Of a stretch of DNA of 64,000 nt, positions 1-64,000 are shown piece by piece. The position numbers were made by a program, and so were the translations under genes. Under the pieces are notes generated by a model. It searched no databases, was not told the DNA's origin, and was given only the letters and a program-made list of their open reading frames with translations. Every line of letters begins with the position of its first letter. Position 1 is the stretch's first letter. Origin of the DNA: Rhodospirillales bacterium (lineage in GTDB: Bacteria > Pseudomonadota > Alphaproteobacteria > ATCC43930 > CGMCC-115725); the NCBI GenBank assembly GCA_947473305.1, contig CANJCB010000004.1, positions 62,001 to 126,000 of the forward strand. The letters are read 5' to 3'.

Positions 1-383
1 CCGCCTTTGCCGGGAACCCCGCGCTGGAAGGGCACGCCGATGAGCTTGCCTTCGAGGTCGTAGCACCAGCGGTGATAGAAGCAGGTGTGGTCCGTCGCAT
101 TGCCGTGAGACTCGCGGCGGACATTCGCCCCGCGATGGACGCAGCGGTTGACGAAGGCGTGGACCTTGCCCTGCATGTCCCGGTTGAACAGCACCGGCGT
201 GTCGCCGAGCCAGGTCGTGCGGAAATCGCCGGGCTTCGGGATCTCGGCCTCAAGACCGACATAGAGCCAGACCGGCCCCCGGAAGATACGCTCCTGCTCC
301 TGCGTATAGACATCCTGGTCGTGATAGAGGGCGAAGGGGACCCGGGAGTAATCCTTGGTCGTCCAGATATCCTTGGTCAGCAT
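1..383 (-). CDS. Aromatic-ring-hydroxylating (Rieske) dioxygenase, alpha subunit, N-terminal part
   Basis: The gene starts at ATG 383, 5 nt after a strong Shine-Dalgarno (GGAGGAAGG), and runs off the left edge, so only about 127 N-terminal residues are visible. Residues 81-104 form a canonical Rieske [2Fe-2S] motif, C81-x-H83-x17-C101-x2-H104. The family uses this cluster to pass electrons to a mononuclear iron that dihydroxylates or demethylates aromatic and related substrates; that iron site would lie outside the window. The gene follows the GntR-type regulator on the same strand with a 34 nt gap, so the two are probably co-transcribed. The substrate cannot be told from this fragment. The family assignment is secure; the choice between ring-hydroxylating and demethylating members is open. 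Confidence 0.9.
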   Translation of the reverse strand, partial: MLTKDIWTTKDYSRVPFALYHDQDVYTQEQERIFRGPVWLYVGLEAEIPKPGDFRTTWLGDTPVLFNRDMQGKVHAFVNRCVHRGANVRRESHGNATDHTCFYHRWCYDLEGKLIGVPFQRGVPGKG

Positions 384-417
384 CGAAACCTTCCTCCGTC
401 CGGCAATACCGGCATCG

Positions 418-1152
418 TCATCCTTCGAGCTCGCGCACCGCGGACAGCGCGAGTTCCGTCGTCAGTTGCAAATGATCGCGCAGCAGGGCGCAAGCCTCCT
501 TGGACTTGCGGGCAACCGCCGCCGCCATGAGACGGCGATGCTCCTCCAGCGAATCGCGCTTGGGATGGGTCCCCTTGGTATAAGCCAGCGCCAGATGCCG
601 GTAGCGTTCGGCCTGGGCATAGAGCACCGCCCGAAAGTCCAGGAGCCGGCGCGAACCGCAGGCCGAGACCAGCACCGTGTGAAACCGCCCGTGGCGCAAC
701 TCACGCTCGTCATTGCCGGCGAGGTCTTCGCTCATCCTCTCCTCGACGCGGAGAAGATATTGGAAGGCCCCCGCAAGCTCGGCTTCCCAGCGGTCATCGC
801 CCCGCTCGATCGCCTTGGCAAGAGCCGCCCCTTCGATGGTGATCCGCAGTTCCGCCAGATCCAGGAAATCCGTGACCGAGATGCCCGTTACCCGCGCCCC
901 CTTGTGGCTTTCGATCTCGATCAGCCCTTCGGACTGGAGCCGGGACATCGCCTCACGCAGGGGGCTCACCCCAACGCCATAGCGCAACCTCAATTCATCG
1001 AAGCGCAGGCGCGCATTGGGCGCGAAATGGCAGCGCAGCAGATCCGAGCGGAGGTGTCGGTAAGTCGTCTCGTTGATCGTGCGGGACGGGCTCTCGTCGT
1101 CGAGCGCAAGGGGTTGTCCCACTGCCTTTGTCACGGTCGGTTGCTCCGTCAA
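418..1152 (-). CDS. GntR family transcriptional regulator, FCD (FadR) subfamily
   Basis: A 244-residue protein with an N-terminal winged helix-turn-helix (about residues 25-95; the recognition region includes the block YGVGVSPLREAMSRL) and an all-helical C-terminal FCD ligand-binding domain (about 105-230). FCD regulators usually bind small carboxylates and repress a neighbouring catabolic operon. Here the downstream gene on the same strand is the Rieske oxygenase, and the Rid protein / family-5 SBP run starts divergently at 1377, so both are plausible targets. The 223 bp gap between the divergent genes contains a perfect TTTTCGAAAA palindrome close to this start. The effector is unknown. Length and domain order are normal for the family. 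Confidence 0.93.
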   Translation of the reverse strand: MTEQPTVTKAVGQPLALDDESPSRTINETTYRHLRSDLLRCHFAPNARLRFDELRLRYGVGVSPLREAMSRLQSEGLIEIESHKGARVTGISVTDFLDLAELRITIEGAALAKAIERGDDRWEAELAGAFQYLLRVEERMSEDLAGNDERELRHGRFHTVLVSACGSRRLLDFRAVLYAQAERYRHLALAYTKGTHPKRDSLEEHRRLMAAAVARKSKEACALLRDHLQLTTELALSAVRELEG

Positions 1153-1174
1153 GAATTTACGAAGATTACCTAGA

Positions 1175-1184
1175 TTTTCGAAAA
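1175..1184. promoter_or_regulatory. Perfect 10-bp palindrome upstream of the GntR regulator
   Basis: TTTTCGAAAA is a perfect palindrome 23 nt upstream of the GntR start codon, inside the divergent gap. A spaced inverted repeat (ACTTA...TAAGT, 1185-1203) lies beside it, and CCTAAGT occurs at 1197-1203 and again at 1321-1327. One of these could be the regulator's operator. This is inference from position only; the typical FadR-family half-sites are not obvious. Confidence 0.3.
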
Positions 1185-1376
1185 CTTACACTCTAGCCTA
1201 AGTGAGCAGGCGCTCTTCCGCCAAGAAAAATCGCGTGCGGCGATCCTTGACGAAGCGTGCAAGCAGCGGCGAGCAATCGGCCAAAGACTGGATCCAATTT
1301 ACTAAACCCCGTTGACGGAACCTAAGTTAGCCGACACTCTCCTGCCAAGGAAAAACGCAAAGCAAAGGGGCATAAG

Positions 1377-1772
1377 GTGGAAACTAAACAGGTCGGCAAT
1401 CCCAAGGAACTCCCGCAGCCAGCCGGCGTCTGGTCCAATGTCGTGGTCTCGAAGCCCGGGCGCATGGTCTTCGTGGCCGGGCTGCTGGCCGTGGACGGGC
1501 AGCGCAACATCGTCGGCCCCGGCGACATCCGGGCTCAGACCCGCCAGGTCTGCGAGAACCTGAAGACGGCCCTCGCCAGCGTCGGCGCAGAGATTTCGGA
1601 CGTGGTGCGGGTCGATGTCTATATCGCTGACATGAAGCATTTCGACGCGATCCACGAGATCCGCCGGCAATATTTCACCAAGGATCCGCCCGCCTCCACC
1701 ATGGTCGAGGTGAGCCGCTTCACCAAGGAAGAGGCCCTGATCGAGATCACGGCGATTGCGGTCATTCCCTGA
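1377..1772 (+). CDS. Rid family (YjgF/YER057c/UK114) protein without the catalytic arginine
   Basis: A 131-residue single-domain Rid protein with a GTG start at 1377, 6 nt after AAAGGGG. RidA-type members are trimers that hydrolyse reactive enamines and imines and need an arginine in the motif P-A-R-S/T. Here the block reads PPASTMVEV, so the arginine position is Ser107. Loss of this Arg is typical of Rid subgroups with no demonstrated imine deaminase activity, so the usual deaminase role should not be assumed. The gene lies 34 nt before a family-5 SBP on the same strand, suggesting a role in the pathway that uses that SBP's ligand. Confidence 0.9.
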   Translation: METKQVGNPKELPQPAGVWSNVVVSKPGRMVFVAGLLAVDGQRNIVGPGDIRAQTRQVCENLKTALASVGAEISDVVRVDVYIADMKHFDAIHEIRRQYFTKDPPASTMVEVSRFTKEEALIEITAIAVIP

Positions 1773-1806
1773 GCGACCCGAACCGGAAATAGGAAGGGCA
1801 CCGGCA

Positions 1807-3369
1807 ATGGCGCGTATCGCAATCTATGCGGCTTTCGGAGTTGCCCTTCTGACGGTGCTCGGAACGGCGCAAGCGCAGGAACCGAGACGCGGCGGGACCG
1901 TGATCACCACGGTCCAGGCCGATCCCAATGTGATCAATCCGGCGATCTCCACCTCGCCGCCGGACGGGATCACCGGCTGCATGGTCTATGAGGCGCTGAC
2001 CAAGGTCGCGGGCGAGCGGATCATCCCGCTGCTGGCCAAGTCCTGGACGGTCTCGCCGGACGGCAAGACCTATAGCTTCAAGCTCAACGAAGCGAATTGG
2101 CAGGACGGCAAGCCCTTCACCTCGGCGGATGTGAAATGGTCGTTGACCGAGGTCAATGCCAAATACACGCCGGCCTTCGCCCCCACGACGGGTCGCCTCC
2201 TCGACGGGATCGACACGCCGGCGCCGGACGAGGTCGTCATCCATCTGAAGCAGCCCTTCGGGCCGCTGCTGCGCACGCTCTCCTGCAACCAGGGCGGCGT
2301 GCTGCTCCCGAGGCATGTCTTCGAAGGCTCCGACATCTTCAAGAATCCGGCGATCCGCGCCCCTATGGGCACCGGCCCCTATAAGCTCGCGGAATGGAAG
2401 CACGGGGATTACCTGAAGCTTATCAGGAACGAGACCTATTGGCAGAAGGGCAAGCCCTATCTCGACGCGGTGATCGTCAAGGTGATCCCCCAGCCCTCGG
2501 CCCGCACCCAGGCGCTTGTGACCGGCGAGACCGATTTCGTCTCCTATTACATCTTCCCGACCAACGATCTGCCCATCGTCCGGAACAATCCGAAATACAC
2601 CCTGACCGAGACCAAGATCCCGCCCAGCCAGAACATGCTGCTGTACAACGTGAAACGGAAGCCGCTCGACGACAAGCGGGTCCGGCATGCGCTCTTCATG
2701 GCGACGGATCGGGATTATCTCGCGAAGACCGTCTGGCTCGGCCTCGGTCCCGCGGCCATCGCCCCTTTCAATTCGAGGCTCACCTGGGCGGCCAATCCCG
2801 ATATCGACTATCGGAAGATGTATCCCTTCGATGCAGGCCGCGCGAACGCGTTGCTCGACGACGCGGGCTTCAAGCGGGATGCCAGCGGTAACCGCTTCAC
2901 CCTCCATATCGTCTTCGCCGCCGACGAGCTCAATTTCGCCGGCGTGGCCGTAGCGCTGAAATCCATGTGGAAGGCCATCGGGGTCGAGGTCGTGGTCGAT
3001 GCCATGGACCGCCAGATCGCGGAAAAGCGCGCCTTCGAGGAAGGCGACTTCGACCTTCATCTCAACAGCTATACCAGCGGCGGCGATCCCGCCATCGGTC
3101 TTGCCCGCATCTTCACCACGAGTTCCATCGGCAAGACCTACGGCAATGCCTCGCGCTATTCCAATCCCGAGGTGGACCGGCTCTTCGTCGAGGCCGAGCA
3201 GGTGGTGGATCAGGCCGACCGGGGCAAGGTCTATCAGAAGATCCAGGCGATCCTGGCCGAGGACCTGCCGGTGCTGACGCTGCGCGAGGGCACAGCCTAT
3301 GACGTTTATACGAGCGCCATCCAGGGTCTCGAAAACGACGCCTATTTCCCGACCTGGGCCGACGCCTAG
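1807..3369 (+). CDS. ABC transporter substrate-binding protein, family 5 (paralogue 1), C-terminus cut by amber codon
   Basis: Periplasmic binding protein of the dipeptide/nickel (SBP_bac_5) family, 520 residues. ATG 1807 follows AGGAAGGG and begins a Sec signal peptide with cleavage expected after residue 23 (AQA|QEP); an in-frame ATG at 1756 lies inside the Rid gene and is rejected. Family blocks are clear: LAKSWTVSPDGKTY, WQDGKPFTSADVKW, YWQKGKPYLD, RKPLDDKRVR and MATDRDYL. Two cysteines (58 and 160) match those of the other orphan paralogues here. The last sense codons give TWADA, then TAG, then LKQ and TAA; paralogues read W at the TAG position, so a Trp-to-amber change removes the last four residues. 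No family-5 permease is nearby. It is most similar by eye to the SBP at 4617. Confidence 0.93.
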   Translation: MARIAIYAAFGVALLTVLGTAQAQEPRRGGTVITTVQADPNVINPAISTSPPDGITGCMVYEALTKVAGERIIPLLAKSWTVSPDGKTYSFKLNEANWQDGKPFTSADVKWSLTEVNAKYTPAFAPTTGRLLDGIDTPAPDEVVIHLKQPFGPLLRTLSCNQGGVLLPRHVFEGSDIFKNPAIRAPMGTGPYKLAEWKHGDYLKLIRNETYWQKGKPYLDAVIVKVIPQPSARTQALVTGETDFVSYYIFPTNDLPIVRNNPKYTLTETKIPPSQNMLLYNVKRKPLDDKRVRHALFMATDRDYLAKTVWLGLGPAAIAPFNSRLTWAANPDIDYRKMYPFDAGRANALLDDAGFKRDASGNRFTLHIVFAADELNFAGVAVALKSMWKAIGVEVVVDAMDRQIAEKRAFEEGDFDLHLNSYTSGGDPAIGLARIFTTSSIGKTYGNASRYSNPEVDRLFVEAEQVVDQADRGKVYQKIQAILAEDLPVLTLREGTAYDVYTSAIQGLENDAYFPTWADA

Positions 3370-3394
3370 CTGAAGCAGTAAGATAGTAGGGTCG

Positions 3395-4561
3395 ATGAGC
3401 GAAGCCGAGGCAAATCTCTCAAACTGGCGGACCACTCCCTTCAATCAATGGGCCTTCCGGAATGTCCCTGAACTCGTGCCTTGTGCCGAGATCGCCGGCG
3501 CGCCGGACAATCCCCTGCCCCTGCCGAGCGACACCCAGAGTTTCCCGGGCTTCAGCATCCAGGCGGAAGACGGCGCATCCCTGTCGCTGCGGGATGTGTT
3601 GAAGGCCACCAATACCGACGGCTTCATGGTCCTGCACCGGGGCCAGGTCGTCTTCCAATATTACGCCAACGGCATGACGGCCCAGACGCCGCATATCCTG
3701 ATGTCCGCCTCCAAGTCGGTCGTCGGCCTCGTCGTCGGGATCCTGGAGGGCGAGGGCAAGATCGACCTCGACGCCGAGGTCGCGGATTACGTGCCGGAAA
3801 TTGCGAACGGCCCCTATCGCGGCGCCACCGTCCGGCATCTTATCGATATGAGGACAGGCATCGTCTTCGATGCCCGGCAGCAGCGCGCCTACGACATCGC
3901 GACCAATTGGTTTCAGCTCCAGCCGGGCGAAGAACCCGGCGATTTCCATTCCTTCTTCGCGAGCCTTGCCCCTTCCGGCGCCGTCCATGGCGGACCCTTC
4001 AACTATGTCTCGGCCAATACGGACTTGTTGGGATGGGTGATCGAGCGGGCGTCGGGCCAGGCTTTCGCCACCTTGGCAAGCACCCTCCTCTGGCGGCCGA
4101 TGGGGGCAGAGAGAGCCGCTCTGATGACCCTCGACCGCAAGGGCGCCCCCCGAACCACGGGCGGCGTCTGCGCGACGGTCCGGGATTTCGCGCGCCTGGG
4201 ACAACTCGTGGCGCGGAACGGAAGACGCGGTTCGCGGCAGATCGTTCCCGAGGCCTGGATCGACGATATGGCGCAAAACGGCGATCGCGAGGCTTGGAAC
4301 AAAGGCGCCTGGACCCAGGGCAGCTACGCCGGGCTCAACATGCATTATCGCAGCGGATGGTGCGTCTTCAACGACGAGCCCAAGACGCTGCATGCGACCG
4401 GCATCCATGGGCAGAACCTCTACGTCGACCGGACGAACGACCTGGTCGTGGCGAAAGTCTCCTCCTGGGCCGACCCCAGCGACTATCCGCGCGCCCGGCT
4501 TGTCCAACGCGCCGTAGCCGAGATCCGACGCTGCCTCCTCGAAGGACAGAGGCAAGCCTGA
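3395..4561 (+). CDS. Serine hydrolase, class C beta-lactamase fold (NylB/6-aminohexanoate-dimer hydrolase-like)
   Basis: A 388-residue hydrolase of the beta-lactamase/transpeptidase-like fold. The S-x-x-K nucleophile motif is SASK, within ILMSASKSVVGL. The YVSAN block supplies the Tyr/Asn element, and GIHGQ near the C-terminus takes the place of the third motif. Overall the layout (MVLHRGQVVFQYYANGM before the active serine) resembles NylB-type esterases/amidases, not true beta-lactamases. No signal peptide is seen, so it is probably cytoplasmic. It lies 25 nt after one family-5 SBP and 55 nt before another, which suggests that the imported compound contains an ester or amide bond that this enzyme cleaves. 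The substrate itself is not identifiable. Confidence 0.88.
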   Translation: MSEAEANLSNWRTTPFNQWAFRNVPELVPCAEIAGAPDNPLPLPSDTQSFPGFSIQAEDGASLSLRDVLKATNTDGFMVLHRGQVVFQYYANGMTAQTPHILMSASKSVVGLVVGILEGEGKIDLDAEVADYVPEIANGPYRGATVRHLIDMRTGIVFDARQQRAYDIATNWFQLQPGEEPGDFHSFFASLAPSGAVHGGPFNYVSANTDLLGWVIERASGQAFATLASTLLWRPMGAERAALMTLDRKGAPRTTGGVCATVRDFARLGQLVARNGRRGSRQIVPEAWIDDMAQNGDREAWNKGAWTQGSYAGLNMHYRSGWCVFNDEPKTLHATGIHGQNLYVDRTNDLVVAKVSSWADPSDYPRARLVQRAVAEIRRCLLEGQRQA

Positions 4562-4616
4562 TAGGATGACTCGCAAAACACGAAATGAAACGACAAAAGG
4601 GAAGAGGGATATCACG

Positions 4617-6203
4617 ATGGGATATTTGAAAATTTCAGCCGCGACGGCGGCGGCGCTGCTGGCGCTTTCTGCCTATTCGCCGGCAGAAGCCCAGACTACG
4701 CCCAAGCGTGGCGGCACGGTGATCGTGGCCATCCCGAGCAACCCGGGTGCCATCAATCCGACGACGACCAGCTCGGTGGCGGATCAGGTCGCAAGCTGTA
4801 CGATCTACGAAGGGCTGGTGAAGATCTCCGGCCAGAAGATTTTCCCGCAGCTCGCCAAATCCTGGTCCATCTCGCCGGACGGCAAGACTTATACCTTCGA
4901 CCTCGTGAAGGCGAATTGGCAGGACGGCAAGCCCTTCACCTCCGAGGATGTGAAATGGGCGCTAACGGAGGTCAATTCCAAGATCACCCCCTCCTTCTCC
5001 GCGGGCGTCGGCCGCATGCTCGAGGGCATCGACGCGCCGGCCCCCGACAAGGTTGTCCTGCGCCTGAAGCAGCCCTTCGGTCCGGTGATCCGGTCCTTGT
5101 CCTGCAACCAGGGCGGCGCGCTTCTGCCCAAGCACATCTTCGAAGGGCAGAGTGTGCTGACCAATCCCGCCACCAAGGAGAAGCCGGTCGGAACCGGGCC
5201 CTTCAAGCTCGCCGAATGGAAACAGGGCGATTTCCAACGCCTCGTCCGCAACGACGACTACTGGCAGCCGGGCAAGCCCTATCTCGATACGATCATCGTG
5301 AAGATCATTCCGCAGTCGACGGCCCGGGTTCAGGCGCTGAAGACCGGGGAGATCGACTTCATCCCCTATTATTTCATCCCTGCCAACGACCTGGCCCAGT
5401 TCCAGAACAACCCGAAATACACCATCGAAGAGACGAAGGTGCAGCCGGCCCAGGCCATGCTGTTCATCAACCTTCGCAAGAAGCCGCTCGACGATAAAAA
5501 GGTCCGGCAGGCGCTGCTGATGGCGACCGATCGCGACTATCTCATCAAGAACGGCTGGCTCGGCATGGGCGCCGCCGGCACCGCCCCCTTCACCAAGAAG
5601 CTCACCTGGGCGGCCGATCCCGATATCGACTACAATAAGATGTATCCCTTCGACTACGCGAAGGCCAATGCGGCGCTGGATGCGGCGGGCTACAAGAAGG
5701 ACGCGAACGGCACTCGCTTCCAGACCCATATCCTCTTCCCCGCCGACGAGACCGACTTCGAGCGGGTCGCGGTAGCGATCAAGTCCATGTGGCGCAACGT
5801 GGGCGTCGATGTGGTGGTCGACGCCTTCGATCGCGCCATCACCGAGAAGCGCGCCTTTATCGACAGCGACTTCGACACGCATATCAACAGCTATACAAGC
5901 TATGGCGATCCGGCGCTGGGCCTCGGCCGCATCTTCCTGACCTCGGCGATCGGCAAGGCTTACAGCAACGCATCGGGCTATTCGAACCCCGAGGTCGACA
6001 GGCTCTTCGCCGAAGCCGAGAAGGGCACCAGCGAGGAGGAACGCGGCAAGATCTATCGTCAGGCGCAGAAGATCCTGGCCGACGATCTACCGGTGTTCAC
6101 GCTGCGCGAGTTCCTGGCCTATGACGTCTATTCGAGCAATATCCAAGGGCTCGACAACGACGCCTATCTGCCCTCCTGGACGGACGCCTGGCTCAAGAAC
6201 TGA
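4617..6203 (+). CDS. ABC transporter substrate-binding protein, family 5 (paralogue 2)
   Basis: A 528-residue exported binding protein. ATG 4617 has GAAGAGGG upstream and opens a signal peptide with cleavage expected after residue 25 (AEA|QTTPKRGG); the upstream in-frame ATG at 4566 would add a charged 17-residue leader and is less likely. Its sequence tracks paralogue 1 closely through the ligand-contact region (YYFIPANDL versus YYIFPTNDL), so these two probably bind related ligands. The C-terminus is the intact version, SWTDAWLKN. The last 11 bp overlap the 3' end of the convergent acyl-CoA synthetase gene. No transmembrane or ATPase partner is encoded in this gene run, so it must use a permease encoded elsewhere. 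Confidence 0.93.
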   Translation: MGYLKISAATAAALLALSAYSPAEAQTTPKRGGTVIVAIPSNPGAINPTTTSSVADQVASCTIYEGLVKISGQKIFPQLAKSWSISPDGKTYTFDLVKANWQDGKPFTSEDVKWALTEVNSKITPSFSAGVGRMLEGIDAPAPDKVVLRLKQPFGPVIRSLSCNQGGALLPKHIFEGQSVLTNPATKEKPVGTGPFKLAEWKQGDFQRLVRNDDYWQPGKPYLDTIIVKIIPQSTARVQALKTGEIDFIPYYFIPANDLAQFQNNPKYTIEETKVQPAQAMLFINLRKKPLDDKKVRQALLMATDRDYLIKNGWLGMGAAGTAPFTKKLTWAADPDIDYNKMYPFDYAKANAALDAAGYKKDANGTRFQTHILFPADETDFERVAVAIKSMWRNVGVDVVVDAFDRAITEKRAFIDSDFDTHINSYTSYGDPALGLGRIFLTSAIGKAYSNASGYSNPEVDRLFAEAEKGTSEEERGKIYRQAQKILADDLPVFTLREFLAYDVYSSNIQGLDNDAYLPSWTDAWLKN

Positions 6204-8250
6204 GCGGCACCAGGAGCGCGTCCACCGCGATAGCGCCCTTAGCCGTCGCAATCACCGGGTTGAGGTCCAAGGACTGAAGCCCGGTGGCGGCGCCCAGGGC
6301 CGCCACGCGTTCGATGGCATCGATCAGCGACGCCCGATCCACAGGCGCGCTGCCACGATAACCCTCCAGCAGCCGCGCCAAGGGGAGTTCCGCCAACATT
6401 TCCGCCGCCTCGCCCTGGCGGAGCGGGACCGGCCGCAGGACGACTTTGTCCATTAGCTCGGTCAGCACGCCGCCAAGTCCCACGGCGATGCAGGTGCCGA
6501 GCCCCGGATCGCTCTGCAGCCCGAGAATCAGCTCGATTCCGCCCGTGACGCAGGTCTGGACCAGGATCGGCGCCTTGACCGCGCCAGCGGCCCGGCAAAC
6601 ATCATCTTCGGTGCTGAGGTTCAGGAAAACCTGACCGCTGTCCGACTTGTGCAGCACGTCCTTGGCGCCGGTTTTGACCACGACCGGGAAGCCGATCTTT
6701 TTTGCTGCCATCACGGCGGCCTCCACCGTAGCCGCTTCTATGGATCGAACTGTCGTCAGCCCGATGCCGGCGAGAAGATCGAGCGCCTCCTGGCCGGCAA
6801 GCGGCTCCGTCAGTGCAGCGATAAGGCCCAGGACGGTCTTGTCGAGGGCTAGCACCGGACCCGGACCCGGGACTGGCTTCGCATAACGGGCTACATTCTC
6901 CAGCGCGTTGAGCCCGGTCTCAATCCCGCCAACCAAGGCAATCCCCTGGGCAGCAAGCCGCTCGGCCACCGCCGGCGCGACATCGTCGTTGGCGGAGAGC
7001 ACGACAACCGGCTTCGTCCCCGCCGCGTGAAGACGCTCCGCCGCGGCGATCATCGTCTCCATGGGCTTCACCACGCCGGTCGGATGACGGTTCGTCTGGA
7101 GCATCAGCATCAGCCCGTCGAGCCCCGGATCCGTCGCCATCGCACCGGCAGCATCGGCCAGGACAATGCCGCCCGTGTCGAAGGGATTATGCGCGACTTT
7201 CGCCCGATAAGGCGGCATCAGGGCGCAGAGCTTCTCCACAGTCACGTCGCTAAAGTCTGGAAATTGGAGACCCGTCGAAGCCGCCGCATCGATCATCAAT
7301 TCGATCTGCCCGCCGGAGGGGCAGAAAGCGCCGATCCGGGGGCCTTGCAACCGGCGGCCCGAAAAGGCGATGCAAGTCTCGACCAACTCGCCGAGCGATT
7401 GGACTCGGGTCACCTTGTGCCGTCGCAAGAGCGCATCGACCATCCGGTCCGGTCCCGCCAAAGCGCCGGTATGGGCGGCAATAGCGGCAGCCGAGGCCGG
7501 GCTGCGGCCGGCTTTCAACACGACGACGGGCTTATCCGCCGCCGCAGCCTTGTCACAGGCGGCAAAGAAGGCCTGGGGCTCGCGGATGGTTTCGAGATAG
7601 GCCGCGATGACGCGGACCCCATCGTCCTCCGCGAAAGCCGCGATGAGCTCCGCGACCGTCACCCCTGCCTCATTGCCGAGCGAGATCGTATAATTGGTCT
7701 GCGTCCCGCGGCGGATCAGGTGGTTGGTGATCCCGGTGCTGACCGAACCGCTATGGGCGATGACCGCGACGCCACCCGGCTTCATCGGCTCGTAGATCTC
7801 GTCCATCCACAGGGCAGCGGGGGCGAGCGTGTTGATGAAGCCCTGGCAATTGGGACCGATCAGCGCCATGCCAGCACGGCGGGCGGGCTCGACGAGCTTT
7901 TCCTCGAGTTCCCGACCCTCTGGTCCCGCATCGGCGAAACCGCCTGTCAGCACCGCGACGCCGCCGACACCCGCAGTGGCGCAGTCTTCTACCGTCTTGA
8001 TCGCCAGATCGCGGCGGACCACGACAATAACCGCATCGGGGACAAGGGGCAGCGTCGGGATCGAGGGATAACACGGCATCCCGTCGATCTCGGGATATTG
8101 CGGATTGACGAGGAAAATCTCGCCACGATAGCCCAGCGTCCTCAGACTTGGCACCATATGGCGGGTCCAGGCCTGGGTGGGGCTCGCACCGACGATCGCC
8201 AGGGATTGCGGCGCCAAGAGACGCCGCAGCGCGTCGGGCTTCAGGCTCAT
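6193..8250 (-). CDS. ADP-forming acyl-CoA synthetase (acetate-CoA ligase family), fused alpha/beta
   Basis: A 685-residue protein with the order CoA-binding Rossmann domain (about 10-130), succinyl-CoA-ligase flavodoxin-like domains (about 150-440) and a C-terminal ATP-grasp domain (about 465-680, with the block GFPVVVKTG). The phospho-accepting histidine motif AHTGAL is present. Such enzymes interconvert an acyl-CoA with the free acid plus ATP, or activate the acid as a CoA ester. The start ATG (8250) overlaps the stop of the upstream Mo-hydroxylase gene by 4 bp, so it is translationally coupled and is the last gene of a seven-gene operon. It probably activates a carboxylic acid made or imported by that operon. 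Its 3' end overlaps the convergent SBP gene by 11 bp. Confidence 0.9.
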   Translation of the reverse strand: MSLKPDALRRLLAPQSLAIVGASPTQAWTRHMVPSLRTLGYRGEIFLVNPQYPEIDGMPCYPSIPTLPLVPDAVIVVVRRDLAIKTVEDCATAGVGGVAVLTGGFADAGPEGRELEEKLVEPARRAGMALIGPNCQGFINTLAPAALWMDEIYEPMKPGGVAVIAHSGSVSTGITNHLIRRGTQTNYTISLGNEAGVTVAELIAAFAEDDGVRVIAAYLETIREPQAFFAACDKAAAADKPVVVLKAGRSPASAAAIAAHTGALAGPDRMVDALLRRHKVTRVQSLGELVETCIAFSGRRLQGPRIGAFCPSGGQIELMIDAAASTGLQFPDFSDVTVEKLCALMPPYRAKVAHNPFDTGGIVLADAAGAMATDPGLDGLMLMLQTNRHPTGVVKPMETMIAAAERLHAAGTKPVVVLSANDDVAPAVAERLAAQGIALVGGIETGLNALENVARYAKPVPGPGPVLALDKTVLGLIAALTEPLAGQEALDLLAGIGLTTVRSIEAATVEAAVMAAKKIGFPVVVKTGAKDVLHKSDSGQVFLNLSTEDDVCRAAGAVKAPILVQTCVTGGIELILGLQSDPGLGTCIAVGLGGVLTELMDKVVLRPVPLRQGEAAEMLAELPLARLLEGYRGSAPVDRASLIDAIERVAALGAATGLQSLDLNPVIATAKGAIAVDALLVPLSS

Positions 8251-10583
8251 TCGGCGGCGGCCGGCTGGCTCTTCCTGAGGCGCGCGTCTTCGATCAACTG
8301 CCAGACGCGCGGCGGCGACATCGGCAATTCCAGGGGCTCGATCCCAAAAGATTCGAGCGCCGCGGCGACGGCGTTGGCGATGACGCCACCCACCGAGATG
8401 ATGCCGCCTTCGCCACCCCCCTTGATGCCCATGGGGTTAAGCGGCGAGGGATGGAGTTCGGTCTCATACCCCCGGATCGTCGGGAAATCCGTGGCGAGGG
8501 GGAGCAGGTAATCGGCGAAAGTGCCGGTCAGCAGTTGGCCCTGGTCGTCATAGACGAGATGTTCCAGCAGCGCGCCGCCGAGACCCTGGACGATGCTGCC
8601 GATAAGCTGCCCCCTCAGCGTGAGCGGATTGACGATCCGGCCCACATCCTCGACCGCCATGTAATCGACGATCTCCACATGACCCGTCTGCGGATCGACC
8701 GCCACATGGGCGGCCGCGGTGCCATAGGCCCAGGTGCGCTTCGAGTTGACGAAGCTTTCCTCGATCGCGATGCCTTCGTCGCCAAGCTCGGCAAAGGACA
8801 CGGATCGCCCGCCAGGCCCCAGCACCTTTGCATCGACGATTTCGGTTTCGGCCGCCGTGCAACCCAGACGCGCCGAACCCGCCTCGCGGATTGCCTTGCG
8901 GAAGGCTTCCGCCGTGAGCAGCACCGCCGTGCCCCCCATGACGGTGGAGCGCGATCCGAAGGAGCCGAAGCCCGACTTCACGCCGGTCGTCGACCCCTGG
9001 ATGAGGGTGATGAGGTCCATCGGCACTTCGAGCGCATCCGCCGCGATCTGGGTCAGGATAGTCACCAAGCCCTGCCCCACCGCCGAAGACCCGACGTAGA
9101 GCGTGATCCGCCCGTCCTTTTCCAACACCAGCTTGGCGTTCTCGCTGGGGCCGGAAGCGCCCGCCTCCACGAAGCAGCCGATGCCGATGCCGTGATAGCG
9201 GCCATCGATGAGCTTGCCCTGGATCCCGGCCTTTTCCTCCCAGCCGATCTCCTTGGCGACCGCCTCCAAGGGCTCCAGATAGTCGCCGCTGTCGAGCTGG
9301 TCGTCCTGGCCGTGCGGCGTCACGATCGGGAAGGGATAGGGCATGGCCGATTTCGGCACGAGATTGCGGCGACGGAATTCCACGCGATCGATCCCGAGGT
9401 CGCGGGCGACGATGTCGAAGAGCCGCTCCCGGAAGAAATCGGATTCATAACGCCCAGGTCCGCGGAAGGTGCCGACCGGCGTCTTGTTGGTCAGCACCAT
9501 ATGGGTGGTGACATGGGAATTCGGGATCTTGAACGCGCCGGAGAGCGCCAGCGCGATGCTATAGGCGTTGGTGCCCGCATGGGTCCGGATATAGCCGCCG
9601 CCGTCGATCCAGGCCGTGCCGCGCAAGCCCCGGATGGTGCCATCCAGCTCGCAGGCGATCTCCAGATCGCAATCGCATTCGCGGGAATGGTTGGTCGCCA
9701 TCAGATGCTCGCGGCGATCCTCGGTCCATTGCACCGGCCGTCCCAAAAGGCGGGCGGCGAAAGGGACGAGGAAATCTTCGGGATAGAACTCCCCTCGCGC
9801 CCCGAATCCGCCCCCGGTATCTCCCTCGATCATATCGATGGCGCTCTCCGGCAGATCCATGAGCGAGGAGAGGATCTTGCGATTCTGGAAAGGCACCTTG
9901 GCGGCGCCGAGAACGAGCATCCGGCCCGTCTCGGCATTCCACTCGGCCAACACACCGCGCGGCTCCAGGGGACAGGCGAAATGGCGGTGCACCGCGAAAT
10001 GCTCGCGCCGCACATAAGGCGCATCCCGGAAGGCCGCCTCGATGTCCCCCATTTCCGCCCGATAGGTGATCGCGGTATTGGTGGAGGTGCCGTCGAAGAG
10101 CAGGGTCTCGTCCCTGCCGGCCACTTCCCGGTTGGCGAGCACGGGCAGAGGCTCGATATCGAATTCGATCGCATCGATGGCGTCTTCCGCGATGGCGGCG
10201 GTATCCGCGACGACGAAGGCCATCGGATCGCCCACATAGCGCACCGTCCCATCGGCCACCACAGGCTGAAGGTAGGGCTTCAAGCTGTCGTCGGGAAAGA
10301 GGCGGATCGGGATATGCGGCATGGGCCGGCCGATCTCTGCCGCCGTGATGACCGCATGGACCCCCGGCATCGCCCGGGCGGCGGAGGCATCGATGCTCCG
10401 GATCCGGCCGTGGGCAACGGGACTGCGCAGGATCGCCCCGCGCAGGACCTTATCGAGGGTGAGATCATCGACGAAGCGGCCGCGCCCCCGCAGGAGCCAC
10501 ATATCCTCCAGTCGCTCGATGGGGCGGCCGACGTGGACGTTGGCGGTCTTGATCGGGTGAGTCACGGCGCGCTCAGGCGTCAA
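8247..10583 (-). CDS. Xanthine dehydrogenase family molybdopterin-binding subunit (CoxL-like), orphan
   Basis: A 778-residue catalytic subunit of the molybdenum hydroxylase family. Visible motifs are GRPIERLEDMWLLRG at the N-terminus, GGGFGARGEF, TFRGPGR at the active-site loop (not the AYRCSFR loop of true CO dehydrogenase), SSAVGQGL and the catalytic-Glu block KGGGEGG. It hydroxylates a C-H bond of an aldehyde or N-heterocycle with water as oxygen source. The FAD subunit (CoxM-like) and [2Fe-2S] subunit (CoxS-like) are not encoded next to it. The first in-frame codon is TTG 10583 without a clear ribosome site; GTG 10565 is an alternative. It follows a family-5 SBP by 25 nt and overlaps the acyl-CoA synthetase by 4 bp. 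Confidence 0.9.
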   Translation of the reverse strand: MTPERAVTHPIKTANVHVGRPIERLEDMWLLRGRGRFVDDLTLDKVLRGAILRSPVAHGRIRSIDASAARAMPGVHAVITAAEIGRPMPHIPIRLFPDDSLKPYLQPVVADGTVRYVGDPMAFVVADTAAIAEDAIDAIEFDIEPLPVLANREVAGRDETLLFDGTSTNTAITYRAEMGDIEAAFRDAPYVRREHFAVHRHFACPLEPRGVLAEWNAETGRMLVLGAAKVPFQNRKILSSLMDLPESAIDMIEGDTGGGFGARGEFYPEDFLVPFAARLLGRPVQWTEDRREHLMATNHSRECDCDLEIACELDGTIRGLRGTAWIDGGGYIRTHAGTNAYSIALALSGAFKIPNSHVTTHMVLTNKTPVGTFRGPGRYESDFFRERLFDIVARDLGIDRVEFRRRNLVPKSAMPYPFPIVTPHGQDDQLDSGDYLEPLEAVAKEIGWEEKAGIQGKLIDGRYHGIGIGCFVEAGASGPSENAKLVLEKDGRITLYVGSSAVGQGLVTILTQIAADALEVPMDLITLIQGSTTGVKSGFGSFGSRSTVMGGTAVLLTAEAFRKAIREAGSARLGCTAAETEIVDAKVLGPGGRSVSFAELGDEGIAIEESFVNSKRTWAYGTAAAHVAVDPQTGHVEIVDYMAVEDVGRIVNPLTLRGQLIGSIVQGLGGALLEHLVYDDQGQLLTGTFADYLLPLATDFPTIRGYETELHPSPLNPMGIKGGGEGGIISVGGVIANAVAAALESFGIEPLELPMSPPRVWQLIEDARLRKSQPAAAE

Positions 10584-10608
10584 TTGGCAGATTGATCATG
10601 AGCTGACT

Positions 10609-12204
10609 TTACTGCGAGATCCAGGCGTTCCGCCAGCTTCCGAAATGGGCTTCGACCAGATAATCGTGGAGCTTTGTCGACAGCGCATCGTCGAGCGCCT
10701 TCTCCCGCAGGGTGAAGACCGGCAGATCCTCGGCCAGGATCTTCTGGGCCTGCTTATAGAAGACACCGCGTTCCTCCGGGCTCGTCACGCTCTCTCCCTT
10801 GCGGAAGAGTTCGTCCACGGCCTTGTTGGAATAGGAAGAGACATTGGCATAGGGCTTGCCGATCCCCGAGGTGACGAAGCCGCGCGCGATGCCGAGCGCC
10901 GGCTCGTTGAAGCTGCCGTAGCCGTTCAGCGTCACGTCGAAATCGTGGTCCGTGTAGATCCGCTTCAGGAAAGTCGCGCGCTCGGTCGGCTCGATCAGTA
11001 CCTCGACGCCCGCCGCCGCCCACATGCTCTTGAGCGCGATGGCGACTTGCACATAATCGGCCTCTTCCGAGGCATAGGGCATGTGGACCTGGAAGCGGAT
11101 CCCCTCGGCCTTCCGGGGAAAGCCCGCCGCATCGAGAGCCGCGTTCGCCTTCGCGAGATCGAAGGGATACATCTTGTCGTAGTCGATCGACTTATCCGCC
11201 GCCCATTCGATCTTATTGGTGAAGGGCATCGTTCCCGGCGACCCGCGCCCCAGCCAGGCGGTCTTGACCAGATAATTGCGATCCGTCGCCATCAGCAGCG
11301 CCTGCCGCACCTTCTTGTCGTCGACAGGCTTGCGCAGCATGTTCAGGAAAAGATAGTCGATCGCCGCCGGGGTCGCCGACCGCGCCATCTTCAGCTTAGG
11401 CGAGGCAGAAACGACCTTTTCGTCGCTGCTCGGAAAGAAATAGAAGCTGATGAAATCGATCTCTCCGGCGAGCAGGGCCTGGGTGCGCGCCGCGGGCTGG
11501 GGAATGATGCGCGCGACGATCTCGTCGAGATAGGGCTTGCCGGGCTCCCAATACGCGCTGTTCCGCACGAAGCGCAGATGATCGCCGCGCTTCCATTCCT
11601 GAAACTTGAAGGCGCCGGTGCCGATCGGGGTCGCCGTCGCCATTGTCGCCGGGTTCTGAAGGGGATTCGTGCCCTCGAAGATATGCTTCGGCAGGATCCC
11701 GCCGCCCACCGGGCAGGCAAGAGAAAGAAGAAAGGGGCCATAGGGCTCCTTCAGATGGATGGTCAGCTTGTCGGGCGCGGGCGTCTCGACCTTGTCGATC
11801 AGCGCGCCCGCGTTTGAGAAGGTCGGACTGTATTTGGCGCTGACCTGGACCAGCGAATAAGCCGCGTCGGCGGAGGTGAAAGGCTTGCCGTCATGCCAAT
11901 TCGCTTTGACGAGATCGAAATTATAGGTCTTCCCATCCGGCGAAATCGTCCAGGATTTGGCCAGCAGCGGCTCGACCTCCCCGGTATAGAGTTCCTGCGT
12001 CAGGCCTTGATACATGATGCAGCCCGCGATCCCGTCCGGAACCCCGGTGGTGATCGAGGGATTGACCGTCGGAGGATCGCCGCCGAGGGTGAGGAGCACC
12101 GTGCCGCCTCGCTGCGGGGTCTGGCTTTGCGCCGAGGCAAGGGGAGCGGCCGCCAGCAATCCGGCCAGCGCCACGGCCGCAAGCCTCTCGATCCCTACCG
12201 CCAT
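10609..12204 (-). CDS. ABC transporter substrate-binding protein, family 5 (paralogue 3)
   Basis: A 531-residue exported binding protein starting at ATG 12204, preceded by GGGAAGAGG; a longer frame from 12267 would reach back into the TauD-like gene and lacks a signal. The signal peptide ends near residue 25 (ASA|QSQTP). It has the shared blocks LAKSWTISPDGKTY, DGKPFTSAD, YWEPGKPYLDE and RKPVDDKKVR. The second conserved cysteine sits in SLACPVGG. It lies in the middle of the minus-strand operon, 22 nt after the TauD-like oxygenase and 25 nt before the Mo-hydroxylase. It is the second SBP of this operon, so the operon may serve two ligands or two forms of one ligand. No permease is present. 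Confidence 0.93.
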   Translation of the reverse strand: MAVGIERLAAVALAGLLAAAPLASAQSQTPQRGGTVLLTLGGDPPTVNPSITTGVPDGIAGCIMYQGLTQELYTGEVEPLLAKSWTISPDGKTYNFDLVKANWHDGKPFTSADAAYSLVQVSAKYSPTFSNAGALIDKVETPAPDKLTIHLKEPYGPFLLSLACPVGGGILPKHIFEGTNPLQNPATMATATPIGTGAFKFQEWKRGDHLRFVRNSAYWEPGKPYLDEIVARIIPQPAARTQALLAGEIDFISFYFFPSSDEKVVSASPKLKMARSATPAAIDYLFLNMLRKPVDDKKVRQALLMATDRNYLVKTAWLGRGSPGTMPFTNKIEWAADKSIDYDKMYPFDLAKANAALDAAGFPRKAEGIRFQVHMPYASEEADYVQVAIALKSMWAAAGVEVLIEPTERATFLKRIYTDHDFDVTLNGYGSFNEPALGIARGFVTSGIGKPYANVSSYSNKAVDELFRKGESVTSPEERGVFYKQAQKILAEDLPVFTLREKALDDALSTKLHDYLVEAHFGSWRNAWISQ

Positions 12205-12226
12205 GCCTCTTCCCCCGCTTCTATCG

Positions 12227-13351
12227 TTATGGCTCCAGGTTGGCGACCTCCGGAACACCGGGGACATAGATGCCCCCGCGACGTCCCGCCCCGAATTCCT
12301 CGTAGTACCAATGCGGCAGCGGCGGTGCGTCAGGCGTGACCATCCAGAGCCGCAGGAGATAGCGCCGCTTCTCCATCTCGGGGAAATCCTCGTAGGCCGA
12401 ACGGCGATGGGCGATGACGTAGTTGTTGAGAAGCTGGACGTCCCCCTTCTGGAAATCCATCCAAAGATGGAAATCGGGGTCGTTCATCAGCTCGTCGCCG
12501 AGCGCTAGCGCCTCCAGCTGCGCGGGGCTCCGGGGTGGCAACTCGTTGGTCAGCTTCTCGATATCCAGCCTGCCGCGCCGCCAGCAGGCATAGATGCGGC
12601 CGTTGTGATAGTGAAACTGGGGCATGGGGAAGAACGGCTGCTTGCCCGCCGGGATTTCCTTCCGGCGCTCGATCCACCAGGGCTCGTAAAGCGCCTTCAG
12701 AAGATCGGGGCGGCGGCGCATGATCTCGTTATGGATCGACACGGTGCTGACGATCCGGCTCTCGCCGCCGCTCTTGGCGGGCCTGAGGCAGAAAAGCCCG
12801 ACGATGTCGCATTGGTCCACGTGATAGGTCGTGCCGCTGGTGCTGGCGAAGCCGCGCAACTCGGTGTGGATGAAGCGTTCGCCCCGGTTGGAGCCGGAGC
12901 GATCCTCAAGCGAAATTTCGCCGAGGTCCGTGACATGGCCAAGGAGATGTCCCTTGGCGTTCTGCATGACGGGATATCCCAGATGCATGCCGATGCCCCA
13001 ATAGAGCATCGCCGCATCCTCCATCCCGACCTCGTCCACGGGCAAGCCGCGCAGCAGCACGAAGCCGCGGCCGGAGATGATTTCCTTCCGCAGCTCCCGC
13101 AGGGTCCCGGAAAGGCTACCGAGCGGGAAGTCGCGCTTGCCGACCTCGACCATGGCAAGGCCTTCGCGCTTCACATGCGCGAGCGCCGCTTCGAGCTCTT
13201 TCAGCTCCTTGCCGTCGAGGCGGTATTGCCAGTCGGTCCGTTTCTGCAGATCCCGGCCGAGCCAGGCGGCGGCATTCTCAACCGGAGCCTCCGGCATGGC
13301 GATGGGCGGGCGGGCCTTGACCTGTGCTGTCGCCCAATCTCCGATATTCAT
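12227..13351 (-). CDS. TauD/TfdA-like Fe(II)/2-oxoglutarate-dependent dioxygenase
   Basis: A 374-residue member of the TauD/TfdA clan. The iron facial triad is visible as H-x-D in TYHVDQCD and the distal His in NNYVIAHRRSAYEDF, followed by the 2-oxoglutarate-binding arginine in YLLRLW. These enzymes hydroxylate a substrate with O2 while decarboxylating 2-oxoglutarate, often releasing an aldehyde, sulfite or amine. ATG 13351 follows GGAGG with 6 nt spacing. The gene is separated from the upstream SBP by 100 nt holding a 15-bp perfect hairpin. A second 2-oxoglutarate oxygenase (PhyH type) is in the same operon, so two successive oxidations are likely. The substrate is unknown. Confidence 0.88.
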   Translation of the reverse strand: MNIGDWATAQVKARPPIAMPEAPVENAAAWLGRDLQKRTDWQYRLDGKELKELEAALAHVKREGLAMVEVGKRDFPLGSLSGTLRELRKEIISGRGFVLLRGLPVDEVGMEDAAMLYWGIGMHLGYPVMQNAKGHLLGHVTDLGEISLEDRSGSNRGERFIHTELRGFASTSGTTYHVDQCDIVGLFCLRPAKSGGESRIVSTVSIHNEIMRRRPDLLKALYEPWWIERRKEIPAGKQPFFPMPQFHYHNGRIYACWRRGRLDIEKLTNELPPRSPAQLEALALGDELMNDPDFHLWMDFQKGDVQLLNNYVIAHRRSAYEDFPEMEKRRYLLRLWMVTPDAPPLPHWYYEEFGAGRRGGIYVPGVPEVANLEP

Positions 13352-13410
13352 ACCCCGCCTCCTCCCTGCTAGCCTTTCAGGCCCGGCCGCGAGAAACCGA
13401 TAGTCCTCCC

Positions 13411-13443
13411 GGAACCCTCCCGGGGCGTCCCCGGGAGGGTTCC
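13411..13443 (-). promoter_or_regulatory. Very stable intergenic hairpin after an SBP gene (15-bp perfect stem, 3-nt loop)
   Basis: GGAACCCTCCCGGGG (13411-13425) and its exact complement (13429-13443) are separated only by CGT. On the minus strand the hairpin begins 8 nt after the SBP stop codon (13452) and precedes the TauD-like gene. No run of U follows on that strand, so it is not a classic intrinsic terminator. Such hairpins after binding-protein genes commonly stabilise the upstream mRNA and lower expression of the genes downstream. That role is inferred. Confidence 0.75.
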
Positions 13444-13451
13444 GATAGCTT

Positions 13452-15044
13452 TTACTTATCGATCCAGGCGTCGCTCCAAACGCCCGTTCCCTGGGCTACG
13501 CCCCAAAGGCCCTTGAGCTTCGCGGAAGCGGCGTCGTTGTCGATATATTGACGCAGCATGATGAGCGGCACGTCGTCGGCGAGGATGGTCTGCGCCTCCT
13601 TGTAGAACTTGCCGCGCTCCGCCGGGACCGGCGACCGCTCGCCCTTCTGCAGGAGATCCTCGACCTGGGGATTGGAATAGCCCGAGGGATTGCCGTAAGG
13701 CCGCCCGATCGATACCGCGTTATACATGCGGGCGATGCCGAGCGCCGGATCGGAATAGCTCGTATAGGTCTGGATGCCCACGTCGAAGTCCCGGTCGACG
13801 AATTCCTTCTTGATGAGGGTTGCGTCTTCGAGCGCTTCGGTCGAGGCGTCGACGCCGATCTGCGCCCAGGTGCTGCGCATCGCCTGAGCGGCCTGCACGA
13901 ACTCGGGATAATTGTTCGAGAAGACCGTGATCTTCAGCGAGAAGCGCTTGCCATCGGCGCCCCGCTTCACGCCCGCTTCATCGAGCAGCGCATTCGCCTT
14001 GGCGATATCGAAGGGATACATCTTGTTGAAATCGATGTCCGGGTTCGATGCCCAGGCCATGTCGGAGGTGAAGGGATTGACGCCCGGCTTGCCCACATTG
14101 AAGAAGACGTTCTTCATCAGGTAGTCGCGGTCGGTCGCCATGAAGAGGGCCTTGCGGACCCGCTTGTCGTCCAGCGGCTTCCGCGTCGTATTCAGGAAGG
14201 CGAAGGTCATCAGCGGCGAAGCGTCGGCCACCTCGACCTTCAACTTCGAATCCTTCTTAACCGTATCGATGTAATTGGGCGGTATGCGCATCAGGGCGTC
14301 GATCTCGCCGGATTGAAGCGCCTGCACACGAGAAGAGGGGACCGTGATCACCTTGCCCACAATCTCGTCGAGATAGGGCTTGCCGGGCTCGAAATACTTG
14401 TCGAAACGGACGATCCGGACGCGGTCGCCCGGGACCCATTCGGCGAGCTTGAAAGCGCCGGTCCCGATAGCCTTCGCACCGGACGCCGGATTCTGTGCGG
14501 GCACGGTACCCTCGAAGAGATGCTTCGGCAGGATGGCGCCGCCCTGCTCGCAGGCCAGCGAGAGCAGAAAGGGACCGAAGGTCTGCTTCATCTTGATGAC
14601 GACCTTGTCCGGCGCGGGCGTCTCGATCTGGTCGATCGCCGCACCGGCGCGGGAGAAGACGGAGGAGAACTTGCTGCTGACCTCGATCAGCGAATATTTC
14701 ACATCCGCCGAGGTGAAGGGCTTGCCGTCGTGCCATTCGGCCTTGTTGAGGTCGAAGGTATAGGTGAGGCCATCCGGGGAGACCGTCCAGCTCTTGGCCA
14801 GCAAGGGCTTGATGCTGTAGTCGGGGGCCGCCGCAACCAGGCCCTGGAAGATGACGCAGCCGAGGATACGGTCCGGCACGTTCGTCGATAGATCCGGGTT
14901 GAGCGTCGTCGGATCCTGGTTCAGCACCACGATCGCGCTGCCGCCCTTTTTCGGCGTCTGGGCATCGGCCGGCCCGATCATTCCGATCATCGCGACGGCC
15001 CCCACGGCCACGGCCCCGAGGCGGGGTAAAGTCATTCCGCTCAT
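13452..15044 (-). CDS. ABC transporter substrate-binding protein, family 5 (paralogue 4)
   Basis: A 530-residue exported binding protein with ATG 15044 after AGGAGAGGG. The signal peptide ends at about residue 28 (ADA|QTPKKGG). Conserved positions include GCVIFQG and SLACEQGG (the paired cysteines), YFEPGKPYLDE, RKPLDDKRVR and the C-terminal WSDAWIDK. In the pocket-forming region it differs from its neighbours (LMRIPPNYIDTV), which points to a different ligand. It is 66 nt after the PhyH oxygenase and is followed at once by the strong hairpin at 13411-13443, an arrangement that would favour high SBP levels relative to the downstream enzymes. Confidence 0.93.
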   Translation of the reverse strand: MSGMTLPRLGAVAVGAVAMIGMIGPADAQTPKKGGSAIVVLNQDPTTLNPDLSTNVPDRILGCVIFQGLVAAAPDYSIKPLLAKSWTVSPDGLTYTFDLNKAEWHDGKPFTSADVKYSLIEVSSKFSSVFSRAGAAIDQIETPAPDKVVIKMKQTFGPFLLSLACEQGGAILPKHLFEGTVPAQNPASGAKAIGTGAFKLAEWVPGDRVRIVRFDKYFEPGKPYLDEIVGKVITVPSSRVQALQSGEIDALMRIPPNYIDTVKKDSKLKVEVADASPLMTFAFLNTTRKPLDDKRVRKALFMATDRDYLMKNVFFNVGKPGVNPFTSDMAWASNPDIDFNKMYPFDIAKANALLDEAGVKRGADGKRFSLKITVFSNNYPEFVQAAQAMRSTWAQIGVDASTEALEDATLIKKEFVDRDFDVGIQTYTSYSDPALGIARMYNAVSIGRPYGNPSGYSNPQVEDLLQKGERSPVPAERGKFYKEAQTILADDVPLIMLRQYIDNDAASAKLKGLWGVAQGTGVWSDAWIDK

Positions 15045-15110
15045 CTCAAACCCTCTCCTGTTTCGCCGCCGGTTATCCCCGGGACGGCCTTGGTTCGTAA
15101 AATACTTCCG

Positions 15111-15965
15111 CTATGGGTTCGCCCGCTCACCGCCGTAACCCTCGCCGGGGCGCAGGGCGCTGCCGGCGAAGATCTGCTTGCCGCGCAGGGAGGCGGCGCC
15201 CTTCCAATGGCGGAAACCCTCCTCGGTGCATTCCGCCTCGGGACGCGGCACCGGATCGAAATTACCGTAGGTGTCCTGTCCCCGGATCAGCATCGCGGTC
15301 TCGCGGCCGCCGTCGGTGCGATGCGCATGGGTCGGCAGCATCGAGACCAGGATCATGAGCCGGCGATCGTCGCTCAGATTGGGCGCCGAGCCATGCACGA
15401 TCTGCGTGTCGATCAGCGCCATCTCGCCGGGACGCAGGACGAGATCGACCACATTGGACTTATCGAAATCGGTCGAGATCTGCTGCCCGCGCGCCAGCAG
15501 ACTGGTCGGATCCTCGAAATCCTGATGGGGCAGCGCGTCCCACTTGTGCGATCCCGGCACGACCTTGAGGCAGCCAGCCTCCGCATTGCATTCCGACAGC
15601 GCCAGGATGCCCAGCATGAGCCGGGGGCTCATCTCGCCGAGGTAGATGTGATCCTGGTGCCAGCCGGCAAAGGTTTCCCCATCGTTCGCCTTGATGCGCC
15701 AGGCCATGTTGCGCAGCAGGAGATCCTGGCCATAGAGGTCGCCGAAATAATCGAGCATGCCCGGCGAGGACGCCATATCGACCACCCAGGGACAGAAAGC
15801 GTGGCTGTCGCTGGTCAGCTTCTTGACGTGTTGTGGATAATTTCCCTCGAAACGCTCGAGTGCGGCGCGGTAGCGGCCGACCTCCGCGGGCGACAGGACA
15901 GGCACGCCCGGCAGATAGCCGTCGCGTTCCAGAGACTTCATCGCTCCCTGAGGCAGGATCTTCAT
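15111..15965 (-). CDS. Phytanoyl-CoA dioxygenase (PhyH) family oxygenase
   Basis: About 284 residues from ATG 15965. The Fe(II) ligands are seen as H-x-D in WHQDHIYL and the distal His in DTQIVHGSAPNLSDD, followed by the 2-oxoglutarate-binding Arg in RRLM. The family includes phytanoyl-CoA hydroxylase, ectoine hydroxylase and many small-molecule oxygenases. An upstream frame extends to 16046 into the MmgE/PrpD gene without a better start; ATG 15941 is another candidate. The gene lies between MmgE/PrpD (58 nt upstream) and a family-5 SBP (66 nt downstream). It probably oxidises the same compound or its product as the TauD-like enzyme of this operon. The exact substrate is not determinable. Confidence 0.87.
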   Translation of the reverse strand: MKILPQGAMKSLERDGYLPGVPVLSPAEVGRYRAALERFEGNYPQHVKKLTSDSHAFCPWVVDMASSPGMLDYFGDLYGQDLLLRNMAWRIKANDGETFAGWHQDHIYLGEMSPRLMLGILALSECNAEAGCLKVVPGSHKWDALPHQDFEDPTSLLARGQQISTDFDKSNVVDLVLRPGEMALIDTQIVHGSAPNLSDDRRLMILVSMLPTHAHRTDGGRETAMLIRGQDTYGNFDPVPRPEAECTEEGFRHWKGAASLRGKQIFAGSALRPGEGYGGERANP

Positions 15966-16023
15966 TACGCCGCAAGCCACCCCTTGTCGTTGGGGTGAGC
16001 CTAGGCGTAAGCGCCGGAGCCTG

Positions 16024-17364
16024 TCAATCGAGGGGGGAGGCCCCACTTAGGGCTGCCAGCAAAGAATCCGCTCCGGCCCGCCTGAGATCGCCGATAGCCG
16101 TCAATATCCAGTCCTGCCGCTGTGCATTACATACGATCCCCGACAGCTTGCGGAACTTCGCCTCGATCTCGGCCCGGGAAAGCGGATTGGCCGGCTCGCC
16201 GCGCGGATGCTCCACCAACCGCCCGAAAGTCCCTTTCGTCGTGCGCAGCGTGACATGGGCCGGTGTTTCGCCCGGAAAGCGGGCCTCGAAAACCGGATCG
16301 AGACGAAGGCTGACCTTTTCGGCGAAGGCGACGACATCGGGACGGCCGAGGAGCGACGGCTCGATGGGCAGCATGGAGCCCGGCCCATCGATCGCCACGG
16401 CGGCCAAGGAAAAGGGGATGCTGAATTGCGCAGCTTCCACCGTGGCGGGCGACGGCTTGTTGTCCATACGCACCGCCGCACCGAAAGTCGCGACTTCCAC
16501 CGCCTCGATATCGCCGGGCGCGAGGCCCTGCTCCCGCATGAGCGACAGGAGCGCGTCGAGCGCCGCGTGATTCCAGCGGCAGCAGGAATAGGGCTTGATA
16601 TAGGTGCTCTCCAGCAGGAAGCCCTCGCCGAGATTGTCGAGGAAGACGCCACGGTCGAAAAGATGCGCAAGATCGAGGAGATCGGGCGACCCGAGGAAGC
16701 CATTGCCCGCGAGCTCGGCGGCGGCAAAGCCGGTGACGGTGGCCCAGGGTATGCCCTCCTTCACATGCCCGACCTTCAGGCCATGGCCCTGCGGTATGAG
16801 GCTGGGGCGATGGGCGGCGGCAATTGCCAAGGCCTGCGCGATGCGGGAGGCATCGTAACCGCGCAGATAGCCCACCGCCGTCGCGACGCCGAGCGAAGCC
16901 CATCGGCCCGTCGCATAGAGCCTCGTTTGCAACCGGTCCGCTTGTGCCGCGGCCGCGCGCACCCCGACCTCGTAGCCGAGCAGGATCGCCGCCGCCAAAC
17001 GCTGCGGGCTGGTCTCGCGTTCGGCCGCTTCCGCCAGGACCGAGGAGATGATGGGCGCGCCCGGATGGCCGATGGCGGCGCGATGTCCGTCGTCCACGTC
17101 GAGCGCCGAAGCGGCGGCGCTATTGGCATAGGCCGAGGCGACGGGGCTTAGATGCCTGCCGTCGAACCAGACCAGGGAAGGCCCATCCCGGAACAGCGCG
17201 GATGCGGTCGCCCGAACGGCTCCGACGGCGGGAAGATGCTGAGCGGCCGCCGCCGCGCCAATCGCGTCGATGAGAAGATCTTCGAGCTTTCTCCAGAGCT
17301 GCGGGGTCACACGGGCAGCGTCGAACCCCGCCACAAATTCACCCAAGGCGTCCGCGACCAGCAT
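16024..17364 (-). CDS. MmgE/PrpD family protein
   Basis: A 446-residue protein of the MmgE/PrpD fold (2-methylcitrate dehydratase, cis-aconitate decarboxylase and related dehydratases). The block SALDVDDGHRAAIGHPGA, the ALAIAAAHRPSLIPQGHG segment and the SCCRWNH block are typical. I place the start at ATG 17364, which has AAAGGGGG 9 nt upstream and fits family length; the frame stays open to 17547 but adds a 61-residue extension without family similarity. It is the first gene of the minus-strand operon running down to 6193. It probably dehydrates or decarboxylates a polycarboxylic or hydroxy acid in that pathway; the precise reaction is unknown because the family is functionally broad. Confidence 0.9.
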   Translation of the reverse strand: MLVADALGEFVAGFDAARVTPQLWRKLEDLLIDAIGAAAAAQHLPAVGAVRATASALFRDGPSLVWFDGRHLSPVASAYANSAAASALDVDDGHRAAIGHPGAPIISSVLAEAAERETSPQRLAAAILLGYEVGVRAAAAQADRLQTRLYATGRWASLGVATAVGYLRGYDASRIAQALAIAAAHRPSLIPQGHGLKVGHVKEGIPWATVTGFAAAELAGNGFLGSPDLLDLAHLFDRGVFLDNLGEGFLLESTYIKPYSCCRWNHAALDALLSLMREQGLAPGDIEAVEVATFGAAVRMDNKPSPATVEAAQFSIPFSLAAVAIDGPGSMLPIEPSLLGRPDVVAFAEKVSLRLDPVFEARFPGETPAHVTLRTTKGTFGRLVEHPRGEPANPLSRAEIEAKFRKLSGIVCNAQRQDWILTAIGDLRRAGADSLLAALSGASPLD

Positions 17365-17606
17365 CGTGCAGCTCCCCCTTTGCGTAACGCGCATCCTGAC
17401 CCGTCCTCTTTCATCCTCCAAGAGACAAGCTTCACTCAAAAGTTGCGGGATCGGGACGAGCGACGCGAGGCTAGGGAGCGCCATCATAGCGACACGGGCT
17501 TTGGCGAGCAGGTCCGGTCGAATTGAGGGCTTCCCAGAGCATCCCAATTCATGCTTGATTTTCTACCTAACGGAGGTCTCAAGAAGCAAATTGGTAGGGG
17601 AATGAA

Positions 17607-18005
17607 ATGCGGTTCATCGCAATAGCCTTATTGGCGCTCATGGTCGCCGGATGTCGTGGCCAACCTATTTACAACGTCACCAATCATCCCATTCCCAGCG
17701 CCGCTCAGGCTTTCCCGCTACCGAGAATCGAAGCCTTGATCATCGAAGCGGGACAGTCCCGCGGTTGGAAATTCGACCGCCGGGAGGCGGGACATTTGAT
17801 CGCGACCGAAACCGAGCCGAAATACTCGGCGACCGTCGATATTTACTTCGATCAGAAGAATTTTCGCATCATGCATAAATCCACGATTGGCCTGAAGGAA
17901 CGCGCCGATGGCACAATCCACAGCCATTACAATATGTGGATTCTCAATCTCGAGCGCGACATAGAGGTTCGATTGACCAATGCCACGCTTGCGCCGAGTT
18001 CTTGA
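17607..18005 (+). CDS. Small putative lipoprotein of unknown function
   Basis: A 132-residue protein whose N-terminus is a lipoprotein signal: charged MR, a hydrophobic stretch, then the lipobox VAGC with Cys16 as lipidation site. The mature part has no domain I recognise; it is rich in beta-type patterns (TVDIYFDQKNFRIMHKS). AGGGG lies 6-7 nt before ATG 17607. It is divergent from the MmgE/PrpD operon and convergent with the methyltransferase gene, with only 7 nt between the two 3' ends. Base composition here is less GC-rich than in flanking operons. It looks like a real gene because of its ribosome site, lipobox and codon pattern, but no function can be assigned. Confidence 0.75.
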   Translation: MRFIAIALLALMVAGCRGQPIYNVTNHPIPSAAQAFPLPRIEALIIEAGQSRGWKFDRREAGHLIATETEPKYSATVDIYFDQKNFRIMHKSTIGLKERADGTIHSHYNMWILNLERDIEVRLTNATLAPSS

Positions 18006-18012
18006 TCCAGTC

Positions 18013-18732
18013 CTATCGGCGACTTGCGACCAGGTTGATCAGGGTCTCTTCGCGTTGAAGGGGCGGCTTTATTCCAAGCAGCCATTCCGGGAGGCCGAAG
18101 TCCGCCCGGCTCCACCAGAGGTAGGGATAGGATATCGCTTCCGGATCGACCTCGAAGCCGGCCTTGTCCAGCATCGCCAGATACTCGGCCGCGGATCTTT
18201 GCACATCCATGTCGTGGCGGAACAACAGCCGAATAACCCAGGAATGAATATATTTCCGGGTGGATTCGGCAAGCAGCAGCAAGCCCCCAGGTTTTAAGAC
18301 GCGATTGAATTCACCAAGCGCGCCTTCCTGATCCACGAGGTGATGCAGCGTCTGATGGCAGAATATCATGTCGACCGTTCCACTCGGAATCGGCAGCGAC
18401 GACGCGTTGCTTTTCCTGAGATCCACTGAAATATTGTTTTTGGAAGCTAATATATTTGACGCTTCGAGCAGCTTTTCATCCGTATCGATGCCGATCATCT
18501 TTTCCGGGGAAAATCTGTCACTCAGATATTTGAACGACTGCCCCCAACCGCAGCCGACATCGACGATTACAGGATAAGAAGGCTTGCGGTCTTTTATCAG
18601 CCTCTCAAGATCGACGATCGCCCGCTTCAAGACATGGATGGACCAGGTTTCCGTTCCCAGGAACCAGACCCCGAAAGACGATTCCGGGACGACATCGGGA
18701 ATGCTCCGCGTCTCGCTCGCAGTCGTCACCAC
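18013..18732 (-). CDS. Class I SAM-dependent methyltransferase
   Basis: A 239-residue Rossmann-fold methyltransferase. Motif I is VIVDVGCGWGQSF (SAM glycine-rich loop), motif II IGIDTDEK, motif IV VDMIFCHQTLHH, and post-motif VLKPGGLLLLAE is typical. The start is GTG 18732. Between about 18420 and 18500 the gene is notably AT-rich (ATATTG, GCTAATATATTTG) compared with its surroundings, which suggests a history of transfer. It stands alone, convergent with the lipoprotein gene and separated from the alpha/beta hydrolase by 50 nt. The methyl acceptor is unknown; nothing nearby points to a particular pathway. Confidence 0.88.
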   Translation of the reverse strand: MVTTASETRSIPDVVPESSFGVWFLGTETWSIHVLKRAIVDLERLIKDRKPSYPVIVDVGCGWGQSFKYLSDRFSPEKMIGIDTDEKLLEASNILASKNNISVDLRKSNASSLPIPSGTVDMIFCHQTLHHLVDQEGALGEFNRVLKPGGLLLLAESTRKYIHSWVIRLLFRHDMDVQRSAAEYLAMLDKAGFEVDPEAISYPYLWWSRADFGLPEWLLGIKPPLQREETLINLVASRR

Positions 18733-18782
18733 CGGCTAGGCCCTCTCGAGGATGGAGCGTTCAATATAACGCGGCCGGGCAT

Positions 18783-19559
18783 TTAAGTACTTGCGATAAA
18801 ATCCGATATTGCCGCCAGGACCTTCTCCCGCTGATCGAAATGCGGAGAATGGCGGCAGTCATCGAGAAGGAGGCGCGTGACTTGCGCTCCCGTCATCCCC
18901 TTCTCGATCGCGTCGATCTGCTCGATCCCGGCATATTCGTCCTGCCGCCCCTGGATCAGCAGCGTCGGCGCACCGATGCGGGGAAGCCCATCCTCTATGT
19001 TCCAATCGCGGAAAGCCGGCGACAGCCAGACATCGGCCCAGCCGAAAAAAGTGCGCTCCGGATCGTGGTGATAGGCCGCCATCCGGTTCCCGAGATCGCC
19101 GCTGCGGAAGGTCTCGACGATACCGCGGATGCCCTCCAGGTTCGACTCCTCCACGAAGACATGCGGCGCCATCAAAACAAGCCTGCGGGGTTCTCCCAAC
19201 CCACTGCCCGCATAGATAATCGCGATGGTCGCGCCGTCGCTGTGGCCGACTAGGATCGGATCCTCGACATTGAAGGCTTCCAATAATTCAGGCAAAGCCT
19301 CGGTCGCCTCCCGGTGGAGGTAGTCGGTCTGGCGAGGGCCGTCCAGCACCTCTGATTTGCCGTAGCCGTAGCGCGACCAGGCCAATACCGCGAGCCCGGT
19401 TCGCTCCGCCAGCGCCTGCGGGAAATCGCGCCAGAGGCCGATTGACCCCAACCCCTCGTGCAGCAGCACCAAGGTCGGCCCTCCCGCCGTCCGGGGCGCG
19501 ATCCAGAGCACTTCCACGGAACGGTCGGCAAGGGTGACGTTGAGGCGCAATTCGCTCAT
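18783..19559 (-). CDS. Alpha/beta hydrolase
   Basis: A 258-residue alpha/beta-hydrolase-fold enzyme. The nucleophile elbow is GHSDGA, the oxyanion region LLHEGLGSIGLW, the acid lies near QGRQDEYAG, and the catalytic His is in CRHSPHFDQ. ATG 19559 overlaps the stop codon of the TetR gene in an ATGA arrangement; the frame is open to 19760, but that extension is only a shadow of the TetR gene. It is very likely co-expressed with, and controlled by, that regulator. Closest family resemblance is to esterases and enol-lactone or C-C-bond hydrolases of catabolic pathways. The substrate is not known. Confidence 0.9.
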   Translation of the reverse strand: MSELRLNVTLADRSVEVLWIAPRTAGGPTLVLLHEGLGSIGLWRDFPQALAERTGLAVLAWSRYGYGKSEVLDGPRQTDYLHREATEALPELLEAFNVEDPILVGHSDGATIAIIYAGSGLGEPRRLVLMAPHVFVEESNLEGIRGIVETFRSGDLGNRMAAYHHDPERTFFGWADVWLSPAFRDWNIEDGLPRIGAPTLLIQGRQDEYAGIEQIDAIEKGMTGAQVTRLLLDDCRHSPHFDQREKVLAAISDFIAST

Positions 19560-20215
19560 CGAGCCGCCTGTCCGCCCAACCCATGGACGAAGGTCAGAAT
19601 GCCGGTCCTGACGATCCGGTCGAGCGATGCCCCGTAACGCCAATTGGGATCCGAAATCGAGAGATAGGTCGCCCCCAGCCACATGCTCCACAAGGTAGCC
19701 GCCGTTTCCCCGCTGTCCCGCGAACCGATCTCGCCTCGTTCTATCGCGTCCCGGATGCATTCCTCCACCACCCCCATGGCCGAGGCGAAGATATCCTCGA
19801 CCCTCTGCGCCACATCGGGGGGCAGTTTGGTGCCGCGACCCGGGTAATAGAAGAAGGACAGGGTTTTGTAATATTCTGAATTCTCGCGGAAATACCGCAG
19901 GTATTCCTCGCCCAGCAGCAGAAGATTGTCCTGCACGCTGCGGGTCTTGTCATAGGCGGCCCGCAAGGCGTCGACCAGGACCTGGAGGTCGGTCAGCAGG
20001 ACGCCCTCATAGATTTCCGCCTTGGTGCGGAAATAGAGATAGACGGCCGCTTTCGACAGGCCCGCCATGTCGGCGATCCCCTCGACCGTGACCTCGCTAT
20101 AGGGTTTGGCCACGAAAGCGGCCTTGGCGGCTTTCAGGATCGCCCCGCGCCGGCGCTCGACACGCTGCTCTCGCCTTGCGGCCTTTGCCGGATCCATCAG
20201 AGCTTCGATCGCCAA
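19556..20215 (-). CDS. TetR/AcrR family transcriptional regulator
   Basis: A 219-residue regulator. The N-terminal helix-turn-helix (about residues 22-70) includes SEVTVEGIADMAGLSKAAVYLYFRTKAEIY, and the rest is a helical ligand-binding domain with SMWLGATYLS near the C-terminus. It is the first gene of a two-gene unit with the alpha/beta hydrolase (4 bp overlap). A perfect 8-bp inverted repeat lies 12 nt upstream of its start codon and is probably its own operator, so autorepression is likely. The divergent spermidine-type SBP/enoyl-CoA hydratase genes start 122 nt away and may share control. The ligand is unknown; an acyl-CoA is a reasonable guess given those neighbours. Confidence 0.92.
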   Translation of the reverse strand: MAIEALMDPAKAARREQRVERRRGAILKAAKAAFVAKPYSEVTVEGIADMAGLSKAAVYLYFRTKAEIYEGVLLTDLQVLVDALRAAYDKTRSVQDNLLLLGEEYLRYFRENSEYYKTLSFFYYPGRGTKLPPDVAQRVEDIFASAMGVVEECIRDAIERGEIGSRDSGETAATLWSMWLGATYLSISDPNWRYGASLDRIVRTGILTFVHGLGGQAAR

Positions 20216-20227
20216 TTCCTCCTCGCA

Positions 20228-20248
20228 GGCTCTATATCCGATAGAGCC
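20228..20248. promoter_or_regulatory. Probable TetR operator: 8-bp perfect inverted repeat
   Basis: GGCTCTAT and ATAGAGCC are exact complements separated by ATCCG. The site lies between the TetR gene (start at 20215) and the divergent SBP gene (start at 20338), the usual place for a TetR-type operator. Size and symmetry suit a TetR dimer. A second smaller inverted repeat (ACAATC-G-GATTGT, 20309-20321) lies just before the SBP ribosome site. Confidence 0.6.
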
Positions 20249-20337
20249 TCCATCGGCACCCTCAAAAAATTAGACAGATTTCTCAATTCGACTAGGATAC
20301 AAGCAGAAACAATCGGATTGTAGGAAGGGGGGACCTC

Positions 20338-21405
20338 ATGGACCAGATCAACAAGCGCCCAACCCGGCGCAGTGTGCTGAAGGGCGCGGCCGCGCTGACC
20401 GGCGCGATGGCGGCGCCTGCCGTGCTGAATGCGGCAATGGCCCAGGAAAAGACCGTCTATCTCCAGACCTATGGCGGTGTCTACACGGCCGCCGAGGAAG
20501 CGGCCTATATCAAGCCCTTCACCGCGGCGACCGGGATCGCCGTAAAGACCGTGACGCCCTGGTCCTATGCGAAGCTCAAGGCTGAGGTGCAAGCCAAGGT
20601 CTATGACTTCGACATCTCGACCATGAACCCTGGCGAAATCTACCAAGCGCGGGAAGAAGGGCTTCTGGAGCCCATCGACTGGACCGTCGTCGACCGCAGC
20701 AAGATCCCGCCGCATATGATCCTGCACGATGTGGCGATCGGCTCCATCGTGCTGTCAACCAATCTTTGCTACCGCAAGGACAAGTTCCCCAATGGCGGCC
20801 CCCGCACCTGGGCCGATTTCTGGGATGTGAAGAAATTCCCCGGACCGCGCGGCATGTTCGACCGTTCCTGGACCTCGCTGGAATTCGCGCTGCTCGCGGA
20901 CGGCGTGCCGATGGACAAGCTCTTCCCGCTGGACCTCGACCGTGCCTTCAAGAAGCTCGACGAGATCAAGCCTCATATCAAGGTGTGGTGGAACCAGGGT
21001 AGCCAGTCCCAGCAGTTGATCAAGGACAGCGAGGTCATCATGACCCCGCTCTGGAACGCCCGCGCTCAGGAACTGATCGACCAGGGCGTGCCGATCGAGA
21101 TGGTCTGGGAGGGTGCCGAGGATCACACCACCTTCTGGTATGTGGCCAAGGGCACGCCGCGCGCAAAGGATGCCTGGCGCTTCGCCGCCTTCGCCGTGGA
21201 ACCGAAGCAACTCGGCGAGATGGGCAACCGCACGCTCTACGGCCCCCAGGACACCCGGGCGCTGGAATTCGTGAAGCCCGAACTCAAGCAAGCCATGCCG
21301 ACGCTGCCCGAACATTGGAAGGTCGGCTTCCTGCCGGATTACGACTGGCTTGGGCCTCGCCTGCCGGCGCTCAAGGAGCGTTGGACCCAGTGGCTCGCGA
21401 GCTGA
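20338..21405 (+). CDS. ABC transporter substrate-binding protein, spermidine/putrescine (PotD-like) type, Tat-exported
   Basis: A 355-residue periplasmic binding protein of the extracellular solute-binding family that includes PotD and iron-binding proteins. The N-terminus holds a twin-arginine signal, TRRSVLKG, with cleavage expected near residue 35 (AMA|QEK). The block TYGGVYTAAEEAAYIKPF starts the mature domain. AGGAAGGGGG precedes ATG 20338. No permease or ATPase is beside it; the only spermidine-type set in the window is at 27933-30759, which has its own likely partner at 31993. The next gene, an enoyl-CoA hydratase, starts 1 nt after its stop, so ligand uptake and beta-oxidation-like chemistry seem coupled. 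The ligand may be a carboxylate and need not be a polyamine. Confidence 0.9.
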   Translation: MDQINKRPTRRSVLKGAAALTGAMAAPAVLNAAMAQEKTVYLQTYGGVYTAAEEAAYIKPFTAATGIAVKTVTPWSYAKLKAEVQAKVYDFDISTMNPGEIYQAREEGLLEPIDWTVVDRSKIPPHMILHDVAIGSIVLSTNLCYRKDKFPNGGPRTWADFWDVKKFPGPRGMFDRSWTSLEFALLADGVPMDKLFPLDLDRAFKKLDEIKPHIKVWWNQGSQSQQLIKDSEVIMTPLWNARAQELIDQGVPIEMVWEGAEDHTTFWYVAKGTPRAKDAWRFAAFAVEPKQLGEMGNRTLYGPQDTRALEFVKPELKQAMPTLPEHWKVGFLPDYDWLGPRLPALKERWTQWLAS

Positions 21406-21406
21406 C

Positions 21407-22222
21407 GTGAGCGAGGTCGTCCTCTACGAGACCGACGGAAAGGTCGGTCTCGTCACCTTGAACCGGCCGGACAAGCTCAACGCGATCAGCCCCGAGCTAC
21501 GCGAAGCGCTGACCGCCACCCTCGCCCGCGCGGACGAGGACGCGACCACCAGTGTCGTCGTTTTGCGCGCCGAGGGGCGCAGCTTCTGTGCCGGCTTCGA
21601 CCTGGGCGGAGGCGGCGCCAATAAGGACGATTGGCGCTACGATCCCTTGAAGTGGCATCCCTACTTGAAGATGTGCCTCGACTTCGAGATGACGCCTTGG
21701 TTCATGCGCAAGCCCGTGGTCGCCTCGGTCCAGGGTTATGCCCTGGGCGGCGGCTGCGAGCTGACGCTGTTCTGCGACATGACCATCGCCGCCGACAATG
21801 CGAAGTTCGGCGAGCCGGAGACCCGACTGTCCTCGGCGGGACCGGGGCTCATCCTGCCCTGGCTCATCGGCTACAAGAAAGCGCGCGAGCTGCTTTATAT
21901 GGGCGACATGGTTTCCGCCCAGGAAGCCCTGGACCTCGGCATGATCAATCGGGTCGTGCCGACGGCGGAACTCAAGGACAAGACCCTCGCCTTCGCTCAT
22001 CGCCTCGCGCTGATCGCGCCCGAAGCTCTCGCCCAGACGAAGCTCGCGATCAATCGGGGCGCCAATGCGGCAGGCTTCCGCAACGCCATGCAGGCCTGTC
22101 TCGACACGCTGGCCCCGCTCTATGCCGCGCGGACCGAGATGCGCACGAAAATGCAGGAAATGACCAAGGAGAAGGGCTTCGGCGCGGCGCTCAAGTGGCG
22201 CAACGCGCAATTCGAAGACTGA
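21407..22222 (+). CDS. Enoyl-CoA hydratase/isomerase family protein
   Basis: About 271 residues of crotonase fold from GTG 21407, which directly follows the SBP stop codon. The first oxyanion-hole segment is FCAGFDLGG and the second is GYALGGGCEL; NRPDKLNAIS at the N-terminus is typical. Crotonases hydrate, isomerise or hydrolyse acyl-CoA thioesters through an enolate. The frame extends upstream to 21350 only as overlap with the SBP gene. It is 60 nt before a second crotonase gene whose start lies behind a hairpin. Together with the SBP upstream this suggests breakdown of an imported acid as its CoA ester; no ligase is in this gene run. Confidence 0.9.
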   Translation: MSEVVLYETDGKVGLVTLNRPDKLNAISPELREALTATLARADEDATTSVVVLRAEGRSFCAGFDLGGGGANKDDWRYDPLKWHPYLKMCLDFEMTPWFMRKPVVASVQGYALGGGCELTLFCDMTIAADNAKFGEPETRLSSAGPGLILPWLIGYKKARELLYMGDMVSAQEALDLGMINRVVPTAELKDKTLAFAHRLALIAPEALAQTKLAINRGANAAGFRNAMQACLDTLAPLYAARTEMRTKMQEMTKEKGFGAALKWRNAQFED

Positions 22223-22250
22223 TCGCCCGCCATCCGAAGAGGTATAGGAT

Positions 22251-22282
22251 GCCGTCTCCCGCATGAAGCACATGGAGACGGC
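22251..22282 (+). promoter_or_regulatory. Hairpin enclosing the ribosome-binding site of the second enoyl-CoA hydratase
   Basis: GCCGTCTCC (22251-22259) pairs perfectly with GGAGACGGC (22274-22282), which abuts ATG 22283. The Shine-Dalgarno GGAG is within the 3' arm, so folding would hide it. Inside the loop CATG occurs twice and could extend the pairing. This suggests translational control of the second crotonase relative to the first, or co-translational opening. It is inferred from sequence only. Confidence 0.55.
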
Positions 22283-23086
22283 ATGAGTACCGACGGCGTG
22301 ACCGCTGAACCCTTGATCCTCTTCGAGACCGATGCGAATGGGGTCGCCACCCTCACGCTCAACCGGCCCGCCAAATACAACGCCTTCACCCAGGAAATGG
22401 TGATCCAATGGGCCGAGGCGCTCGACCGCGCCGGGGAGGACCCGAATGTTCGGGCCATCATCGTCACAGGCGCCGGCAAGGCCTTCTGCTCCGGCGGTGA
22501 TGTCGGCAACATGGCCAAGCGCACCGAAGAGGATGCGCTCCAGCGCAAGGACTATCTCTACCGCTATGTCCACCGGGTCGCCTTCGCCATGGAGCGGCTC
22601 GACAAGCCGGTGATCGCAGCGATCAACGGCGCGGCGCGCGGCGCCGGCCTCGACATGGCGCTGATGTGCGACATCCGTTACATGGCGCAATCGGCAACCG
22701 TGGCCGAAAGCTATATCAACATGGGCTTCATCTCGGGCGACGGCGGGGCATGGTACCTGCCCCGGCTTATCGGCATCGATCAGGCGCTGGAGCTTTTCTG
22801 GACGGGCCGCGTGGTCGGCGCGGAAGAGGCCAAGGCCATGGGCCTCGTGACCCGGATAGTCCCGGACGAAGACCTTATGCCGGCGGCGCGGGAACTCGCT
22901 ACCAAGATCGCGAGCCAGCCGACCGCCGCAGTCAGGATGTTCAAGCGGGCGGTCTACCAGGGAATGACCACCTCGCTTCACGCCCATCTCGACCTCGTCT
23001 CGTCCCATATGTCCGTGCTGCGCGACAGCCCCGAGCACAAGGAACGGGTGCGCGCCTTCCTGGAACGGCCGAGAAAGAGCAAATAA
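22283..23086 (+). CDS. Enoyl-CoA hydratase/isomerase family protein
   Basis: A 267-residue crotonase, clearly different from the one just upstream. FCSGGDVGNM and INGAARGAGLDM form the oxyanion hole, and the MGFISGDGG block is the active-site loop region. ATG 22283 is preceded by GGAGACGGC inside a hairpin. Two crotonases in succession suggest two steps, for example hydration followed by isomerisation, or hydrolysis of a hydroxyacyl-CoA. A third partner such as a hydroxyacyl-CoA dehydrogenase or thiolase is not nearby. The gene ends 85 nt before the first recognisable codon for the MFS transporter, which is probably in the same transcript. Confidence 0.9.
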   Translation: MSTDGVTAEPLILFETDANGVATLTLNRPAKYNAFTQEMVIQWAEALDRAGEDPNVRAIIVTGAGKAFCSGGDVGNMAKRTEEDALQRKDYLYRYVHRVAFAMERLDKPVIAAINGAARGAGLDMALMCDIRYMAQSATVAESYINMGFISGDGGAWYLPRLIGIDQALELFWTGRVVGAEEAKAMGLVTRIVPDEDLMPAARELATKIASQPTAAVRMFKRAVYQGMTTSLHAHLDLVSSHMSVLRDSPEHKERVRAFLERPRKSK

Positions 23087-23171
23087 GTCGCGGGGACGCG
23101 GCCCCTTTCTTCCCCGTATAAAACTCACACGTACAAAACTGGTCCTCGCTCTTCCGCTGGAAAGTCGCAGC

Positions 23172-24575
23172 CTGCGCGCCGTCCCGAAAACGCTCATCCC
23201 TTTTATCGTCGGCTCGGCGCTCTTCATGCAGCAGCTCGATTCGACGGTGATCGCCAACGCGCTGCCCGCGATCTCCCAATCCATCGGGGCGGATGCGGTG
23301 ACGCTCGACCTTGCCATCACCTCCTATCTGTTGTCGGTCGCGATCTTCATCCCGATCAGCGGCTGGGTGGCCGACAAATACGGCGCGCGGAACATTTTCC
23401 GCATCGCCATCGCGGTTTTCACCCTGAGCTCGATCCTCTGCGGTTTCGCCGATTCCCTGGCAACCCTTGTGGCGGGCCGAATCCTCCAGGGGATGGGCGG
23501 CGCGATGATGGTGCCGGTCGGCCGGCTCGTGATCCTGAAGACCGTGCCGAAGTCGGAACTGGTGCGGGCCATGGTCTATCTCACCACGCCCGCGATCATC
23601 GCGCCGGTGCTGGGACCGCCCATCGGCGGATATATCGTGACCTATGGGTCCTGGCGCTGGATCTTCTTCATGAACGCGCCCATCGGGCTCATCGGCATCC
23701 TGCTGGTAACCCTCTTCATGGAAGAGGTCCGCGAACACGACGCGGGACGGCCGGATCTCATCGGCTTCATGCTGACCGGCATCGGGCTTGCCGGCCTCGT
23801 CTTCGGTTTCGAGACCATGGGGCGGGGCATGATCCCGCTCACGGCCGTGCTGGGACTTCTCGCGGGTGGCAGCATCGCCATGACGCTCTATTGGTTCCAC
23901 GCCAAGCGGGTGGCCCAGCCGATCATCGATTTCCGCCTGTTCCAGCACAAAACCTTTTTCGCCGCCGTCTTCGGGGGGAACCTCTGCCGCTTCGGGCAAG
24001 GCAGCCTGCCCTTCCTGCTCGCGATGATGCTGCAACTCGGGTTCGGTTATTCCGCCTTCGTCTCAGGGCTGCTGACCTTCAGCAGCGCGGCCGGCGCCAT
24101 GTGCATGAAATTTTCCGTGGGTCCGATCATCCGGCGCTTCGGCTTCCGGGCCGTGCTGGTCTACGATACGGTGATCATCTCGCTCTTCTTCATCGTCTAT
24201 GCGCTCATTACCGAAACGACGCCCTATTGGGCGATCATGCTGGTGCTGCTGGTCGGCGGGTTCTTCCGGTCGCTTCAGTTCACCAGCCTGGCGTCATTGA
24301 CCTATGCCGACATTCCCACGCCGATGATGAGCCGCGCCACCAGCCTCGCCAGCATGGGGCAGCAGCTGGCGCAGAGCATCGGGGTCGGGCTCACCGCCTC
24401 GATCGTCCATCTGAGCCTGATCTGGCGCGGCGGCGAAACGGTGTCCGCCGAGGACGTGCGCCCGGCCTTCGTCGCCCTCTGTTTCTGCACCCTCGCGGGG
24501 CTCTACTTCTTCAAGTCGATGGACCCGCGCGCCGGCGAAGAATTGAGCGGCAGGGGCAAGATCAAGGCTTCCTGA
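23172..24575 (+). CDS. MFS transporter, DHA2 (EmrB/QacA-like) type, non-canonical start
   Basis: A multi-helix membrane exporter with the DHA2 hallmarks LDSTVIANALPAIS in helix 1, GWVADKYGARNIF as motif A and APVLGPPIGG as motif C. The first ATG is 23226, but it falls inside helix 1: the same frame encodes TLIPFIVGSALF just upstream, as homologues would have. No ATG, GTG or TTG exists in this frame back to a stop inside the crotonase gene. CTG 23172, with GGAAAG 7 nt before it, is the best candidate start and gives 467 residues. The stop codon TGA abuts the stop of the convergent SBP gene (TGATCA). Substrate unknown; probably drug or metabolite:H+ export. Confidence 0.8.
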   Translation: MRAVPKTLIPFIVGSALFMQQLDSTVIANALPAISQSIGADAVTLDLAITSYLLSVAIFIPISGWVADKYGARNIFRIAIAVFTLSSILCGFADSLATLVAGRILQGMGGAMMVPVGRLVILKTVPKSELVRAMVYLTTPAIIAPVLGPPIGGYIVTYGSWRWIFFMNAPIGLIGILLVTLFMEEVREHDAGRPDLIGFMLTGIGLAGLVFGFETMGRGMIPLTAVLGLLAGGSIAMTLYWFHAKRVAQPIIDFRLFQHKTFFAAVFGGNLCRFGQGSLPFLLAMMLQLGFGYSAFVSGLLTFSSAAGAMCMKFSVGPIIRRFGFRAVLVYDTVIISLFFIVYALITETTPYWAIMLVLLVGGFFRSLQFTSLASLTYADIPTPMMSRATSLASMGQQLAQSIGVGLTASIVHLSLIWRGGETVSAEDVRPAFVALCFCTLAGLYFFKSMDPRAGEELSGRGKIKAS

Positions 24576-26153
24576 TCAAGGCTCCAGCCAGGCCTCCGCC
24601 CAATCTTCCGATCCGCTCTGGACCTTGCCCCAGAGATCGTGAAGCCGCTTCGTCGCTCCGTCGATCGCCCGGTAATCGCGGATCGTCAGGGAGGGCAGGT
24701 CCTCGGCCAGAATGGTCTGGGCCTCGCGGTAGTATTTCCCACGCTCCTGGACATCGGTCGCATGCTCGCCCTTCTGGAAAAGCGCGTCCACCGTGGGGTT
24801 GGAATAGCCGGTGGGATTGCCATAAGGCTTGTTGAGCGTCCCGCTGATGAAGGCCCGCTGGATGCCCAGCGCCGGATCGCCGAGGCTCGTATAAGACATC
24901 AGGAAGGTGTCGAAATCGCGGTCGACATAGACCTTCTTCACCAGGGTCCCGCTTTCCATCGCGTCGATCACCGTCTCGATCCCCGCCGCCTGCCACATGC
25001 TTTTCAAGGCGACGGAGACGGGCAGGAATTCCTGGTGCTCGTTGCTGAAGATGGCGAGATGAAGGGTCATGCGCTTGCCATCCACCCCCCGCTTGAAACC
25101 CGCCTCGTCCAGCGCTGCCCCGGCCTTTACGGGGTCATAGGGATACATTTTGCTGTAGTCGATATCGGGATTGGCCGCCCAGGCGATATCCTTGGTGAAG
25201 GGCATGGTCCCGACATTGCCGACGCCCGAAAAGGCGTTCTTGACGAGATAGTCCCGGTCGGTCGCCATGAAGAGCGCCTTGCGCACGCGCTTATCGTCCA
25301 GGGGCTTGCGCGTGATGTTCATGAAGATCGAGTTGAAGAGCGGCGCCACGTCCGACTGCACCACCTGGAGTTTCGGGTTGGCGGCCACCATCGCCCGGTT
25401 GGACGGTTCGAACTCCGGCACGATATCGACCTCGCCGGCGGCCAGCGCCTGCATCCGCGCGCCGGAATCCGTGATGATCTTCGCGATGAGCCCGTTGAGA
25501 TAGGGCCGGCCCTCGCGGTGATATTTATCGTATTTGACGAGACGGATATGGTCGCCGCGCTTCCATTCCACGAATTTGAAAGGTCCGGTCCCGACCGGAG
25601 CCTGGGTTGTCGCCGGGTTCTGCAACGGGTTCGTTCCCCGAAAGAGATGGGACGGCATCACCGCAGCACCCTGCTCGCAAGCCAGCGACTGGAGGAAGGG
25701 ACCGAAGGGCTCCTTCAAGCTGATGACCACCTTGTCCGCCGCGGGGGTGTCGATGTGGTCGATATCCCGGCCGGCCGCGGTGAAACTGGGCGAGTATTTC
25801 GCGCTGACCTCCAGGAGCGTGTATTTGACGTCTTCGGAGGTGACGGGCTTGCCGTCGTGAAATTCGGCCTTGCCCAGCTCGAAGCTATAGGTCTTGCCGT
25901 CCGGTGTGATCGTCCAGGATTTGGCGAGCCTCGGGATCACCTCGCCTTCCGGCGTTATGCTCACCATCCCCTCATAGAAGATGCAGCCGATGATCTTGTC
26001 CGGCAGTCCCTGGGTCACATTGGGATTGACCACAGGCGGCTCTTGCGGCAACACGAGGATCGCCGTTCCGCCCCGATGTGGCGTCTCAGCCCGAGCCGCC
26101 ACAGGCAAGACCGACAAGAGACCGGCGAGGACCAGGGCGATATTTTTCGGCAT
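24576..26153 (-). CDS. ABC transporter substrate-binding protein, family 5 (paralogue 5)
   Basis: A 525-residue exported binding protein starting at ATG 26153; its signal peptide ends near residue 22 (ARA|ETPHRGG). The paired cysteines lie in GCIFYEG and SLACEQGA. Other blocks are LAKSWTITPDGKTY, GKPVTSEDVKYTLLEV, RKPLDDKRVR and MATDRDYLVKN. It ends with WAEAWLEP. This one stands alone on its strand: its 3' end abuts the MFS gene stop-to-stop and its 5' end faces the thiamine-diphosphate enzyme across a 135 bp divergent gap. That gap must hold both promoters, so joint regulation of SBP and enzyme is plausible. Confidence 0.93.
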   Translation of the reverse strand: MPKNIALVLAGLLSVLPVAARAETPHRGGTAILVLPQEPPVVNPNVTQGLPDKIIGCIFYEGMVSITPEGEVIPRLAKSWTITPDGKTYSFELGKAEFHDGKPVTSEDVKYTLLEVSAKYSPSFTAAGRDIDHIDTPAADKVVISLKEPFGPFLQSLACEQGAAVMPSHLFRGTNPLQNPATTQAPVGTGPFKFVEWKRGDHIRLVKYDKYHREGRPYLNGLIAKIITDSGARMQALAAGEVDIVPEFEPSNRAMVAANPKLQVVQSDVAPLFNSIFMNITRKPLDDKRVRKALFMATDRDYLVKNAFSGVGNVGTMPFTKDIAWAANPDIDYSKMYPYDPVKAGAALDEAGFKRGVDGKRMTLHLAIFSNEHQEFLPVSVALKSMWQAAGIETVIDAMESGTLVKKVYVDRDFDTFLMSYTSLGDPALGIQRAFISGTLNKPYGNPTGYSNPTVDALFQKGEHATDVQERGKYYREAQTILAEDLPSLTIRDYRAIDGATKRLHDLWGKVQSGSEDWAEAWLEP

Positions 26154-26288
26154 CGGCGCTTCTCCTGGACGACACGGTCATCGATACTAACGGCATGCCG
26201 GCGCTCAAGAATAGCCATTCCCATCCCGCTTGGGGGCGGGCATGATACGGCGCCGGTTTTGTAAACAATAAACCAAAGGACGGATCTC

Positions 26289-27929
26289 ATGGCGACCAGC
26301 ACCGACCACAGCCCGACCTGCGCCGACGCCATCGTCGGCACGCTGACCGCCCATGGGGTCGACCGGATCTTCTGCCTTCCCGGCGTGCAGAACGACGCCT
26401 TCTTCAACGCGCTCTTCGATGCCGGGAATCGGATCCGGCCGATCCATACGCGGCACGAGCAGGCTGCCGCCTATATGGCGCTGGGCGCGGCCCTCTCCAC
26501 CGGCAAGCCCGCCGTCTACAGCGTAGTGCCGGGGCCGGGGCTGCTCAACACCTTCGCGGCGCTCGCCACGGCCTATAGCACCAACGCCCCGGTGGTCTGC
26601 CTCACCGGGCAAATCGCCTCGAAGATGATCGACAAAGGCATCGGCGTGCTGCACGAGATCCCGCACCAGCTCGACCTCCTCAAGACGCTGACCAAATGGG
26701 CGGATCGGGTCTCGGAGCCGCAGGATGGGGCCTCCAAGACCGCCGAGGCTTTCCGGCAGATGCTCTCCGGACGCTGGCGGCCCGTCGGCCTCGAGATCCC
26801 CCCGGATATCCTCTTCGGCAAATCGCCGGTCTCCCATGCCGAGCCGCTAGCCCTGATCCCCGATGCGCCCCTTGACGAGGACGCCATCGCCAAGGCCGCC
26901 AAGCTCCTGGGCGACGCGCGCAACCCGATTATCTGTGTCGGCGGTGGGTCGCAGGACGCCAGCGCCGAAGTGCGTGCTCTGGCCGAGCGGCTGCAGGCGC
27001 CGGTCATCGCCTATCGCATGGGGCGTGGCGTGCTGGACGATCGGCATCCCTTGAGCCATACGCTGACCGCGGGAAACCATTTCTGGAAAAGCGCCGATGT
27101 GATCCTGGCGGTCGGAACCCGTTCGCAAGCGCGGCAGATGGTCTGGGGCACCGACGAAAACATGAAGGTCATCCAGGTCGATATCGACCCGGCCGAATTC
27201 GAGCGCTCGCCGAAGCCGCATCTCGGAATCGTCGGGCGCGCGGCACAGGTGTTGTCCAAGATTTCCGACGCCTTGGAGAGGACAGGCGGGAAACGCCCCT
27301 CTCGGGACGACGAGATGCGTGAAGTGAAGGCTCGGGTGGCGCGCCAGTGGCAGGAAGTCCAGCCGCAGCAAGGCCTGCTCCAGGCCCTGCGCGAGGCGCT
27401 TCCGGAAAACGGCGTGGTGGTGGACGAATTGACCCAGGTCGCCTATGCGAGCCGCGCCCTCTGGCCCGTCTATGAGCCGCGCAGCTTCATCTCAAGCGGC
27501 TATCAGGGGACACTCGGCTGGGGCTTCTGCGCCGCGCTGGGTGTCAAGGCGGCAAGGCCCGACCGACCGGTCGTCTCGCTCACCGGCGACGGCGGCTTCA
27601 TGTTCGGCGCGAACGAGATGGCGACCGCCGTGCAGCACAATCTCGCCACCATCACCGTGCTCTTCAACGACGGCGCCTATGGCAACGTCCAGCGGGCGCA
27701 AGTGATGGACTACGGCAACCGGGTGATCGCGACGGAACTTCGGAATCCCGACTTCATGAAATTCGCGGAATCCTTCGGTGCGATGGGGATCCGGGCGAAC
27801 GGCCCCGTTGAACTCAAGGCCGCCGTCCAGAAGGCACTGAAGGCGGATGTGCCGGCGCTGATCGAAGTCCCCTGCGAGCCGATGCCGAGCCCCTGGAAGC
27901 TGATCGACCCCGGCAAGGTCCGGGGATAG
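26289..27929 (+). CDS. Thiamine-diphosphate-dependent enzyme, acetolactate synthase/benzoylformate decarboxylase-like
   Basis: A 546-residue protein with the three-domain order of the ThDP decarboxylase/acetolactate synthase family: N-terminal Pyr domain with the catalytic Glu in TRHEQAAAYMA, central domain (about 190-320), and C-terminal PP domain with the Mg/ThDP motif GDGGFMFG (from residue about 433) ending in NDGAYGN. Family members decarboxylate 2-keto acids or condense them with aldehydes. No regulatory small subunit (IlvH) is nearby, so a biosynthetic acetolactate synthase is unlikely. It is divergent from an orphan SBP and convergent with the ABC ATPase gene (3 nt apart). A catabolic decarboxylase or lyase for the imported keto acid is the likeliest role. 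Confidence 0.9.
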   Translation: MATSTDHSPTCADAIVGTLTAHGVDRIFCLPGVQNDAFFNALFDAGNRIRPIHTRHEQAAAYMALGAALSTGKPAVYSVVPGPGLLNTFAALATAYSTNAPVVCLTGQIASKMIDKGIGVLHEIPHQLDLLKTLTKWADRVSEPQDGASKTAEAFRQMLSGRWRPVGLEIPPDILFGKSPVSHAEPLALIPDAPLDEDAIAKAAKLLGDARNPIICVGGGSQDASAEVRALAERLQAPVIAYRMGRGVLDDRHPLSHTLTAGNHFWKSADVILAVGTRSQARQMVWGTDENMKVIQVDIDPAEFERSPKPHLGIVGRAAQVLSKISDALERTGGKRPSRDDEMREVKARVARQWQEVQPQQGLLQALREALPENGVVVDELTQVAYASRALWPVYEPRSFISSGYQGTLGWGFCAALGVKAARPDRPVVSLTGDGGFMFGANEMATAVQHNLATITVLFNDGAYGNVQRAQVMDYGNRVIATELRNPDFMKFAESFGAMGIRANGPVELKAAVQKALKADVPALIEVPCEPMPSPWKLIDPGKVRG

Positions 27930-27932
27930 ATC

Positions 27933-29000
27933 CTACCCTAGCAGCATCCAGGCTGACGGCTGGATCGAAAGGTCGACCTGCTCGCCGGTGGCGAGCAGGG
28001 GGCCTAGTTTGGGTTGCATGACCGCAAGTTCGATCCCCGCAGCATTGACCACATAGCGCACCATCAGGCCGAGGTAATCCGAACTCGTCACGACGCCCTT
28101 GACGATTGACGCGCCGGGCTCGGCGGTACCGGGCTTGCCCACCCTTACCCGCTCCGACCGGAGAAGCAGGCGAAGCGTGTCTCCGACCGGGCCTTCGTGC
28201 GCGACCTGTACCGTGGCGCCGTCGCCCAGCACGACATCGACGATGCCGTCGCGGCGGCCGACGACCTTGCCGGTCAGTTCGTTCACCTGGCCGAAGAAGC
28301 GGGCGACGAATTCGGACGTCGGGCGGCTGTAGACCTCGTCCGGCGTGCCTTCCTGCTCCATCTTGCCGTTCTGCATCACGACGACCTTGTCGGCCATGGA
28401 GAGGGCCTCGGCCTGGTCGTGGGTCACGAAGACCGTGGTGATGCCAAGATTGCGCTGGATGCGCTTCAGCTCGAAACGCATCTCCTCGCGCAAGCCTGCG
28501 TCGAGCGCCGACAAGGGCTCGTCGAAGAGAAGTAGGTCAGGCTCGATCACGATGGCGCGGGCGACCGCCACGCGCTGCTGCTGGCCGCCCGAAAGCTGGG
28601 CCGGAAGCCGCTCCTCCATCCGGGGAAGGCGCACCACGTCGAGCGCCGTCTTGACCCGGCGCACCACGTCCGCCTTGGCGACGTTGCGGTATTTCAAGCC
28701 GAAAGCGATGTTGTCGAAGACCGTCTTATGCGGGAAGAGCGCCAGATTCTGAAAGACCATCCCGAAATTGCGCTTGTGGACCGGCACGTCGTTGACGCGA
28801 CGGCCTTTCACCAGAATGTCGCCCGCGGTCGGATGCTCCAGCCCCGCGATCATCCGCAGCGTCGTGGTCTTCCCGCAGCCTGAAGGCCCGAGCAGCGCCA
28901 CGAAATCGCCCTCGCCCACCGTCAGGTCGAGACCGGCCACGGCCGCAACCTCGCCGAACTTCTTTTCGACGCCCTTTATTTCGATCGCCGCTCCGGCCAT
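27933..29000 (-). CDS. ABC transporter ATP-binding protein, spermidine/putrescine (PotA-like) type
   Basis: A 355-residue ATPase. The nucleotide-binding domain shows Walker A GPSGCGKTT (from residue 38), Q-loop VFQNLALFPH, signature LSGGQQQR, Walker B LLLFDEPLSALD and switch His in VTHDQAEA. A C-terminal TOBE domain follows (about 275-350). Its ATG 29000 shares one base with the stop of the upstream permease gene (TGATG), so the transport genes are translationally coupled. It energises the two permeases encoded immediately upstream. The substrate is set by the binding protein, most likely the one at 31993 across the divergent gap. Architecture is normal for the PotA/FbpC group. Confidence 0.95.
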   Translation of the reverse strand: MAGAAIEIKGVEKKFGEVAAVAGLDLTVGEGDFVALLGPSGCGKTTTLRMIAGLEHPTAGDILVKGRRVNDVPVHKRNFGMVFQNLALFPHKTVFDNIAFGLKYRNVAKADVVRRVKTALDVVRLPRMEERLPAQLSGGQQQRVAVARAIVIEPDLLLFDEPLSALDAGLREEMRFELKRIQRNLGITTVFVTHDQAEALSMADKVVVMQNGKMEQEGTPDEVYSRPTSEFVARFFGQVNELTGKVVGRRDGIVDVVLGDGATVQVAHEGPVGDTLRLLLRSERVRVGKPGTAEPGASIVKGVVTSSDYLGLMVRYVVNAAGIELAVMQPKLGPLLATGEQVDLSIQPSAWMLLG

Positions 29001-29893
29001 CAGACTACCCCTCGCCCTTTACCCAATGACCCGACCTCACCGTCGGCGCTTTTCGAATCGGCCGCCAGCCGCGCCGCCAAACGCTTGGCGCGCAGCTTCG
29101 GCAGGGTCGTCGTCAGACCCTTCGCCGCCAGAGTCGCCAGGACCGGCACGCCGACCGTGAAGCAGATCAGCACCGTCGCCAGCGCATTGATGCGATGATC
29201 GATCTGGAACTGCAGCATGGCCATGATCTGCGTCGGCACGGTCTCGACATTCGCCGGACGCCAGAAGAGCGTCGCCGTCAGCTCGTCGAAGGACGACATG
29301 AAGGCGAAAAGGAAGGCCACCACGATGGCCGGCGCGGCGAGCGGCAGGGTGATCGCCGCGAAAGTCTGAAGCCCGTTGGCGCCCAATGTGCGGGCCGCCT
29401 CCTCATAGGAGCGCGAGATCGACTGCAGCCGATGCCGGGTCATGATGATGACGAGCGGCATGGTCACCGCCACATGACCGACCACCAGCAGCGCAAAGGT
29501 TTTCGGCAGCCCCATCAGCCGCCAGGCCAGCAGGAGCCCGACACCCAGGATCAGATGGGGCACCAGCATGGGGATCAGCAGCACGAGCTGGACGAAGTCC
29601 TTGCCCGGCACCCGATAGCGGGCCAGCGCATAGGCCGCCGCCGTCCCCAGCGTCGTGGTGATGGCGGCCGAGACCAGTCCCAGGGTGAAGGAGATCCGGA
29701 CGGAAGCCAGAATGGCCTGGTCGTTGGCCAGCATGTAGAACCACTTGAGCGAGACTTCCGTGAAGGGGAAGTCCCCGAGATCGCGCGGGTTGAACGCCAG
29801 CGCGATGACGACCAGAACCGGCGCCAGCAGGTAGAAATAGACCAGGAAGGTCATTCCCTTGAGGAAACGGGTAAGCCACGGGCCGCTCGGCAT
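29000..29893 (-). CDS. ABC transporter permease, PotC-like
   Basis: A 297-residue inner-membrane permease with about six transmembrane helices. The ATPase-contacting EAA loop is EEAARTLGANGLQTF. ATG 29893 overlaps the stop of the upstream permease by one base (TGATG); a longer frame to 30004 is only overlap with that gene. The C-terminal tail after the last helix is long and charged (KLRAKRLAARLAADSKS...). It forms the heteromeric channel with the PotB-like protein encoded upstream. Its own stop shares a base with the ATPase start. Family is secure, ligand is not. Confidence 0.93.
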   Translation of the reverse strand: MPSGPWLTRFLKGMTFLVYFYLLAPVLVVIALAFNPRDLGDFPFTEVSLKWFYMLANDQAILASVRISFTLGLVSAAITTTLGTAAAYALARYRVPGKDFVQLVLLIPMLVPHLILGVGLLLAWRLMGLPKTFALLVVGHVAVTMPLVIIMTRHRLQSISRSYEEAARTLGANGLQTFAAITLPLAAPAIVVAFLFAFMSSFDELTATLFWRPANVETVPTQIMAMLQFQIDHRINALATVLICFTVGVPVLATLAAKGLTTTLPKLRAKRLAARLAADSKSADGEVGSLGKGRGVV

Positions 29894-30759
29894 CAGCGGG
29901 TCTCCCTGAACATATGCGATAGACCCATCAACCGGCCGTAGACCGCCAGGCTTACCGTGAGGAACAAGACCGACAGCAGCGCCAGGGTGGAACCGAAAGG
30001 CCAATCCTGCTGGGTAAGGATGTTTTCATAGACCAAGGTCGCGTAATAGGTCGTCCCGGGCCCGCCCAGGAGCATCGGCGTCACGAAGGACCCGAGCGTC
30101 CAGATGAAGCAGATGAGACAGCCGGCCGAAAGCCCGCCCATCGAGATCGGAACCGTCACGCGGAAGAAGGCCTGGATGCCATTGGCGCCCAGCGTGCGGG
30201 CCGCATCCACAACATTCCGATCGACCGACGTCAGCCCCAGATAGATGTTCAGGATCATGATCGGCAGCACATATTGGAGGATGCCGACATAGATCGCAAA
30301 ATCGTTATAGAGGAGCTTTATCGGCTCGTTGGTGATGCCCAGTCCTTGAAGCGCTGTATTCACCAAGCCATTGCGGCCCAGGATCTGAATCCAGGACATG
30401 GTGCGGACGATATAGCTGATCCAGGACGGCACGAAGAGCAGGAGCACCAGGGCTCCGCGCTTCTTCGCCGGGATCGTCGAGAGGTAATAGGCGGGCCCGT
30501 AGCCGATCAGCACCGCGAGCACCGTGGTGACTGCCGCCAGCCTCACCGTTCGGAGAAGGATCGTCCCGTAAAACGGGTCCTTGACCAGTTCCCGCCAGTT
30601 CTCGAGCGTCAGCGTCCGATCGACCGCGCCCGCCACCATGTGGCCCCAGAAGGAATAGGCGCCGATGCAGACAACCGGCAGAAGAACGAACAGGCAGCTC
30701 GAAAGAACCGCGGGTGACACAAGAAACGCGGGGACGACCTGTTGACGCGCGATTGCCAT
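29893..30759 (-). CDS. ABC transporter permease, PotB-like
   Basis: A 288-residue inner-membrane permease with about six transmembrane helices; the EAA loop reads DAARTLGANGIQAFF. It is the first gene of the minus-strand ATPase/permease operon. No binding-protein gene is in this operon, but the divergent unit 237 bp away carries a PotD-like SBP (31993) behind a 2-oxoglutarate oxygenase, which makes a complete transporter if both units are controlled together. The shared gap at 30760-30996 probably holds both promoters; I could not pick reliable -35/-10 boxes there. Confidence 0.93.
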   Translation of the reverse strand: MAIARQQVVPAFLVSPAVLSSCLFVLLPVVCIGAYSFWGHMVAGAVDRTLTLENWRELVKDPFYGTILLRTVRLAAVTTVLAVLIGYGPAYYLSTIPAKKRGALVLLLFVPSWISYIVRTMSWIQILGRNGLVNTALQGLGITNEPIKLLYNDFAIYVGILQYVLPIMILNIYLGLTSVDRNVVDAARTLGANGIQAFFRVTVPISMGGLSAGCLICFIWTLGSFVTPMLLGGPGTTYYATLVYENILTQQDWPFGSTLALLSVLFLTVSLAVYGRLMGLSHMFRETR

Positions 30760-30996
30760 ATAGGAACGAACCTCTCGCCTGCCCTGTAGATTGCCGGTCG
30801 GCTTTTAACGCCGGACCGATTGGCCCGACATGTGCCATGATTCAGCCGCTGCGACAAATCAAGAATTGCGGCGCGCTCTTTCGCCCGGTTGGACCCGGCC
30901 GTTGGTCGCGCGTTCCCACATTGTATTCAAATCGCATTGTCCGCGCCAATAGAGTGCATTACCGTAATCGCTTATTGCCTTTAACTGGAGCAAGTC

Positions 30997-31974
30997 ATGG
31001 CCTTGCCGCCCTCACGGCGTCTCGATTTTTCCGAAGTTCCCGTCGTCGACGTAAGCCCCTTCGTGACCGGCGACCGGTCGGGCGAAGCCGCTACCGCAGC
31101 AGCCATCGCCAAGGCCTGCGGCGAAGTCGGCTTCATGTATGTCAAGAATCACGGCGTGCCCAAGGCGCTTCTCGACAACCTCATGGTCGAGACCGAGCGC
31201 TTCTTCAAGCTGCCCGTCGAGCAGCGCATGGAAGTGGCGGTCGAAAACTCGCCGCAGTTCCGCGGCTATCTGCCGATCAAATACGGCGGCGAGCAGACCA
31301 AGGGCACGAACCTCCAGGAAGCCTTCATCATGTTCGACGATCGGCAGCAAGCCGATCATCCCCTGAACGGGCCCAATCAATGGCCGAGCCAAGTGCCCGG
31401 CCTCAAGAAGGCGATGTTCGACTATTTCGACGCGACCGCCAAATTCGCGCAGCAGATGCTGCCGGCCTTCGCGCTGGCGCTGGGCCTCAAGCGCGATTTC
31501 TTCGAAAAGATGTTCGACGACCCGCTGTTCATGCTGAAGCTCAACCACTACCCGCTTCAGCAGGCCCCGGAGAACGATCTCGACATCGGGGTGAAGGGTC
31601 ATTCGGATTCCGGCGGCTTCACCATCCTCTGGCAGGACAATGTCGGCGGGCTCGAACTCATGAACAAAAGCGGCGAATGGGTCGCCATGCCGCCGATGGA
31701 GGGCACCTACGCGCTCAACATCGGCGACATGATGCAGATCTGGTCGAACGGCCGTTTCTCGTCCACCGCTCACCGGGTTATCAACACCTACGGAACGGAT
31801 CGTTATTCGATCCCACTTTTCGTTAATCCGAATTACCATACCGAGGTGAAGCCCTTGGTCGGCGAGATCAATGCCGACTTCACGCCCTTCCAAAGCGGCG
31901 AATATCATACGTCCGTCTATCGGGCGATCTATCCGCAAAAGGCGAAACGCCAGCCCGTCGAGGCGGCGCAGTAG
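30997..31974 (+). CDS. Isopenicillin N synthase-like Fe(II)/2-oxoglutarate-dependent oxygenase
   Basis: A 325-residue non-haem iron oxygenase of the IPNS/2-oxoglutarate family. An N-terminal DIOX_N segment (VPVVDVSPFV) precedes the jelly roll; iron ligands are H-x-D in KGHSDSGGFT and the His in SSTAHRVIN, and the 2-oxoglutarate-binding R-x-S is in RYSIPLF. The start ATG 30997 follows GGAG. Bacterial members hydroxylate small molecules and rarely make beta-lactams. It is 18 nt upstream of a PotD-like SBP, so it probably oxidises the compound imported by that SBP and the divergent ATPase/permease set. It is the third kind of 2-oxoglutarate-type oxygenase in the window. Confidence 0.9.
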   Translation: MALPPSRRLDFSEVPVVDVSPFVTGDRSGEAATAAAIAKACGEVGFMYVKNHGVPKALLDNLMVETERFFKLPVEQRMEVAVENSPQFRGYLPIKYGGEQTKGTNLQEAFIMFDDRQQADHPLNGPNQWPSQVPGLKKAMFDYFDATAKFAQQMLPAFALALGLKRDFFEKMFDDPLFMLKLNHYPLQQAPENDLDIGVKGHSDSGGFTILWQDNVGGLELMNKSGEWVAMPPMEGTYALNIGDMMQIWSNGRFSSTAHRVINTYGTDRYSIPLFVNPNYHTEVKPLVGEINADFTPFQSGEYHTSVYRAIYPQKAKRQPVEAAQ

Positions 31975-31992
31975 GAACAAACGGAGGCAAGA

Positions 31993-33162
31993 ATGGGGCG
32001 TAAGCAGGATATTACGAAGCAATACGAGGGGCTTCGCGAGCGTTTTGGCAACGGGGACATCGACCGGCGGACATTCCTGTCCAGCATCGGGCTCATGGCC
32101 ATGGCGGCGGGCGCGGTGACGACGAGTTCGTCGGTTCTGTCCCGCGCGGCTCAGGCGGCCACGGATCAGATCCGCTTCGACAGCTTTGGCGGTTTCTCGG
32201 GCCAAGCCTTCCGGAAATTCGCCTTCGATCCCTTCACGGCGAAGACCGGCATCAAGGTCGCGGAAGGCTCCTACGGCTCACCCGACGAAGTCGTCGCCAA
32301 GGTCCGGGCCGAAGGTTTGGGCATTTATAATTTCTTCTGGTCCTCGAACCTCACGACCATCTGGGGCGTCCGCAAGCTCGGCATCGGCGTCGAGATCGAC
32401 GAGACGAAGGTGCCGCAGATCAGCAATCTGGTTGCCAAGTTCGTGTCGCTGCATCGCGATACGGTCGGCGGCGGCAAGATGACCTCGATCCCCTGGAGCT
32501 TGTCCGGCGCCACGATGGCCTACAACACGAGGAAGATCGACAAGGCGGAAGTCGAAGCCAAGGGCTTCAAGATCCTGCTCGACCCCAAATACAAGGAAGG
32601 CATCGTCGGCGACCGCAACTACACCAGCCGCGTCTGGATGGCGGCTCTGCAGACCGATCAGGATCCCAACAATATCAAGGATCTGAAGGCGGTCTGGGAC
32701 GTGATGCGCCAAGCCAAGGGCAATGCGCTCAAATATTGGTCGACCAGCGCCGAGCAGATCAAGCTCTGGACCGAGGGCGATGCCTTCCTGGGCGATGCCT
32801 GGTACGTGCCCTTCTACAACATGCGGAAGAATGGCCTGCCGCTGGCGCATTACCGCGATCCGCAGAGCCTCTATGTGACGCCTGGCGGCATCGTCGCGCT
32901 GAAGGGCAGTCCGATGGATGCTTTCTACGAACTCGCCAGCATCCTCTTCAGCCCGGAAGTCATGATGAATTGGTCGGTCGCCTCGGGCAATCTGCCCCTG
33001 CTCGACCCGACCAAGATCGCCTTCCCGCCGGAAGTCCAGGCCATCCCGGGTTACGACAAGACGGGCACCATGGATGGCTTCCTCTGGTACGATCCGCAAT
33101 ATTGGGGCGACAACGCGGATATGTTCGCCAAGGAGACTCAACGCATCATGGCCGGGGCATAA
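31993..33162 (+). CDS. ABC transporter substrate-binding protein, PotD-like, Tat-exported
   Basis: A 389-residue binding protein. The N-terminus is a long twin-arginine signal: DRRTFLSS at residues 24-31, then a hydrophobic stretch, with cleavage expected after AAQAA (about residue 53). The mature protein begins with DSFGGFSGQAFRKF, like polyamine and related binding proteins. It follows the IPNS-like oxygenase by 18 nt and ends before a clear hairpin terminator (33187-33214), closing a two-gene unit. It is the best candidate partner for the divergent PotABC-like genes at 27933-30759. It differs from the orphan PotD-like protein at 20338, so the ligands probably differ. Confidence 0.92.
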   Translation: MGRKQDITKQYEGLRERFGNGDIDRRTFLSSIGLMAMAAGAVTTSSSVLSRAAQAATDQIRFDSFGGFSGQAFRKFAFDPFTAKTGIKVAEGSYGSPDEVVAKVRAEGLGIYNFFWSSNLTTIWGVRKLGIGVEIDETKVPQISNLVAKFVSLHRDTVGGGKMTSIPWSLSGATMAYNTRKIDKAEVEAKGFKILLDPKYKEGIVGDRNYTSRVWMAALQTDQDPNNIKDLKAVWDVMRQAKGNALKYWSTSAEQIKLWTEGDAFLGDAWYVPFYNMRKNGLPLAHYRDPQSLYVTPGGIVALKGSPMDAFYELASILFSPEVMMNWSVASGNLPLLDPTKIAFPPEVQAIPGYDKTGTMDGFLWYDPQYWGDNADMFAKETQRIMAGA

Positions 33163-33186
33163 GCCTCCGCCTAACGCGAGACTATC

Positions 33187-33214
33187 GACGGCCGCGCCTG
33201 AAAACGCGGCCGTC
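33187..33214 (+). terminator. Hairpin terminator after the PotD-like SBP gene
   Basis: GACGGCCGCG (33187-33196) pairs perfectly with CGCGGCCGTC (33205-33214) around an 8-nt A-rich loop, 25 nt after the stop codon, followed by TTCGT. The stem is strong; the trailing T-run is short, so termination may be partial. It separates the oxygenase/SBP unit from the next plus-strand operon. Confidence 0.7.
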
Positions 33215-33312
33215 TTCGTATCGGGAAAAATGCGTCGCCGTCAGGCACGCCAAGGGCTGAAAGCCAGCTAATCGCGGTCCACCGAAGTGGCACCGCAAAA
33301 AGGGGGAAGGTA

Positions 33313-34902
33313 ATGAAGCGCGACTGGGGAGTACTGGGCTGTTTCGCAGCAGCCGTGATGATCATGACGACGGTGCCGCAAGCCTATGGGCAAGGCACGC
33401 CGACGCGCGGCGGGACGGCGGTGATGGCCATCGGCGCCGATCCGAGCACGCTCAACCGCAACATCGGCAGCAATAATGCCGACGGCCATGTGGCTTGCGT
33501 CATCTATCAGGGCCTGATGCGGATGGACGCCAAATACAAGCCGCAACCGCTCCTCGCCAAGACCTGGTCGGTTTCACCGGACGGCAAGACCTATAGCTTC
33601 GAGATAAACAAGGCCAATTGGCAGGACGGCAAGCCGATGACCTCGGCCGACGTCAAATATTCCATCGAGGAAGTGAGCAAGAAATACAGCTCGGTCTTCG
33701 CCGGCGCGGGTCGGATGATCGACAGCATCGAGGCGCCCGCGCCCGATAAGGTGATCTTCCATCTCAAGGAGCCCTATGGCCCCTTCCTCATATCGCTCGC
33801 CTGCCAACAGGGCGGCGGCGTGCTGCCGAAGCATGTCTACGAAGGCACCAACCCGCTTCAGAACCCGGCGACTACCACAAGCCCGGTGGGCCTGGGTCCC
33901 TTCCTGCTGAAGGAATGGAAGCATGGGGACTACCTGCGGCTGACCAAGAACCCCACCTATTGGGAGCCCGGCAAACCCTATCTCGACGAGGTGGTGATCA
34001 AGGTCATTACCCAGCCTTCGGCCCGCATCCAGGCGCTTCAGGCAGGGGAGGTGGATTTTGTGCCCTCCTTCTTCCTGCCGCTGACCGGCTATGCGCCGCT
34101 CAAGGATTCGCCGACCATCGGCCTGCCTCCTTCGCCCTCGCCACCGACAGTGGATTTCCTCTTCCTGAACATGACCAAGAAGCCGCTGGACGATAAGCGG
34201 GTCCGGAAGGCGCTCTACATGGCGACCGACCGCGAGCTCCTGCTTCACACAGCCTACCTCGATATCGGCGGCGTTGGGACCATGCCCTTCACCAACAAGC
34301 TCGAATGGGCGGCCAATCCCGACATCGACTATCGCAAGATGTATCCCTTCGATCCGGCGAAGGCGAATGCCATGCTGGAGGAGACGGGCCATAAGCGGGG
34401 CGCCGACGGCATCCGCTTCAAGCTCAACCTCCTGGTCGCTTCGGACGACGCGGCCGGCCCCACCGTGGCCCAGGCCTTGAAGAGCATGTGGCGCAATGTC
34501 GGCGTCGATCTCACCATCGAGCAGGTCGACCGCACCGCCGCCACCAAGAAGCAGTACACCGACATGGAGGCCGAGGTCAGCACCAACGCCTATACGAGCT
34601 TCGCGGATCCAGCACTCGGCATGGCGCGGGCCTGGATCACCTCCTCGATCAAGCAGCCCTTCGGCAATGCGTCGGGCTATTCCAACCCGGAGGTGGACCA
34701 GCTCTTCACCCAGGGCGAAAGAGCGATCGGCGAGGCGGCTCGGGGGGAATTCTACAAGAAGGTGCAGGTCATCCTGGCCGACGACGTGCCGGTCTTCACG
34801 CTGCACGAGCAGAGCGCGTTCAACGCACAGGCAAAGAAGCTCCACGGCATCGAGGACGAACAATTCCTGATGACTTGGCGCGACGCCTGGGTGAGTAAAT
34901 AG
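33313..34902 (+). CDS. ABC transporter substrate-binding protein, family 5 (paralogue 6)
   Basis: A 529-residue exported binding protein. ATG 33313 follows AAAGGGGGAAGG. The signal peptide ends near residue 26 (AYG|QGTPTRGG); a Cys at position 10 lies too early to be a lipobox. The N-terminal block NIGSNNADGHVACVIYQGL is almost the same as in the next gene, and SLACQQGG holds the second conserved Cys. The pocket segment FFLPLTGYAPLKDSP is distinct from that of its neighbour. It opens a plus-strand operon that continues through a second SBP, an alpha/beta hydrolase, an LLM oxidoreductase, a HAD hydrolase and a third SBP. Confidence 0.93.
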   Translation: MKRDWGVLGCFAAAVMIMTTVPQAYGQGTPTRGGTAVMAIGADPSTLNRNIGSNNADGHVACVIYQGLMRMDAKYKPQPLLAKTWSVSPDGKTYSFEINKANWQDGKPMTSADVKYSIEEVSKKYSSVFAGAGRMIDSIEAPAPDKVIFHLKEPYGPFLISLACQQGGGVLPKHVYEGTNPLQNPATTTSPVGLGPFLLKEWKHGDYLRLTKNPTYWEPGKPYLDEVVIKVITQPSARIQALQAGEVDFVPSFFLPLTGYAPLKDSPTIGLPPSPSPPTVDFLFLNMTKKPLDDKRVRKALYMATDRELLLHTAYLDIGGVGTMPFTNKLEWAANPDIDYRKMYPFDPAKANAMLEETGHKRGADGIRFKLNLLVASDDAAGPTVAQALKSMWRNVGVDLTIEQVDRTAATKKQYTDMEAEVSTNAYTSFADPALGMARAWITSSIKQPFGNASGYSNPEVDQLFTQGERAIGEAARGEFYKKVQVILADDVPVFTLHEQSAFNAQAKKLHGIEDEQFLMTWRDAWVSK

Positions 34903-34961
34903 GGAGTCCGACGGCGCAGACGTAGCGAGGCTATCGCTCGCGCCATAAACTGGGAGCCGAG

Positions 34962-36548
34962 ATGATGGAAAGCACGGGTCTCGTTCTGCGCCTGACGGCC
35001 GCTCTTGGGATGGCCGCAATGATCTCCAGCCCCGCTTTGGCACAAACGCCGAAGCGGGGTGGGACGCTCGTCCTGGCGATCGGTGCGGATCCCGGCACCT
35101 TGAGCCGCAACGTCGGCAGCAACAATGCCGACGGCAATGTCGCCTGCGTGCTCTACCAGGGCCTGACGCGGATGGATTCCAAATGGAACGCCCAGCCGCT
35201 GCTGGCCAAGACCTGGAGCGTCTCGCCCGACGGGAAGACCTATACCTTCGAATTGAACAAGGCCCAGTGGCAGGACGGCAAGCCCCTCACCTCCGAGGAT
35301 TTCCAGTACACCCTGCTGGAGGTCAGCGCGAAATACAGCTCGGTTTTCTCGGGCGCCGGCAAGGTCATCGACAGCATCGACACCCCCGCCCCGGACAAAC
35401 TGGTCATCCACCTGAAAGAGCCTTATGGGCCCTTCCTCATCTCGCTCGCCTGCCAACAAGGCGGGGCCGTGCTGCCGAAGCATGTCTACCAGGGCACCAA
35501 CCCGCTCACCAACAAGGCGACCCTGACCGATCCCGTAGCTTTGGGACCCTTCTTGCTGAAGGAATGGAAGCACGGGGATTACCTGCGCCTGACCAAGAAC
35601 CCCAATTACTGGGAGCCCGGCAAACCCTATCTCGACGAGGTCATCGTCAAGGTGATCCCGCAGCCCGGTTCCCGCACCCAGGCGCTCCAGGCGGGAGAGG
35701 TCGATTTCATCCCCTCCTATTATTTCGCGCTCAACGACTATGCGACGATCAAGGGGAACCCGAAGCTGATGCTGCGGCCGGCGGCGCTGACGCCGACCGT
35801 CGATTTCATCTTCCTCAATGTCGGCCGCAAGCCCTTCGACGACCGGCGCGTGCGGCAGGCGCTCTTCATGGCGACCGACCGGGATTATCTCCTGCATACG
35901 GTTTATCTCGATCTTGGCACGGTCGGGACGATGCCCTTCACCAATCGCCTGCCCTGGGCGGATGACGACTCGATCGACTACCGCAAGCTCTATCCCTTCG
36001 ATGTCGCCAAGGCCAACGCGCTGCTCGACGAGGCCGGGCTGAAGCGCGGAGCCGACGGCATCCGCTTCAAGGCCACCTTCCTCGTCTCTTCCGACGAGGC
36101 TACGGGTCCGTCCCTTTCCCAGGCCCTCAAAAGCATGTGGCGGGCCGTGGGCGTCGATCTCTCAACGGAATCGGTGGATCGTACCGCCGCGACCAAGCGG
36201 GTCTATACCGACCGCGATTACGACGTGACGGTGAACGCCTATGCGAGCTTCGCCGACCCGGCGCTCGGCATGGCGCGGGCCTGGGTCACAAGCTCGCTCG
36301 GCAAGGCTTTCGGCAACGGTTCGGGCTATTCCAATCCCGAGGTCGACCAGCTCTTCGATCTGGGCGAGCATGGCACGACGCCCGCGGAGCGCGGCGTCCA
36401 CTACCGCAAGGTCCAGGCGATCCTCGCCCGGGACCTGCCGGTCTATACGATCCACGAGTGGCAGACCTTCGACGGCATGGCGAAGGACATCCACGGCATC
36501 GAGGAGGAGCAATCCTTGAACACTTGGCGCGACGCTTGGCGGGACTGA
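34962..36548 (+). CDS. ABC transporter substrate-binding protein, family 5 (paralogue 7)
   Basis: A 528-residue exported binding protein, the tandem partner of the gene just upstream. ATG 34962 (a second ATG follows at once) has GGGAG before it; the signal ends near residue 27 (ALA|QTPKRGG). NVGSNNADGNVACVLYQGL, SLACQQGG and EEPYGPFLIS-like segments match the upstream paralogue closely, so recent duplication is likely. The divergence is in the pocket region (YYFALNDYATIKGN). The C-terminus TWRDAWRD is a little shorter than in the others. Its stop TGA shares a base with the ATG of the alpha/beta hydrolase gene, giving tight translational coupling of uptake and catabolism. Confidence 0.93.
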   Translation: MMESTGLVLRLTAALGMAAMISSPALAQTPKRGGTLVLAIGADPGTLSRNVGSNNADGNVACVLYQGLTRMDSKWNAQPLLAKTWSVSPDGKTYTFELNKAQWQDGKPLTSEDFQYTLLEVSAKYSSVFSGAGKVIDSIDTPAPDKLVIHLKEPYGPFLISLACQQGGAVLPKHVYQGTNPLTNKATLTDPVALGPFLLKEWKHGDYLRLTKNPNYWEPGKPYLDEVIVKVIPQPGSRTQALQAGEVDFIPSYYFALNDYATIKGNPKLMLRPAALTPTVDFIFLNVGRKPFDDRRVRQALFMATDRDYLLHTVYLDLGTVGTMPFTNRLPWADDDSIDYRKLYPFDVAKANALLDEAGLKRGADGIRFKATFLVSSDEATGPSLSQALKSMWRAVGVDLSTESVDRTAATKRVYTDRDYDVTVNAYASFADPALGMARAWVTSSLGKAFGNGSGYSNPEVDQLFDLGEHGTTPAERGVHYRKVQAILARDLPVYTIHEWQTFDGMAKDIHGIEEEQSLNTWRDAWRD

Positions 36549-37330
36549 TGGCAGAGCCGAAACACAGCTTCGAGACGATCAACGGCTGCAAGATCAGCCT
36601 CCGCCGCGCCGGCAAGGGCGAACCCCTGCTCTTCCTCCACGGCGCGGGAGGCGGCCACATCTGGTTTCCCTTCATGGCCGCCCTGTCGGAACGCTACGAG
36701 GTGTTTGTCCCGGAACATCCGGGCTTCGGGCCTTCGGACACACCGGAGTGGCTCGACACTGTGGGGGACCTCGCCTTCTTCTACCTCGACTTCATGGAGC
36801 AGTTCGGGCTCCGGGACGTTCATCTCATGGGCGCCTCATTGGGCGGCTGGACGGCGGCGGAAGTGGCGGTGCGCAACACGAGCCGCCTCAAGACCGTGAC
36901 CCTGGTCTCGGCGGCAGGCATCTATGTGAAAGGCGTTCCCATGGGGGATATGTTCCTCTGGCCGCCCGAGGAGGGGATCCGCCACGTCTGGAAAGATCCG
37001 AAGTGGCAGGAGAAGATGCTCTCCACCCCTCAGACGGAAGAGCAGCAGGACCTGGCCCGGCGCAACCGGCTGACCACGGCGAAGCTCGCCTGGCAGCCGC
37101 GCTGGTATAATCCGCAGCTCCGCAAATGGCTGCATCGCATCGACGTGCCGACCCATATCGTCTGGGGCGATGCCGACGGACTTTTCCCGGCTCCCTATGC
37201 GAAGGCCTATCAAGAACTCATCCCGGGATCGACCATGACCATGCTCTCGGCCGGCCACATCCCCCAGGTCGAGCAGGCGGATGAATTCGTCGAGGCCGTC
37301 ACGTCCTTCATCGGTAAGAGCGCATCATGA
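36548..37330 (+). CDS. Alpha/beta hydrolase
   Basis: A 260-residue alpha/beta-hydrolase-fold enzyme. FLHGAGGG forms the oxyanion region, the nucleophile elbow is GASLGG, the acid is in VWGDADGLF and the catalytic His in SAGHIPQVEQ. ATG 36548 overlaps the SBP stop by one base, and the stop overlaps the LLM oxidoreductase start by 4 bp. In many alphaproteobacterial genomes such a hydrolase is paired with an LLM flavoprotein; a monooxygenase forming a hydrolysable product (ester, lactone or ring-opened acid) followed by hydrolysis would fit. A longer open frame upstream (to 36137) runs through the SBP gene in another phase and is not coding. Confidence 0.92.
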   Translation: MAEPKHSFETINGCKISLRRAGKGEPLLFLHGAGGGHIWFPFMAALSERYEVFVPEHPGFGPSDTPEWLDTVGDLAFFYLDFMEQFGLRDVHLMGASLGGWTAAEVAVRNTSRLKTVTLVSAAGIYVKGVPMGDMFLWPPEEGIRHVWKDPKWQEKMLSTPQTEEQQDLARRNRLTTAKLAWQPRWYNPQLRKWLHRIDVPTHIVWGDADGLFPAPYAKAYQELIPGSTMTMLSAGHIPQVEQADEFVEAVTSFIGKSAS

Positions 37331-38475
37331 AGTTCTACTTCTTCCACCTGATGCCTTATGCCGACCTCGACCTCTCCTATCAGGAGAAGCACAATTCGGC
37401 CTGGGTCACGTTGCCTAACAGCTACTACGACCCGAAGAAGGGGCACCTTCTCTACAACCGCTATCTCGACGAATTGGAATATGCGGCCGAGGTCGGTTTC
37501 GACGGGGTCTGCGTCAACGAGCATCACCAGAGCGCTTATGGGCTGATGCCGACCCCAGGCGTCATCGCGGGCGCGCTGGCCCGCCGCATCGGCCCCACGG
37601 CCAAGATCGCCGTGCTCGGCCGGGCCTTGCCTCTCCTGAACAATCCGCTCGTGGTGGCGGAAGAATACGCGATGCTCGACAACATCACCGGCGGGCGGCT
37701 GATCGCAGGCTTCGTGCGGGGGATCGGCACGGAATATCACGCCTGGGGTGTCAATCCGGCGGAATCCCACGACCGTTTCCACGAGGCCCATGACCTCATC
37801 CTGCGCGCCTGGACCGAGGAAGGACCCTTCGCCTTCGAGGGCAAATATTACCATCTCAATTACGTGAACATCTGGCCGCGCGCCTATCAGCAGCCGCGTC
37901 CACCGATCTGGATCCCCTCCCAGGGCAGTCGTGAGACCATCGAATGGGCCTCGCACAAGTCGCGGAGATACACCTATCTCCAGACCTTCAGCCCGGTCGC
38001 CGCGCTGTCGCGCTATATGGGCATGTACAAGGAAGAGGCGGAGAAGCAGGGCTATACCGCGTCATCCGACCAGTTGGGCTGGGCCGTGCCCACCTATGTG
38101 GCCGAAAGCGACGAAGTGGCGCTCCGCGAGGCCAAGCCGCACATCGAAAACCTCTTCAATAAGTTCCTCCACATGCCTTTGGAGATGCTGCTGCCGCCGG
38201 GATACCTGTCGCTCGCGTCCATGAAGGGCGTCATGCAGGCCAAGACCTCGACCACCGGCGGTCCCCAGACCATGGAGGGCCTGATGGCCAACGGCATGTT
38301 CCTCTGCGGCAGCGCGGAAACGGTGCGGGATCAGATCGCGCATTATCAGAAGACCATCGGCTTCGGAAACATCCTGCCCATGATGCAGTTCGGCACACTG
38401 CCCGCCGAATGCGTGCGCAAGAGCACGGAAATCTTCGCCAAGGACGTGATCCCGAAACTGCGTCATCTCGGATAG
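37327..38475 (+). CDS. LLM class flavin-dependent oxidoreductase (luciferase-like monooxygenase)
   Basis: A 382-residue member of the bacterial luciferase-like family, a TIM barrel using reduced FMN supplied by a separate reductase. Typical blocks are FDGVCVNEHHQSAYG, GRALPLLNNPLVVAEEYAMLD, GGRLIAGFVRGIG and IWIPSQGS. The EHH segment and the G-F-V-R-G loop are standard for this subgroup. It overlaps the alpha/beta hydrolase gene by 4 bp and is followed 6 nt later by a HAD hydrolase, so the three enzymes form one functional block with the flanking SBPs. A reductase partner is not in the window. Reactions in this family range from alkanal or heterocycle oxygenation to desulfurisation; the substrate is unknown. 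Confidence 0.92.
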   Translation: MKFYFFHLMPYADLDLSYQEKHNSAWVTLPNSYYDPKKGHLLYNRYLDELEYAAEVGFDGVCVNEHHQSAYGLMPTPGVIAGALARRIGPTAKIAVLGRALPLLNNPLVVAEEYAMLDNITGGRLIAGFVRGIGTEYHAWGVNPAESHDRFHEAHDLILRAWTEEGPFAFEGKYYHLNYVNIWPRAYQQPRPPIWIPSQGSRETIEWASHKSRRYTYLQTFSPVAALSRYMGMYKEEAEKQGYTASSDQLGWAVPTYVAESDEVALREAKPHIENLFNKFLHMPLEMLLPPGYLSLASMKGVMQAKTSTTGGPQTMEGLMANGMFLCGSAETVRDQIAHYQKTIGFGNILPMMQFGTLPAECVRKSTEIFAKDVIPKLRHLG

Positions 38476-38481
38476 CGATCC

Positions 38482-39195
38482 ATGGCAACCAACCTCGATA
38501 TCCAAGGGCTGGTCTTCGATGTCGGCGGGACGGTCATCGACTGGCACGGGACGGTTTCCAGCGAGCTTGCCGCCTTCGGCAAACGCAAAGGCTTCGAGCG
38601 GGATTGGGCGGTTGTCGCCAATTCCTGGCGCAAGCAGGCGCTGCAAGGCGTCCGCGCCCTGAAGCCGCCAACGGGCAAGACCAATATCGATCATATCCAT
38701 CGGGCTACCCTGGACCCGGTACTGGCCGAATTCGGACTGACCGGCGTCACGGAGCAGGAAAAGCACGAGCTGACCATGGGTTGGCATAAACTCGCCGCCT
38801 GGCCCGACGCGGTGGAGGGACATGCGCGGCTGAAACGGAAATTCGTCGTCTCGGCGCTGACCATCCTCTCGACGTCGCTCATGATCGACGTATCGCGGTT
38901 GGCGCCTTTCCATTGGGACTGCGTCATCTCCTGCGAGATGCTGGGCCGTTACAAGCCCGATCCCCTCACCTATCAGCGCGCTTCGGAATTGCTGGCGATT
39001 CCCTCCGGCAAGCTGCTCTTCGTCGCGGCCCATAATTTCGACCTGATCGCGGCGAAGGCGGAGGGCTATCACACCGCTTTCATCCGCCGCACCGCGGAAC
39101 ATGGAACCGGAGCAGGCCCCACGCCGGAACCGGACGCTTCCGTCGATCTGGTGGCAACCCACATGCTGGATCTGGCGACGCAACTCGGCGCGTAA
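38482..39195 (+). CDS. HAD superfamily hydrolase, haloacid-dehalogenase (type II)-like
   Basis: A 237-residue HAD protein. Motif I reads FDVGGTVIDW: the nucleophile Asp is present, but the second Asp of phosphatases (D-x-D) is Gly, as in 2-haloacid dehalogenases. ALTILSTS near the middle matches motif II (S/T), RYKPDP supplies the motif III Lys, and AAHNFDLIAAKAEG is motif IV in the dehalogenase style. It therefore more likely hydrolyses a carbon-halogen or similar bond than a phosphate ester, although annotation by family alone cannot settle this. It is 6 nt after the LLM gene and 79 nt before the next family-5 SBP. Confidence 0.85.
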   Translation: MATNLDIQGLVFDVGGTVIDWHGTVSSELAAFGKRKGFERDWAVVANSWRKQALQGVRALKPPTGKTNIDHIHRATLDPVLAEFGLTGVTEQEKHELTMGWHKLAAWPDAVEGHARLKRKFVVSALTILSTSLMIDVSRLAPFHWDCVISCEMLGRYKPDPLTYQRASELLAIPSGKLLFVAAHNFDLIAAKAEGYHTAFIRRTAEHGTGAGPTPEPDASVDLVATHMLDLATQLGA

Positions 39196-39274
39196 TTCGA
39201 CCGCCTGTCGGAACGTAGGACAATCCGAATTTCTCGTGCTAGGACTCCTGGAAAGAACGGGGAGTATCTGGGAC

Positions 39275-40849
39275 ATGAAGACAGTATTGGCAGCGGCGGC
39301 GACCCTGGCGATCCTTGCGGCACCGTCAGTCCAGGCGCAGGTCACACCCAAGAAGGGCGGCACGGTGGTCGTCGCGATCGGCAGCGATCCCACCGGGCTC
39401 AATCCCGTGGTTTCCACCGCAACGGCGGATATGTACCTCGGCTGCGTGCTCTACCAGGGGCTGACGCGGGTGGTCGGCGGCGACGTCCTGCCGATGCTGG
39501 CGAAATCCTGGACGATCTCGCCCGATGGGCTTTCCTACAGCTTCGACCTCGTCCAGGCCAATTGGCAGGACGGCAAGCCCTTTACCTCGGCCGACGTCAA
39601 ATATTCGCTGATCGAAGCCAATGCGAAGCTCAATTCGCTTTATGTCGCGCCGGGCAAGATGATCGACGGGATCGACACCCCCGCGCCGGACAAGGTCGTC
39701 ATCCGCCTGAAGCAGCCCTTCGGTCCCTTCCTGCTGTCCCAGGCCTGCGACATGGGCGGCGCGATCCTGCCGAAGCATGTCTTCGAAGGCACGAACATCC
39801 AGCAGAACCCGGCGACGACGGTGAGCCCGATCGGGCTCGGCGCCTTTACCCTCAAGGAATGGAAGCGCAACGATCAGCTCCGCTTCGCCGCCAATCCCAG
39901 CTATTGGGAGAAGGGGAAGCCCTATCTCGACGAATTGGCCGTCAAGATCATCCCGCAATCTTCGACGCGCAGCCAGGCGGTCCAGGCGGGCGAGGTCGAC
40001 AATCTCTATTACGTCTATCTCGCGACCAGCGACATTCCGGTCGTCCAGGCCAATGCCAAGCTCAAGGTCTTCCCGACCAAGGCATCGCCGACCAACGACA
40101 CCCTTTCCTTCAACGTCCGCAACAAGCCCATCGACGACAAGAAGGTGCGTCAGGCGCTGCTGGTCGCCACCGACCGGGATTATCTCCTGAAGAACGCCTG
40201 GCTCGGCTACGGCAAGGTCGGCACGATCCCCTTTTCGACCGAGATCACCTGGGCGACGAGCGATATCGACTTCCGCAAGCTCTATGCCTTCGACCCCGCC
40301 CGCGCCAATGTCCTGCTCGACGAGGCCGGCGTGAAGCGCGGCGCTGACAGCACCCGCTTCAAGCTCAAGGCGGTGATCGCGGCGGAAGAGCCCGAGCATA
40401 TCCAGGTGGCCGCCGCGCTCAAGAGCATGTGGAAGGCGGTCGGCGTCGATCTGGAGGTCATCACCGCCGAGCGCGCCACTCAATTGAAGCGTGTCTTCCA
40501 GGACTTCGACTTCGACGTGACGCTCAACGGCTACGGCACCTATTACGATCCGGGAATCGGGCTGGCGCGGCTTTACCTGACCTCGTCCATCGGCACGACC
40601 TACGGCAATCCCTCGGGCTACAAGAACGCCGCCATCGACGACCTCTTCGCCCAGGGCGAGCGGGCCACCGGCTTCGAGGCACGGGGCGCGATCTACAAGA
40701 AGATCCAGGCGGTCGTCGGTGACGAGATCCCGGTCTTCCCCCTGCGTGAGAAGGCCTTCCTCAGCGTCGCGAGCAAGAAGGTCCAGGGCCTCGACAACAA
40801 GGGGGCCGAGAAGTTCGGCGTCTGGCGCGACGTCTGGCTGGCGGAGTGA
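39275..40849 (+). CDS. ABC transporter substrate-binding protein, family 5 (paralogue 8)
   Basis: A 524-residue exported binding protein. ATG 39275 follows GGGGAG and starts a compact signal peptide ending near residue 21 (VQA|QVTPKKGG); the frame open from 39101 covers the HAD gene in another phase. The paired cysteines are in GCVLYQG and SQACDMGG. The pocket region (YYVYLATSDIPVV) and the missing Y in KLYAFDPARAN (others have MYPFD) set it apart from paralogues 6 and 7, so a different ligand is likely. It ends the plus-strand operon, 1 nt from the stop of the convergent DMT transporter gene. Confidence 0.93.
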   Translation: MKTVLAAAATLAILAAPSVQAQVTPKKGGTVVVAIGSDPTGLNPVVSTATADMYLGCVLYQGLTRVVGGDVLPMLAKSWTISPDGLSYSFDLVQANWQDGKPFTSADVKYSLIEANAKLNSLYVAPGKMIDGIDTPAPDKVVIRLKQPFGPFLLSQACDMGGAILPKHVFEGTNIQQNPATTVSPIGLGAFTLKEWKRNDQLRFAANPSYWEKGKPYLDELAVKIIPQSSTRSQAVQAGEVDNLYYVYLATSDIPVVQANAKLKVFPTKASPTNDTLSFNVRNKPIDDKKVRQALLVATDRDYLLKNAWLGYGKVGTIPFSTEITWATSDIDFRKLYAFDPARANVLLDEAGVKRGADSTRFKLKAVIAAEEPEHIQVAAALKSMWKAVGVDLEVITAERATQLKRVFQDFDFDVTLNGYGTYYDPGIGLARLYLTSSIGTTYGNPSGYKNAAIDDLFAQGERATGFEARGAIYKKIQAVVGDEIPVFPLREKAFLSVASKKVQGLDNKGAEKFGVWRDVWLAE

Positions 40850-40850
40850 G

Positions 40851-41735
40851 CTAAGCGGGAGATTTCTCCCCCGTCGTTCCCAAAGCGACCCCGCCCAGGA
40901 TCAGACCCGCGGCAAGGATCAGGGTGAGCGTCAGAGGCTCACCCAGCGCCAGCGTCGCGGTGACGATGCTGACGAGCGGGGTCATCAGCAGGCCCAGCGA
41001 GATTGTGAGTGCCGACAGGCCCCGCCCCGCCGTGGCGATGGCCCAGAAGGACAGCGCGTTCCCGATCACCGCAGAGAAAAGCATCAGCAGGATAAGGCTA
41101 AGGTGCCACTCGACCCAGCGAAGCTCGCCGAAGACGAAAGCCAGCGCCGCGAGCAAAACCGTGGCGAGGAGCGCTTCCCAGGGGATCAGTTGAAAAGGCG
41201 TCGAGCGCCAGACATGCCCCCGAATATGCAGGATGCTCCCGGCCCAGAGAAAGGCCGCGCCCAGCAGCGCCAGATTGCCGAGCACGGCCGTCCGGTCGCT
41301 CCAGTCCAAGGCCAGCGGGTTGAAAAGAACCACGAGCCCCGTCAACCCGACGCCGACCCCCAGGGCGCGCCGTTTCGACAGCTTTTCTTTCAGGAAAAGC
41401 GCAGCACCCGGCATGACCCAGAGCGGCGTCGTATAGGACAGAACCACGGAGCGCCCGGTAGAGACAAAGCTTAAGCCCACGAAGGCTAGCACGGTGAAAC
41501 CCACCATATGCAGGACGGTAATGCTGAGGAGTACGGGCATGTCCTCGCGCGGCGGCAAGGTCAGGCGTCCCCTAGGCAAGGCCATCGCGAAGAGCACGAT
41601 TGTCGCGATGACCGAGCGCCAGGTGAGCATCAGCAGGGGCGGCATCTCCTGGAGCATGGCCTTGTTGACCGGCCAGGTGAGCCCCCAGATCAGCGCCACC
41701 GCGCCGAGCAGCAGGAGCGCCCGGCCGCGCGGCAC
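40851..41735 (-). CDS. DMT superfamily (EamA-type) transporter
   Basis: A 294-residue inner-membrane protein with about ten transmembrane helices arranged as two EamA repeats (residues about 6-135 and 150-285). The N-terminal LLLGAVALIWGLTWPVNK and the second-repeat segment SFWAIATAGRGLSALTIS are typical. The start is GTG 41735, 20 nt after the CurA-like gene on the same strand. EamA proteins usually export amino acids or other metabolites. As last gene of the isochorismatase/SBP/Mo-hydroxylase/reductase operon it may remove a side product or inhibitor. Its 3' end lies 1 nt from the convergent SBP gene. Confidence 0.92.
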   Translation of the reverse strand: MPRGRALLLLGAVALIWGLTWPVNKAMLQEMPPLLMLTWRSVIATIVLFAMALPRGRLTLPPREDMPVLLSITVLHMVGFTVLAFVGLSFVSTGRSVVLSYTTPLWVMPGAALFLKEKLSKRRALGVGVGLTGLVVLFNPLALDWSDRTAVLGNLALLGAAFLWAGSILHIRGHVWRSTPFQLIPWEALLATVLLAALAFVFGELRWVEWHLSLILLMLFSAVIGNALSFWAIATAGRGLSALTISLGLLMTPLVSIVTATLALGEPLTLTLILAAGLILGGVALGTTGEKSPA

Positions 41736-41755
41736 TCCGCCGTCGGGTGAGCTTT

Positions 41756-42784
41756 TCAGGGGTCTTGTCCGACGCGGACGAGGAGCTTACCGAAATTCCG
41801 GCCCTTCAGGAGGCCGATCAGCGCCTCGGGTGCCTTTTCGAGGCCCTCCACCACATCCTCCCGGTATTTGACCCGGCCTTCGCGCAGCCAGCCGCCCACC
41901 ATTTCCAGGAACTCTTTCTGCTGGTCCTGGAAATCGCTGACGATGAAGCCGCGCAGGGTAAGACGATTGGTCAGGATCGCGCGCATCATCACGGCGGACA
42001 TGTCCGGCCCGGCAGGCGGGGCGGCATCGTTGTAATTGGCGATCAGCCCGCAGACCGGCACCCGCGCGAAGGGATTGAGCAGCGGCAAGACCGCCGCCCA
42101 GACCGCGCCGCCGACATTTTCGAAATAGACGTCGATCCCCTGGGGGCAGGCGGCCTGGAGATCCGCCGCGAAGGTCGGCGAACGATGATCGACGCAGGCA
42201 TCGAAGCCTAAGTCTTCCACCACATGGCGGCACTTCTCAGGCCCGCCGGCGATCCCGACCGCGCGGCAGCCTTCGATCTTCGCGATCTGACCGACGAGCG
42301 AACCCACGGCGCCCGAGGCGGCGGCGACCACCACCGTCTCACCCGCCTTGGGCTTGCCGATATTGCGCATCCCCACATAGGCGGTCATGCCCGGCATCCC
42401 CAACACGCCGACCCCGGTGGAAATCGGTGCGACAGCCGGGTCGACCTTACGCATGCCGCGTCCATCGGCGATGGCGTATTCCTGCCAGCCGATCCAGCCG
42501 GCCAGGATGTCGCCCGGTTTGAACTTCGGGTTGTTGGACTTCATGACCTCGGTGATCGTCCCACCCGCCATGACCGCCCCGACCTCGACCGGCGGCGCAT
42601 AGGACTTCGCCGCATTCATCCGGCCCCGCATATAGGGGTCGAGCGACAGCCAGATGGTGCGCAGCAGAAGCTGCCCCTCACCCGGCTCCGGCAAGGGCAC
42701 CTGGCGAAGTTCGAAGTTTGCCGACGTGGGCTCTCCCGTGGGACGGGCCGCCAAAACGATCTGGCGATAGGTGGTTGCGGTCAT
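41756..42784 (-). CDS. NADP-dependent medium-chain oxidoreductase (CurA / prostaglandin-reductase-like)
   Basis: A 342-residue zinc-free medium-chain reductase. RTIWLSLDPYMRGRM at the N-terminus and AAASGAVGSLVGQIAK as the NADP-binding glycine-rich loop are characteristic of the CurA/PTGR/leukotriene-B4-dehydrogenase group, which reduces the C=C bond of alpha,beta-unsaturated ketones or acids. ATG 42784 overlaps the stop of the upstream Mo-hydroxylase by 4 bp; the frame open to 42826 adds residues without family support. The coupling suggests that the hydroxylated product of the Mo enzyme becomes an enone-like intermediate reduced here, which is inference. No other partner enzyme in the gene run would fill this step. 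Confidence 0.92.
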   Translation of the reverse strand: MTATTYRQIVLAARPTGEPTSANFELRQVPLPEPGEGQLLLRTIWLSLDPYMRGRMNAAKSYAPPVEVGAVMAGGTITEVMKSNNPKFKPGDILAGWIGWQEYAIADGRGMRKVDPAVAPISTGVGVLGMPGMTAYVGMRNIGKPKAGETVVVAAASGAVGSLVGQIAKIEGCRAVGIAGGPEKCRHVVEDLGFDACVDHRSPTFAADLQAACPQGIDVYFENVGGAVWAAVLPLLNPFARVPVCGLIANYNDAAPPAGPDMSAVMMRAILTNRLTLRGFIVSDFQDQQKEFLEMVGGWLREGRVKYREDVVEGLEKAPEALIGLLKGRNFGKLLVRVGQDP

Positions 42785-45084
42785 GATGTCTCCTTGAAGG
42801 ACTTTGCGTCCTCGATAAGCTGCCACAGGCGCGGCGGCGAAAGCGGCAATTCGCGGGGCTCGATGCCCCAGGCCTCCAATGCGGCAGCGATCGCATTGGC
42901 GACGACCCCCGCGGTGGAGATGATCCCCCCCTCCCCAGCGCCCTTGGCGCCCAGAGGGTTGTTCGGCGAGGTATATTCTTCCAGCGCCACCACATGGATC
43001 TTCGGGAAATCCCCGGCGGTCGGCAGCAGGTAATCCGCGAGCGTCCCGGTCAAGAGCTGCCCCTCGCCATCGTAGATAAGCTGCTCGAGGAAAGCCCCGC
43101 CCAGTCCCTGGACAATCGCGCCCATGGTCTGGCCATGAAGCGTCATGGGATTGATGATCCGGCCGACATCCTCCACCGCGACATAATCCAGCACCTCCAC
43201 CTGCCCCGTCTTTGGATCGACCGTGACATGGGCGGCATGAGCGCCGTAGCTGTAGGTCCGCTTGGTGCTGCCGAACTCCGCCTCGATTTCCAAGGGAGCG
43301 AGATTGCCCAAGGATATCGAGCCGCCCTCATGGACAGCCCGACCTTCGACGATCTCGATCACCTCCGGCTCACAACCGAGTTTGTCCGCGGCAGCCTCGC
43401 GGATTTTCTCCCGCAGTTGAGCCGCCGCTTTCAGGATCGCGGAACCGCCCATGACCACGCTGCGGGAGCTATAGGTCCCGAAACCCTGCGAGACATGGGA
43501 TGTGGAACCGTGGAAGACGCCGCGGATCCGGTCCATCGGCACTTCGAGCGCATCGGCCGCGATCTGGGAGAAAACGGTTTCGAGCCCCTGCCCCACAGCG
43601 GACGAACCGACGAAAACGCCGAAGCGGCCATCCTTTTCCAAGACAAGGCGCGCCGTCTCCTTGGGCCCGGAGCCACCCCCTTCGATATAGCAGCAGATCC
43701 CCAGGCCATGGCGCCGACCGCCCACCTCCTTGCCCTGGAGGTGTTGCTTCTCCCGCCAGCCGATCTCCTCCAGGCAGCGGTCGAGGGTCATGGCATAGTC
43801 TCCACTGTCGCATTCACCGCCGAGCCCGAAAGGCTCTACATTGGCGAGCGGATAGGGCATCTCCGCGGAGGAGACCAGGTTGCGGCGACGGAACTCCACC
43901 CGATCGAGCCCTAGATCCCGCGCCGCCATGTCGAAAAGCCGCTCCCGGCTAAAATCCGCCTCGACGCGGCCCGGCCCGCGATAGGTGCCGACCGGCGTTT
44001 TGTTGCTGAGCCAGGGCGATACGGTCAGATGGATATGCGGGAACCGATAAGGCCCCGAGATCACCTGGGCGATATTGCGCGAAGGCGTGGCGCCGACGCC
44101 CTTCACGAAAGCGCCGAGGTCGGTATGCGCCTCGCCGCGCAAGGCGAGGATCGTCCCATCGGCGCGGCAGGCAATCTCCAACTCGACCTCGGCCTCCCGC
44201 GCATGGGTGGTCGCCATCAGGTTTTCACGCCGATCCTCGATCCAGCGCACCGGACGCCCCAACCGGCGGGCGGCGAAGGAGACGAGAAAATCCTCGGGGA
44301 AATATTCACCGCGCGCGCCGAAGCCCCCGCCGACATCGTTTTCCACAAGGTCCACGCTGGCTTCGGGCAGATCGAGGTGCTTGGCGAGCACACGCCGGTT
44401 ATGGAAGGGGATCTTCGCTGCGCCATAGAGAGTCAGCCGCTGGGCCGCCTCGTCCCAGTCGGCGAGCAGGCCGCGCGGCTCCATGGGCGAGGCGCATTGG
44501 CGCGGGATGCGGAACCGTTCCCGCCGCCGATAGGGGGCATCTTCCGGAAAGCCCGCCGCCCCGTCGCCCCGCAGGGCGGTCATGACGGTGGCGAGGTTCG
44601 TGCCGGCCTCCTCGAAAACCAGGCCCGCATCATGCCGGTTTCCGACCACGGGGAGCGGCTCTATCTCCAGCCCGATCCTGTCGGCCGCATCCTCCGCCAG
44701 CGCCGGGCTTTCGGCGACCACGAGCGCCACGGGCTGCCCCACATAGCGCACTTTCTTCTCGGCGATCACCGGCTCCTGGAAACGGGTGAGATCCGGGATC
44801 GCTTCCTGGCGCATATGGATCGTCGGGATCGGCGAGCTGATATCGGCCGCCGTGATGACCGCGACCACGCCAACCATTTCCAAGGCCGCAGCCGTGTCGA
44901 TGGCCCGGATCAGGCCATGCGCCATCGGGCTTCGAAGTACCACGGCATGGAGCATGCCGGGCAGCACGAGGTCCCCGACATACTCCCCCCGCCCTCTCAG
45001 GAACCGCAGATCCTCGACACGCTCGACCGGGCTTCCGATAAAGGAATTGACCCGGCCTAGCGCCCGGGGACCAGCTGAACTCAA
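42781..45084 (-). CDS. Xanthine dehydrogenase family molybdopterin-binding subunit (CoxL-like), orphan
   Basis: A 767-residue Mo-hydroxylase large subunit, paralogous to those at 8247 and 48141. Motifs: IGSPVERVEDLRFLRG, GGGFGARGEYFPEDF, TYRGPGR, SSAVGQGL and KGAGEGG with the catalytic Glu. The first codon is TTG 45084, overlapping the stop of the family-3 SBP gene as TTGA; no clear Shine-Dalgarno is seen, so expression probably depends on coupling. FAD and [2Fe-2S] subunits are absent beside it. Downstream it overlaps the CurA-like reductase by 4 bp. The family oxidises aldehydes or N-heterocycles; a cytoplasmic location is expected because there is no export signal. Confidence 0.9.
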   Translation of the reverse strand: MSSAGPRALGRVNSFIGSPVERVEDLRFLRGRGEYVGDLVLPGMLHAVVLRSPMAHGLIRAIDTAAALEMVGVVAVITAADISSPIPTIHMRQEAIPDLTRFQEPVIAEKKVRYVGQPVALVVAESPALAEDAADRIGLEIEPLPVVGNRHDAGLVFEEAGTNLATVMTALRGDGAAGFPEDAPYRRRERFRIPRQCASPMEPRGLLADWDEAAQRLTLYGAAKIPFHNRRVLAKHLDLPEASVDLVENDVGGGFGARGEYFPEDFLVSFAARRLGRPVRWIEDRRENLMATTHAREAEVELEIACRADGTILALRGEAHTDLGAFVKGVGATPSRNIAQVISGPYRFPHIHLTVSPWLSNKTPVGTYRGPGRVEADFSRERLFDMAARDLGLDRVEFRRRNLVSSAEMPYPLANVEPFGLGGECDSGDYAMTLDRCLEEIGWREKQHLQGKEVGGRRHGLGICCYIEGGGSGPKETARLVLEKDGRFGVFVGSSAVGQGLETVFSQIAADALEVPMDRIRGVFHGSTSHVSQGFGTYSSRSVVMGGSAILKAAAQLREKIREAAADKLGCEPEVIEIVEGRAVHEGGSISLGNLAPLEIEAEFGSTKRTYSYGAHAAHVTVDPKTGQVEVLDYVAVEDVGRIINPMTLHGQTMGAIVQGLGGAFLEQLIYDGEGQLLTGTLADYLLPTAGDFPKIHVVALEEYTSPNNPLGAKGAGEGGIISTAGVVANAIAAALEAWGIEPRELPLSPPRLWQLIEDAKSFKETS

Positions 45085-45908
45085 GGGAAGGGCTTCAGCG
45101 TGACGTCCGCGATATATTGGCCGCTCTCAGGATATTTCGCCGCCATCTCCCGAAGCTGCCCGCTCAGGATCAGCACGTCGAGCGAGGTGTTGATAAAGTT
45201 CAGAAGATCCGTATTTCCCCGCTTTACGACCCAGCCCGTGGGGCGAACGTCGATCGGCTGGTCCAGCATCATCTTGGTGCTGGGATCCTGCTGCACATAT
45301 TGCCGCGCCGCCCAGACATCGTTGAAGCCGACATCCGCCCGGCCCGACGCCACTTCCATGAAGGCCGCCGACTTGTTGGTGGTGTTGAGCGCGATCGGCG
45401 TCACATTGGGCAGGAAGCGCTTGATGAAATCCTGGGTGGAACCGCCCAGGAGCGAAGCCACCTTGATGCCCGGCTTGTTGATATCCTCGATGGTCTTGAA
45501 GCGGGTCTCGTCCTTGCGCACGACCGGCATATTCCCGAGGAAGAGAAGCGGCCGAGAGAAATCGACCGCCGCCGCCCGCTTGATGGTGATGATCGAATCG
45601 GCGATCGAGAGATCGATTTCCCCCGATTGAATCGAGGCGACGAGGTTCGCGAAGGTGATCTCGCGGAACTCGGGCTTCACGTCGATTTCCTGACAGATAT
45701 AGCGGAGCGCATCGACGAAATAGCCCGAAAGCTCGCCGGTCCTCACGTCCCGCATGATCAGCGGCTGGTAGAGGCTGAAGCCCACGATGATCTTTTTCTC
45801 ACGCAAAATGCGGTCGAGGGTTCCATCGGCTTGTGCAGCCGGAACGGCGACACCTGCACCCAGAACCAAGCCCAGGACAGCGAACGAAATTTTTTTCCAA
45901 AGCGACAT
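45081..45908 (-). CDS. ABC transporter substrate-binding protein, family 3 (amino-acid type)
   Basis: A 275-residue periplasmic binding protein of the polar-amino-acid family. ATG 45908 follows GAGGGG; an in-frame ATG at 45944 is less likely because it puts a charged leader before the signal peptide. Cleavage is expected near residue 28 (AQA|DGTL). The family signature region includes GFSLYQPLIMRD, GYFVDALRYICQEID and SIADSIITIKRA. No permease or ATPase accompanies it. It is 28 nt after the isochorismatase-like gene and coupled to a Mo-hydroxylase, so its ligand is probably an amino-acid-like or cyclic carboxylate substrate of that operon. Confidence 0.92.
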   Translation of the reverse strand: MSLWKKISFAVLGLVLGAGVAVPAAQADGTLDRILREKKIIVGFSLYQPLIMRDVRTGELSGYFVDALRYICQEIDVKPEFREITFANLVASIQSGEIDLSIADSIITIKRAAAVDFSRPLLFLGNMPVVRKDETRFKTIEDINKPGIKVASLLGGSTQDFIKRFLPNVTPIALNTTNKSAAFMEVASGRADVGFNDVWAARQYVQQDPSTKMMLDQPIDVRPTGWVVKRGNTDLLNFINTSLDVLILSGQLREMAAKYPESGQYIADVTLKPFP

Positions 45909-45936
45909 CAAAGGTAACCCCTCTTTTTTGCGCGTT

Positions 45937-46611
45937 TTATCCAATCGCGGCTATGACTTCCTCCGTGCTCATCACATCGGCGAACCCCAGGAGGTTCCCC
46001 AGGGTGGCGTTGTGCTCCGTATCGCTCAGCGCCGCGGTGCCATCCGACACGAAGATTACCTCATAGTTCAACATCATGGCATCCCGCGCCGTCGACTCGC
46101 AGCAGACATTCGTCGCCGTTCCCGTCACGATCACGGTGCGGATGCCCCGCGCCTGGAGCAGGCCGTGCAGGTCGGAAGACCCTTCGACAAAGGCGCCGTA
46201 GCGGTATTTCGGAACCTTGAAGTCCGCCGGCGCGATCTCAAGCTCGGGCCAGAGCTTCTGGCCCTCCGCCCCGGGCGCGAAAGCTTCCTCAAGCCTGGCG
46301 CGGCGGGCGGGACTGGAGAAGCGATCGAGATAGGTCGTCCATTCCCGGCCGACCTTCGCATCGATGGTATTCTGGATGAAGACGTTGAGACCGCCCTTCG
46401 CCCGGAGCGCGGCGCTGATCCGGTTCACGTTGGGCACGATCTCCCGCGCCGTCACCACTTCGCAGACCGCACCCGGCGCCATGAAGCCATTCTGAAGGTC
46501 GACCACGAGATGAGCCGTGTTCACCGGGTCGAGGTCGTCGAAAATGTGCTGGCGGCCCCGCCGTGAGACGATCCGTTCGATAAGATGATGGGGAATATCG
46601 ATTTTATGCAT
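45937..46611 (-). CDS. Cysteine hydrolase, isochorismatase-like family
   Basis: A 224-residue member of the isochorismatase-like (cysteine hydrolase) family. The catalytic triad is visible as Asp in VVDLQNGFM, Lys in VPKYRYGAF and Cys in TGTATNVCCESTARD (the first Cys of VCC aligns with the nucleophile). ATG 46611 follows GCGAGGT; a start at 46626 lacks a ribosome site. Such enzymes hydrolyse amides (nicotinamide, maleamate, N-carbamoyl compounds) or the isochorismate vinyl ether. It heads the operon with a family-3 SBP, Mo-hydroxylase, CurA-like reductase and exporter, a context that suits N-heterocycle breakdown with a final amide hydrolysis. Confidence 0.9.
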   Translation of the reverse strand: MHKIDIPHHLIERIVSRRGRQHIFDDLDPVNTAHLVVDLQNGFMAPGAVCEVVTAREIVPNVNRISAALRAKGGLNVFIQNTIDAKVGREWTTYLDRFSSPARRARLEEAFAPGAEGQKLWPELEIAPADFKVPKYRYGAFVEGSSDLHGLLQARGIRTVIVTGTATNVCCESTARDAMMLNYEVIFVSDGTAALSDTEHNATLGNLLGFADVMSTEEVIAAIG

Positions 46612-46685
46612 GGAATACCTCGCCACACGAGATTATCACATTCAAGGAATTACCATGGCCTGACGCAAAAGAGGAGACGGCCCCC

Positions 46686-48134
46686 ATGCCGCTAGACGAG
46701 ACCCAACCCTTGGACCTTCGCAGCTGGCTCGCCCGCATGGAAGCGATGGGCGAGTTGAAGCATGTCAAGGGCGCCGACCGCGAGAACGAGATCGGTGGGA
46801 TGCTCGACATCTATATGCGCAAGATGGGCCGGCCGGCGCTGCTTTTCGAGGATATCCCGGGCTATAAGCCTGGCTTCCGGGTGCTTGCCAATATCTTCAC
46901 TTCCGTGAAGCGCATCGCGGTCACCATGGGCCTGCCGGAAAGCACGACCGAAATCGACCTCGTCCGCTTCTGGCGCGAATATTTCAAGGGCGCGCCGATG
47001 ATCGCGCCCACCACGGTCAATACGGGCTCCGTGCTGGAGAACAAATTCACCGGGAACGACATCAACCTGCTGACCATCCCGACGCCACGCTGGCACGAAG
47101 GCGACGGCGGCTATTACATCGGCACCGGCTGCATGGTGATCATGAAGGACCCGGATTCGGGCTGGATCAACTATGGCGCCTATCGCGTGCAGGTCCATGA
47201 CAAGAAGGTCGCCTCGGTCATGGCGTCCAAGGGCAAGCACGGCAATATCATCATGCGGAAGTACCACGAGCGGGGCGAGCCCTGCCCCATCGCGGTGGTC
47301 GTCGGCGTCCATCCCGGCCTCTTCTCGGTCGCGGGCTTCGAGATCCCCTATGGCAAGAACGAATACGACGCCGTGGGCGGGCTCCTGAAGCAGTCGGTCA
47401 AGGTCATCCAAGGCCCCCAGACCGGCCTGCCCATCCCGGCCGACGCGGAAATCGCCTTCGAGGGCTATGTCCACAAGGACGACCTCATCGAGGAAGGCCC
47501 CTTGGGGGAATGGACCGGCTATTACGCGGGCGGCACGAAGATGGAGCCCGCGATCCGGGTCGAGACCTTTATGCATCGCCACGATCCGATCCTGACCGGC
47601 GTGCTGCCGGCCGTGCCCCCCAACGACGACACCTTCTATCGCGGAACCTATCGTGCCGGCGCGGTTTGGCACGAGATCGAAGCGGCGGGCGTGCCGGAGG
47701 TCAAGGGCGTCTGGTCCCATGAGGCGGGCGGCAGCCGCATGTGGCTCACCGTCTCGATCAAGCAGATGTACGGCGGGCATTCGAAGCAAGCTGGCATTAT
47801 CGCCTCCCAATGCCATGCCGGCGCCTATGCCAACCGGGTCGTGGTGGTCGTCGATGACGACATCAATCCCGCCGATATGGACCAGGTGGTCTGGGCGATC
47901 TGCACCCGCTGCGACCCGCGCGAGGGCGTCGAGATCCTGAAGGGCTGCTGGAGCACGTCCCTCGATCCCATGGCCTATCCGCCGGACCAGCGCAACCTCA
48001 ACGCCCGCATGGTCATCGACGCCTGCAAGCCCTGGAACCGGGTCAAGGAATGGCCGGCCACGGTGCGGTCCAGCAAGGGGCTCGACGACCAGCTCCGCGC
48101 GAAGTTCCCGGACCTGATGCCGCCGGGCTTCTAA
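46686..48134 (+). CDS. UbiD family decarboxylase (prenylated-FMN dependent)
   Basis: A 482-residue UbiD-type decarboxylase. The block GAYRVQVHDKK carries the conserved Arg, AEIAFEGYV and EEGPLGEWTGYY carry the acidic residues of the E-R-E active site, and the C-terminal oligomerisation region DQVVWAICTRCDP is typical. The family reversibly decarboxylates aromatic, heteroaromatic and unsaturated acids using prenylated FMN made by UbiX; no ubiX-like gene is in the window. ATG 46686 follows GAGGAG. It is divergent from the isochorismatase operon (74 bp gap) and is followed after 6 nt by a Mo-hydroxylase, which resembles decarboxylase/hydroxylase pairs of heteroaromatic acid degradation such as furan or pyrrole carboxylates. 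Confidence 0.93.
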   Translation: MPLDETQPLDLRSWLARMEAMGELKHVKGADRENEIGGMLDIYMRKMGRPALLFEDIPGYKPGFRVLANIFTSVKRIAVTMGLPESTTEIDLVRFWREYFKGAPMIAPTTVNTGSVLENKFTGNDINLLTIPTPRWHEGDGGYYIGTGCMVIMKDPDSGWINYGAYRVQVHDKKVASVMASKGKHGNIIMRKYHERGEPCPIAVVVGVHPGLFSVAGFEIPYGKNEYDAVGGLLKQSVKVIQGPQTGLPIPADAEIAFEGYVHKDDLIEEGPLGEWTGYYAGGTKMEPAIRVETFMHRHDPILTGVLPAVPPNDDTFYRGTYRAGAVWHEIEAAGVPEVKGVWSHEAGGSRMWLTVSIKQMYGGHSKQAGIIASQCHAGAYANRVVVVVDDDINPADMDQVVWAICTRCDPREGVEILKGCWSTSLDPMAYPPDQRNLNARMVIDACKPWNRVKEWPATVRSSKGLDDQLRAKFPDLMPPGF

Positions 48135-48140
48135 AAGACC

Positions 48141-50444
48141 ATGGAGGCGAGGCCCCGCAGCGGGATCAATACCTATGTCGGAAGCCCCATCGAGCGGGTG
48201 GAAGACTTCCGGATGCTGCGCGGCGAAGGCCAATATGTGGGCGATCTCGCCCTGCCCGGCATGTGGCACGGCGCTGTGCTGCGCAGCCCCATGGCACATG
48301 GCCGCATCCGCTCGCTCGACGTGGCGGAAGCTCTCAAGGTGCCGGGGGTTCACGCCATCGTCACGGCGGCGGATGTGGGGCCTGACATCCCGATCATTCC
48401 CTTCCGTCGCCCCAATACCCTGGCCGCTGCCTTCCGCCAGCCGGTGATCGCCCGGGATATCGTTCGCTATGTGGGCGAGCCCATCGCCTTCGTGCTCGCG
48501 GATAGCGCCGAGGAAGCCGAGGACGCGCTCCAGGAAATCGCTTTCGACATCGAGCCTTTGCCGGTGGTGGCGGATTGGCGGATCTCGGCCAGCAACGAAA
48601 TCCTGCTGGTGCCCTCCAACGGCACGAATCAGGCGGCGCTTTTCCAGGCCAGGGCGGGGGATGCGGAAGCCGCCTTCGCCCAGGCCCCGCATGTCATTCG
48701 CTCGGATTTCAGCATCCAGCGCCAGACAGCGCTTCCTATGGAGACGCGCGGCCTCCTGGCGGTCTGGGACGAGGAGAAGGGCCGGCTCTCCATGTCGGGA
48801 GCGGCGAAGCTCCCCTTCTTCAACAAGCGCACCATGGCGGTGATGCTCGATATTCCCGAAGACAATGTCGATTACATCGAATTCGATGTGGGCGGCGGGT
48901 TCGGGGCGCGCGGCGAATTCTATCCCGAAGATTTCCTCGTCGCCTTCTCGGCACGGCGCTTCAAGCGTCCGGTGCGCTGGATCGAGGATCGGCGTGAGCA
49001 TTTCACCGCCATCGGCCATAGCCGCGAGACGGCGGCCGATCTGGAACTGGCCCTGGGAGTTGACGGGGAGATTCTGGGACTACGCGGGGAAGTCCGGGTC
49101 GATATTGGGGCCTATTGCCGGCCCAATGGGACCACAGCCGTCCGAAACGTCGCTCAATGCATGAGCAGCGCCTATCGGATTCCCAACCAGCAGGTCGACG
49201 CTCTCGCCTATGTCAGCAACAAGACGCCGTCGGGTACGTACCGGGGACCGGGCCGCTATGAAGCATGTTTCTTCATCGAGCGGCTCCTCGACATGGCGGC
49301 GGAGCGTTTCGGCTTCGACCGGGTGGAACTCAGGCGCAAGAACCTCGTCACCGCCGAGGAGATGCCCTGGCCCCTGGCAACCTGCATGCCCAACGACGGC
49401 TGGGGCAATACCGAATGCGACAGCGGCGATTTCCGCATCACCTTCGAGCGCTGCCTGGAGGAAGCCCATTGGTCGGAGCGCGCAAAACTCCAAGGCAAGC
49501 TGATCGACGGCAAGTACCATGGGCTCGGCTGTTCCGCCTTCATCGAGGGCGGCGCGTCAGGCCCGCGCGAGAATGCCCGCATCGAGACGAAAGCCGACGG
49601 CAGGGTGGTGGTCTTCGCCGGTTCTTCGGCAATCGGCCAGGGGCTTGAGACGATCCTGTCCCAGATCGCGGCGGACGCGCTGGAGGTTGATATCGGGCGC
49701 ATCACGGTGCTGCACGGCTCGACGACCTTGCTAAAGGAGGGGTTCGGCTCTTTCGGGTCTCGCGCCACCGTCATGGGCGGATCGGCGGTTCTGCTGGCGG
49801 CGCGCGCGGTGCTGGAGAAATTCCGCGCCGCGGCTGCGGAGAAATTCGGTGTCGCGCCCGACAGCCTGCATATTGCCAATGCAACAGCCACGGCGCCGGA
49901 CGGACGGTCGATGACGCTCGCGGAGGCTGGAGACTTGGAGGCGGATGGCACCTTCGCCAATTCCAAACAGACCTATACCTATGGGACGGCGGTCGCCTAT
50001 ATCACGGTCGATGCGGGAACGGGGCAGGTCGAGCTCAAGGACTATGTGGTCGTGGACGATGTGGGCCGCGCGATCAATCCCCTGACGCTCCATGGCCAGG
50101 TAATCGGCGCGGCGGTCCAAGGCCTCGGCAGCGTCTTCGGGGAGGAGATCGCCTATGACCGGGAAGGCCAGCCCCTGGTCGGCACCCTCGCCGACTATAT
50201 GGTGCCGCTGGCGACCGACTTTCCCGTCCTCCGCGCCGTGACGCTGGAGATGTTTCCCTCACCCAACAATCCGCTTGGGGCCAAGGGGGCCGGCGAAGGC
50301 GGCACCATTCCGGTCGGGGCCGCCATCGGCAACGCGGTCGCCTCGGCGCTCAAGGAGTTCGGGGTCGAGCCCCGACATCTGCCCCTGACCCCGGCCCGGA
50401 TCTGGGAGCTGATCGTGGAAGCCAAGGCGAAGCCCGCAGCATAA
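48141..50444 (+). CDS. Xanthine dehydrogenase family molybdopterin-binding subunit (CoxL-like), orphan
   Basis: A 767-residue Mo-hydroxylase large subunit, third of the orphan set. It shows VGSPIERVEDFRMLRG, GGGFGARGEFYPEDF, TYRGPGR, SSAIGQGLETI and KGAGEGG. It lies 6 nt after the UbiD gene with no obvious Shine-Dalgarno of its own. The medium FAD and small [2Fe-2S] subunits are not adjacent, so it must recruit subunits encoded elsewhere, or share them with its two paralogues. Pairing with UbiD suggests that an aromatic or heteroaromatic ring is hydroxylated before or after decarboxylation. The 3' end is 10 nt from the convergent GST gene. Confidence 0.9.
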   Translation: MEARPRSGINTYVGSPIERVEDFRMLRGEGQYVGDLALPGMWHGAVLRSPMAHGRIRSLDVAEALKVPGVHAIVTAADVGPDIPIIPFRRPNTLAAAFRQPVIARDIVRYVGEPIAFVLADSAEEAEDALQEIAFDIEPLPVVADWRISASNEILLVPSNGTNQAALFQARAGDAEAAFAQAPHVIRSDFSIQRQTALPMETRGLLAVWDEEKGRLSMSGAAKLPFFNKRTMAVMLDIPEDNVDYIEFDVGGGFGARGEFYPEDFLVAFSARRFKRPVRWIEDRREHFTAIGHSRETAADLELALGVDGEILGLRGEVRVDIGAYCRPNGTTAVRNVAQCMSSAYRIPNQQVDALAYVSNKTPSGTYRGPGRYEACFFIERLLDMAAERFGFDRVELRRKNLVTAEEMPWPLATCMPNDGWGNTECDSGDFRITFERCLEEAHWSERAKLQGKLIDGKYHGLGCSAFIEGGASGPRENARIETKADGRVVVFAGSSAIGQGLETILSQIAADALEVDIGRITVLHGSTTLLKEGFGSFGSRATVMGGSAVLLAARAVLEKFRAAAAEKFGVAPDSLHIANATATAPDGRSMTLAEAGDLEADGTFANSKQTYTYGTAVAYITVDAGTGQVELKDYVVVDDVGRAINPLTLHGQVIGAAVQGLGSVFGEEIAYDREGQPLVGTLADYMVPLATDFPVLRAVTLEMFPSPNNPLGAKGAGEGGTIPVGAAIGNAVASALKEFGVEPRHLPLTPARIWELIVEAKAKPAA

Positions 50445-50454
50445 GCGATAGAGG

Positions 50455-51090
50455 TTATTTCTTCGGCGGCGGAGGCGGGGTCGTGGCGATGACGCTTTTC
50501 CGGGTCATGTGGCGCTCGATATAGGCCTTGAGACTTTTCGCCTTGCCCAGCATCCGAATGCTCTCCGGCAGTTCCTGCAGGTAATAGAGGATCGGGATCA
50601 CGTTCATATCGGCCAGCGTGAAATCCTTGCCGACAAGATGTCCGGTCTCCGCCACCGCCTGGTCCAAGACGCCGATCTGCGTCTCCATCTTCTCCAGAGC
50701 CCCCTCGATCCGCTTGCGGTCGGGGGCGCCGTCGGGAAGACCTGAGAAGAAATAGCCGCCGAGATATTGCCGGACCGCGACCGGATCGAAGGCCGTGTTC
50801 ACGATCGAAATCCATTGTTCGACCTTGGCCGCCGCCACGGGATCGCGCGGCGTCAGCGGCGGGCCGTCGAAACTATGGTCGATATAGGAGCAGATCGCCC
50901 GGGACTCACAAAGCGTCACCTCTCCATGGCGCATCGCCGGGATCTTGCCGAGGGGATGGATCGCATTGGCCTCGGGCGCATGCGGCATGACGGAGGTGAG
51001 CTTATAGGGAACGCCTTTCTCCTCGCAGGCGATGCGGCAGACCCAGACGTAATTGCTGAGCGCCGCGCCGATAATTTCCACCTCGGCCAT
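50455..51090 (-). CDS. Glutathione S-transferase family protein
   Basis: A 211-residue GST. The N-terminal thioredoxin-like domain has ALSNYVWVCRIACEEKG as its active-site helix and LGKIPAMRHGEVTLCESRAI with the cis-Pro and glutathione-binding Glu-Ser pair; the helical C-terminal domain starts near residue 85. ATG 51090 is chosen; the longer frame to 51276 is overlap with the SDR gene. It comes 19 nt after the SDR on the same strand. In catabolic operons GSTs often act as isomerases, thiolases or dehalogenases (maleylpyruvate isomerase type), which would fit an aromatic pathway better than detoxification. The actual reaction is unknown. The C-terminal tail ends in a proline run followed by KK. 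Confidence 0.9.
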   Translation of the reverse strand: MAEVEIIGAALSNYVWVCRIACEEKGVPYKLTSVMPHAPEANAIHPLGKIPAMRHGEVTLCESRAICSYIDHSFDGPPLTPRDPVAAAKVEQWISIVNTAFDPVAVRQYLGGYFFSGLPDGAPDRKRIEGALEKMETQIGVLDQAVAETGHLVGKDFTLADMNVIPILYYLQELPESIRMLGKAKSLKAYIERHMTRKSVIATTPPPPPKK

Positions 51091-51109
51091 GGCCGGTCTC
51101 CTTTGGATT

Positions 51110-51820
51110 CTAAAGACCGCGGGAAACGCCGCCGTCCACGGTGATGTTCTGCCCCGCAACATAGGCCGCCGCCTCCGACAGCAGGAAGGCAACGGTCTGT
51201 CCAAGTTCCGAGGTCGTGCCATAGCGGCGCAGGGGCACGGTGGCGGCATTGGCGGGATTGGGTGGAAGCCGCGCATGGATGAAGCCCGGCAGCACGTTGT
51301 TCATCCGGATGCCGACGGGTCCGTACTGGTCCGTATAAAGCTTGATATAGGCCGCGAGCCCCGCGCGCAGGCAGGAGGAAACCGGATAGGTCAGCGAGGG
51401 CTGGAACGCCATATAGGTCGAGATATTGACGATCGACCCGCCGCCGGCCTTCTCCATGATCGGCGTCACCAGCCGCGCCATGCGGACGACGTTCAGGAAG
51501 ACCATTTCCATGCCCTGGAACCACTCGTCGTCGGTGATCGCCAGGATATCGCCCTTGGGCGGATGGCCGGTGTTGTTGACCAGGGCGTCGATCCGGCCGT
51601 GGCGCTCCATCGTGGTCGCCACCAGCCTATCGAGATCCTTAGCGTCGGTCACCGAACCCCGGACCGCGATCCCGCCCAACTCCTGGGCGAGCGCCTCGAC
51701 ATCCTCGCTGCGGGAGAAGAGGACGAGGCTATAGCCCTCGCGCGCCAGCTCCCGGGCGATGCCCGCGCCGATACCCTTGCTCGCCGCCGTGACGATGGCG
51801 ACCTTGCCTTTGCCGTTCAT
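51110..51820 (-). CDS. Short-chain dehydrogenase/reductase (SDR) with altered active site
   Basis: A 236-residue SDR. The cofactor loop TAASKGIGAG (T-G-x3-G-x-G variant), the NNTG block and the C-terminal GQNITVDGG are typical. The catalytic Ser (NISTYMA) and Tyr (TYPVSSC) are present, but the position of the Lys in Y-x3-K is Ser (YPVSS). Some SDR subgroups show this change; whether they are active reductases by another arrangement is unclear to me. It follows a family-5 SBP by 12 nt and precedes the GST by 19 nt. A role in oxidation or reduction of the imported compound is likely, but not proved by the motif. Confidence 0.88.
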   Translation of the reverse strand: MNGKGKVAIVTAASKGIGAGIARELAREGYSLVLFSRSEDVEALAQELGGIAVRGSVTDAKDLDRLVATTMERHGRIDALVNNTGHPPKGDILAITDDEWFQGMEMVFLNVVRMARLVTPIMEKAGGGSIVNISTYMAFQPSLTYPVSSCLRAGLAAYIKLYTDQYGPVGIRMNNVLPGFIHARLPPNPANAATVPLRRYGTTSELGQTVAFLLSEAAAYVAGQNITVDGGVSRGL

Positions 51821-51832
51821 CTTTCCTGTCCC

Positions 51833-53446
51833 CTATTTGGCCAGCCATGCGTCGGTCCAATTGCGATATTGGTCCGTGTCGTTCGCAAAGCCGTTGAGTT
51901 TCTTGGTCGCCGCATTGAAGAGGGCCTTCTCCCGCAGCGGCACGGTCGGCAGGTCGACGGCGAGGATCGCCTGCACCTGACGATAGAGCGCGCCTCGGTC
52001 GGCCTGGGACGGCGCGCCCGCCGCCTTGTCGAAGAGATCGTCGACCACGGGGTTCGAATAGTTGGACGAATTGGCGTAAAGCTTGCCGATCGCCGAACTG
52101 ATGAAGATCCTGGCCAATCCCACCGCCGGCTCATTGAAGGTCCCATAGCCATTGATCGTGATATCGAAATCATGGTCCTGGAACACGCGTTTCATATGGG
52201 TCGTGCGATCCACCGCCTCGATATCGAGATCCACACCGACATTCTTCCACATGCTCTTCAAGGCGGTGGAGACGAGCTGGTTGTCGCTCTCGTCGGTCGC
52301 ATAGACGAGCTTCAACTTGAAGCGCGTGCCGTCCGCTCCGCGCTTCAGCCCCGCTTCATCCAGCATCGCATTGGCCTTGGCGGGATCGAAGGCGTAGATC
52401 TTGTTGAAATCGATCTCGGGTGCTGCCGTCGCCCATTTGATCTCGCTGGACAGCGGCATGGAGCCGGCGCGCCCCTTGCCGAGCCAGCCGTTCTTGATGA
52501 GATAATCACGGTCGGTCGCCACATAGAGCGCCTGCCTCACCCGCTTGTCGTCGAGCGGCTTCCGCAGCACGTTGAAGGCCATGTAGTCGAGCGAGGGCGG
52601 CATGCTGGTCTGTTCCAGCTTCAGCTTGGGATTGGCCTCGATCGAGGGATGGTCGCTGTTCGGCAGGTAATAATAGAAGAGATAATCGACCTCTCCCGCC
52701 TGGAGCGCCTGGGTCCGTGCGGAAGGCTGTGGGATGATCCGGGCGATCACCTCGTCGAGATAGGGCTTGCCGGGCTCCCAATAGTTGGGGTTCCGCACCA
52801 TCCGGATGTTATCGCCGCGCTTCCATTCCTTCAGCATGAAGCCGCCGGTGCCCACCGGATTGTTCGTGGAGGCGGGGTTCTGCGGAATATTCGTGCCCTC
52901 GAAGACATGCTTCGGAAGAATCGCCCCGCCCCAACCGCAGGCGAGTGAAATGAGGAGAGGGCCGAAAGACTGCTTCAAGCGTACAACCGCCTTGTCGGGC
53001 GAAGGCGTGTCGACGCCTTCGATCATGCCTCCCGCGGCGGCAAAGGGCGGACTGATCTTGGCGTTCGCCTCGAGGAGAGAATATTTGACATCCGCCGAGG
53101 TAAAGGGCTTACCGTCGTTCCAATTCGCCGTCACGAGATCGAAAGTATAGGTCTTGCCGTCCGGCGAGATGGTCCAGGACTTGGCGAGCTGAGGGGCCAC
53201 CTCGCGCTTCCCATTCACCCGCGTCAGGCCCTGGAAAACCATGCAGCCGATGCTGCCATCGGGGATGCCGGTGGAGACCACGGGGTTCAAGGTCGGCGGA
53301 TCGGCGCCAAGCACCATGATGACCGTGCCGCCGCGCTGCGTCGTCTCCTGCGCGAGGGCGGCGCTCAGGGGATTGAGACTGAGAGCTGCGACGAAAGCGG
53401 CCACGCCTGTCAGAGTACGGCCGCCGGTCAACCCGTTACGTTCCAT
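51833..53446 (-). CDS. ABC transporter substrate-binding protein, family 5 (paralogue 9)
   Basis: A 537-residue exported binding protein, first gene of the SBP/SDR/GST operon. The signal peptide is long, ending near residue 32 (ALA|QETTQRGG). Paired cysteines lie in GCMVFQG and SLACGWGG; YWEPGKPYLDE, RKPLDDKRVR and the C-terminal WTDAWLAK are conserved. The pocket region FYYYLPNSDHPSI is its own. A TATAAT hexamer on the minus strand at 53481-53486 could be its -10 box, without a convincing -35. It is divergent from the Mo-hydroxylase/Sox operon across 196 bp, so a shared regulator is possible. Confidence 0.93.
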   Translation of the reverse strand: MERNGLTGGRTLTGVAAFVAALSLNPLSAALAQETTQRGGTVIMVLGADPPTLNPVVSTGIPDGSIGCMVFQGLTRVNGKREVAPQLAKSWTISPDGKTYTFDLVTANWNDGKPFTSADVKYSLLEANAKISPPFAAAGGMIEGVDTPSPDKAVVRLKQSFGPLLISLACGWGGAILPKHVFEGTNIPQNPASTNNPVGTGGFMLKEWKRGDNIRMVRNPNYWEPGKPYLDEVIARIIPQPSARTQALQAGEVDYLFYYYLPNSDHPSIEANPKLKLEQTSMPPSLDYMAFNVLRKPLDDKRVRQALYVATDRDYLIKNGWLGKGRAGSMPLSSEIKWATAAPEIDFNKIYAFDPAKANAMLDEAGLKRGADGTRFKLKLVYATDESDNQLVSTALKSMWKNVGVDLDIEAVDRTTHMKRVFQDHDFDITINGYGTFNEPAVGLARIFISSAIGKLYANSSNYSNPVVDDLFDKAAGAPSQADRGALYRQVQAILAVDLPTVPLREKALFNAATKKLNGFANDTDQYRNWTDAWLAK

Positions 53447-53642
53447 GACGCCATCCCTCCGTATTATTTATGCAATCGAGATTATACCTTTCCGCCCCTG
53501 CCTGTCGTCCCTTTCTTGAGACGGCAAGTCGCTATAACCAAAAGAAAATAGCGCCTGACAACTTCCTTGTCTTCAACTCGATGTGATGCCTTCCAGCAAT
53601 GTTCTGTGTGATCATTGGGCAGATCTTCGATCGGAGGGGTAG

Positions 53643-54092
53643 ATGGCGACGCTCAACGTCAACGGTAAAGCCTATAAGGCGGATGTCGATCCGCGCACGC
53701 CCCTGCTCTGGGCATTGAGGGACACCCTCGGTCTCACGGGCACCAAATACGGCTGCGGCATCGCCCAATGCGGAGCCTGCACGGTCCATGTGGAAGGGGT
53801 CGCCACCCGCTCCTGCTCGGTGCCGGTAAACGCGGTCCAGGGCAAGAAGATCACCACCATCTAAGGGCTCGAAGTCAACGGCAAGCTCAGCAAGGTGCAG
53901 CAGGCTTGGCTCGACAACGACGTGCCCCAATGCGGCTATTGCCAGAGCGGCATGATCATGGCGGTGACGGCGCTCCTGAAGGAGAAACCGAAGCCGACCG
54001 ACGCGGATATCGACGCCTCGCTCACCAATATCTGCCGCTGCGGCACCTACCAGCAGATCCGCCAGGCGATCCACGCCGCGGCCAAGGCATAG
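53643..54092 (+). pseudogene. [2Fe-2S] subunit of an IorA-like molybdenum hydroxylase, interrupted by in-frame TAA
   Basis: Read through one stop codon the frame encodes 149 residues with the full two-cluster architecture of the small subunit: N-terminal ferredoxin-like domain with the cysteine block [17 protein letters not shown], and C-terminal domain with [11 protein letters not shown] and the [11 protein letters not shown] block. At 53862-53864 the codon after KKITTI is TAA, followed in the same frame by [10 protein letters not shown]; family members have Glu here (TIEGL), so one base change from GAA explains it. The ribosome site GGAGGGG before ATG 53643 is excellent and the rest of the frame is intact, which suggests a very recent mutation, a sequencing error or real readthrough. 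It feeds electrons from the Mo subunit encoded 13 nt downstream. Confidence 0.85.
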
Positions 54093-54105
54093 GGAGGCAC
54101 GACCC

Positions 54106-56271
54106 ATGACCCATATGCCGAAACTCAATCGCCGCTCCTTCCTCACCGGCGCCGCAGCCGTTGGCGGAGGCCTGTCGCTGGGCATGCGCCTGCCCTTCGG
54201 CGGCAACGAAGCGCTGGCCGCCGACGCAACGCCCGAGGTCAATGCCTGGGTCGTCATCAAGCCCGACGACAAGGTCGTGATCCGCATCGCGCGCTCCGAG
54301 ATGGGCCAGGGCACCCTGACCGGCCTCGCCCAGCTCGTCGCCGAGGAGTTGGAATGCGACTGGTCGAAGGTCTCGACCGAATATCCGACGCCCGGCCAGA
54401 ACGTGGCCCGCAAACGCGTCTGGGGGAATTTCTCCACGGGCGGCAGCCGGGGCATCCGCGAATCCCATGAATATGTCCGCCAAGGCGGCGCCGCCGCCCG
54501 CGAAATGCTGATCGCCGCCGCCGCCGCTCAATGGAAGGTGCCGGCGTCGGAATGCAGCGCCGCCAAGAGCGTCATCACCCACAAGCCCTCGGGCAAGAAG
54601 ACCACCTATGGCAAGGTCGCCGACGCGGCCGCCAAGCTCGAACCGCCCAAGGATATCAAGCTCAAGGATCCCAAGGACTGGAAGATCGCGGGCAAGGGGC
54701 TGAAGCGCCTCGACACCCTGCCCAAGGTGAAGGGCGATCCGATCTTCGGTATCGACATCAAGATGCCAGGCATGCTGACCGCCGCGATCCGCGACTGTCC
54801 GGTCCAGGGCGGCAAGATCAAAAGCTTCGACGCCGCGAAGGTCATGAAGATGCCGGGCGTCAAGAAGGTGGTCCAGGTCGGCGATTCCGGCGTCGCGGTC
54901 GTGGCCGACAGTTTCTACAACGCCAAGACCGCCGTGGCCGCGCTGCCCATCCAATGGGATGAAGGCGAAGGGGCCAACGTCTCCAGCGAGACCATCGCGG
55001 CCCTGCTCAAGGAGGGTCTCAACGCCGAGCAGGCCTATGTCGGCAACAAGCAGGGCGACGCCAAGGCCGCCATCGCCGGGGCGGCGAAGAAGGTGGAGGC
55101 GGTCTACGCCTATCCCTATCAGAACCACGCCACCATGGAGCCGATGAACGCCACGGCGCTCTATACGGCCGATAAATGCGAGGCCTGGGGACCGACACAG
55201 AACGGCGAGGCGGCTCTCGCCGCGATGGCCGAGGCGGCGGAACTGCCGGTCGCGAAATGCGACTTCTACAAGACCCCGCTGGGCGGCGGTTTCGGCCGGC
55301 GCGGGCGGACCGACTACGTCCGTCAGGTGGTCCTTATCGCCAAGCAGATGCCGGGGATTCCGATCAAGCTGATCTGGACCCGCGAAGAGGACATGACCCA
55401 TTGCGCCTACCATCCGATCACCCAATGCAAGCTGACGGGGGGCTTCGACGCGGCGGGCAATCTGGTCGGGATCCATATGCGGATTTCGGGCCAGTCGATC
55501 TCGGCCTCTCTGGCGCCGCAAAACTTCCAGAACGGCATGGATCCCGTGGTGTTCCAGGGGCTCAATGCCGCCGGGGCCGAAGGGCAATACGGCTATAACG
55601 TGCCGAACCTGCTGATCGACCATGCGATGCGCAACACGCACATCCTGGCGGGCTTCTGGCGGGGCGTGAACGCGAACCACAACGCGATCTATGTCGAATG
55701 CTTCATGGACGAACTCGCCCATGCGGCGGGTCAGGATCCGCTGGCGTTCCGGCGCAAATACCTGAAGCCCAAGCATCTGGCCGTCTTGAACGCCGTTGCG
55801 GAAAAGGCCGGTTACGGAAAGGCCCCCAAGGGCGTGTTCCACGGGCTCGCCCAGATCATGGCCTTCGGCAGTTATGTGGCCGCCTGCGCCGAAGTCTCGG
55901 TCACGGACGGACAACTGAAGATCCGCCGCATCGTCGCCGCGACCGATCCCGGCTACATGGTCAACCCGACCCAGATCGAGCGCCAGGTCGCGGGCTCCTT
56001 CGTCTATGGCCTCTCGGCCATGATGTATGGCGAATGCACGGTGAAGAACGGCGCCATCGAGCAGACCAATTTCGACACCTATAACGTCATGCGCATCGAC
56101 GAAATGCCCAAGGTCGAAGCGATCATCATGCCCTCGGGCGGTTTCTGGGGTGGGGTCGGCGAGCCCACTATCGCCGTGGCGGCCCCGGCCGTGCTCAACG
56201 CGATCTTCGCGGCCACGGGCAAGCGCATCCGGGAGTTCCCGCTGATGAACCACGATCTGAGGACTGCGTGA
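54106..56271 (+). CDS. Xanthine dehydrogenase family Mo-binding subunit, IorB-like, Tat-exported
   Basis: A 721-residue molybdenum-hydroxylase subunit of the isoquinoline 1-oxidoreductase (IorB) branch, with two tandem aldehyde-oxidase-type halves. It starts with a twin-arginine signal (NRRSFLTG, Arg 9-10), so the enzyme acts in the periplasm, unlike the three CoxL-like subunits of the window. Motifs: SEMGQGTLTGLAQL, LGGGFGRRGRTDY, GFWRGVNANHNA and the catalytic GVGEP near the C-terminus. It overlaps the cytochrome gene by 4 bp (GTGA). IorB-type enzymes oxidise N-heterocycles or aldehydes and pass electrons through the [2Fe-2S] subunit to a cytochrome c. Here the acceptor genes are flavocytochrome c and Sox genes, which is unusual. 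Confidence 0.92.
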   Translation: MTHMPKLNRRSFLTGAAAVGGGLSLGMRLPFGGNEALAADATPEVNAWVVIKPDDKVVIRIARSEMGQGTLTGLAQLVAEELECDWSKVSTEYPTPGQNVARKRVWGNFSTGGSRGIRESHEYVRQGGAAAREMLIAAAAAQWKVPASECSAAKSVITHKPSGKKTTYGKVADAAAKLEPPKDIKLKDPKDWKIAGKGLKRLDTLPKVKGDPIFGIDIKMPGMLTAAIRDCPVQGGKIKSFDAAKVMKMPGVKKVVQVGDSGVAVVADSFYNAKTAVAALPIQWDEGEGANVSSETIAALLKEGLNAEQAYVGNKQGDAKAAIAGAAKKVEAVYAYPYQNHATMEPMNATALYTADKCEAWGPTQNGEAALAAMAEAAELPVAKCDFYKTPLGGGFGRRGRTDYVRQVVLIAKQMPGIPIKLIWTREEDMTHCAYHPITQCKLTGGFDAAGNLVGIHMRISGQSISASLAPQNFQNGMDPVVFQGLNAAGAEGQYGYNVPNLLIDHAMRNTHILAGFWRGVNANHNAIYVECFMDELAHAAGQDPLAFRRKYLKPKHLAVLNAVAEKAGYGKAPKGVFHGLAQIMAFGSYVAACAEVSVTDGQLKIRRIVAATDPGYMVNPTQIERQVAGSFVYGLSAMMYGECTVKNGAIEQTNFDTYNVMRIDEMPKVEAIIMPSGGFWGGVGEPTIAVAAPAVLNAIFAATGKRIREFPLMNHDLRTA

Positions 56272-56561
56272 TCGGAAGAAGAGCGGCGCTCGCCGCCGTC
56301 ATTCTCCTCTCTCCCCTGGCCGCGCGGGCGGCGGAGGCTCCTTCGGGGGCTGCCGCCTGCTCGGGCTGTCACGCGGCCGGCACCTCGGTGGACACCCCCG
56401 TGCCGCCGCTCGCCGGGCGTCATCCGCTGGAACTCTACGGGGCGTTGCAGGCCTTCAAGACCGGGCAGCGGCAGGGCACGATCATGGATCGGATCGCCAA
56501 GGGCTTCACCGACGATGAGCTCAAGTCGATCGCGGAATGGTACGGCGCGCAGAAGGAATGA
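56268..56561 (+). CDS. fccA: Monohaem cytochrome c, flavocytochrome c (FccA-like) subunit
   Basis: A 97-residue exported c-type cytochrome with a GTG start overlapping the upstream stop by 4 bp. The signal peptide covers about 22 residues; the haem site is CSGCH at residues 31-35 and a Met ligand candidate is in GTIMDRIAKGF. The pattern PPLAGRHPLELYGALQAFKTGQR matches the cytochrome subunit of sulfide-dehydrogenating flavocytochrome c. The next gene, 4 nt later, encodes the flavoprotein subunit. Its place between the Mo-hydroxylase and FccB lets it serve either as electron acceptor. The FccA name is based on this pairing; a general cytochrome c for the Mo enzyme is the alternative. Confidence 0.85.
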   Translation: MIGRRAALAAVILLSPLAARAAEAPSGAAACSGCHAAGTSVDTPVPPLAGRHPLELYGALQAFKTGQRQGTIMDRIAKGFTDDELKSIAEWYGAQKE

Positions 56562-56565
56562 CGCC

Positions 56566-57834
56566 ATGAGGAACCGGCGCGATTTTCTCAAGACCGGCGT
56601 CGGCGTGGCGGCGACAGGCCTCTTTCCGCACGTCGCCATCGGACAGACTGCCTCGCCCAAGGTCGTGGTGATCGGCGGCGGCTTCGCCGGCGCGACCTGC
56701 GCGAGGATGCTGAAGCGGCTCGATCCCCGGATCGCGATCACCCTGGTGGAACAGAACCCGGTCTTCACCGCCTGCCCCTTCAGCAACGAGGTCCTGGCCG
56801 GGCTCCGGGATATCAAGGATCAGGAGTTCGACTACAAGAAAATCGTCGGCGACGGCGTAAACCTCGCCGTCATGGCGGCCACAGGCATCGATCATCAGGC
56901 CCGGACCGTCAGCCTGAGCGACGGTTCGACGCTTGCCTACGATCGTCTGGTGGTCGCACCGGGCGTGGACTTCCGCTGGGATGCGCTGCCCGGCTATACC
57001 GAGGCGGCGGCGGAGCGGATGCCTCATGCTTGGAAAGCGGGTGCGCAAACCCTGCTCCTGCGCCAACACCTCGAGGCCATGGAGGACGGTGGGCTTGTGG
57101 TCATCGCCGCGCCCGCCAATCCTTATCGCTGTCCTCCGGGACCCTATGAGCGGGCAAGCCTCATCGCGCATTACCTCAAGGCAAAAAAACCCAAGTCCAA
57201 GATCGTCATTCTCGATACCAAGGACGCCTTCTCGAAGCAGAAGCTTTTTGAGGAGGGCTGGAAAGCGCTCTATCCCGGCCTTGTCGAATGGGTGCCCTTG
57301 TCCCAGGGCGGGAAAGTAACCTCGGTCGAGCCCGCGTCGATGACCGTCGCAACGGATTTCGACAAGCACAAACCGGCCGTCGCCAATATCATCCCGCCGC
57401 AGAAGGCCGGAAAGATCGCGGAGTTGGCGGGGGTTGCCGACCGCACCGGCTGGTGCCCCATCGATCCCCTGACCTTCGCCTCGACGCTCCAGCCCAATAT
57501 CCATGTGATCGGAGACGCCGCCATCGCGGGCGCCATGCCCAAGTCGGCTTTCGCGGCCAATTCCCAGGCCAAGGTCTGCGCGGCCGCGGTGGCAAAGCTG
57601 CTGGCCGGCGGGACGGTCGCCGAGAACAAGCTCGTCAACACCTGCTACAGCTTGGTGGCGCCCGATTATGGGATCACCGTGGCCGGGGTTTATCATCCGG
57701 TGAATGGGCAGCTCGTCGATGTCGAAGGCGCCGGCGGCACCAGTCCGGTCAATGCGCCGGCCACCACCCGCGCGCTGGAAGCAAGTCTCGCCAATGGCTG
57801 GTTCAAGACGATCACCGGCGAAGTCTTCGGTTGA
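56566..57834 (+). CDS. fccB: Flavocytochrome c sulfide dehydrogenase flavoprotein subunit (FccB/SoxF)
   Basis: A 422-residue FAD protein of the FccB/SoxF and sulfide:quinone reductase family. It has a twin-arginine signal (NRRDFLKTG), the FAD loop VVIGGGFAGATCA, Cys70 in FTACPFSNEV (position of the covalent FAD link in FccB), Cys in NPYRCPPGPYER and Cys in VNTCYSLVAPDYG, the likely redox-active pair. It transfers electrons from sulfide or sulfane sulfur to cytochrome c in the periplasm. ATG 56566 is chosen, since the frame open from 56515 lies in the cytochrome gene. Soft overlap with soxX follows. SoxF is a usual accessory of Sox operons and can reactivate SoxYZ. Confidence 0.92.
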   Translation: MRNRRDFLKTGVGVAATGLFPHVAIGQTASPKVVVIGGGFAGATCARMLKRLDPRIAITLVEQNPVFTACPFSNEVLAGLRDIKDQEFDYKKIVGDGVNLAVMAATGIDHQARTVSLSDGSTLAYDRLVVAPGVDFRWDALPGYTEAAAERMPHAWKAGAQTLLLRQHLEAMEDGGLVVIAAPANPYRCPPGPYERASLIAHYLKAKKPKSKIVILDTKDAFSKQKLFEEGWKALYPGLVEWVPLSQGGKVTSVEPASMTVATDFDKHKPAVANIIPPQKAGKIAELAGVADRTGWCPIDPLTFASTLQPNIHVIGDAAIAGAMPKSAFAANSQAKVCAAAVAKLLAGGTVAENKLVNTCYSLVAPDYGITVAGVYHPVNGQLVDVEGAGGTSPVNAPATTRALEASLANGWFKTITGEVFG

Positions 57835-58276
57835 GCGCGTCGCCCTGGCGATGCTCGCCCTGACGATGACGGCGCCAGCCCTCGCCATGGATCCGCAGCC
57901 CTATGCGGTGGTGGGCGACACGATCCCGCTTTCCCTCACCGGAGGGAGAGGCGATCCCGCAAAGGGCCGCTCCATCGTCGCAACACGAACCCAGGGGCTT
58001 TGCCTGCTCTGTCACAGCGGGCCGATACCGGAAGAACGGTTGCAGGGAACCCTCGCGCCGAACCTCGCGGGCGCGGGGTCTCGCTCGACGGAGGGGCAGC
58101 TCCGGCTCCGCATCGTCGATGCGAGCCGCGTCAATCCCGATACGATCATGCCCCCCTATTACCGGACCGACGGTTTGGAGCGGGTCTCGAAATCCTTCGC
58201 CGGAAAGCCCATCTTGACGGCGGAAGAGATCGAGGATGTGGTGGCCTATCTCCTGACGCTGCGAGAGGCGCCGTGA
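57794..58276 (+). CDS. soxX: Sulfur oxidation c-type cytochrome SoxX
   Basis: About 160 residues from ATG 57794, which overlaps the end of fccB by 41 bp and gives a signal peptide with basic n-region (AGSRRSPAKS) and hydrophobic core ending at PALA. ATG 57851 is the alternative, but leaves no basic n-region. The haem site is CLLCH, and the Met ligand is in DTIMPPYYRTDG, as in SoxX. The C-terminal EEIEDVVAYLLTLR is typical of the family. SoxX pairs with SoxA to couple thiosulfate oxidatively to the SoxY cysteine. Its stop overlaps the soxY start by 4 bp. Confidence 0.9.
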   Translation: MAGSRRSPAKSSVERVALAMLALTMTAPALAMDPQPYAVVGDTIPLSLTGGRGDPAKGRSIVATRTQGLCLLCHSGPIPEERLQGTLAPNLAGAGSRSTEGQLRLRIVDASRVNPDTIMPPYYRTDGLERVSKSFAGKPILTAEEIEDVVAYLLTLREAP

Positions 58277-58728
58277 CCGGTATCGATGAAACGAGACGCG
58301 GCCTCCTGATCGGCGCTGGCCTCCTGGTGCTTGGCATAAAGCCGGCCCGCGCCACGCCGGAGGCGATGAAGGACGCGATCCGCACGGTGATCGGCGACGC
58401 TCCCTTGCGCGAGGGCAAGGTAACGCTCGACGTGCCGCCCCTGGTGGAGAACGGCAATACGGTGCCGGTGACCGTCGCCGTCGAAAGCCCCATGACCGAC
58501 GCGGACTATGTCCGGGCGATCCATGTCTTCAACGAGAAGAACCCGCAGCCCTTCGTCATCACCGTCCGCCTGACGCCGCGCAACGGCCGCGCCCGGATCG
58601 CGACCCGCATGAAGCTCGCCGATACCCAGACCGTGATCGCCGTGGCGGAAATGAGCGACGGCAGCTTCTGGAAGGCGAGCGCCGAGGTCATCGTGACCAT
58701 CGCCGCCTGCATCGAGGACATCAACTGA
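58273..58728 (+). CDS. soxY: Sulfur-carrier subunit SoxY with atypical C-terminal arm
   Basis: A 151-residue protein (GTG 58273, overlapping soxX by 4 bp) with a twin-arginine-like signal (TRRGLLIGAG) and an immunoglobulin-like SoxY domain; blocks VRAIHVFNEKNPQPF and RMKLADTQTVIAVAE fit the family. SoxY normally ends in a flexible GGCGG arm whose Cys carries the sulfur intermediate. Here the end reads VTIAACIEDIN: the Cys (146) is in place but the flanking glycines are Ala, and five residues follow it. The arm must fit into the active sites of SoxA, SoxB and SoxCD, so this version may work with different partners or carry a different group. It forms the heterodimer with SoxZ. Confidence 0.9.
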   Translation: MTGIDETRRGLLIGAGLLVLGIKPARATPEAMKDAIRTVIGDAPLREGKVTLDVPPLVENGNTVPVTVAVESPMTDADYVRAIHVFNEKNPQPFVITVRLTPRNGRARIATRMKLADTQTVIAVAEMSDGSFWKASAEVIVTIAACIEDIN

Positions 58729-59048
58729 TGGCGCGCGCGCTCATCAATGTGCCCGCCACCGCCAAGCCCGGCGAGATCATCGAGATCAAGACCCTGATCT
58801 CCCATCCGATGGAGACGGGCTATCGGGTCGGCTACGACGGCGCGATGATCCCACGCGATATCATCGCCAATTTCACCGTGACCTATAATGGCGACGAGAT
58901 CTTCCGCGCGCAGCTTTCCCCCGCCATCGCCGCCAATCCCTTCGTGAGCTTCTGCACGGTCGCGAAGGAGAGCGGCACCCTCACCTTCCATTGGACCGGC
59001 GACAACGGCTTCACCGCCACCGAGACGGCCAAGATCACCGTGGAATGA
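58728..59048 (+). CDS. soxZ: Thiosulfate oxidation carrier complex protein SoxZ
   Basis: A 106-residue SoxZ. The blocks ALINVPATAKPGEIIEIKT, SHPMETGYR, IPRDIIANFTVTYNG and ANPFVSFCTVAKESG are characteristic. ATG 58728 shares a base with the soxY stop (TGATG) and its stop overlaps the soxA start by 4 bp. SoxZ has no signal peptide, as usual; it is exported together with SoxY through SoxY's twin-arginine signal. It supports the swinging arm of SoxY. It looks entirely normal, so the change in SoxY is local to the arm. Confidence 0.95.
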   Translation: MARALINVPATAKPGEIIEIKTLISHPMETGYRVGYDGAMIPRDIIANFTVTYNGDEIFRAQLSPAIAANPFVSFCTVAKESGTLTFHWTGDNGFTATETAKITVE

Positions 59049-59842
59049 GCAGGCAGGGCCTGGTCGCGCTCGCTTGTCTCTGGATCGCGGGTCTTGCCGG
59101 GCTCGTTTCCTGGGGCGGACAAGCGGCGGAAATCCCGCTTCAAGACCGTCAATCCGGCTACCAGCTCATGACGCCTGAAACCCGCGCCATGCAGGACGAC
59201 GATGCCGCCAATCCCGGCATGCTCTGGGTGCTCGACGGCGAGGCGCTCTGGCAGCGCAAGGACGGCCGGGCCAATCTCTCTTGCGCCGACTGCCACGGCG
59301 ACGCGCGCCAGTCGATGAAGGGCGTCGCCGCGCGCTATCCCGCCGTCGATCCCGGGCTTCAAAAACCGGTCGATCTCGAACAGCGCATCGAGATGTGCCG
59401 CACGGAAAAACAGCAGGCGCCGCCGTTAAGAGCGGAAGGCAAGGACCTCTTGGCGCTGGCCGCCTATGTGGCGCGGCAATCGAAGGGAATGCCCATCGCG
59501 GTGGTCGAGGACGACCACACGCGCCCTTTCATTTCCGCGGGCCGCGAGATCTACGAGCGCCGGCAGGGCCAGCTCAATCTCTCCTGCGCCAATTGTCATG
59601 ACGACAATTCCGGCAAACGGCTTGCGGGCTCCCCGATCCCCCAGGCGCATCCCACGGGATACCCGCTCTACCGGCTTGAATGGCAGACCCTGGGCTCGCT
59701 TCAGCGGCGGCTCCGGAACTGCCTCGTGGGCATGCGCGCGGAACCCTATGCCCCTGGCGCGCCCGAATACGCAGAGCTGGAGCTTTACCTGATGTGGCGC
59801 GCACGGGGGATGCCCATGGAAGCGCCGGGAGTGCGGCCCTAG
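59045..59842 (+). CDS. soxA: Sulfur oxidation c-type cytochrome SoxA (dihaem)
   Basis: A 265-residue exported dihaem cytochrome from ATG 59045. Haem motifs are CADCH (residues 80-84) and CANCH (181-185); Cys226 in RRLRNCLVGMRAE is the expected persulfide-type ligand and active-site Cys of the SoxA family. The signal peptide ends near residue 27. SoxA with SoxX joins the sulfur substrate to the Cys of SoxY. The gene is the last of the operon, and its stop codon is inside the first arm of an inverted repeat. No soxB, soxC or soxD gene follows, since the next gene is convergent. Confidence 0.95.
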   Translation: MSRQGLVALACLWIAGLAGLVSWGGQAAEIPLQDRQSGYQLMTPETRAMQDDDAANPGMLWVLDGEALWQRKDGRANLSCADCHGDARQSMKGVAARYPAVDPGLQKPVDLEQRIEMCRTEKQQAPPLRAEGKDLLALAAYVARQSKGMPIAVVEDDHTRPFISAGREIYERRQGQLNLSCANCHDDNSGKRLAGSPIPQAHPTGYPLYRLEWQTLGSLQRRLRNCLVGMRAEPYAPGAPEYAELELYLMWRARGMPMEAPGVRP

Positions 59843-59944
59843 AGCGATTTCCACTCACGTGGAATCGCTCTAGGTAATAGGGCCTCCGGCCGCTCAAGCG
59901 CCGCTTGGGCTGTCGCGTTTCCATCCAGATGGAAATCGCTCTAG
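59839..59944. repeat. Pair of REP-like inverted repeats between convergent genes
   Basis: First element: CTAGAGCGATTTCCAC (59839-59854) and GTGGAATCGCTCTAG (59859-59873), complementary with one bulged T around TCAC; it includes the soxA stop. Second element: TTTCCATC (59918-59925) and GATGGAAA (59928-59935), extended by GCG/CGC and ending in TCGCTCTAG at 59944. Both share the ATCGCTCTAG end. The gap lies between convergent soxA and an acyl-CoA synthetase gene, so a role as two-way transcription end or mRNA stabiliser is likely. Similar repeats are common in alphaproteobacterial genomes from memory. Confidence 0.7.
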
Positions 59945-59966
59945 CCGCACCCCCGCCTTGAAGCCA

Positions 59967-62087
59967 CTAGCGCTTGGCGGCGACGAAGAGCGCGTCGACG
60001 ATGCGCACCTCGCCGGAACCCTTGCGGATGAGGACCGGATTGAGATCGCATTCCGCGAGCACGCCGCCCATATCCGCCGCCAGTTCGGAGAGATTGGCGA
60101 CGAGGCCCGAAAGCTTCGCAAAGTCGGTCTTCGCGATCAGGTTGCGATAGCCACCGAGGAGAGCGCCCAGCCGCGTGCCGCCGATCATCCCGGAAGCCTC
60201 TTCCGCGGTGACAGGGCTGAGGCTCACGGTCCGGTCGTTCTGCAATTCGACCATGGTGCCCCCGGTGCCGACGATGATCAGCGCGCCGAAGGGAGGCGTC
60301 GCCTGGAAGCCGACCATGGCCTCCACGCAATCGACCATCTCTTCCTGCAATTCGTAGCCTTCGATGCGGGCCTTGGGCACATGAGTGCGTACCGCGTCCT
60401 CGATCGCCGCGACCGCCAGACGGAGCGCTGCGGCGTCCTTGATCCCGAGTTTCACCGCGCCGATGTCGGAGCGATGCGGCACGTCGGGGGAAAGCACCTT
60501 GGCAACGAGCGGATATCCCACCTTCTCAGCCAGCTTCACCGCGTCTTCCGCCGACTTCGCCACGGCCGAGCCGACCACGGGGATCTTATAGGCATCCAGC
60601 AGCCGGCGGGTGAGATCCGCCGACAAGGGGCCGGAAACGGCCTCGATGTCCTGACGCAGCGTCGCTTTTTCGGCTGAAAGCTGGCGGCTGCCGCCCCGGC
60701 GCGCATCGGGTTTGCGCAAGGCCCAATCCGAGAAAATCCCGGCGGACTTCAGCCCGACGCGGAGGCCACGCAGCAGCGGTACGTCGCTGCCATCGAGGCC
60801 CGATTTGATTTCCGGATGAAGCGCCTCGCCACTCGACGAAGCGACAGCGACGGGTTTTTCGGTCGTCTTGCTGAATTCGGCGACATTCTTCATCTGCTGG
60901 GTATAGCGACCCGAACTCCGCCAGGCCAAGGAGGCCTGGGCGTCCTGGATCACGAAGATCTGGTCGACGTTCGGATCCTTGGCGATCACATCGAAGGCTT
61001 CGAGCTCCGAGCGTGACGCGGCCGTCGTCGTGACCGAAGCGCCGAAGTCGATGGGATTGATCCCGTTGCAGCCCGGCAACAGCCGCTGAAGCTCGGCGGT
61101 CGTCGCGTCGGTGAAGGTCGAAAACGTGACGCCGAGGGATTCCGCCAGATCGCAGGCCAGAGCCGCCTCGCCGCCCGAAATGCCGACGACGGCGATCTGG
61201 CGGCCGCGCGGCCGCCGCTCCGTCTTGGCGAAATATTCCATTGAGGCGACCAGTTCCTCGTAGTCGTTCACGGTCGGGATGCCATAGCGCTTGAAAAAGG
61301 CATCCGTCGCATCCCGGCTGCGGATCAGCGCGCCGGTATGGGCCTGGGTCGCGACGGCGCCCAGCGCCGACTGCCCGACCTTCAGCACGACAGCAGCCTT
61401 GCCGTTCGCTTGCAGAAGATCGATGGCATCGGCAAAGGCATCGGGATCGGGGATCTGTTCCAGCACCATGCCCACGACGCGGGTGTGTTCGTCCGTGGCG
61501 AGCCAGCGGGCGAAATCGGCCGCGCCGATCTGCCACTCGCTGCCGCTGGTGATGACCTTGGAAAACCCCACGTCGGTCGAATTCATGACCGAAATGGCGG
61601 CCGAGCCGGATTGCGCGATAAGCGCCGCATAGCCGGGCTTCACCCGGGACGTGGGGATCGCCGTATAGAGCTGGATCAATTCCGACCAATTGATATGGCC
61701 CATGCAATTGGGCCCATGGACGATGATCCTGCCCTCGCGGCAGATGCGCTTGGTCTCGGCCTCTTCCTCGGGCGTGAAGCCGTTGGACATGACGATGGCG
61801 GATTTGCAGCCGATCTGGTCGAGCCGCCTCAGCGCATCGGGCACGCTGGAAGCCGGCACCGAGATCACTGCCGTATCGACCTCGGAACCCGGAAGATCCT
61901 CGATCCGCGCCACCGCCTCATAGCCGACGATCTCCTTCGCTTCCGGATGGACGGGGATCACCCGCCCCGGAAAGTTCGCGTCGTGAAGGTTGATGAGAAC
62001 GACATTGCCATTGTTCTTCCGCGTGGCCGAAGCCCCCAGCACTGCCAAGGTCTTGGGGCGGATGACGGGGTCGAGATTCCTGATCAT
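59967..62087 (-). CDS. ADP-forming acyl-CoA synthetase (acetate-CoA ligase family), fused alpha/beta
   Basis: About 706 residues from ATG 62087 (GGAGAG 6 nt upstream); GTG 62108 is an alternative start with its own GGGAGG. Domain order: CoA-binding (about 5-130; TLAVLGASATRKNNG), ligase domains with the phospho-His motif AHTGAL, and C-terminal ATP-grasp (about 490-700; GYPLVAKVLSPDV). It resembles the enzyme at 6193 only at family level, so the two are not recent copies. It follows the family-5 SBP at 62155 on the same strand with a hairpin between them. It probably activates the acid imported by that transporter as a CoA ester. Confidence 0.9.
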   Translation of the reverse strand: MIRNLDPVIRPKTLAVLGASATRKNNGNVVLINLHDANFPGRVIPVHPEAKEIVGYEAVARIEDLPGSEVDTAVISVPASSVPDALRRLDQIGCKSAIVMSNGFTPEEEAETKRICREGRIIVHGPNCMGHINWSELIQLYTAIPTSRVKPGYAALIAQSGSAAISVMNSTDVGFSKVITSGSEWQIGAADFARWLATDEHTRVVGMVLEQIPDPDAFADAIDLLQANGKAAVVLKVGQSALGAVATQAHTGALIRSRDATDAFFKRYGIPTVNDYEELVASMEYFAKTERRPRGRQIAVVGISGGEAALACDLAESLGVTFSTFTDATTAELQRLLPGCNGINPIDFGASVTTTAASRSELEAFDVIAKDPNVDQIFVIQDAQASLAWRSSGRYTQQMKNVAEFSKTTEKPVAVASSSGEALHPEIKSGLDGSDVPLLRGLRVGLKSAGIFSDWALRKPDARRGGSRQLSAEKATLRQDIEAVSGPLSADLTRRLLDAYKIPVVGSAVAKSAEDAVKLAEKVGYPLVAKVLSPDVPHRSDIGAVKLGIKDAAALRLAVAAIEDAVRTHVPKARIEGYELQEEMVDCVEAMVGFQATPPFGALIIVGTGGTMVELQNDRTVSLSPVTAEEASGMIGGTRLGALLGGYRNLIAKTDFAKLSGLVANLSELAADMGGVLAECDLNPVLIRKGSGEVRIVDALFVAAKR

Positions 62088-62107
62088 TCCATGCTCTCCG
62101 AATTGCA

Positions 62108-62134
62108 CCGGGCGCTCCTCCCTGAAGCGCCCGG
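62108..62134 (-). promoter_or_regulatory. Intergenic hairpin with ribosome site in its loop, before an acyl-CoA synthetase gene
   Basis: CCGGGCGCT (62108-62116) pairs exactly with AGCGCCCGG (62126-62134). On the minus strand the 9-nt loop is TCAGGGAGG, a strong Shine-Dalgarno, and the stem ends at the GTG 62108 codon. The element lies between the SBP stop (62155) and the synthetase gene. It could stabilise the SBP message or tune translation of the next gene. Function is inferred. Confidence 0.5.
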
Positions 62135-62154
62135 CGGTTCCCTTTTTGCCTACA

Positions 62155-63792
62155 TTATTTCCCGTTTTTCAACCAGACTTCCGCCCAATTGGGATACTCG
62201 TTGAAAGAGACGTCGAACTGGGTGTGCAGAGCCTCGAAACGGGTCGAGAATCCGTGGAAAGTCGGCACATTGGTCATGCTGATCTCGTTGAGGTCCCGCG
62301 CCACGATTTCCTCGTAGGTCTTGTAGAACTGCTTCCGGTCGGCCGCCGCCGCCCCATTGGCCTTGGCCGCGATGGCGTCGAGTTCCGGGTTGCAATAGCC
62401 TGAGGGGTTCACATAGGGCAGCTTGTTCGGGTTGCAGAGGAAGCTGCGGTCCACGCCCAGCGTCGGATCGGTGCGTCCCGTCAGGGACACGAGGGACACA
62501 TCGAAATTATTCTGCTTATAGACCTTGTCGATCCAGAGCTGGTCGTCGAGGCCGGAAAGCGTCGTTTCGATCCCGACCTCTTTCCATTGAGCCGCCAGGA
62601 TCTGGGCGATCGGCTCGAAGGTGGAGCGGTTGAAGACGCTGGCGGAATAGGTGAGATCCACCGTGAACCGCTTGCCGTTGACCAGCGGGAAGCCGGCCTC
62701 GTCGAGCAGTTTTCCCGCCTTCGCCACATCATGCGGATAGAGCTTGCCGTAATCGACCGACGGATCGGAAAGCTCGGTGAACTGCGCCGGGATCGCGTTG
62801 GTCGCGAGGAAGGCGAAGCCATGATAGGCATCGGAGATAATACGGGTGCGATCCATGGCATGGAACACCGCCTGGCGCACCTTCTGGTTGTCGAAGGGCG
62901 GCTTCCGCATGTTGAAATCGAGCGAGGCGCGTTCCGGCGCGCTCACCTCGACCTGTCGCGCGAAGACCTTGCCGGTAGCCTTGGCCGCTTCCTGGACCCG
63001 GGCGACCTGGGTATAGGGCAACTTCACGAAGTCGATCTCGCCCTGGAGCAGCGCGTTGATCTGCTGCTGGGTGTCGGTGATGATCGCCACCACCAGACCG
63101 TCGAGATAGGGCTTCGGCTGATCCCAGTAATTGGGATTGCGCACGAAGGTCAGGGACCGGCCCTGCTCGAAGGCCTGCAGCTTATAAGGCCCGAGACCCA
63201 CCGGATTGCGGTTGGCCGGATTCTGCAGCACGTCGGTGCCTTCGTAGATGTGCTTCGGCATGAGCGGAAGCACTTCCTTGTCGAAGCCTTCGAGCGCGGC
63301 GGCGAGCGGCGCCTTCAGCGTGACGACGACGGTATTGGCATCCGGCGCCTCGACGCTCTCCATATTGGGCAGCATCTGGGTCTGATAGGTGTTGAACTTC
63401 GCCACATCCTTCAGCGTGAAGACCACGTCGGCGGAGGAGAAGGGCTTACCGTCCGACCATTTGAGGCCCGCGCGCAGATGGAAGGTATAGGTCTTCTGGT
63501 CGGGCGAGATGTCCCAGGAAGTCGCGATATGCGGGACCTTCTTGCCCTTGCCGTCGCGGGCGAAGAGCCCGTCGGCCCAAAGATCGGACACCATGAGCAC
63601 CGGCGTCGCGGAGGTCGCATGGGAATTGAGCGTCGTCAGGCCCGAACCGTCGGTCCCGATGACGGCGATGCCGCCATGCTTCGGTGTCTCGTCGGCCGCC
63701 CAGGCCGCCGTGCCGACGAGCACCATCGCCCCCGCCGCCAAGGCGGTCCAGCCGCCTCGCATCATGCTTCTGTGCTTCAGTTTTTCAGCCAT
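62155..63792 (-). CDS. ABC transporter substrate-binding protein, family 5 (divergent member with adjacent ATPase)
   Basis: A 545-residue exported binding protein. ATG 63792 follows AGAAGGGGG, and its signal peptide is cut near residue 32 (AWA|ADETPKHGG). It has family-5 blocks (YTFHLRAGLKWSDGKPFSSADVVFT split, YWDQPKPYLDG, FDNQKVRQAV) but lacks both cysteines shared by the nine orphan paralogues: those positions read LMVSDLW and EGFDKEVL. It also differs in the C-terminal half. It is 25 nt after an ABC ATPase gene, so it belongs to an ordinary peptide/opine-type transporter whose permeases should be further right, outside the window. The neighbouring synthetase suggests an acid ligand. Confidence 0.93.
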   Translation of the reverse strand: MAEKLKHRSMMRGGWTALAAGAMVLVGTAAWAADETPKHGGIAVIGTDGSGLTTLNSHATSATPVLMVSDLWADGLFARDGKGKKVPHIATSWDISPDQKTYTFHLRAGLKWSDGKPFSSADVVFTLKDVAKFNTYQTQMLPNMESVEAPDANTVVVTLKAPLAAALEGFDKEVLPLMPKHIYEGTDVLQNPANRNPVGLGPYKLQAFEQGRSLTFVRNPNYWDQPKPYLDGLVVAIITDTQQQINALLQGEIDFVKLPYTQVARVQEAAKATGKVFARQVEVSAPERASLDFNMRKPPFDNQKVRQAVFHAMDRTRIISDAYHGFAFLATNAIPAQFTELSDPSVDYGKLYPHDVAKAGKLLDEAGFPLVNGKRFTVDLTYSASVFNRSTFEPIAQILAAQWKEVGIETTLSGLDDQLWIDKVYKQNNFDVSLVSLTGRTDPTLGVDRSFLCNPNKLPYVNPSGYCNPELDAIAAKANGAAAADRKQFYKTYEEIVARDLNEISMTNVPTFHGFSTRFEALHTQFDVSFNEYPNWAEVWLKNGK

Positions 63793-63817
63793 GATTTCCC
63801 CCTTCTCCAGTGTCGAT

Positions 63818-64000
63818 TCAAGCAAGCCCGGCCCGTTGCCGGGCAAGGCGTGGATCCGCCGTCAGCCGCGCTGCCAGCAGCGATTTTGTGTAGCTGTGCT
63901 GGGGCCGGCTCAGGACTTCCGATGCGGGTCCGGCTTCGACGATCTTGCCGAGATACATGACCGCGACCCGGTCGGCGATGGTCGCCACCACATTGAGGTC
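63818..64000 (-). CDS. ABC transporter ATP-binding protein (Dpp/Opp type), C-terminal part
   Basis: Only the last 60 residues are visible; the gene continues past the right edge. The fragment begins [22 protein letters not shown], which is the region just after the switch histidine in oligopeptide-type ATPases, and continues with [17 protein letters not shown] and a short basic tail ending at TGA 63818. The pattern RP-H-x-Y-T is typical of DppD/OppD/DppF proteins. It is 25 nt upstream of the family-5 SBP, supporting one transporter operon. Subfamily within Dpp/Opp cannot be told. Confidence 0.88.

Follow-up and report, generated by a model that had tools for sequence, protein, structure and literature searches.

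A recurrent iorAB-soxXYZA gene module with its own SoxY arm and without SoxB

Genes for an IorAB-type molybdenum hydroxylase and for SoxXYZA with an AAC-arm SoxY form, as judged from gene content, a recurrent, SoxB-independent module, here called Ior-Sox, that is carried by about 5% of sampled Pseudomonadota species (20/398). SoxB, which ordinarily releases sulfur in the form of sulfate, is not among its genes. The module is probably a separate, uncharacterised process and not ordinary thiosulfate oxidation.

The window analysed, 64,000 nucleotides from a Rhodospirillales bacterium, contains a closely spaced run of eight genes on the + strand (53643-59842) in the order iorA-iorB-cyt c-fccB-soxX-soxY-soxZ-soxA. 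Families were called using Pfam and NCBIfam profiles, and the features are as follows:

53643..54092, + strand: iorA-like [2Fe-2S] subunit, interrupted; the C-terminal half matches Fer2_2 (Pfam/NCBIfam)
53862-53864, + strand: in-frame TAA, a premature stop in the linker between both [2Fe-2S] domains of iorA
54106..56271, + strand: iorB-like molybdenum (xanthine oxidase family) subunit, 721 aa; MoCoBD_1/2 (Pfam/NCBIfam)
56268..56561, + strand: single-haem cytochrome c (CSGCH), cytochrome c family, FccA-like by position
56566..57834, + strand: fccB, flavocytochrome c sulfide dehydrogenase flavoprotein; FCSD domains
57851..58276, + strand: soxX, monohaem cytochrome; ATG 57851 taken as start, uncertain
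58273..58728, + strand: soxY paralogue with AACIE swinging arm; TIGR04487, GTG start assumed
58728..59048, + strand: soxZ; family profile
59045..59842, + strand: soxA, dihaem; family profile, active-site Cys ligand kept

SoxX, SoxZ and SoxA score 77.6, 87.5 and 234.6 bits on their profiles (cut-offs 61, 76 and 110, respectively), and a twin-arginine (RR) signal was read by eye in IorB. Four of the seven junctions overlap (iorB/cyt c, soxX/soxY and soxZ/soxA by 4 bp, soxY/soxZ by 1 bp), in keeping with the overlaps of 1-4 bp that the initial annotation gave for most junctions, and the remaining three are short gaps of 13, 4 and 16 bp. The gene run and the families it named (Mo-hydroxylase, FccAB and SoxXYZA) also stand, but the genes are separate, and the eight are an operon-like run, not a fusion. 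The gene for the IorA-like subunit is not one intact ORF: the in-frame TAA separates an N-terminal [2Fe-2S] part of 73 aa from the C-terminal Fer2_2 half (53865-54089). All eight Cys of the two [2Fe-2S] motifs are present, as in 101/101 aligned rows, yet the small subunit is not intact, and none of 101 copies in relatives has a stop. Because of this stop, the Mo enzyme may be inactive in the source strain, barring a sequencing error at this position or separate production of the two halves.

The protein first annotated as plain SoxY belongs to a different family: it scores 215.1 bits on TIGR04487, "SoxY-related AACIE arm protein" (cut-off 172), and 114 bits on true SoxY, TIGR04488, below the cut-off of 125. 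Its arm reads AACIEDIN, and the arm of module SoxYs is typically AAC-x-E where the canonical protein has the GGCGG swinging arm. Loci around other SoxYs have GGCGG in 20/20, soxB in 19/20 and iorB in 0/20. Of the SoxYs with AC or SC arms, 92 share their locus with iorB and five do not, each of the five coming from a locus 2.5-3.4 kb long; the corresponding counts are 0 and 15 for GGCGG arms and 0 and 4 for four other arms. AC and SC arms make up one clade (96 of the 113 rows of the tree, support 100/100), and this tree points to a single origin of the AAC arm, so that its association with IorAB would reflect a single event, later retained, and not repeated independent events.

The coupling of IorAB to SoxXYZA without SoxB or SoxC, as annotated at this locus, is conserved. 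Complete soxXYZA lies within 9 kb of iorB in 64 of 80 named IorB loci; four more have some sox genes (three of these loci end within 2.5 kb of iorB) and twelve have none (six with less than 2.4 kb downstream). Neither soxB nor soxC is nearby in any of the 80. Given these counts, the adjacency is not incidental. Sox-linked IorBs form one clade (101 of the 121 rows of the tree, SH-aLRT 100), the exceptions being L106, placed immediately beyond it, and a second copy in L148 that is mislabelled. In a sample of 398 Pseudomonadota genomes, the 20 with the highest IorB match (at least 1293.6 bits) are exactly the 20 with a SoxY of at least 158.1 bits on TIGR04487, where 10 of the 14 rows behind the IorB profile come from these same 20 genomes and the 158-bit line was set post hoc at a gap in the scores (158.1 vs 144.2).

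IorB, with its MoCoBD domains and Glu686, is predicted to be a Mo-hydroxylase of the xanthine oxidase family. Glu686, presumably the catalytic Glu by assignment from the family, is kept in 94/94 module rows and in 18/18 unlinked IorBs; near it, module IorBs read GEPTIAV and the 18 unlinked ones mostly GEPG, and N522 and H436 also differ. Some assemblies with a clade-type IorB lack an AAC-arm SoxY, which speaks against the carrier mechanism set out below: G187, G299 and the genomes of L140, L164, L174 and L180; the SoxY of G299 has a GGCGG arm and lies beside soxB. Several members of the IorB clade have no sox genes alongside, and the L173 and L181 genomes have AAC-arm SoxYZ and soxXA at a distance from the clade-type iorAB detected there. 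Both observations would fit mere co-regulation, in which two independent periplasmic respiratory branches, one for an aldehyde or heterocycle and one for oxidation of sulfur compounds, share one promoter. We consider this quite improbable, as the IorB and SoxY sets are identical (20/398 genomes) and both arm type and IorB residues are clade-specific.

The host assembly (4.70 Mb in 105 contigs, listed as 100% complete) encodes one SoxY only. It lacks both SoxB and SoxC of the canonical pathway: a profile search across the assembly gave no SoxB match and, for SoxC, only a partial match of 35 bits (cut-off 420). The identical SoxB search scores over cut-off in 16/20 other genomes and 26/55 further genomes. 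Two findings that, by the initial annotation, would make the adjacency incidental were a soxB/soxCD set elsewhere in the genome and a gene order absent from other genomes; neither was borne out, as soxB and soxC are missing from the assembly searched and the same order occurs in dozens of genomes. Its expectation that soxB would be missing each time holds at the locus (0/80) but not genome-wide, where SoxB is absent from 34/75 module genomes and is over cut-off, located apart from the module, in 41/75. Its suggestion that the Mo-hydroxylase stands in for SoxCD, with the operon oxidising thiosulfate, gains something from the lack of SoxC in the host and from both being molybdenum enzymes. It is nevertheless very unlikely indeed: the two Mo families differ (xanthine oxidase vs sulfite oxidase), the module arm is unlike the arm beside SoxB and SoxC, SoxB is often missing, and SoxC scores over cut-off in 10/20 module genomes searched.

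The haem and active-site motifs of canonical SoxXA are present in the module. SoxX keeps its CxxCH in 91/91 aligned module rows, SoxA keeps both CxxCH motifs and the active-site C228 (aligned-query number) in 88/88, and the SoxY arm cysteine is kept in 14/14 aligned rows. FccB matches 5n1t with 481 bits and keeps C190 in 58/58 and C361 in 57/57 rows (aligned-query numbers), which we take to be its redox Cys pair; with its FCSD domains, it is predicted to belong to an FccAB. FccAB is not the core part it was first taken for, fccB being found in 37 of the 64 complete named loci. It lies between iorB and soxX in 50 rows, after soxA in three and upstream of iorA in one, and the four outside the iorB-soxX slot split off deep in the FccB tree on a branch of their own (FastTree, unrooted). 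This branch suggests separate recruitment of fccB, and hence that sulfide or sulfane sulfur takes part in the process.

At the sequence level, then, IorAB and SoxXYZA travel together, SoxY has an arm of its own, and SoxXA, FccB and IorB retain their predicted catalytic residues. Of several mechanisms, an organosulfur carrier is the best and our preferred, unproven one. SoxXA would oxidatively join the arm cysteine of SoxY with a sulfur nucleophile bearing an oxidisable carbon (candidates are thiols, thio-heterocycles and hemithioacetal-type adducts), and the altered arm would hand the conjugate to IorAB, not to SoxB. The Mo centre of IorAB would hydroxylate the conjugate carbon with oxygen from water, and the Fe-S clusters of IorAB would relay the electrons to c-type cytochromes, either the small cytochrome c or, in loci without that gene, SoxXA itself. 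The C-S bond would then break down, with FccAB, where present, taking the leftover sulfide or sulfane sulfur. That Ior-Sox is a periplasmic module apart from Sox thiosulfate oxidation and works by such carrier-to-IorAB transfer is a tentative proposal, somewhat short of probable; that it amounts to a second Sox branch, periplasmic and independent of SoxB and thiosulfate, in which the SoxYZ arm brings an organic sulfur compound to a Mo hydroxylase, is more tentative still.

One genome, G139 (one contig), keeps intact iorAB-soxX-soxA and has no match to SoxY or SoxZ anywhere, which is hard to square with a simple carrier model and indicates that the pairing of IorAB with SoxXA can be retained where the carrier is missing. 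IorAB might instead oxidise an ordinary, perhaps sulfur-free substrate (e.g. an aldehyde), with SoxXA mainly as its electron acceptor or redox partner and SoxYZ as an accessory removing thiols or sulfur ligands before they poison the Mo or haem centres. The 27 of 64 complete named loci without fccB are consistent with such a role: in 27/27 the 1.5 kb around the module hold no other same-strand CxxCH ORF, which leaves SoxX and SoxA as the sole nearby cytochromes, and soxX starts 23-212 bp past iorB (aligned ends). Among solved structures, the one most closely related to IorB is also that of a membrane-bound Mo aldehyde dehydrogenase (8gy3), an enzyme that works with cytochromes. However, mere electron transfer would need neither the active-site Cys of SoxA (88/88) nor the arm Cys of SoxY (14/14), and the carrier is found in nearly all module loci; we regard this explanation as unlikely.

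Enzymes of the xanthine oxidase family need a Mo=S ligand, and SoxYZ-SoxXA (with FccAB where present) could serve maintenance by bringing sulfane sulfur to the Mo centre and restoring that ligand. FccAB could turn sulfide into sulfane sulfur for this purpose, and SoxYZ-like carriers adjoining PQQ dehydrogenases have been suggested, in the accessible text of one report, to act in maturation or redox control (PMC12997753). Such maintenance is improbable, since unlinked IorABs of the wider family do without it (18 unlinked rows; G187, G299) and G139 retains SoxXA but no SoxYZ. In one lineage (L045), moreover, a gene of the type of XdhC, a sulfuration factor, adjoins the module.

Ior-Sox resembles canonical Sox in the SoxXA haem and active-site Cys motifs, SoxZ and the C-terminal arm cysteine of SoxY; it differs in lacking SoxB and SoxC, in the arm (typically AAC-x-E vs GGCGG) and in a Mo-hydroxylase of another family. 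The Mo subunit of the module matches 8gy3 and IorAB in fold and length, and the small subunit likewise has two clusters, but identity to 8gy3 is 27%, and the window module has clade-specific residues near the presumed Glu and adjoining sox genes. Its FccB is like that of FccAB (SoxEF) in the 5n1t match and the kept Cys pair, and differs as an optional module member. In the ped cluster, the accessible text of PMC12997753 ties a SoxYZ-like carrier (PP_2677/PP_2678, TIGR04557) to a periplasmic carbon-oxidising dehydrogenase, and Ior-Sox likewise appears to pair a SoxYZ-type carrier with a periplasmic dehydrogenase. The ped cluster differs in its fused SoxYZ, PQQ enzyme, SoxH-like hydrolase and rhodanese; SoxY and SoxZ of the window are separate genes and score 66.3 and 41.5 bits on TIGR04557, below its cut-off of 140. 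Such quinoprotein-dehydrogenase carriers are the only other enzyme-linked SoxYZ-like carriers found described. In SAR324, fcc adjoins SoxY and SoxZ but no other sox subunit, for which the authors raise a possible novel mechanism, and the genomes also have isoquinoline 1-oxidoreductase genes (PMC4782131); unlike in Ior-Sox, linkage to IorAB is not stated in the accessible text of that report. TIGR04487, to which the window SoxY belongs, names SoxY alone: full-text search for its accession or full name found no paper, and no link to IorAB was found in the literature searched.

The genes soxA, soxX, soxY and soxZ are commonly used as markers of thiosulfate oxidation in genome surveys. Because those of the module probably belong to another process, sulfur lithotrophy would be overcounted, e.g. 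in Bradyrhizobium, Polynucleobacter, Duganella, Roseateles and Reyranella. The arm motif, GGCGG vs AC (typically AAC-x-E), offers a simple way to separate the two systems, and several named strains are SoxB-free, which leaves the question open to direct testing. If an organic group is indeed presented to the Mo-hydroxylase, the Sox swinging arm would have been re-used for carbon-sulfur chemistry. A scan of ten ORFs around the module gave no conserved neighbour hinting at the substrate. The module occurs in many soil and freshwater bacteria.

The window carries a run of eight genes whose order, as read in the initial annotation, is borne out by families assigned with Pfam and NCBIfam (for iorA, the C-terminal half was scanned), but iorA is broken. 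The features are:

53643-59842, forward strand: iorA-like, iorB-like, small cytochrome c, fccB, soxX, soxY, soxZ and soxA genes
51833-53446, divergent, upstream of the operon: solute-binding protein gene

Genes overlap by 4 bp at iorB/cytochrome c, soxX/soxY and soxZ/soxA and by 1 bp at soxY/soxZ, with short gaps at the remaining junctions; a promoter and terminator scan gave a result no better than shuffles. An in-frame TAA at 53862-53864, missed at first reading, interrupts iorA in the linker separating its two [2Fe-2S] domains. No stop codon occurs in 101 copies of iorA from relatives, and the eight cluster cysteines are kept in all 101 relatives' rows; the stop may mark a recent loss, reflect an error in the assembly, or divide the gene into two pieces, each of domain size. 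Elsewhere in the window (46686-50444), a second xanthine dehydrogenase-type Mo subunit adjoins a UbiD-type decarboxylase.

The window SoxY, called a SoxY in the initial annotation, falls short as a true SoxY (114 bits, cut-off 125); it is instead a member of NCBIfam TIGR04487, "SoxY-related AACIE arm protein", on which it scores 215 bits against a cut-off of 172, a variant already noticed by curators. The protein ends in AACIEDIN in place of the canonical GGCGG arm. A search of 398 Pseudomonadota genomes with TIGR04487 returned 15 over the cut-off, and approximately 19 kb was taken around the 20 best loci outside the host genome (L031-L050). The same gene order was sought in these and other genomes and found: iorA and iorB lie directly upstream of soxXYZA in 19 of the 20 loci, with or without fccB between them, the iorB of L035 and others being located by tblastn. 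The exception, L050, has a GGCGG arm and soxB in the stretch. The order is also present in relatives from the host's family, order and class (genomes G410, G421, G423 and G424), and a further relative, G436, has soxX at a different place and a broken iorB.

Named genomes were scanned with an IorB alignment and the best 80 loci taken, of which 64 carry the complete soxXYZA set no more than 9 kb from iorB, 4 carry part of it, and 12 carry none. Nine of the 16 incomplete loci have less than 2.5 kb downstream, one (L129) has soxYZ only, and sox genes are clearly absent despite at least 5 kb downstream in L140, L164, L173, L180, L181 and L191. Hosts of the complete loci, by record title, include Bradyrhizobium, Tardiphaga, Microvirga, Methylobacterium, Reyranella, Bosea, Ancylobacter, Azorhizobium, Azospirillum, Belnapia, Falsiroseomonas, Duganella, Roseateles, Zwartia and Polynucleobacter. 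Only 37 of the 64 complete loci carry fccB, so the common core (hereafter the module) is IorAB-SoxXYZA and FccAB, read initially as part of the system, is not a core member. The other 27 have no further same-strand CxxCH-bearing ORF within 1.5 kb of the module.

Arms in the best 80 named loci have A, S, G or N before AC, or ASC, followed by I, L, T, V, S or F, and GGCGG is found in none of 66. As a comparison set, 20 loci around other SoxY genes were taken, nine of them in genomes also carrying the module; GGCGG is present in 20/20, soxB lies within the stretch in 19/20, and iorB is present in 0/20. In a SoxY tree (113 of 116 rows, after duplicates and short rows were taken out), the AC/SC arms form a single clade with support of 100/100; the arm change therefore appears to have occurred once and been retained, rather than to have arisen many times independently.

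When the same 398 genomes were searched with an IorB profile, the 20 best genomes (at least 1293.6 bits) were exactly the 20 with a SoxY of at least 158.1 bits on TIGR04487, a match to be read with the facts that 10 of the 14 profile rows come from those genomes and that the 158-bit line was set post hoc, at the gap between 158.1 (iorAB-linked) and 144.2 (GGCGG). An additional iorB copy, without sox genes, occurs in two of these genomes, G292 and G381. Three more genomes (G139, G187 and G299) have an IorB at 1000-1250 bits, which in G187 and G299 lacks adjoining sox genes; the SoxY of G299 is a GGCGG type beside soxB, and G187 has a SoxY-like protein without the arm cysteine. Incidental adjacency was rejected on the recurrent gene order, the lack of iorB at the other SoxY loci, and this co-occurrence.

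The host assembly comprises 4.70 Mb in 105 contigs and is listed as 100% complete. It gave no match to SoxB and only a partial one to SoxC (35 bits), and its single SoxY and single SoxZ both lie within the operon. The same search found SoxB over the cut-off in 16/20 other genomes of a first set and 26/55 of a second, and the miss thus does not reflect a fault in the search. The initial observation of a Mo-hydroxylase in an fcc/sox operon without SoxB or SoxCD holds, with a broken iorA in the host strain. The proposal that soxB is missing each time stands at the locus, as neither soxB nor soxC is near iorB in any of the best 80 named loci, and fails genome-wide: SoxB is over the cut-off in 41 of the 75 module genomes tested and in 34 it is not. 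These comprise 20 genomes (SoxB over the cut-off in 15, not in 5) and 55 (26 and 29), the latter made up of five G genomes and the genomes of 50 out of the 64 complete named loci, some of which may be identical with members of the set of 20. Canonical loci were examined in nine module genomes, and there SoxB is in a locus of its own with its own GGCGG SoxY. The SoxB-free genomes include 14 named genomes whose titles lack a metagenome-assembled mark and four single-contig genomes, G423 and G424 (same order as the host) and G323 and G220 (another family); some of the remainder are metagenome assemblies, possibly incomplete. Roseateles depolymerans and Azorhizobium doebereinerae are examples of named strains with the module and no SoxB.

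Sox-linked IorB rows fall within a single clade of 101 of the 121 rows in the IorB tree (135 rows minus 9 of unknown context and 5 duplicates; SH-aLRT 100). The clade also contains 8 rows without linked sox, and the sox-linked IorB of L106 is just outside it. For residue comparison, those 8 were also left out, as was L148_2297, an additional iorB lying upstream at its locus that had been mislabelled as sox-linked. Near the presumed catalytic glutamate, clade IorBs read GEPTIAV vs mostly GEPG in 18 unlinked IorBs, from which they also differ at N522 and H436. The closest relative of IorB in sequence is the Mo subunit of the membrane-bound aldehyde dehydrogenase 8gy3, as it appears to be in fold, judged from a model of moderate confidence (mean pLDDT 71.5, 14-row alignment) used solely for the fold search. 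All 88 SoxA rows retain the two haem motifs and C228, the cysteine ligand of the active site, and SoxA is closest to dihaem SoxA 1h31; SoxX keeps its haem motif in 91/91. FccB, closest to 5n1t, keeps C190 (58/58) and C361 (57/57), which we take to be a redox pair, and occurs at different module positions and on separate branches of its tree. In L170 (Azorhizobium doebereinerae), the fccB match contains a stop codon and the gene may be broken.

IorAB, SoxXA and the AAC-arm SoxYZ very probably share one process, other than SoxB thiosulfate oxidation. Enzymes of the xanthine oxidase type use water to hydroxylate carbon. The initial suggestion that the Mo-hydroxylase stands in for SoxCD was rejected on chemistry and on the SoxB and SoxC searches of module genomes, and we consider it highly improbable. 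Tentatively, we favor the reading that accounts most simply for every part, in which SoxYZ would deliver to IorAB a sulfur compound bearing an oxidisable carbon and leftover sulfide or sulfane sulfur would pass to FccAB. Against it stands G139, which has an intact iorA-iorB-soxX-soxA in a row and no soxYZ (L234, 8849-12920), and in whose single-contig genome no SoxY or SoxZ match was found. Holding SoxXA and IorAB without a carrier, G139 favors a direct SoxXA-IorAB link, an explanation we regard as rather unlikely overall. A maintenance role, with SoxYZ delivering sulfur to the Mo centre, is less probable still; by analogy, it would resemble the maturation or redox control suggested for SoxYZ-like carriers beside PQQ dehydrogenases (PMC12997753).

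No description of an IorAB-sox link was found in the literature searched, most subscription papers being outside the search; as far as searched, a conserved Sox-type carrier variant tied to a Mo-hydroxylase is undescribed. SAR324 clusters are reported to have fcc beside soxY and soxZ with no more sox genes, proposed as a possible novel mechanism (PMC4782131). Two soxY genes are reported in Bradyrhizobium diazoefficiens, one essential for thiosulfate oxidation and soxY2 not (PMC5748708).

No conserved transporter or downstream catabolic gene was found among the top 70 flanking-ORF clusters listed, many of which are shadow frames, or ten hand-picked ORFs that were scanned. The commonest real cluster of those 70 is an ABC ATPase (20 loci), and the ten ORFs include ABC, SDR, MFS, TctC, permease, XdhC-MobA, MoaA-like and LysR-type families and two without a family. 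In L045 (11109-13632, f14 genome), XdhC-MobA fusion and MoaA-like genes lie 3' of the module, consistent with a dedicated Mo cofactor supply. Sox-free iorAB of Polynucleobacter-like L191 (8322-11753) and L238 (8900-12293) are followed by a membrane protein of approximately 211 aa, MsrQ/YedZ-like by eye. At L140 (8504-11458), the gene after clade-type iorAB encodes a single-haem protein of 103 aa and sox genes are lacking; the same assembly carries, at L199, a cluster resembling fccB-soxYZ whose arm reads TDGCA. L129 (8535-12052, genome G496) has iorAB-soxYZ without soxXA, and a soxXYZA set whose arm reads TACLD lies apart from it in the same assembly, at L201.
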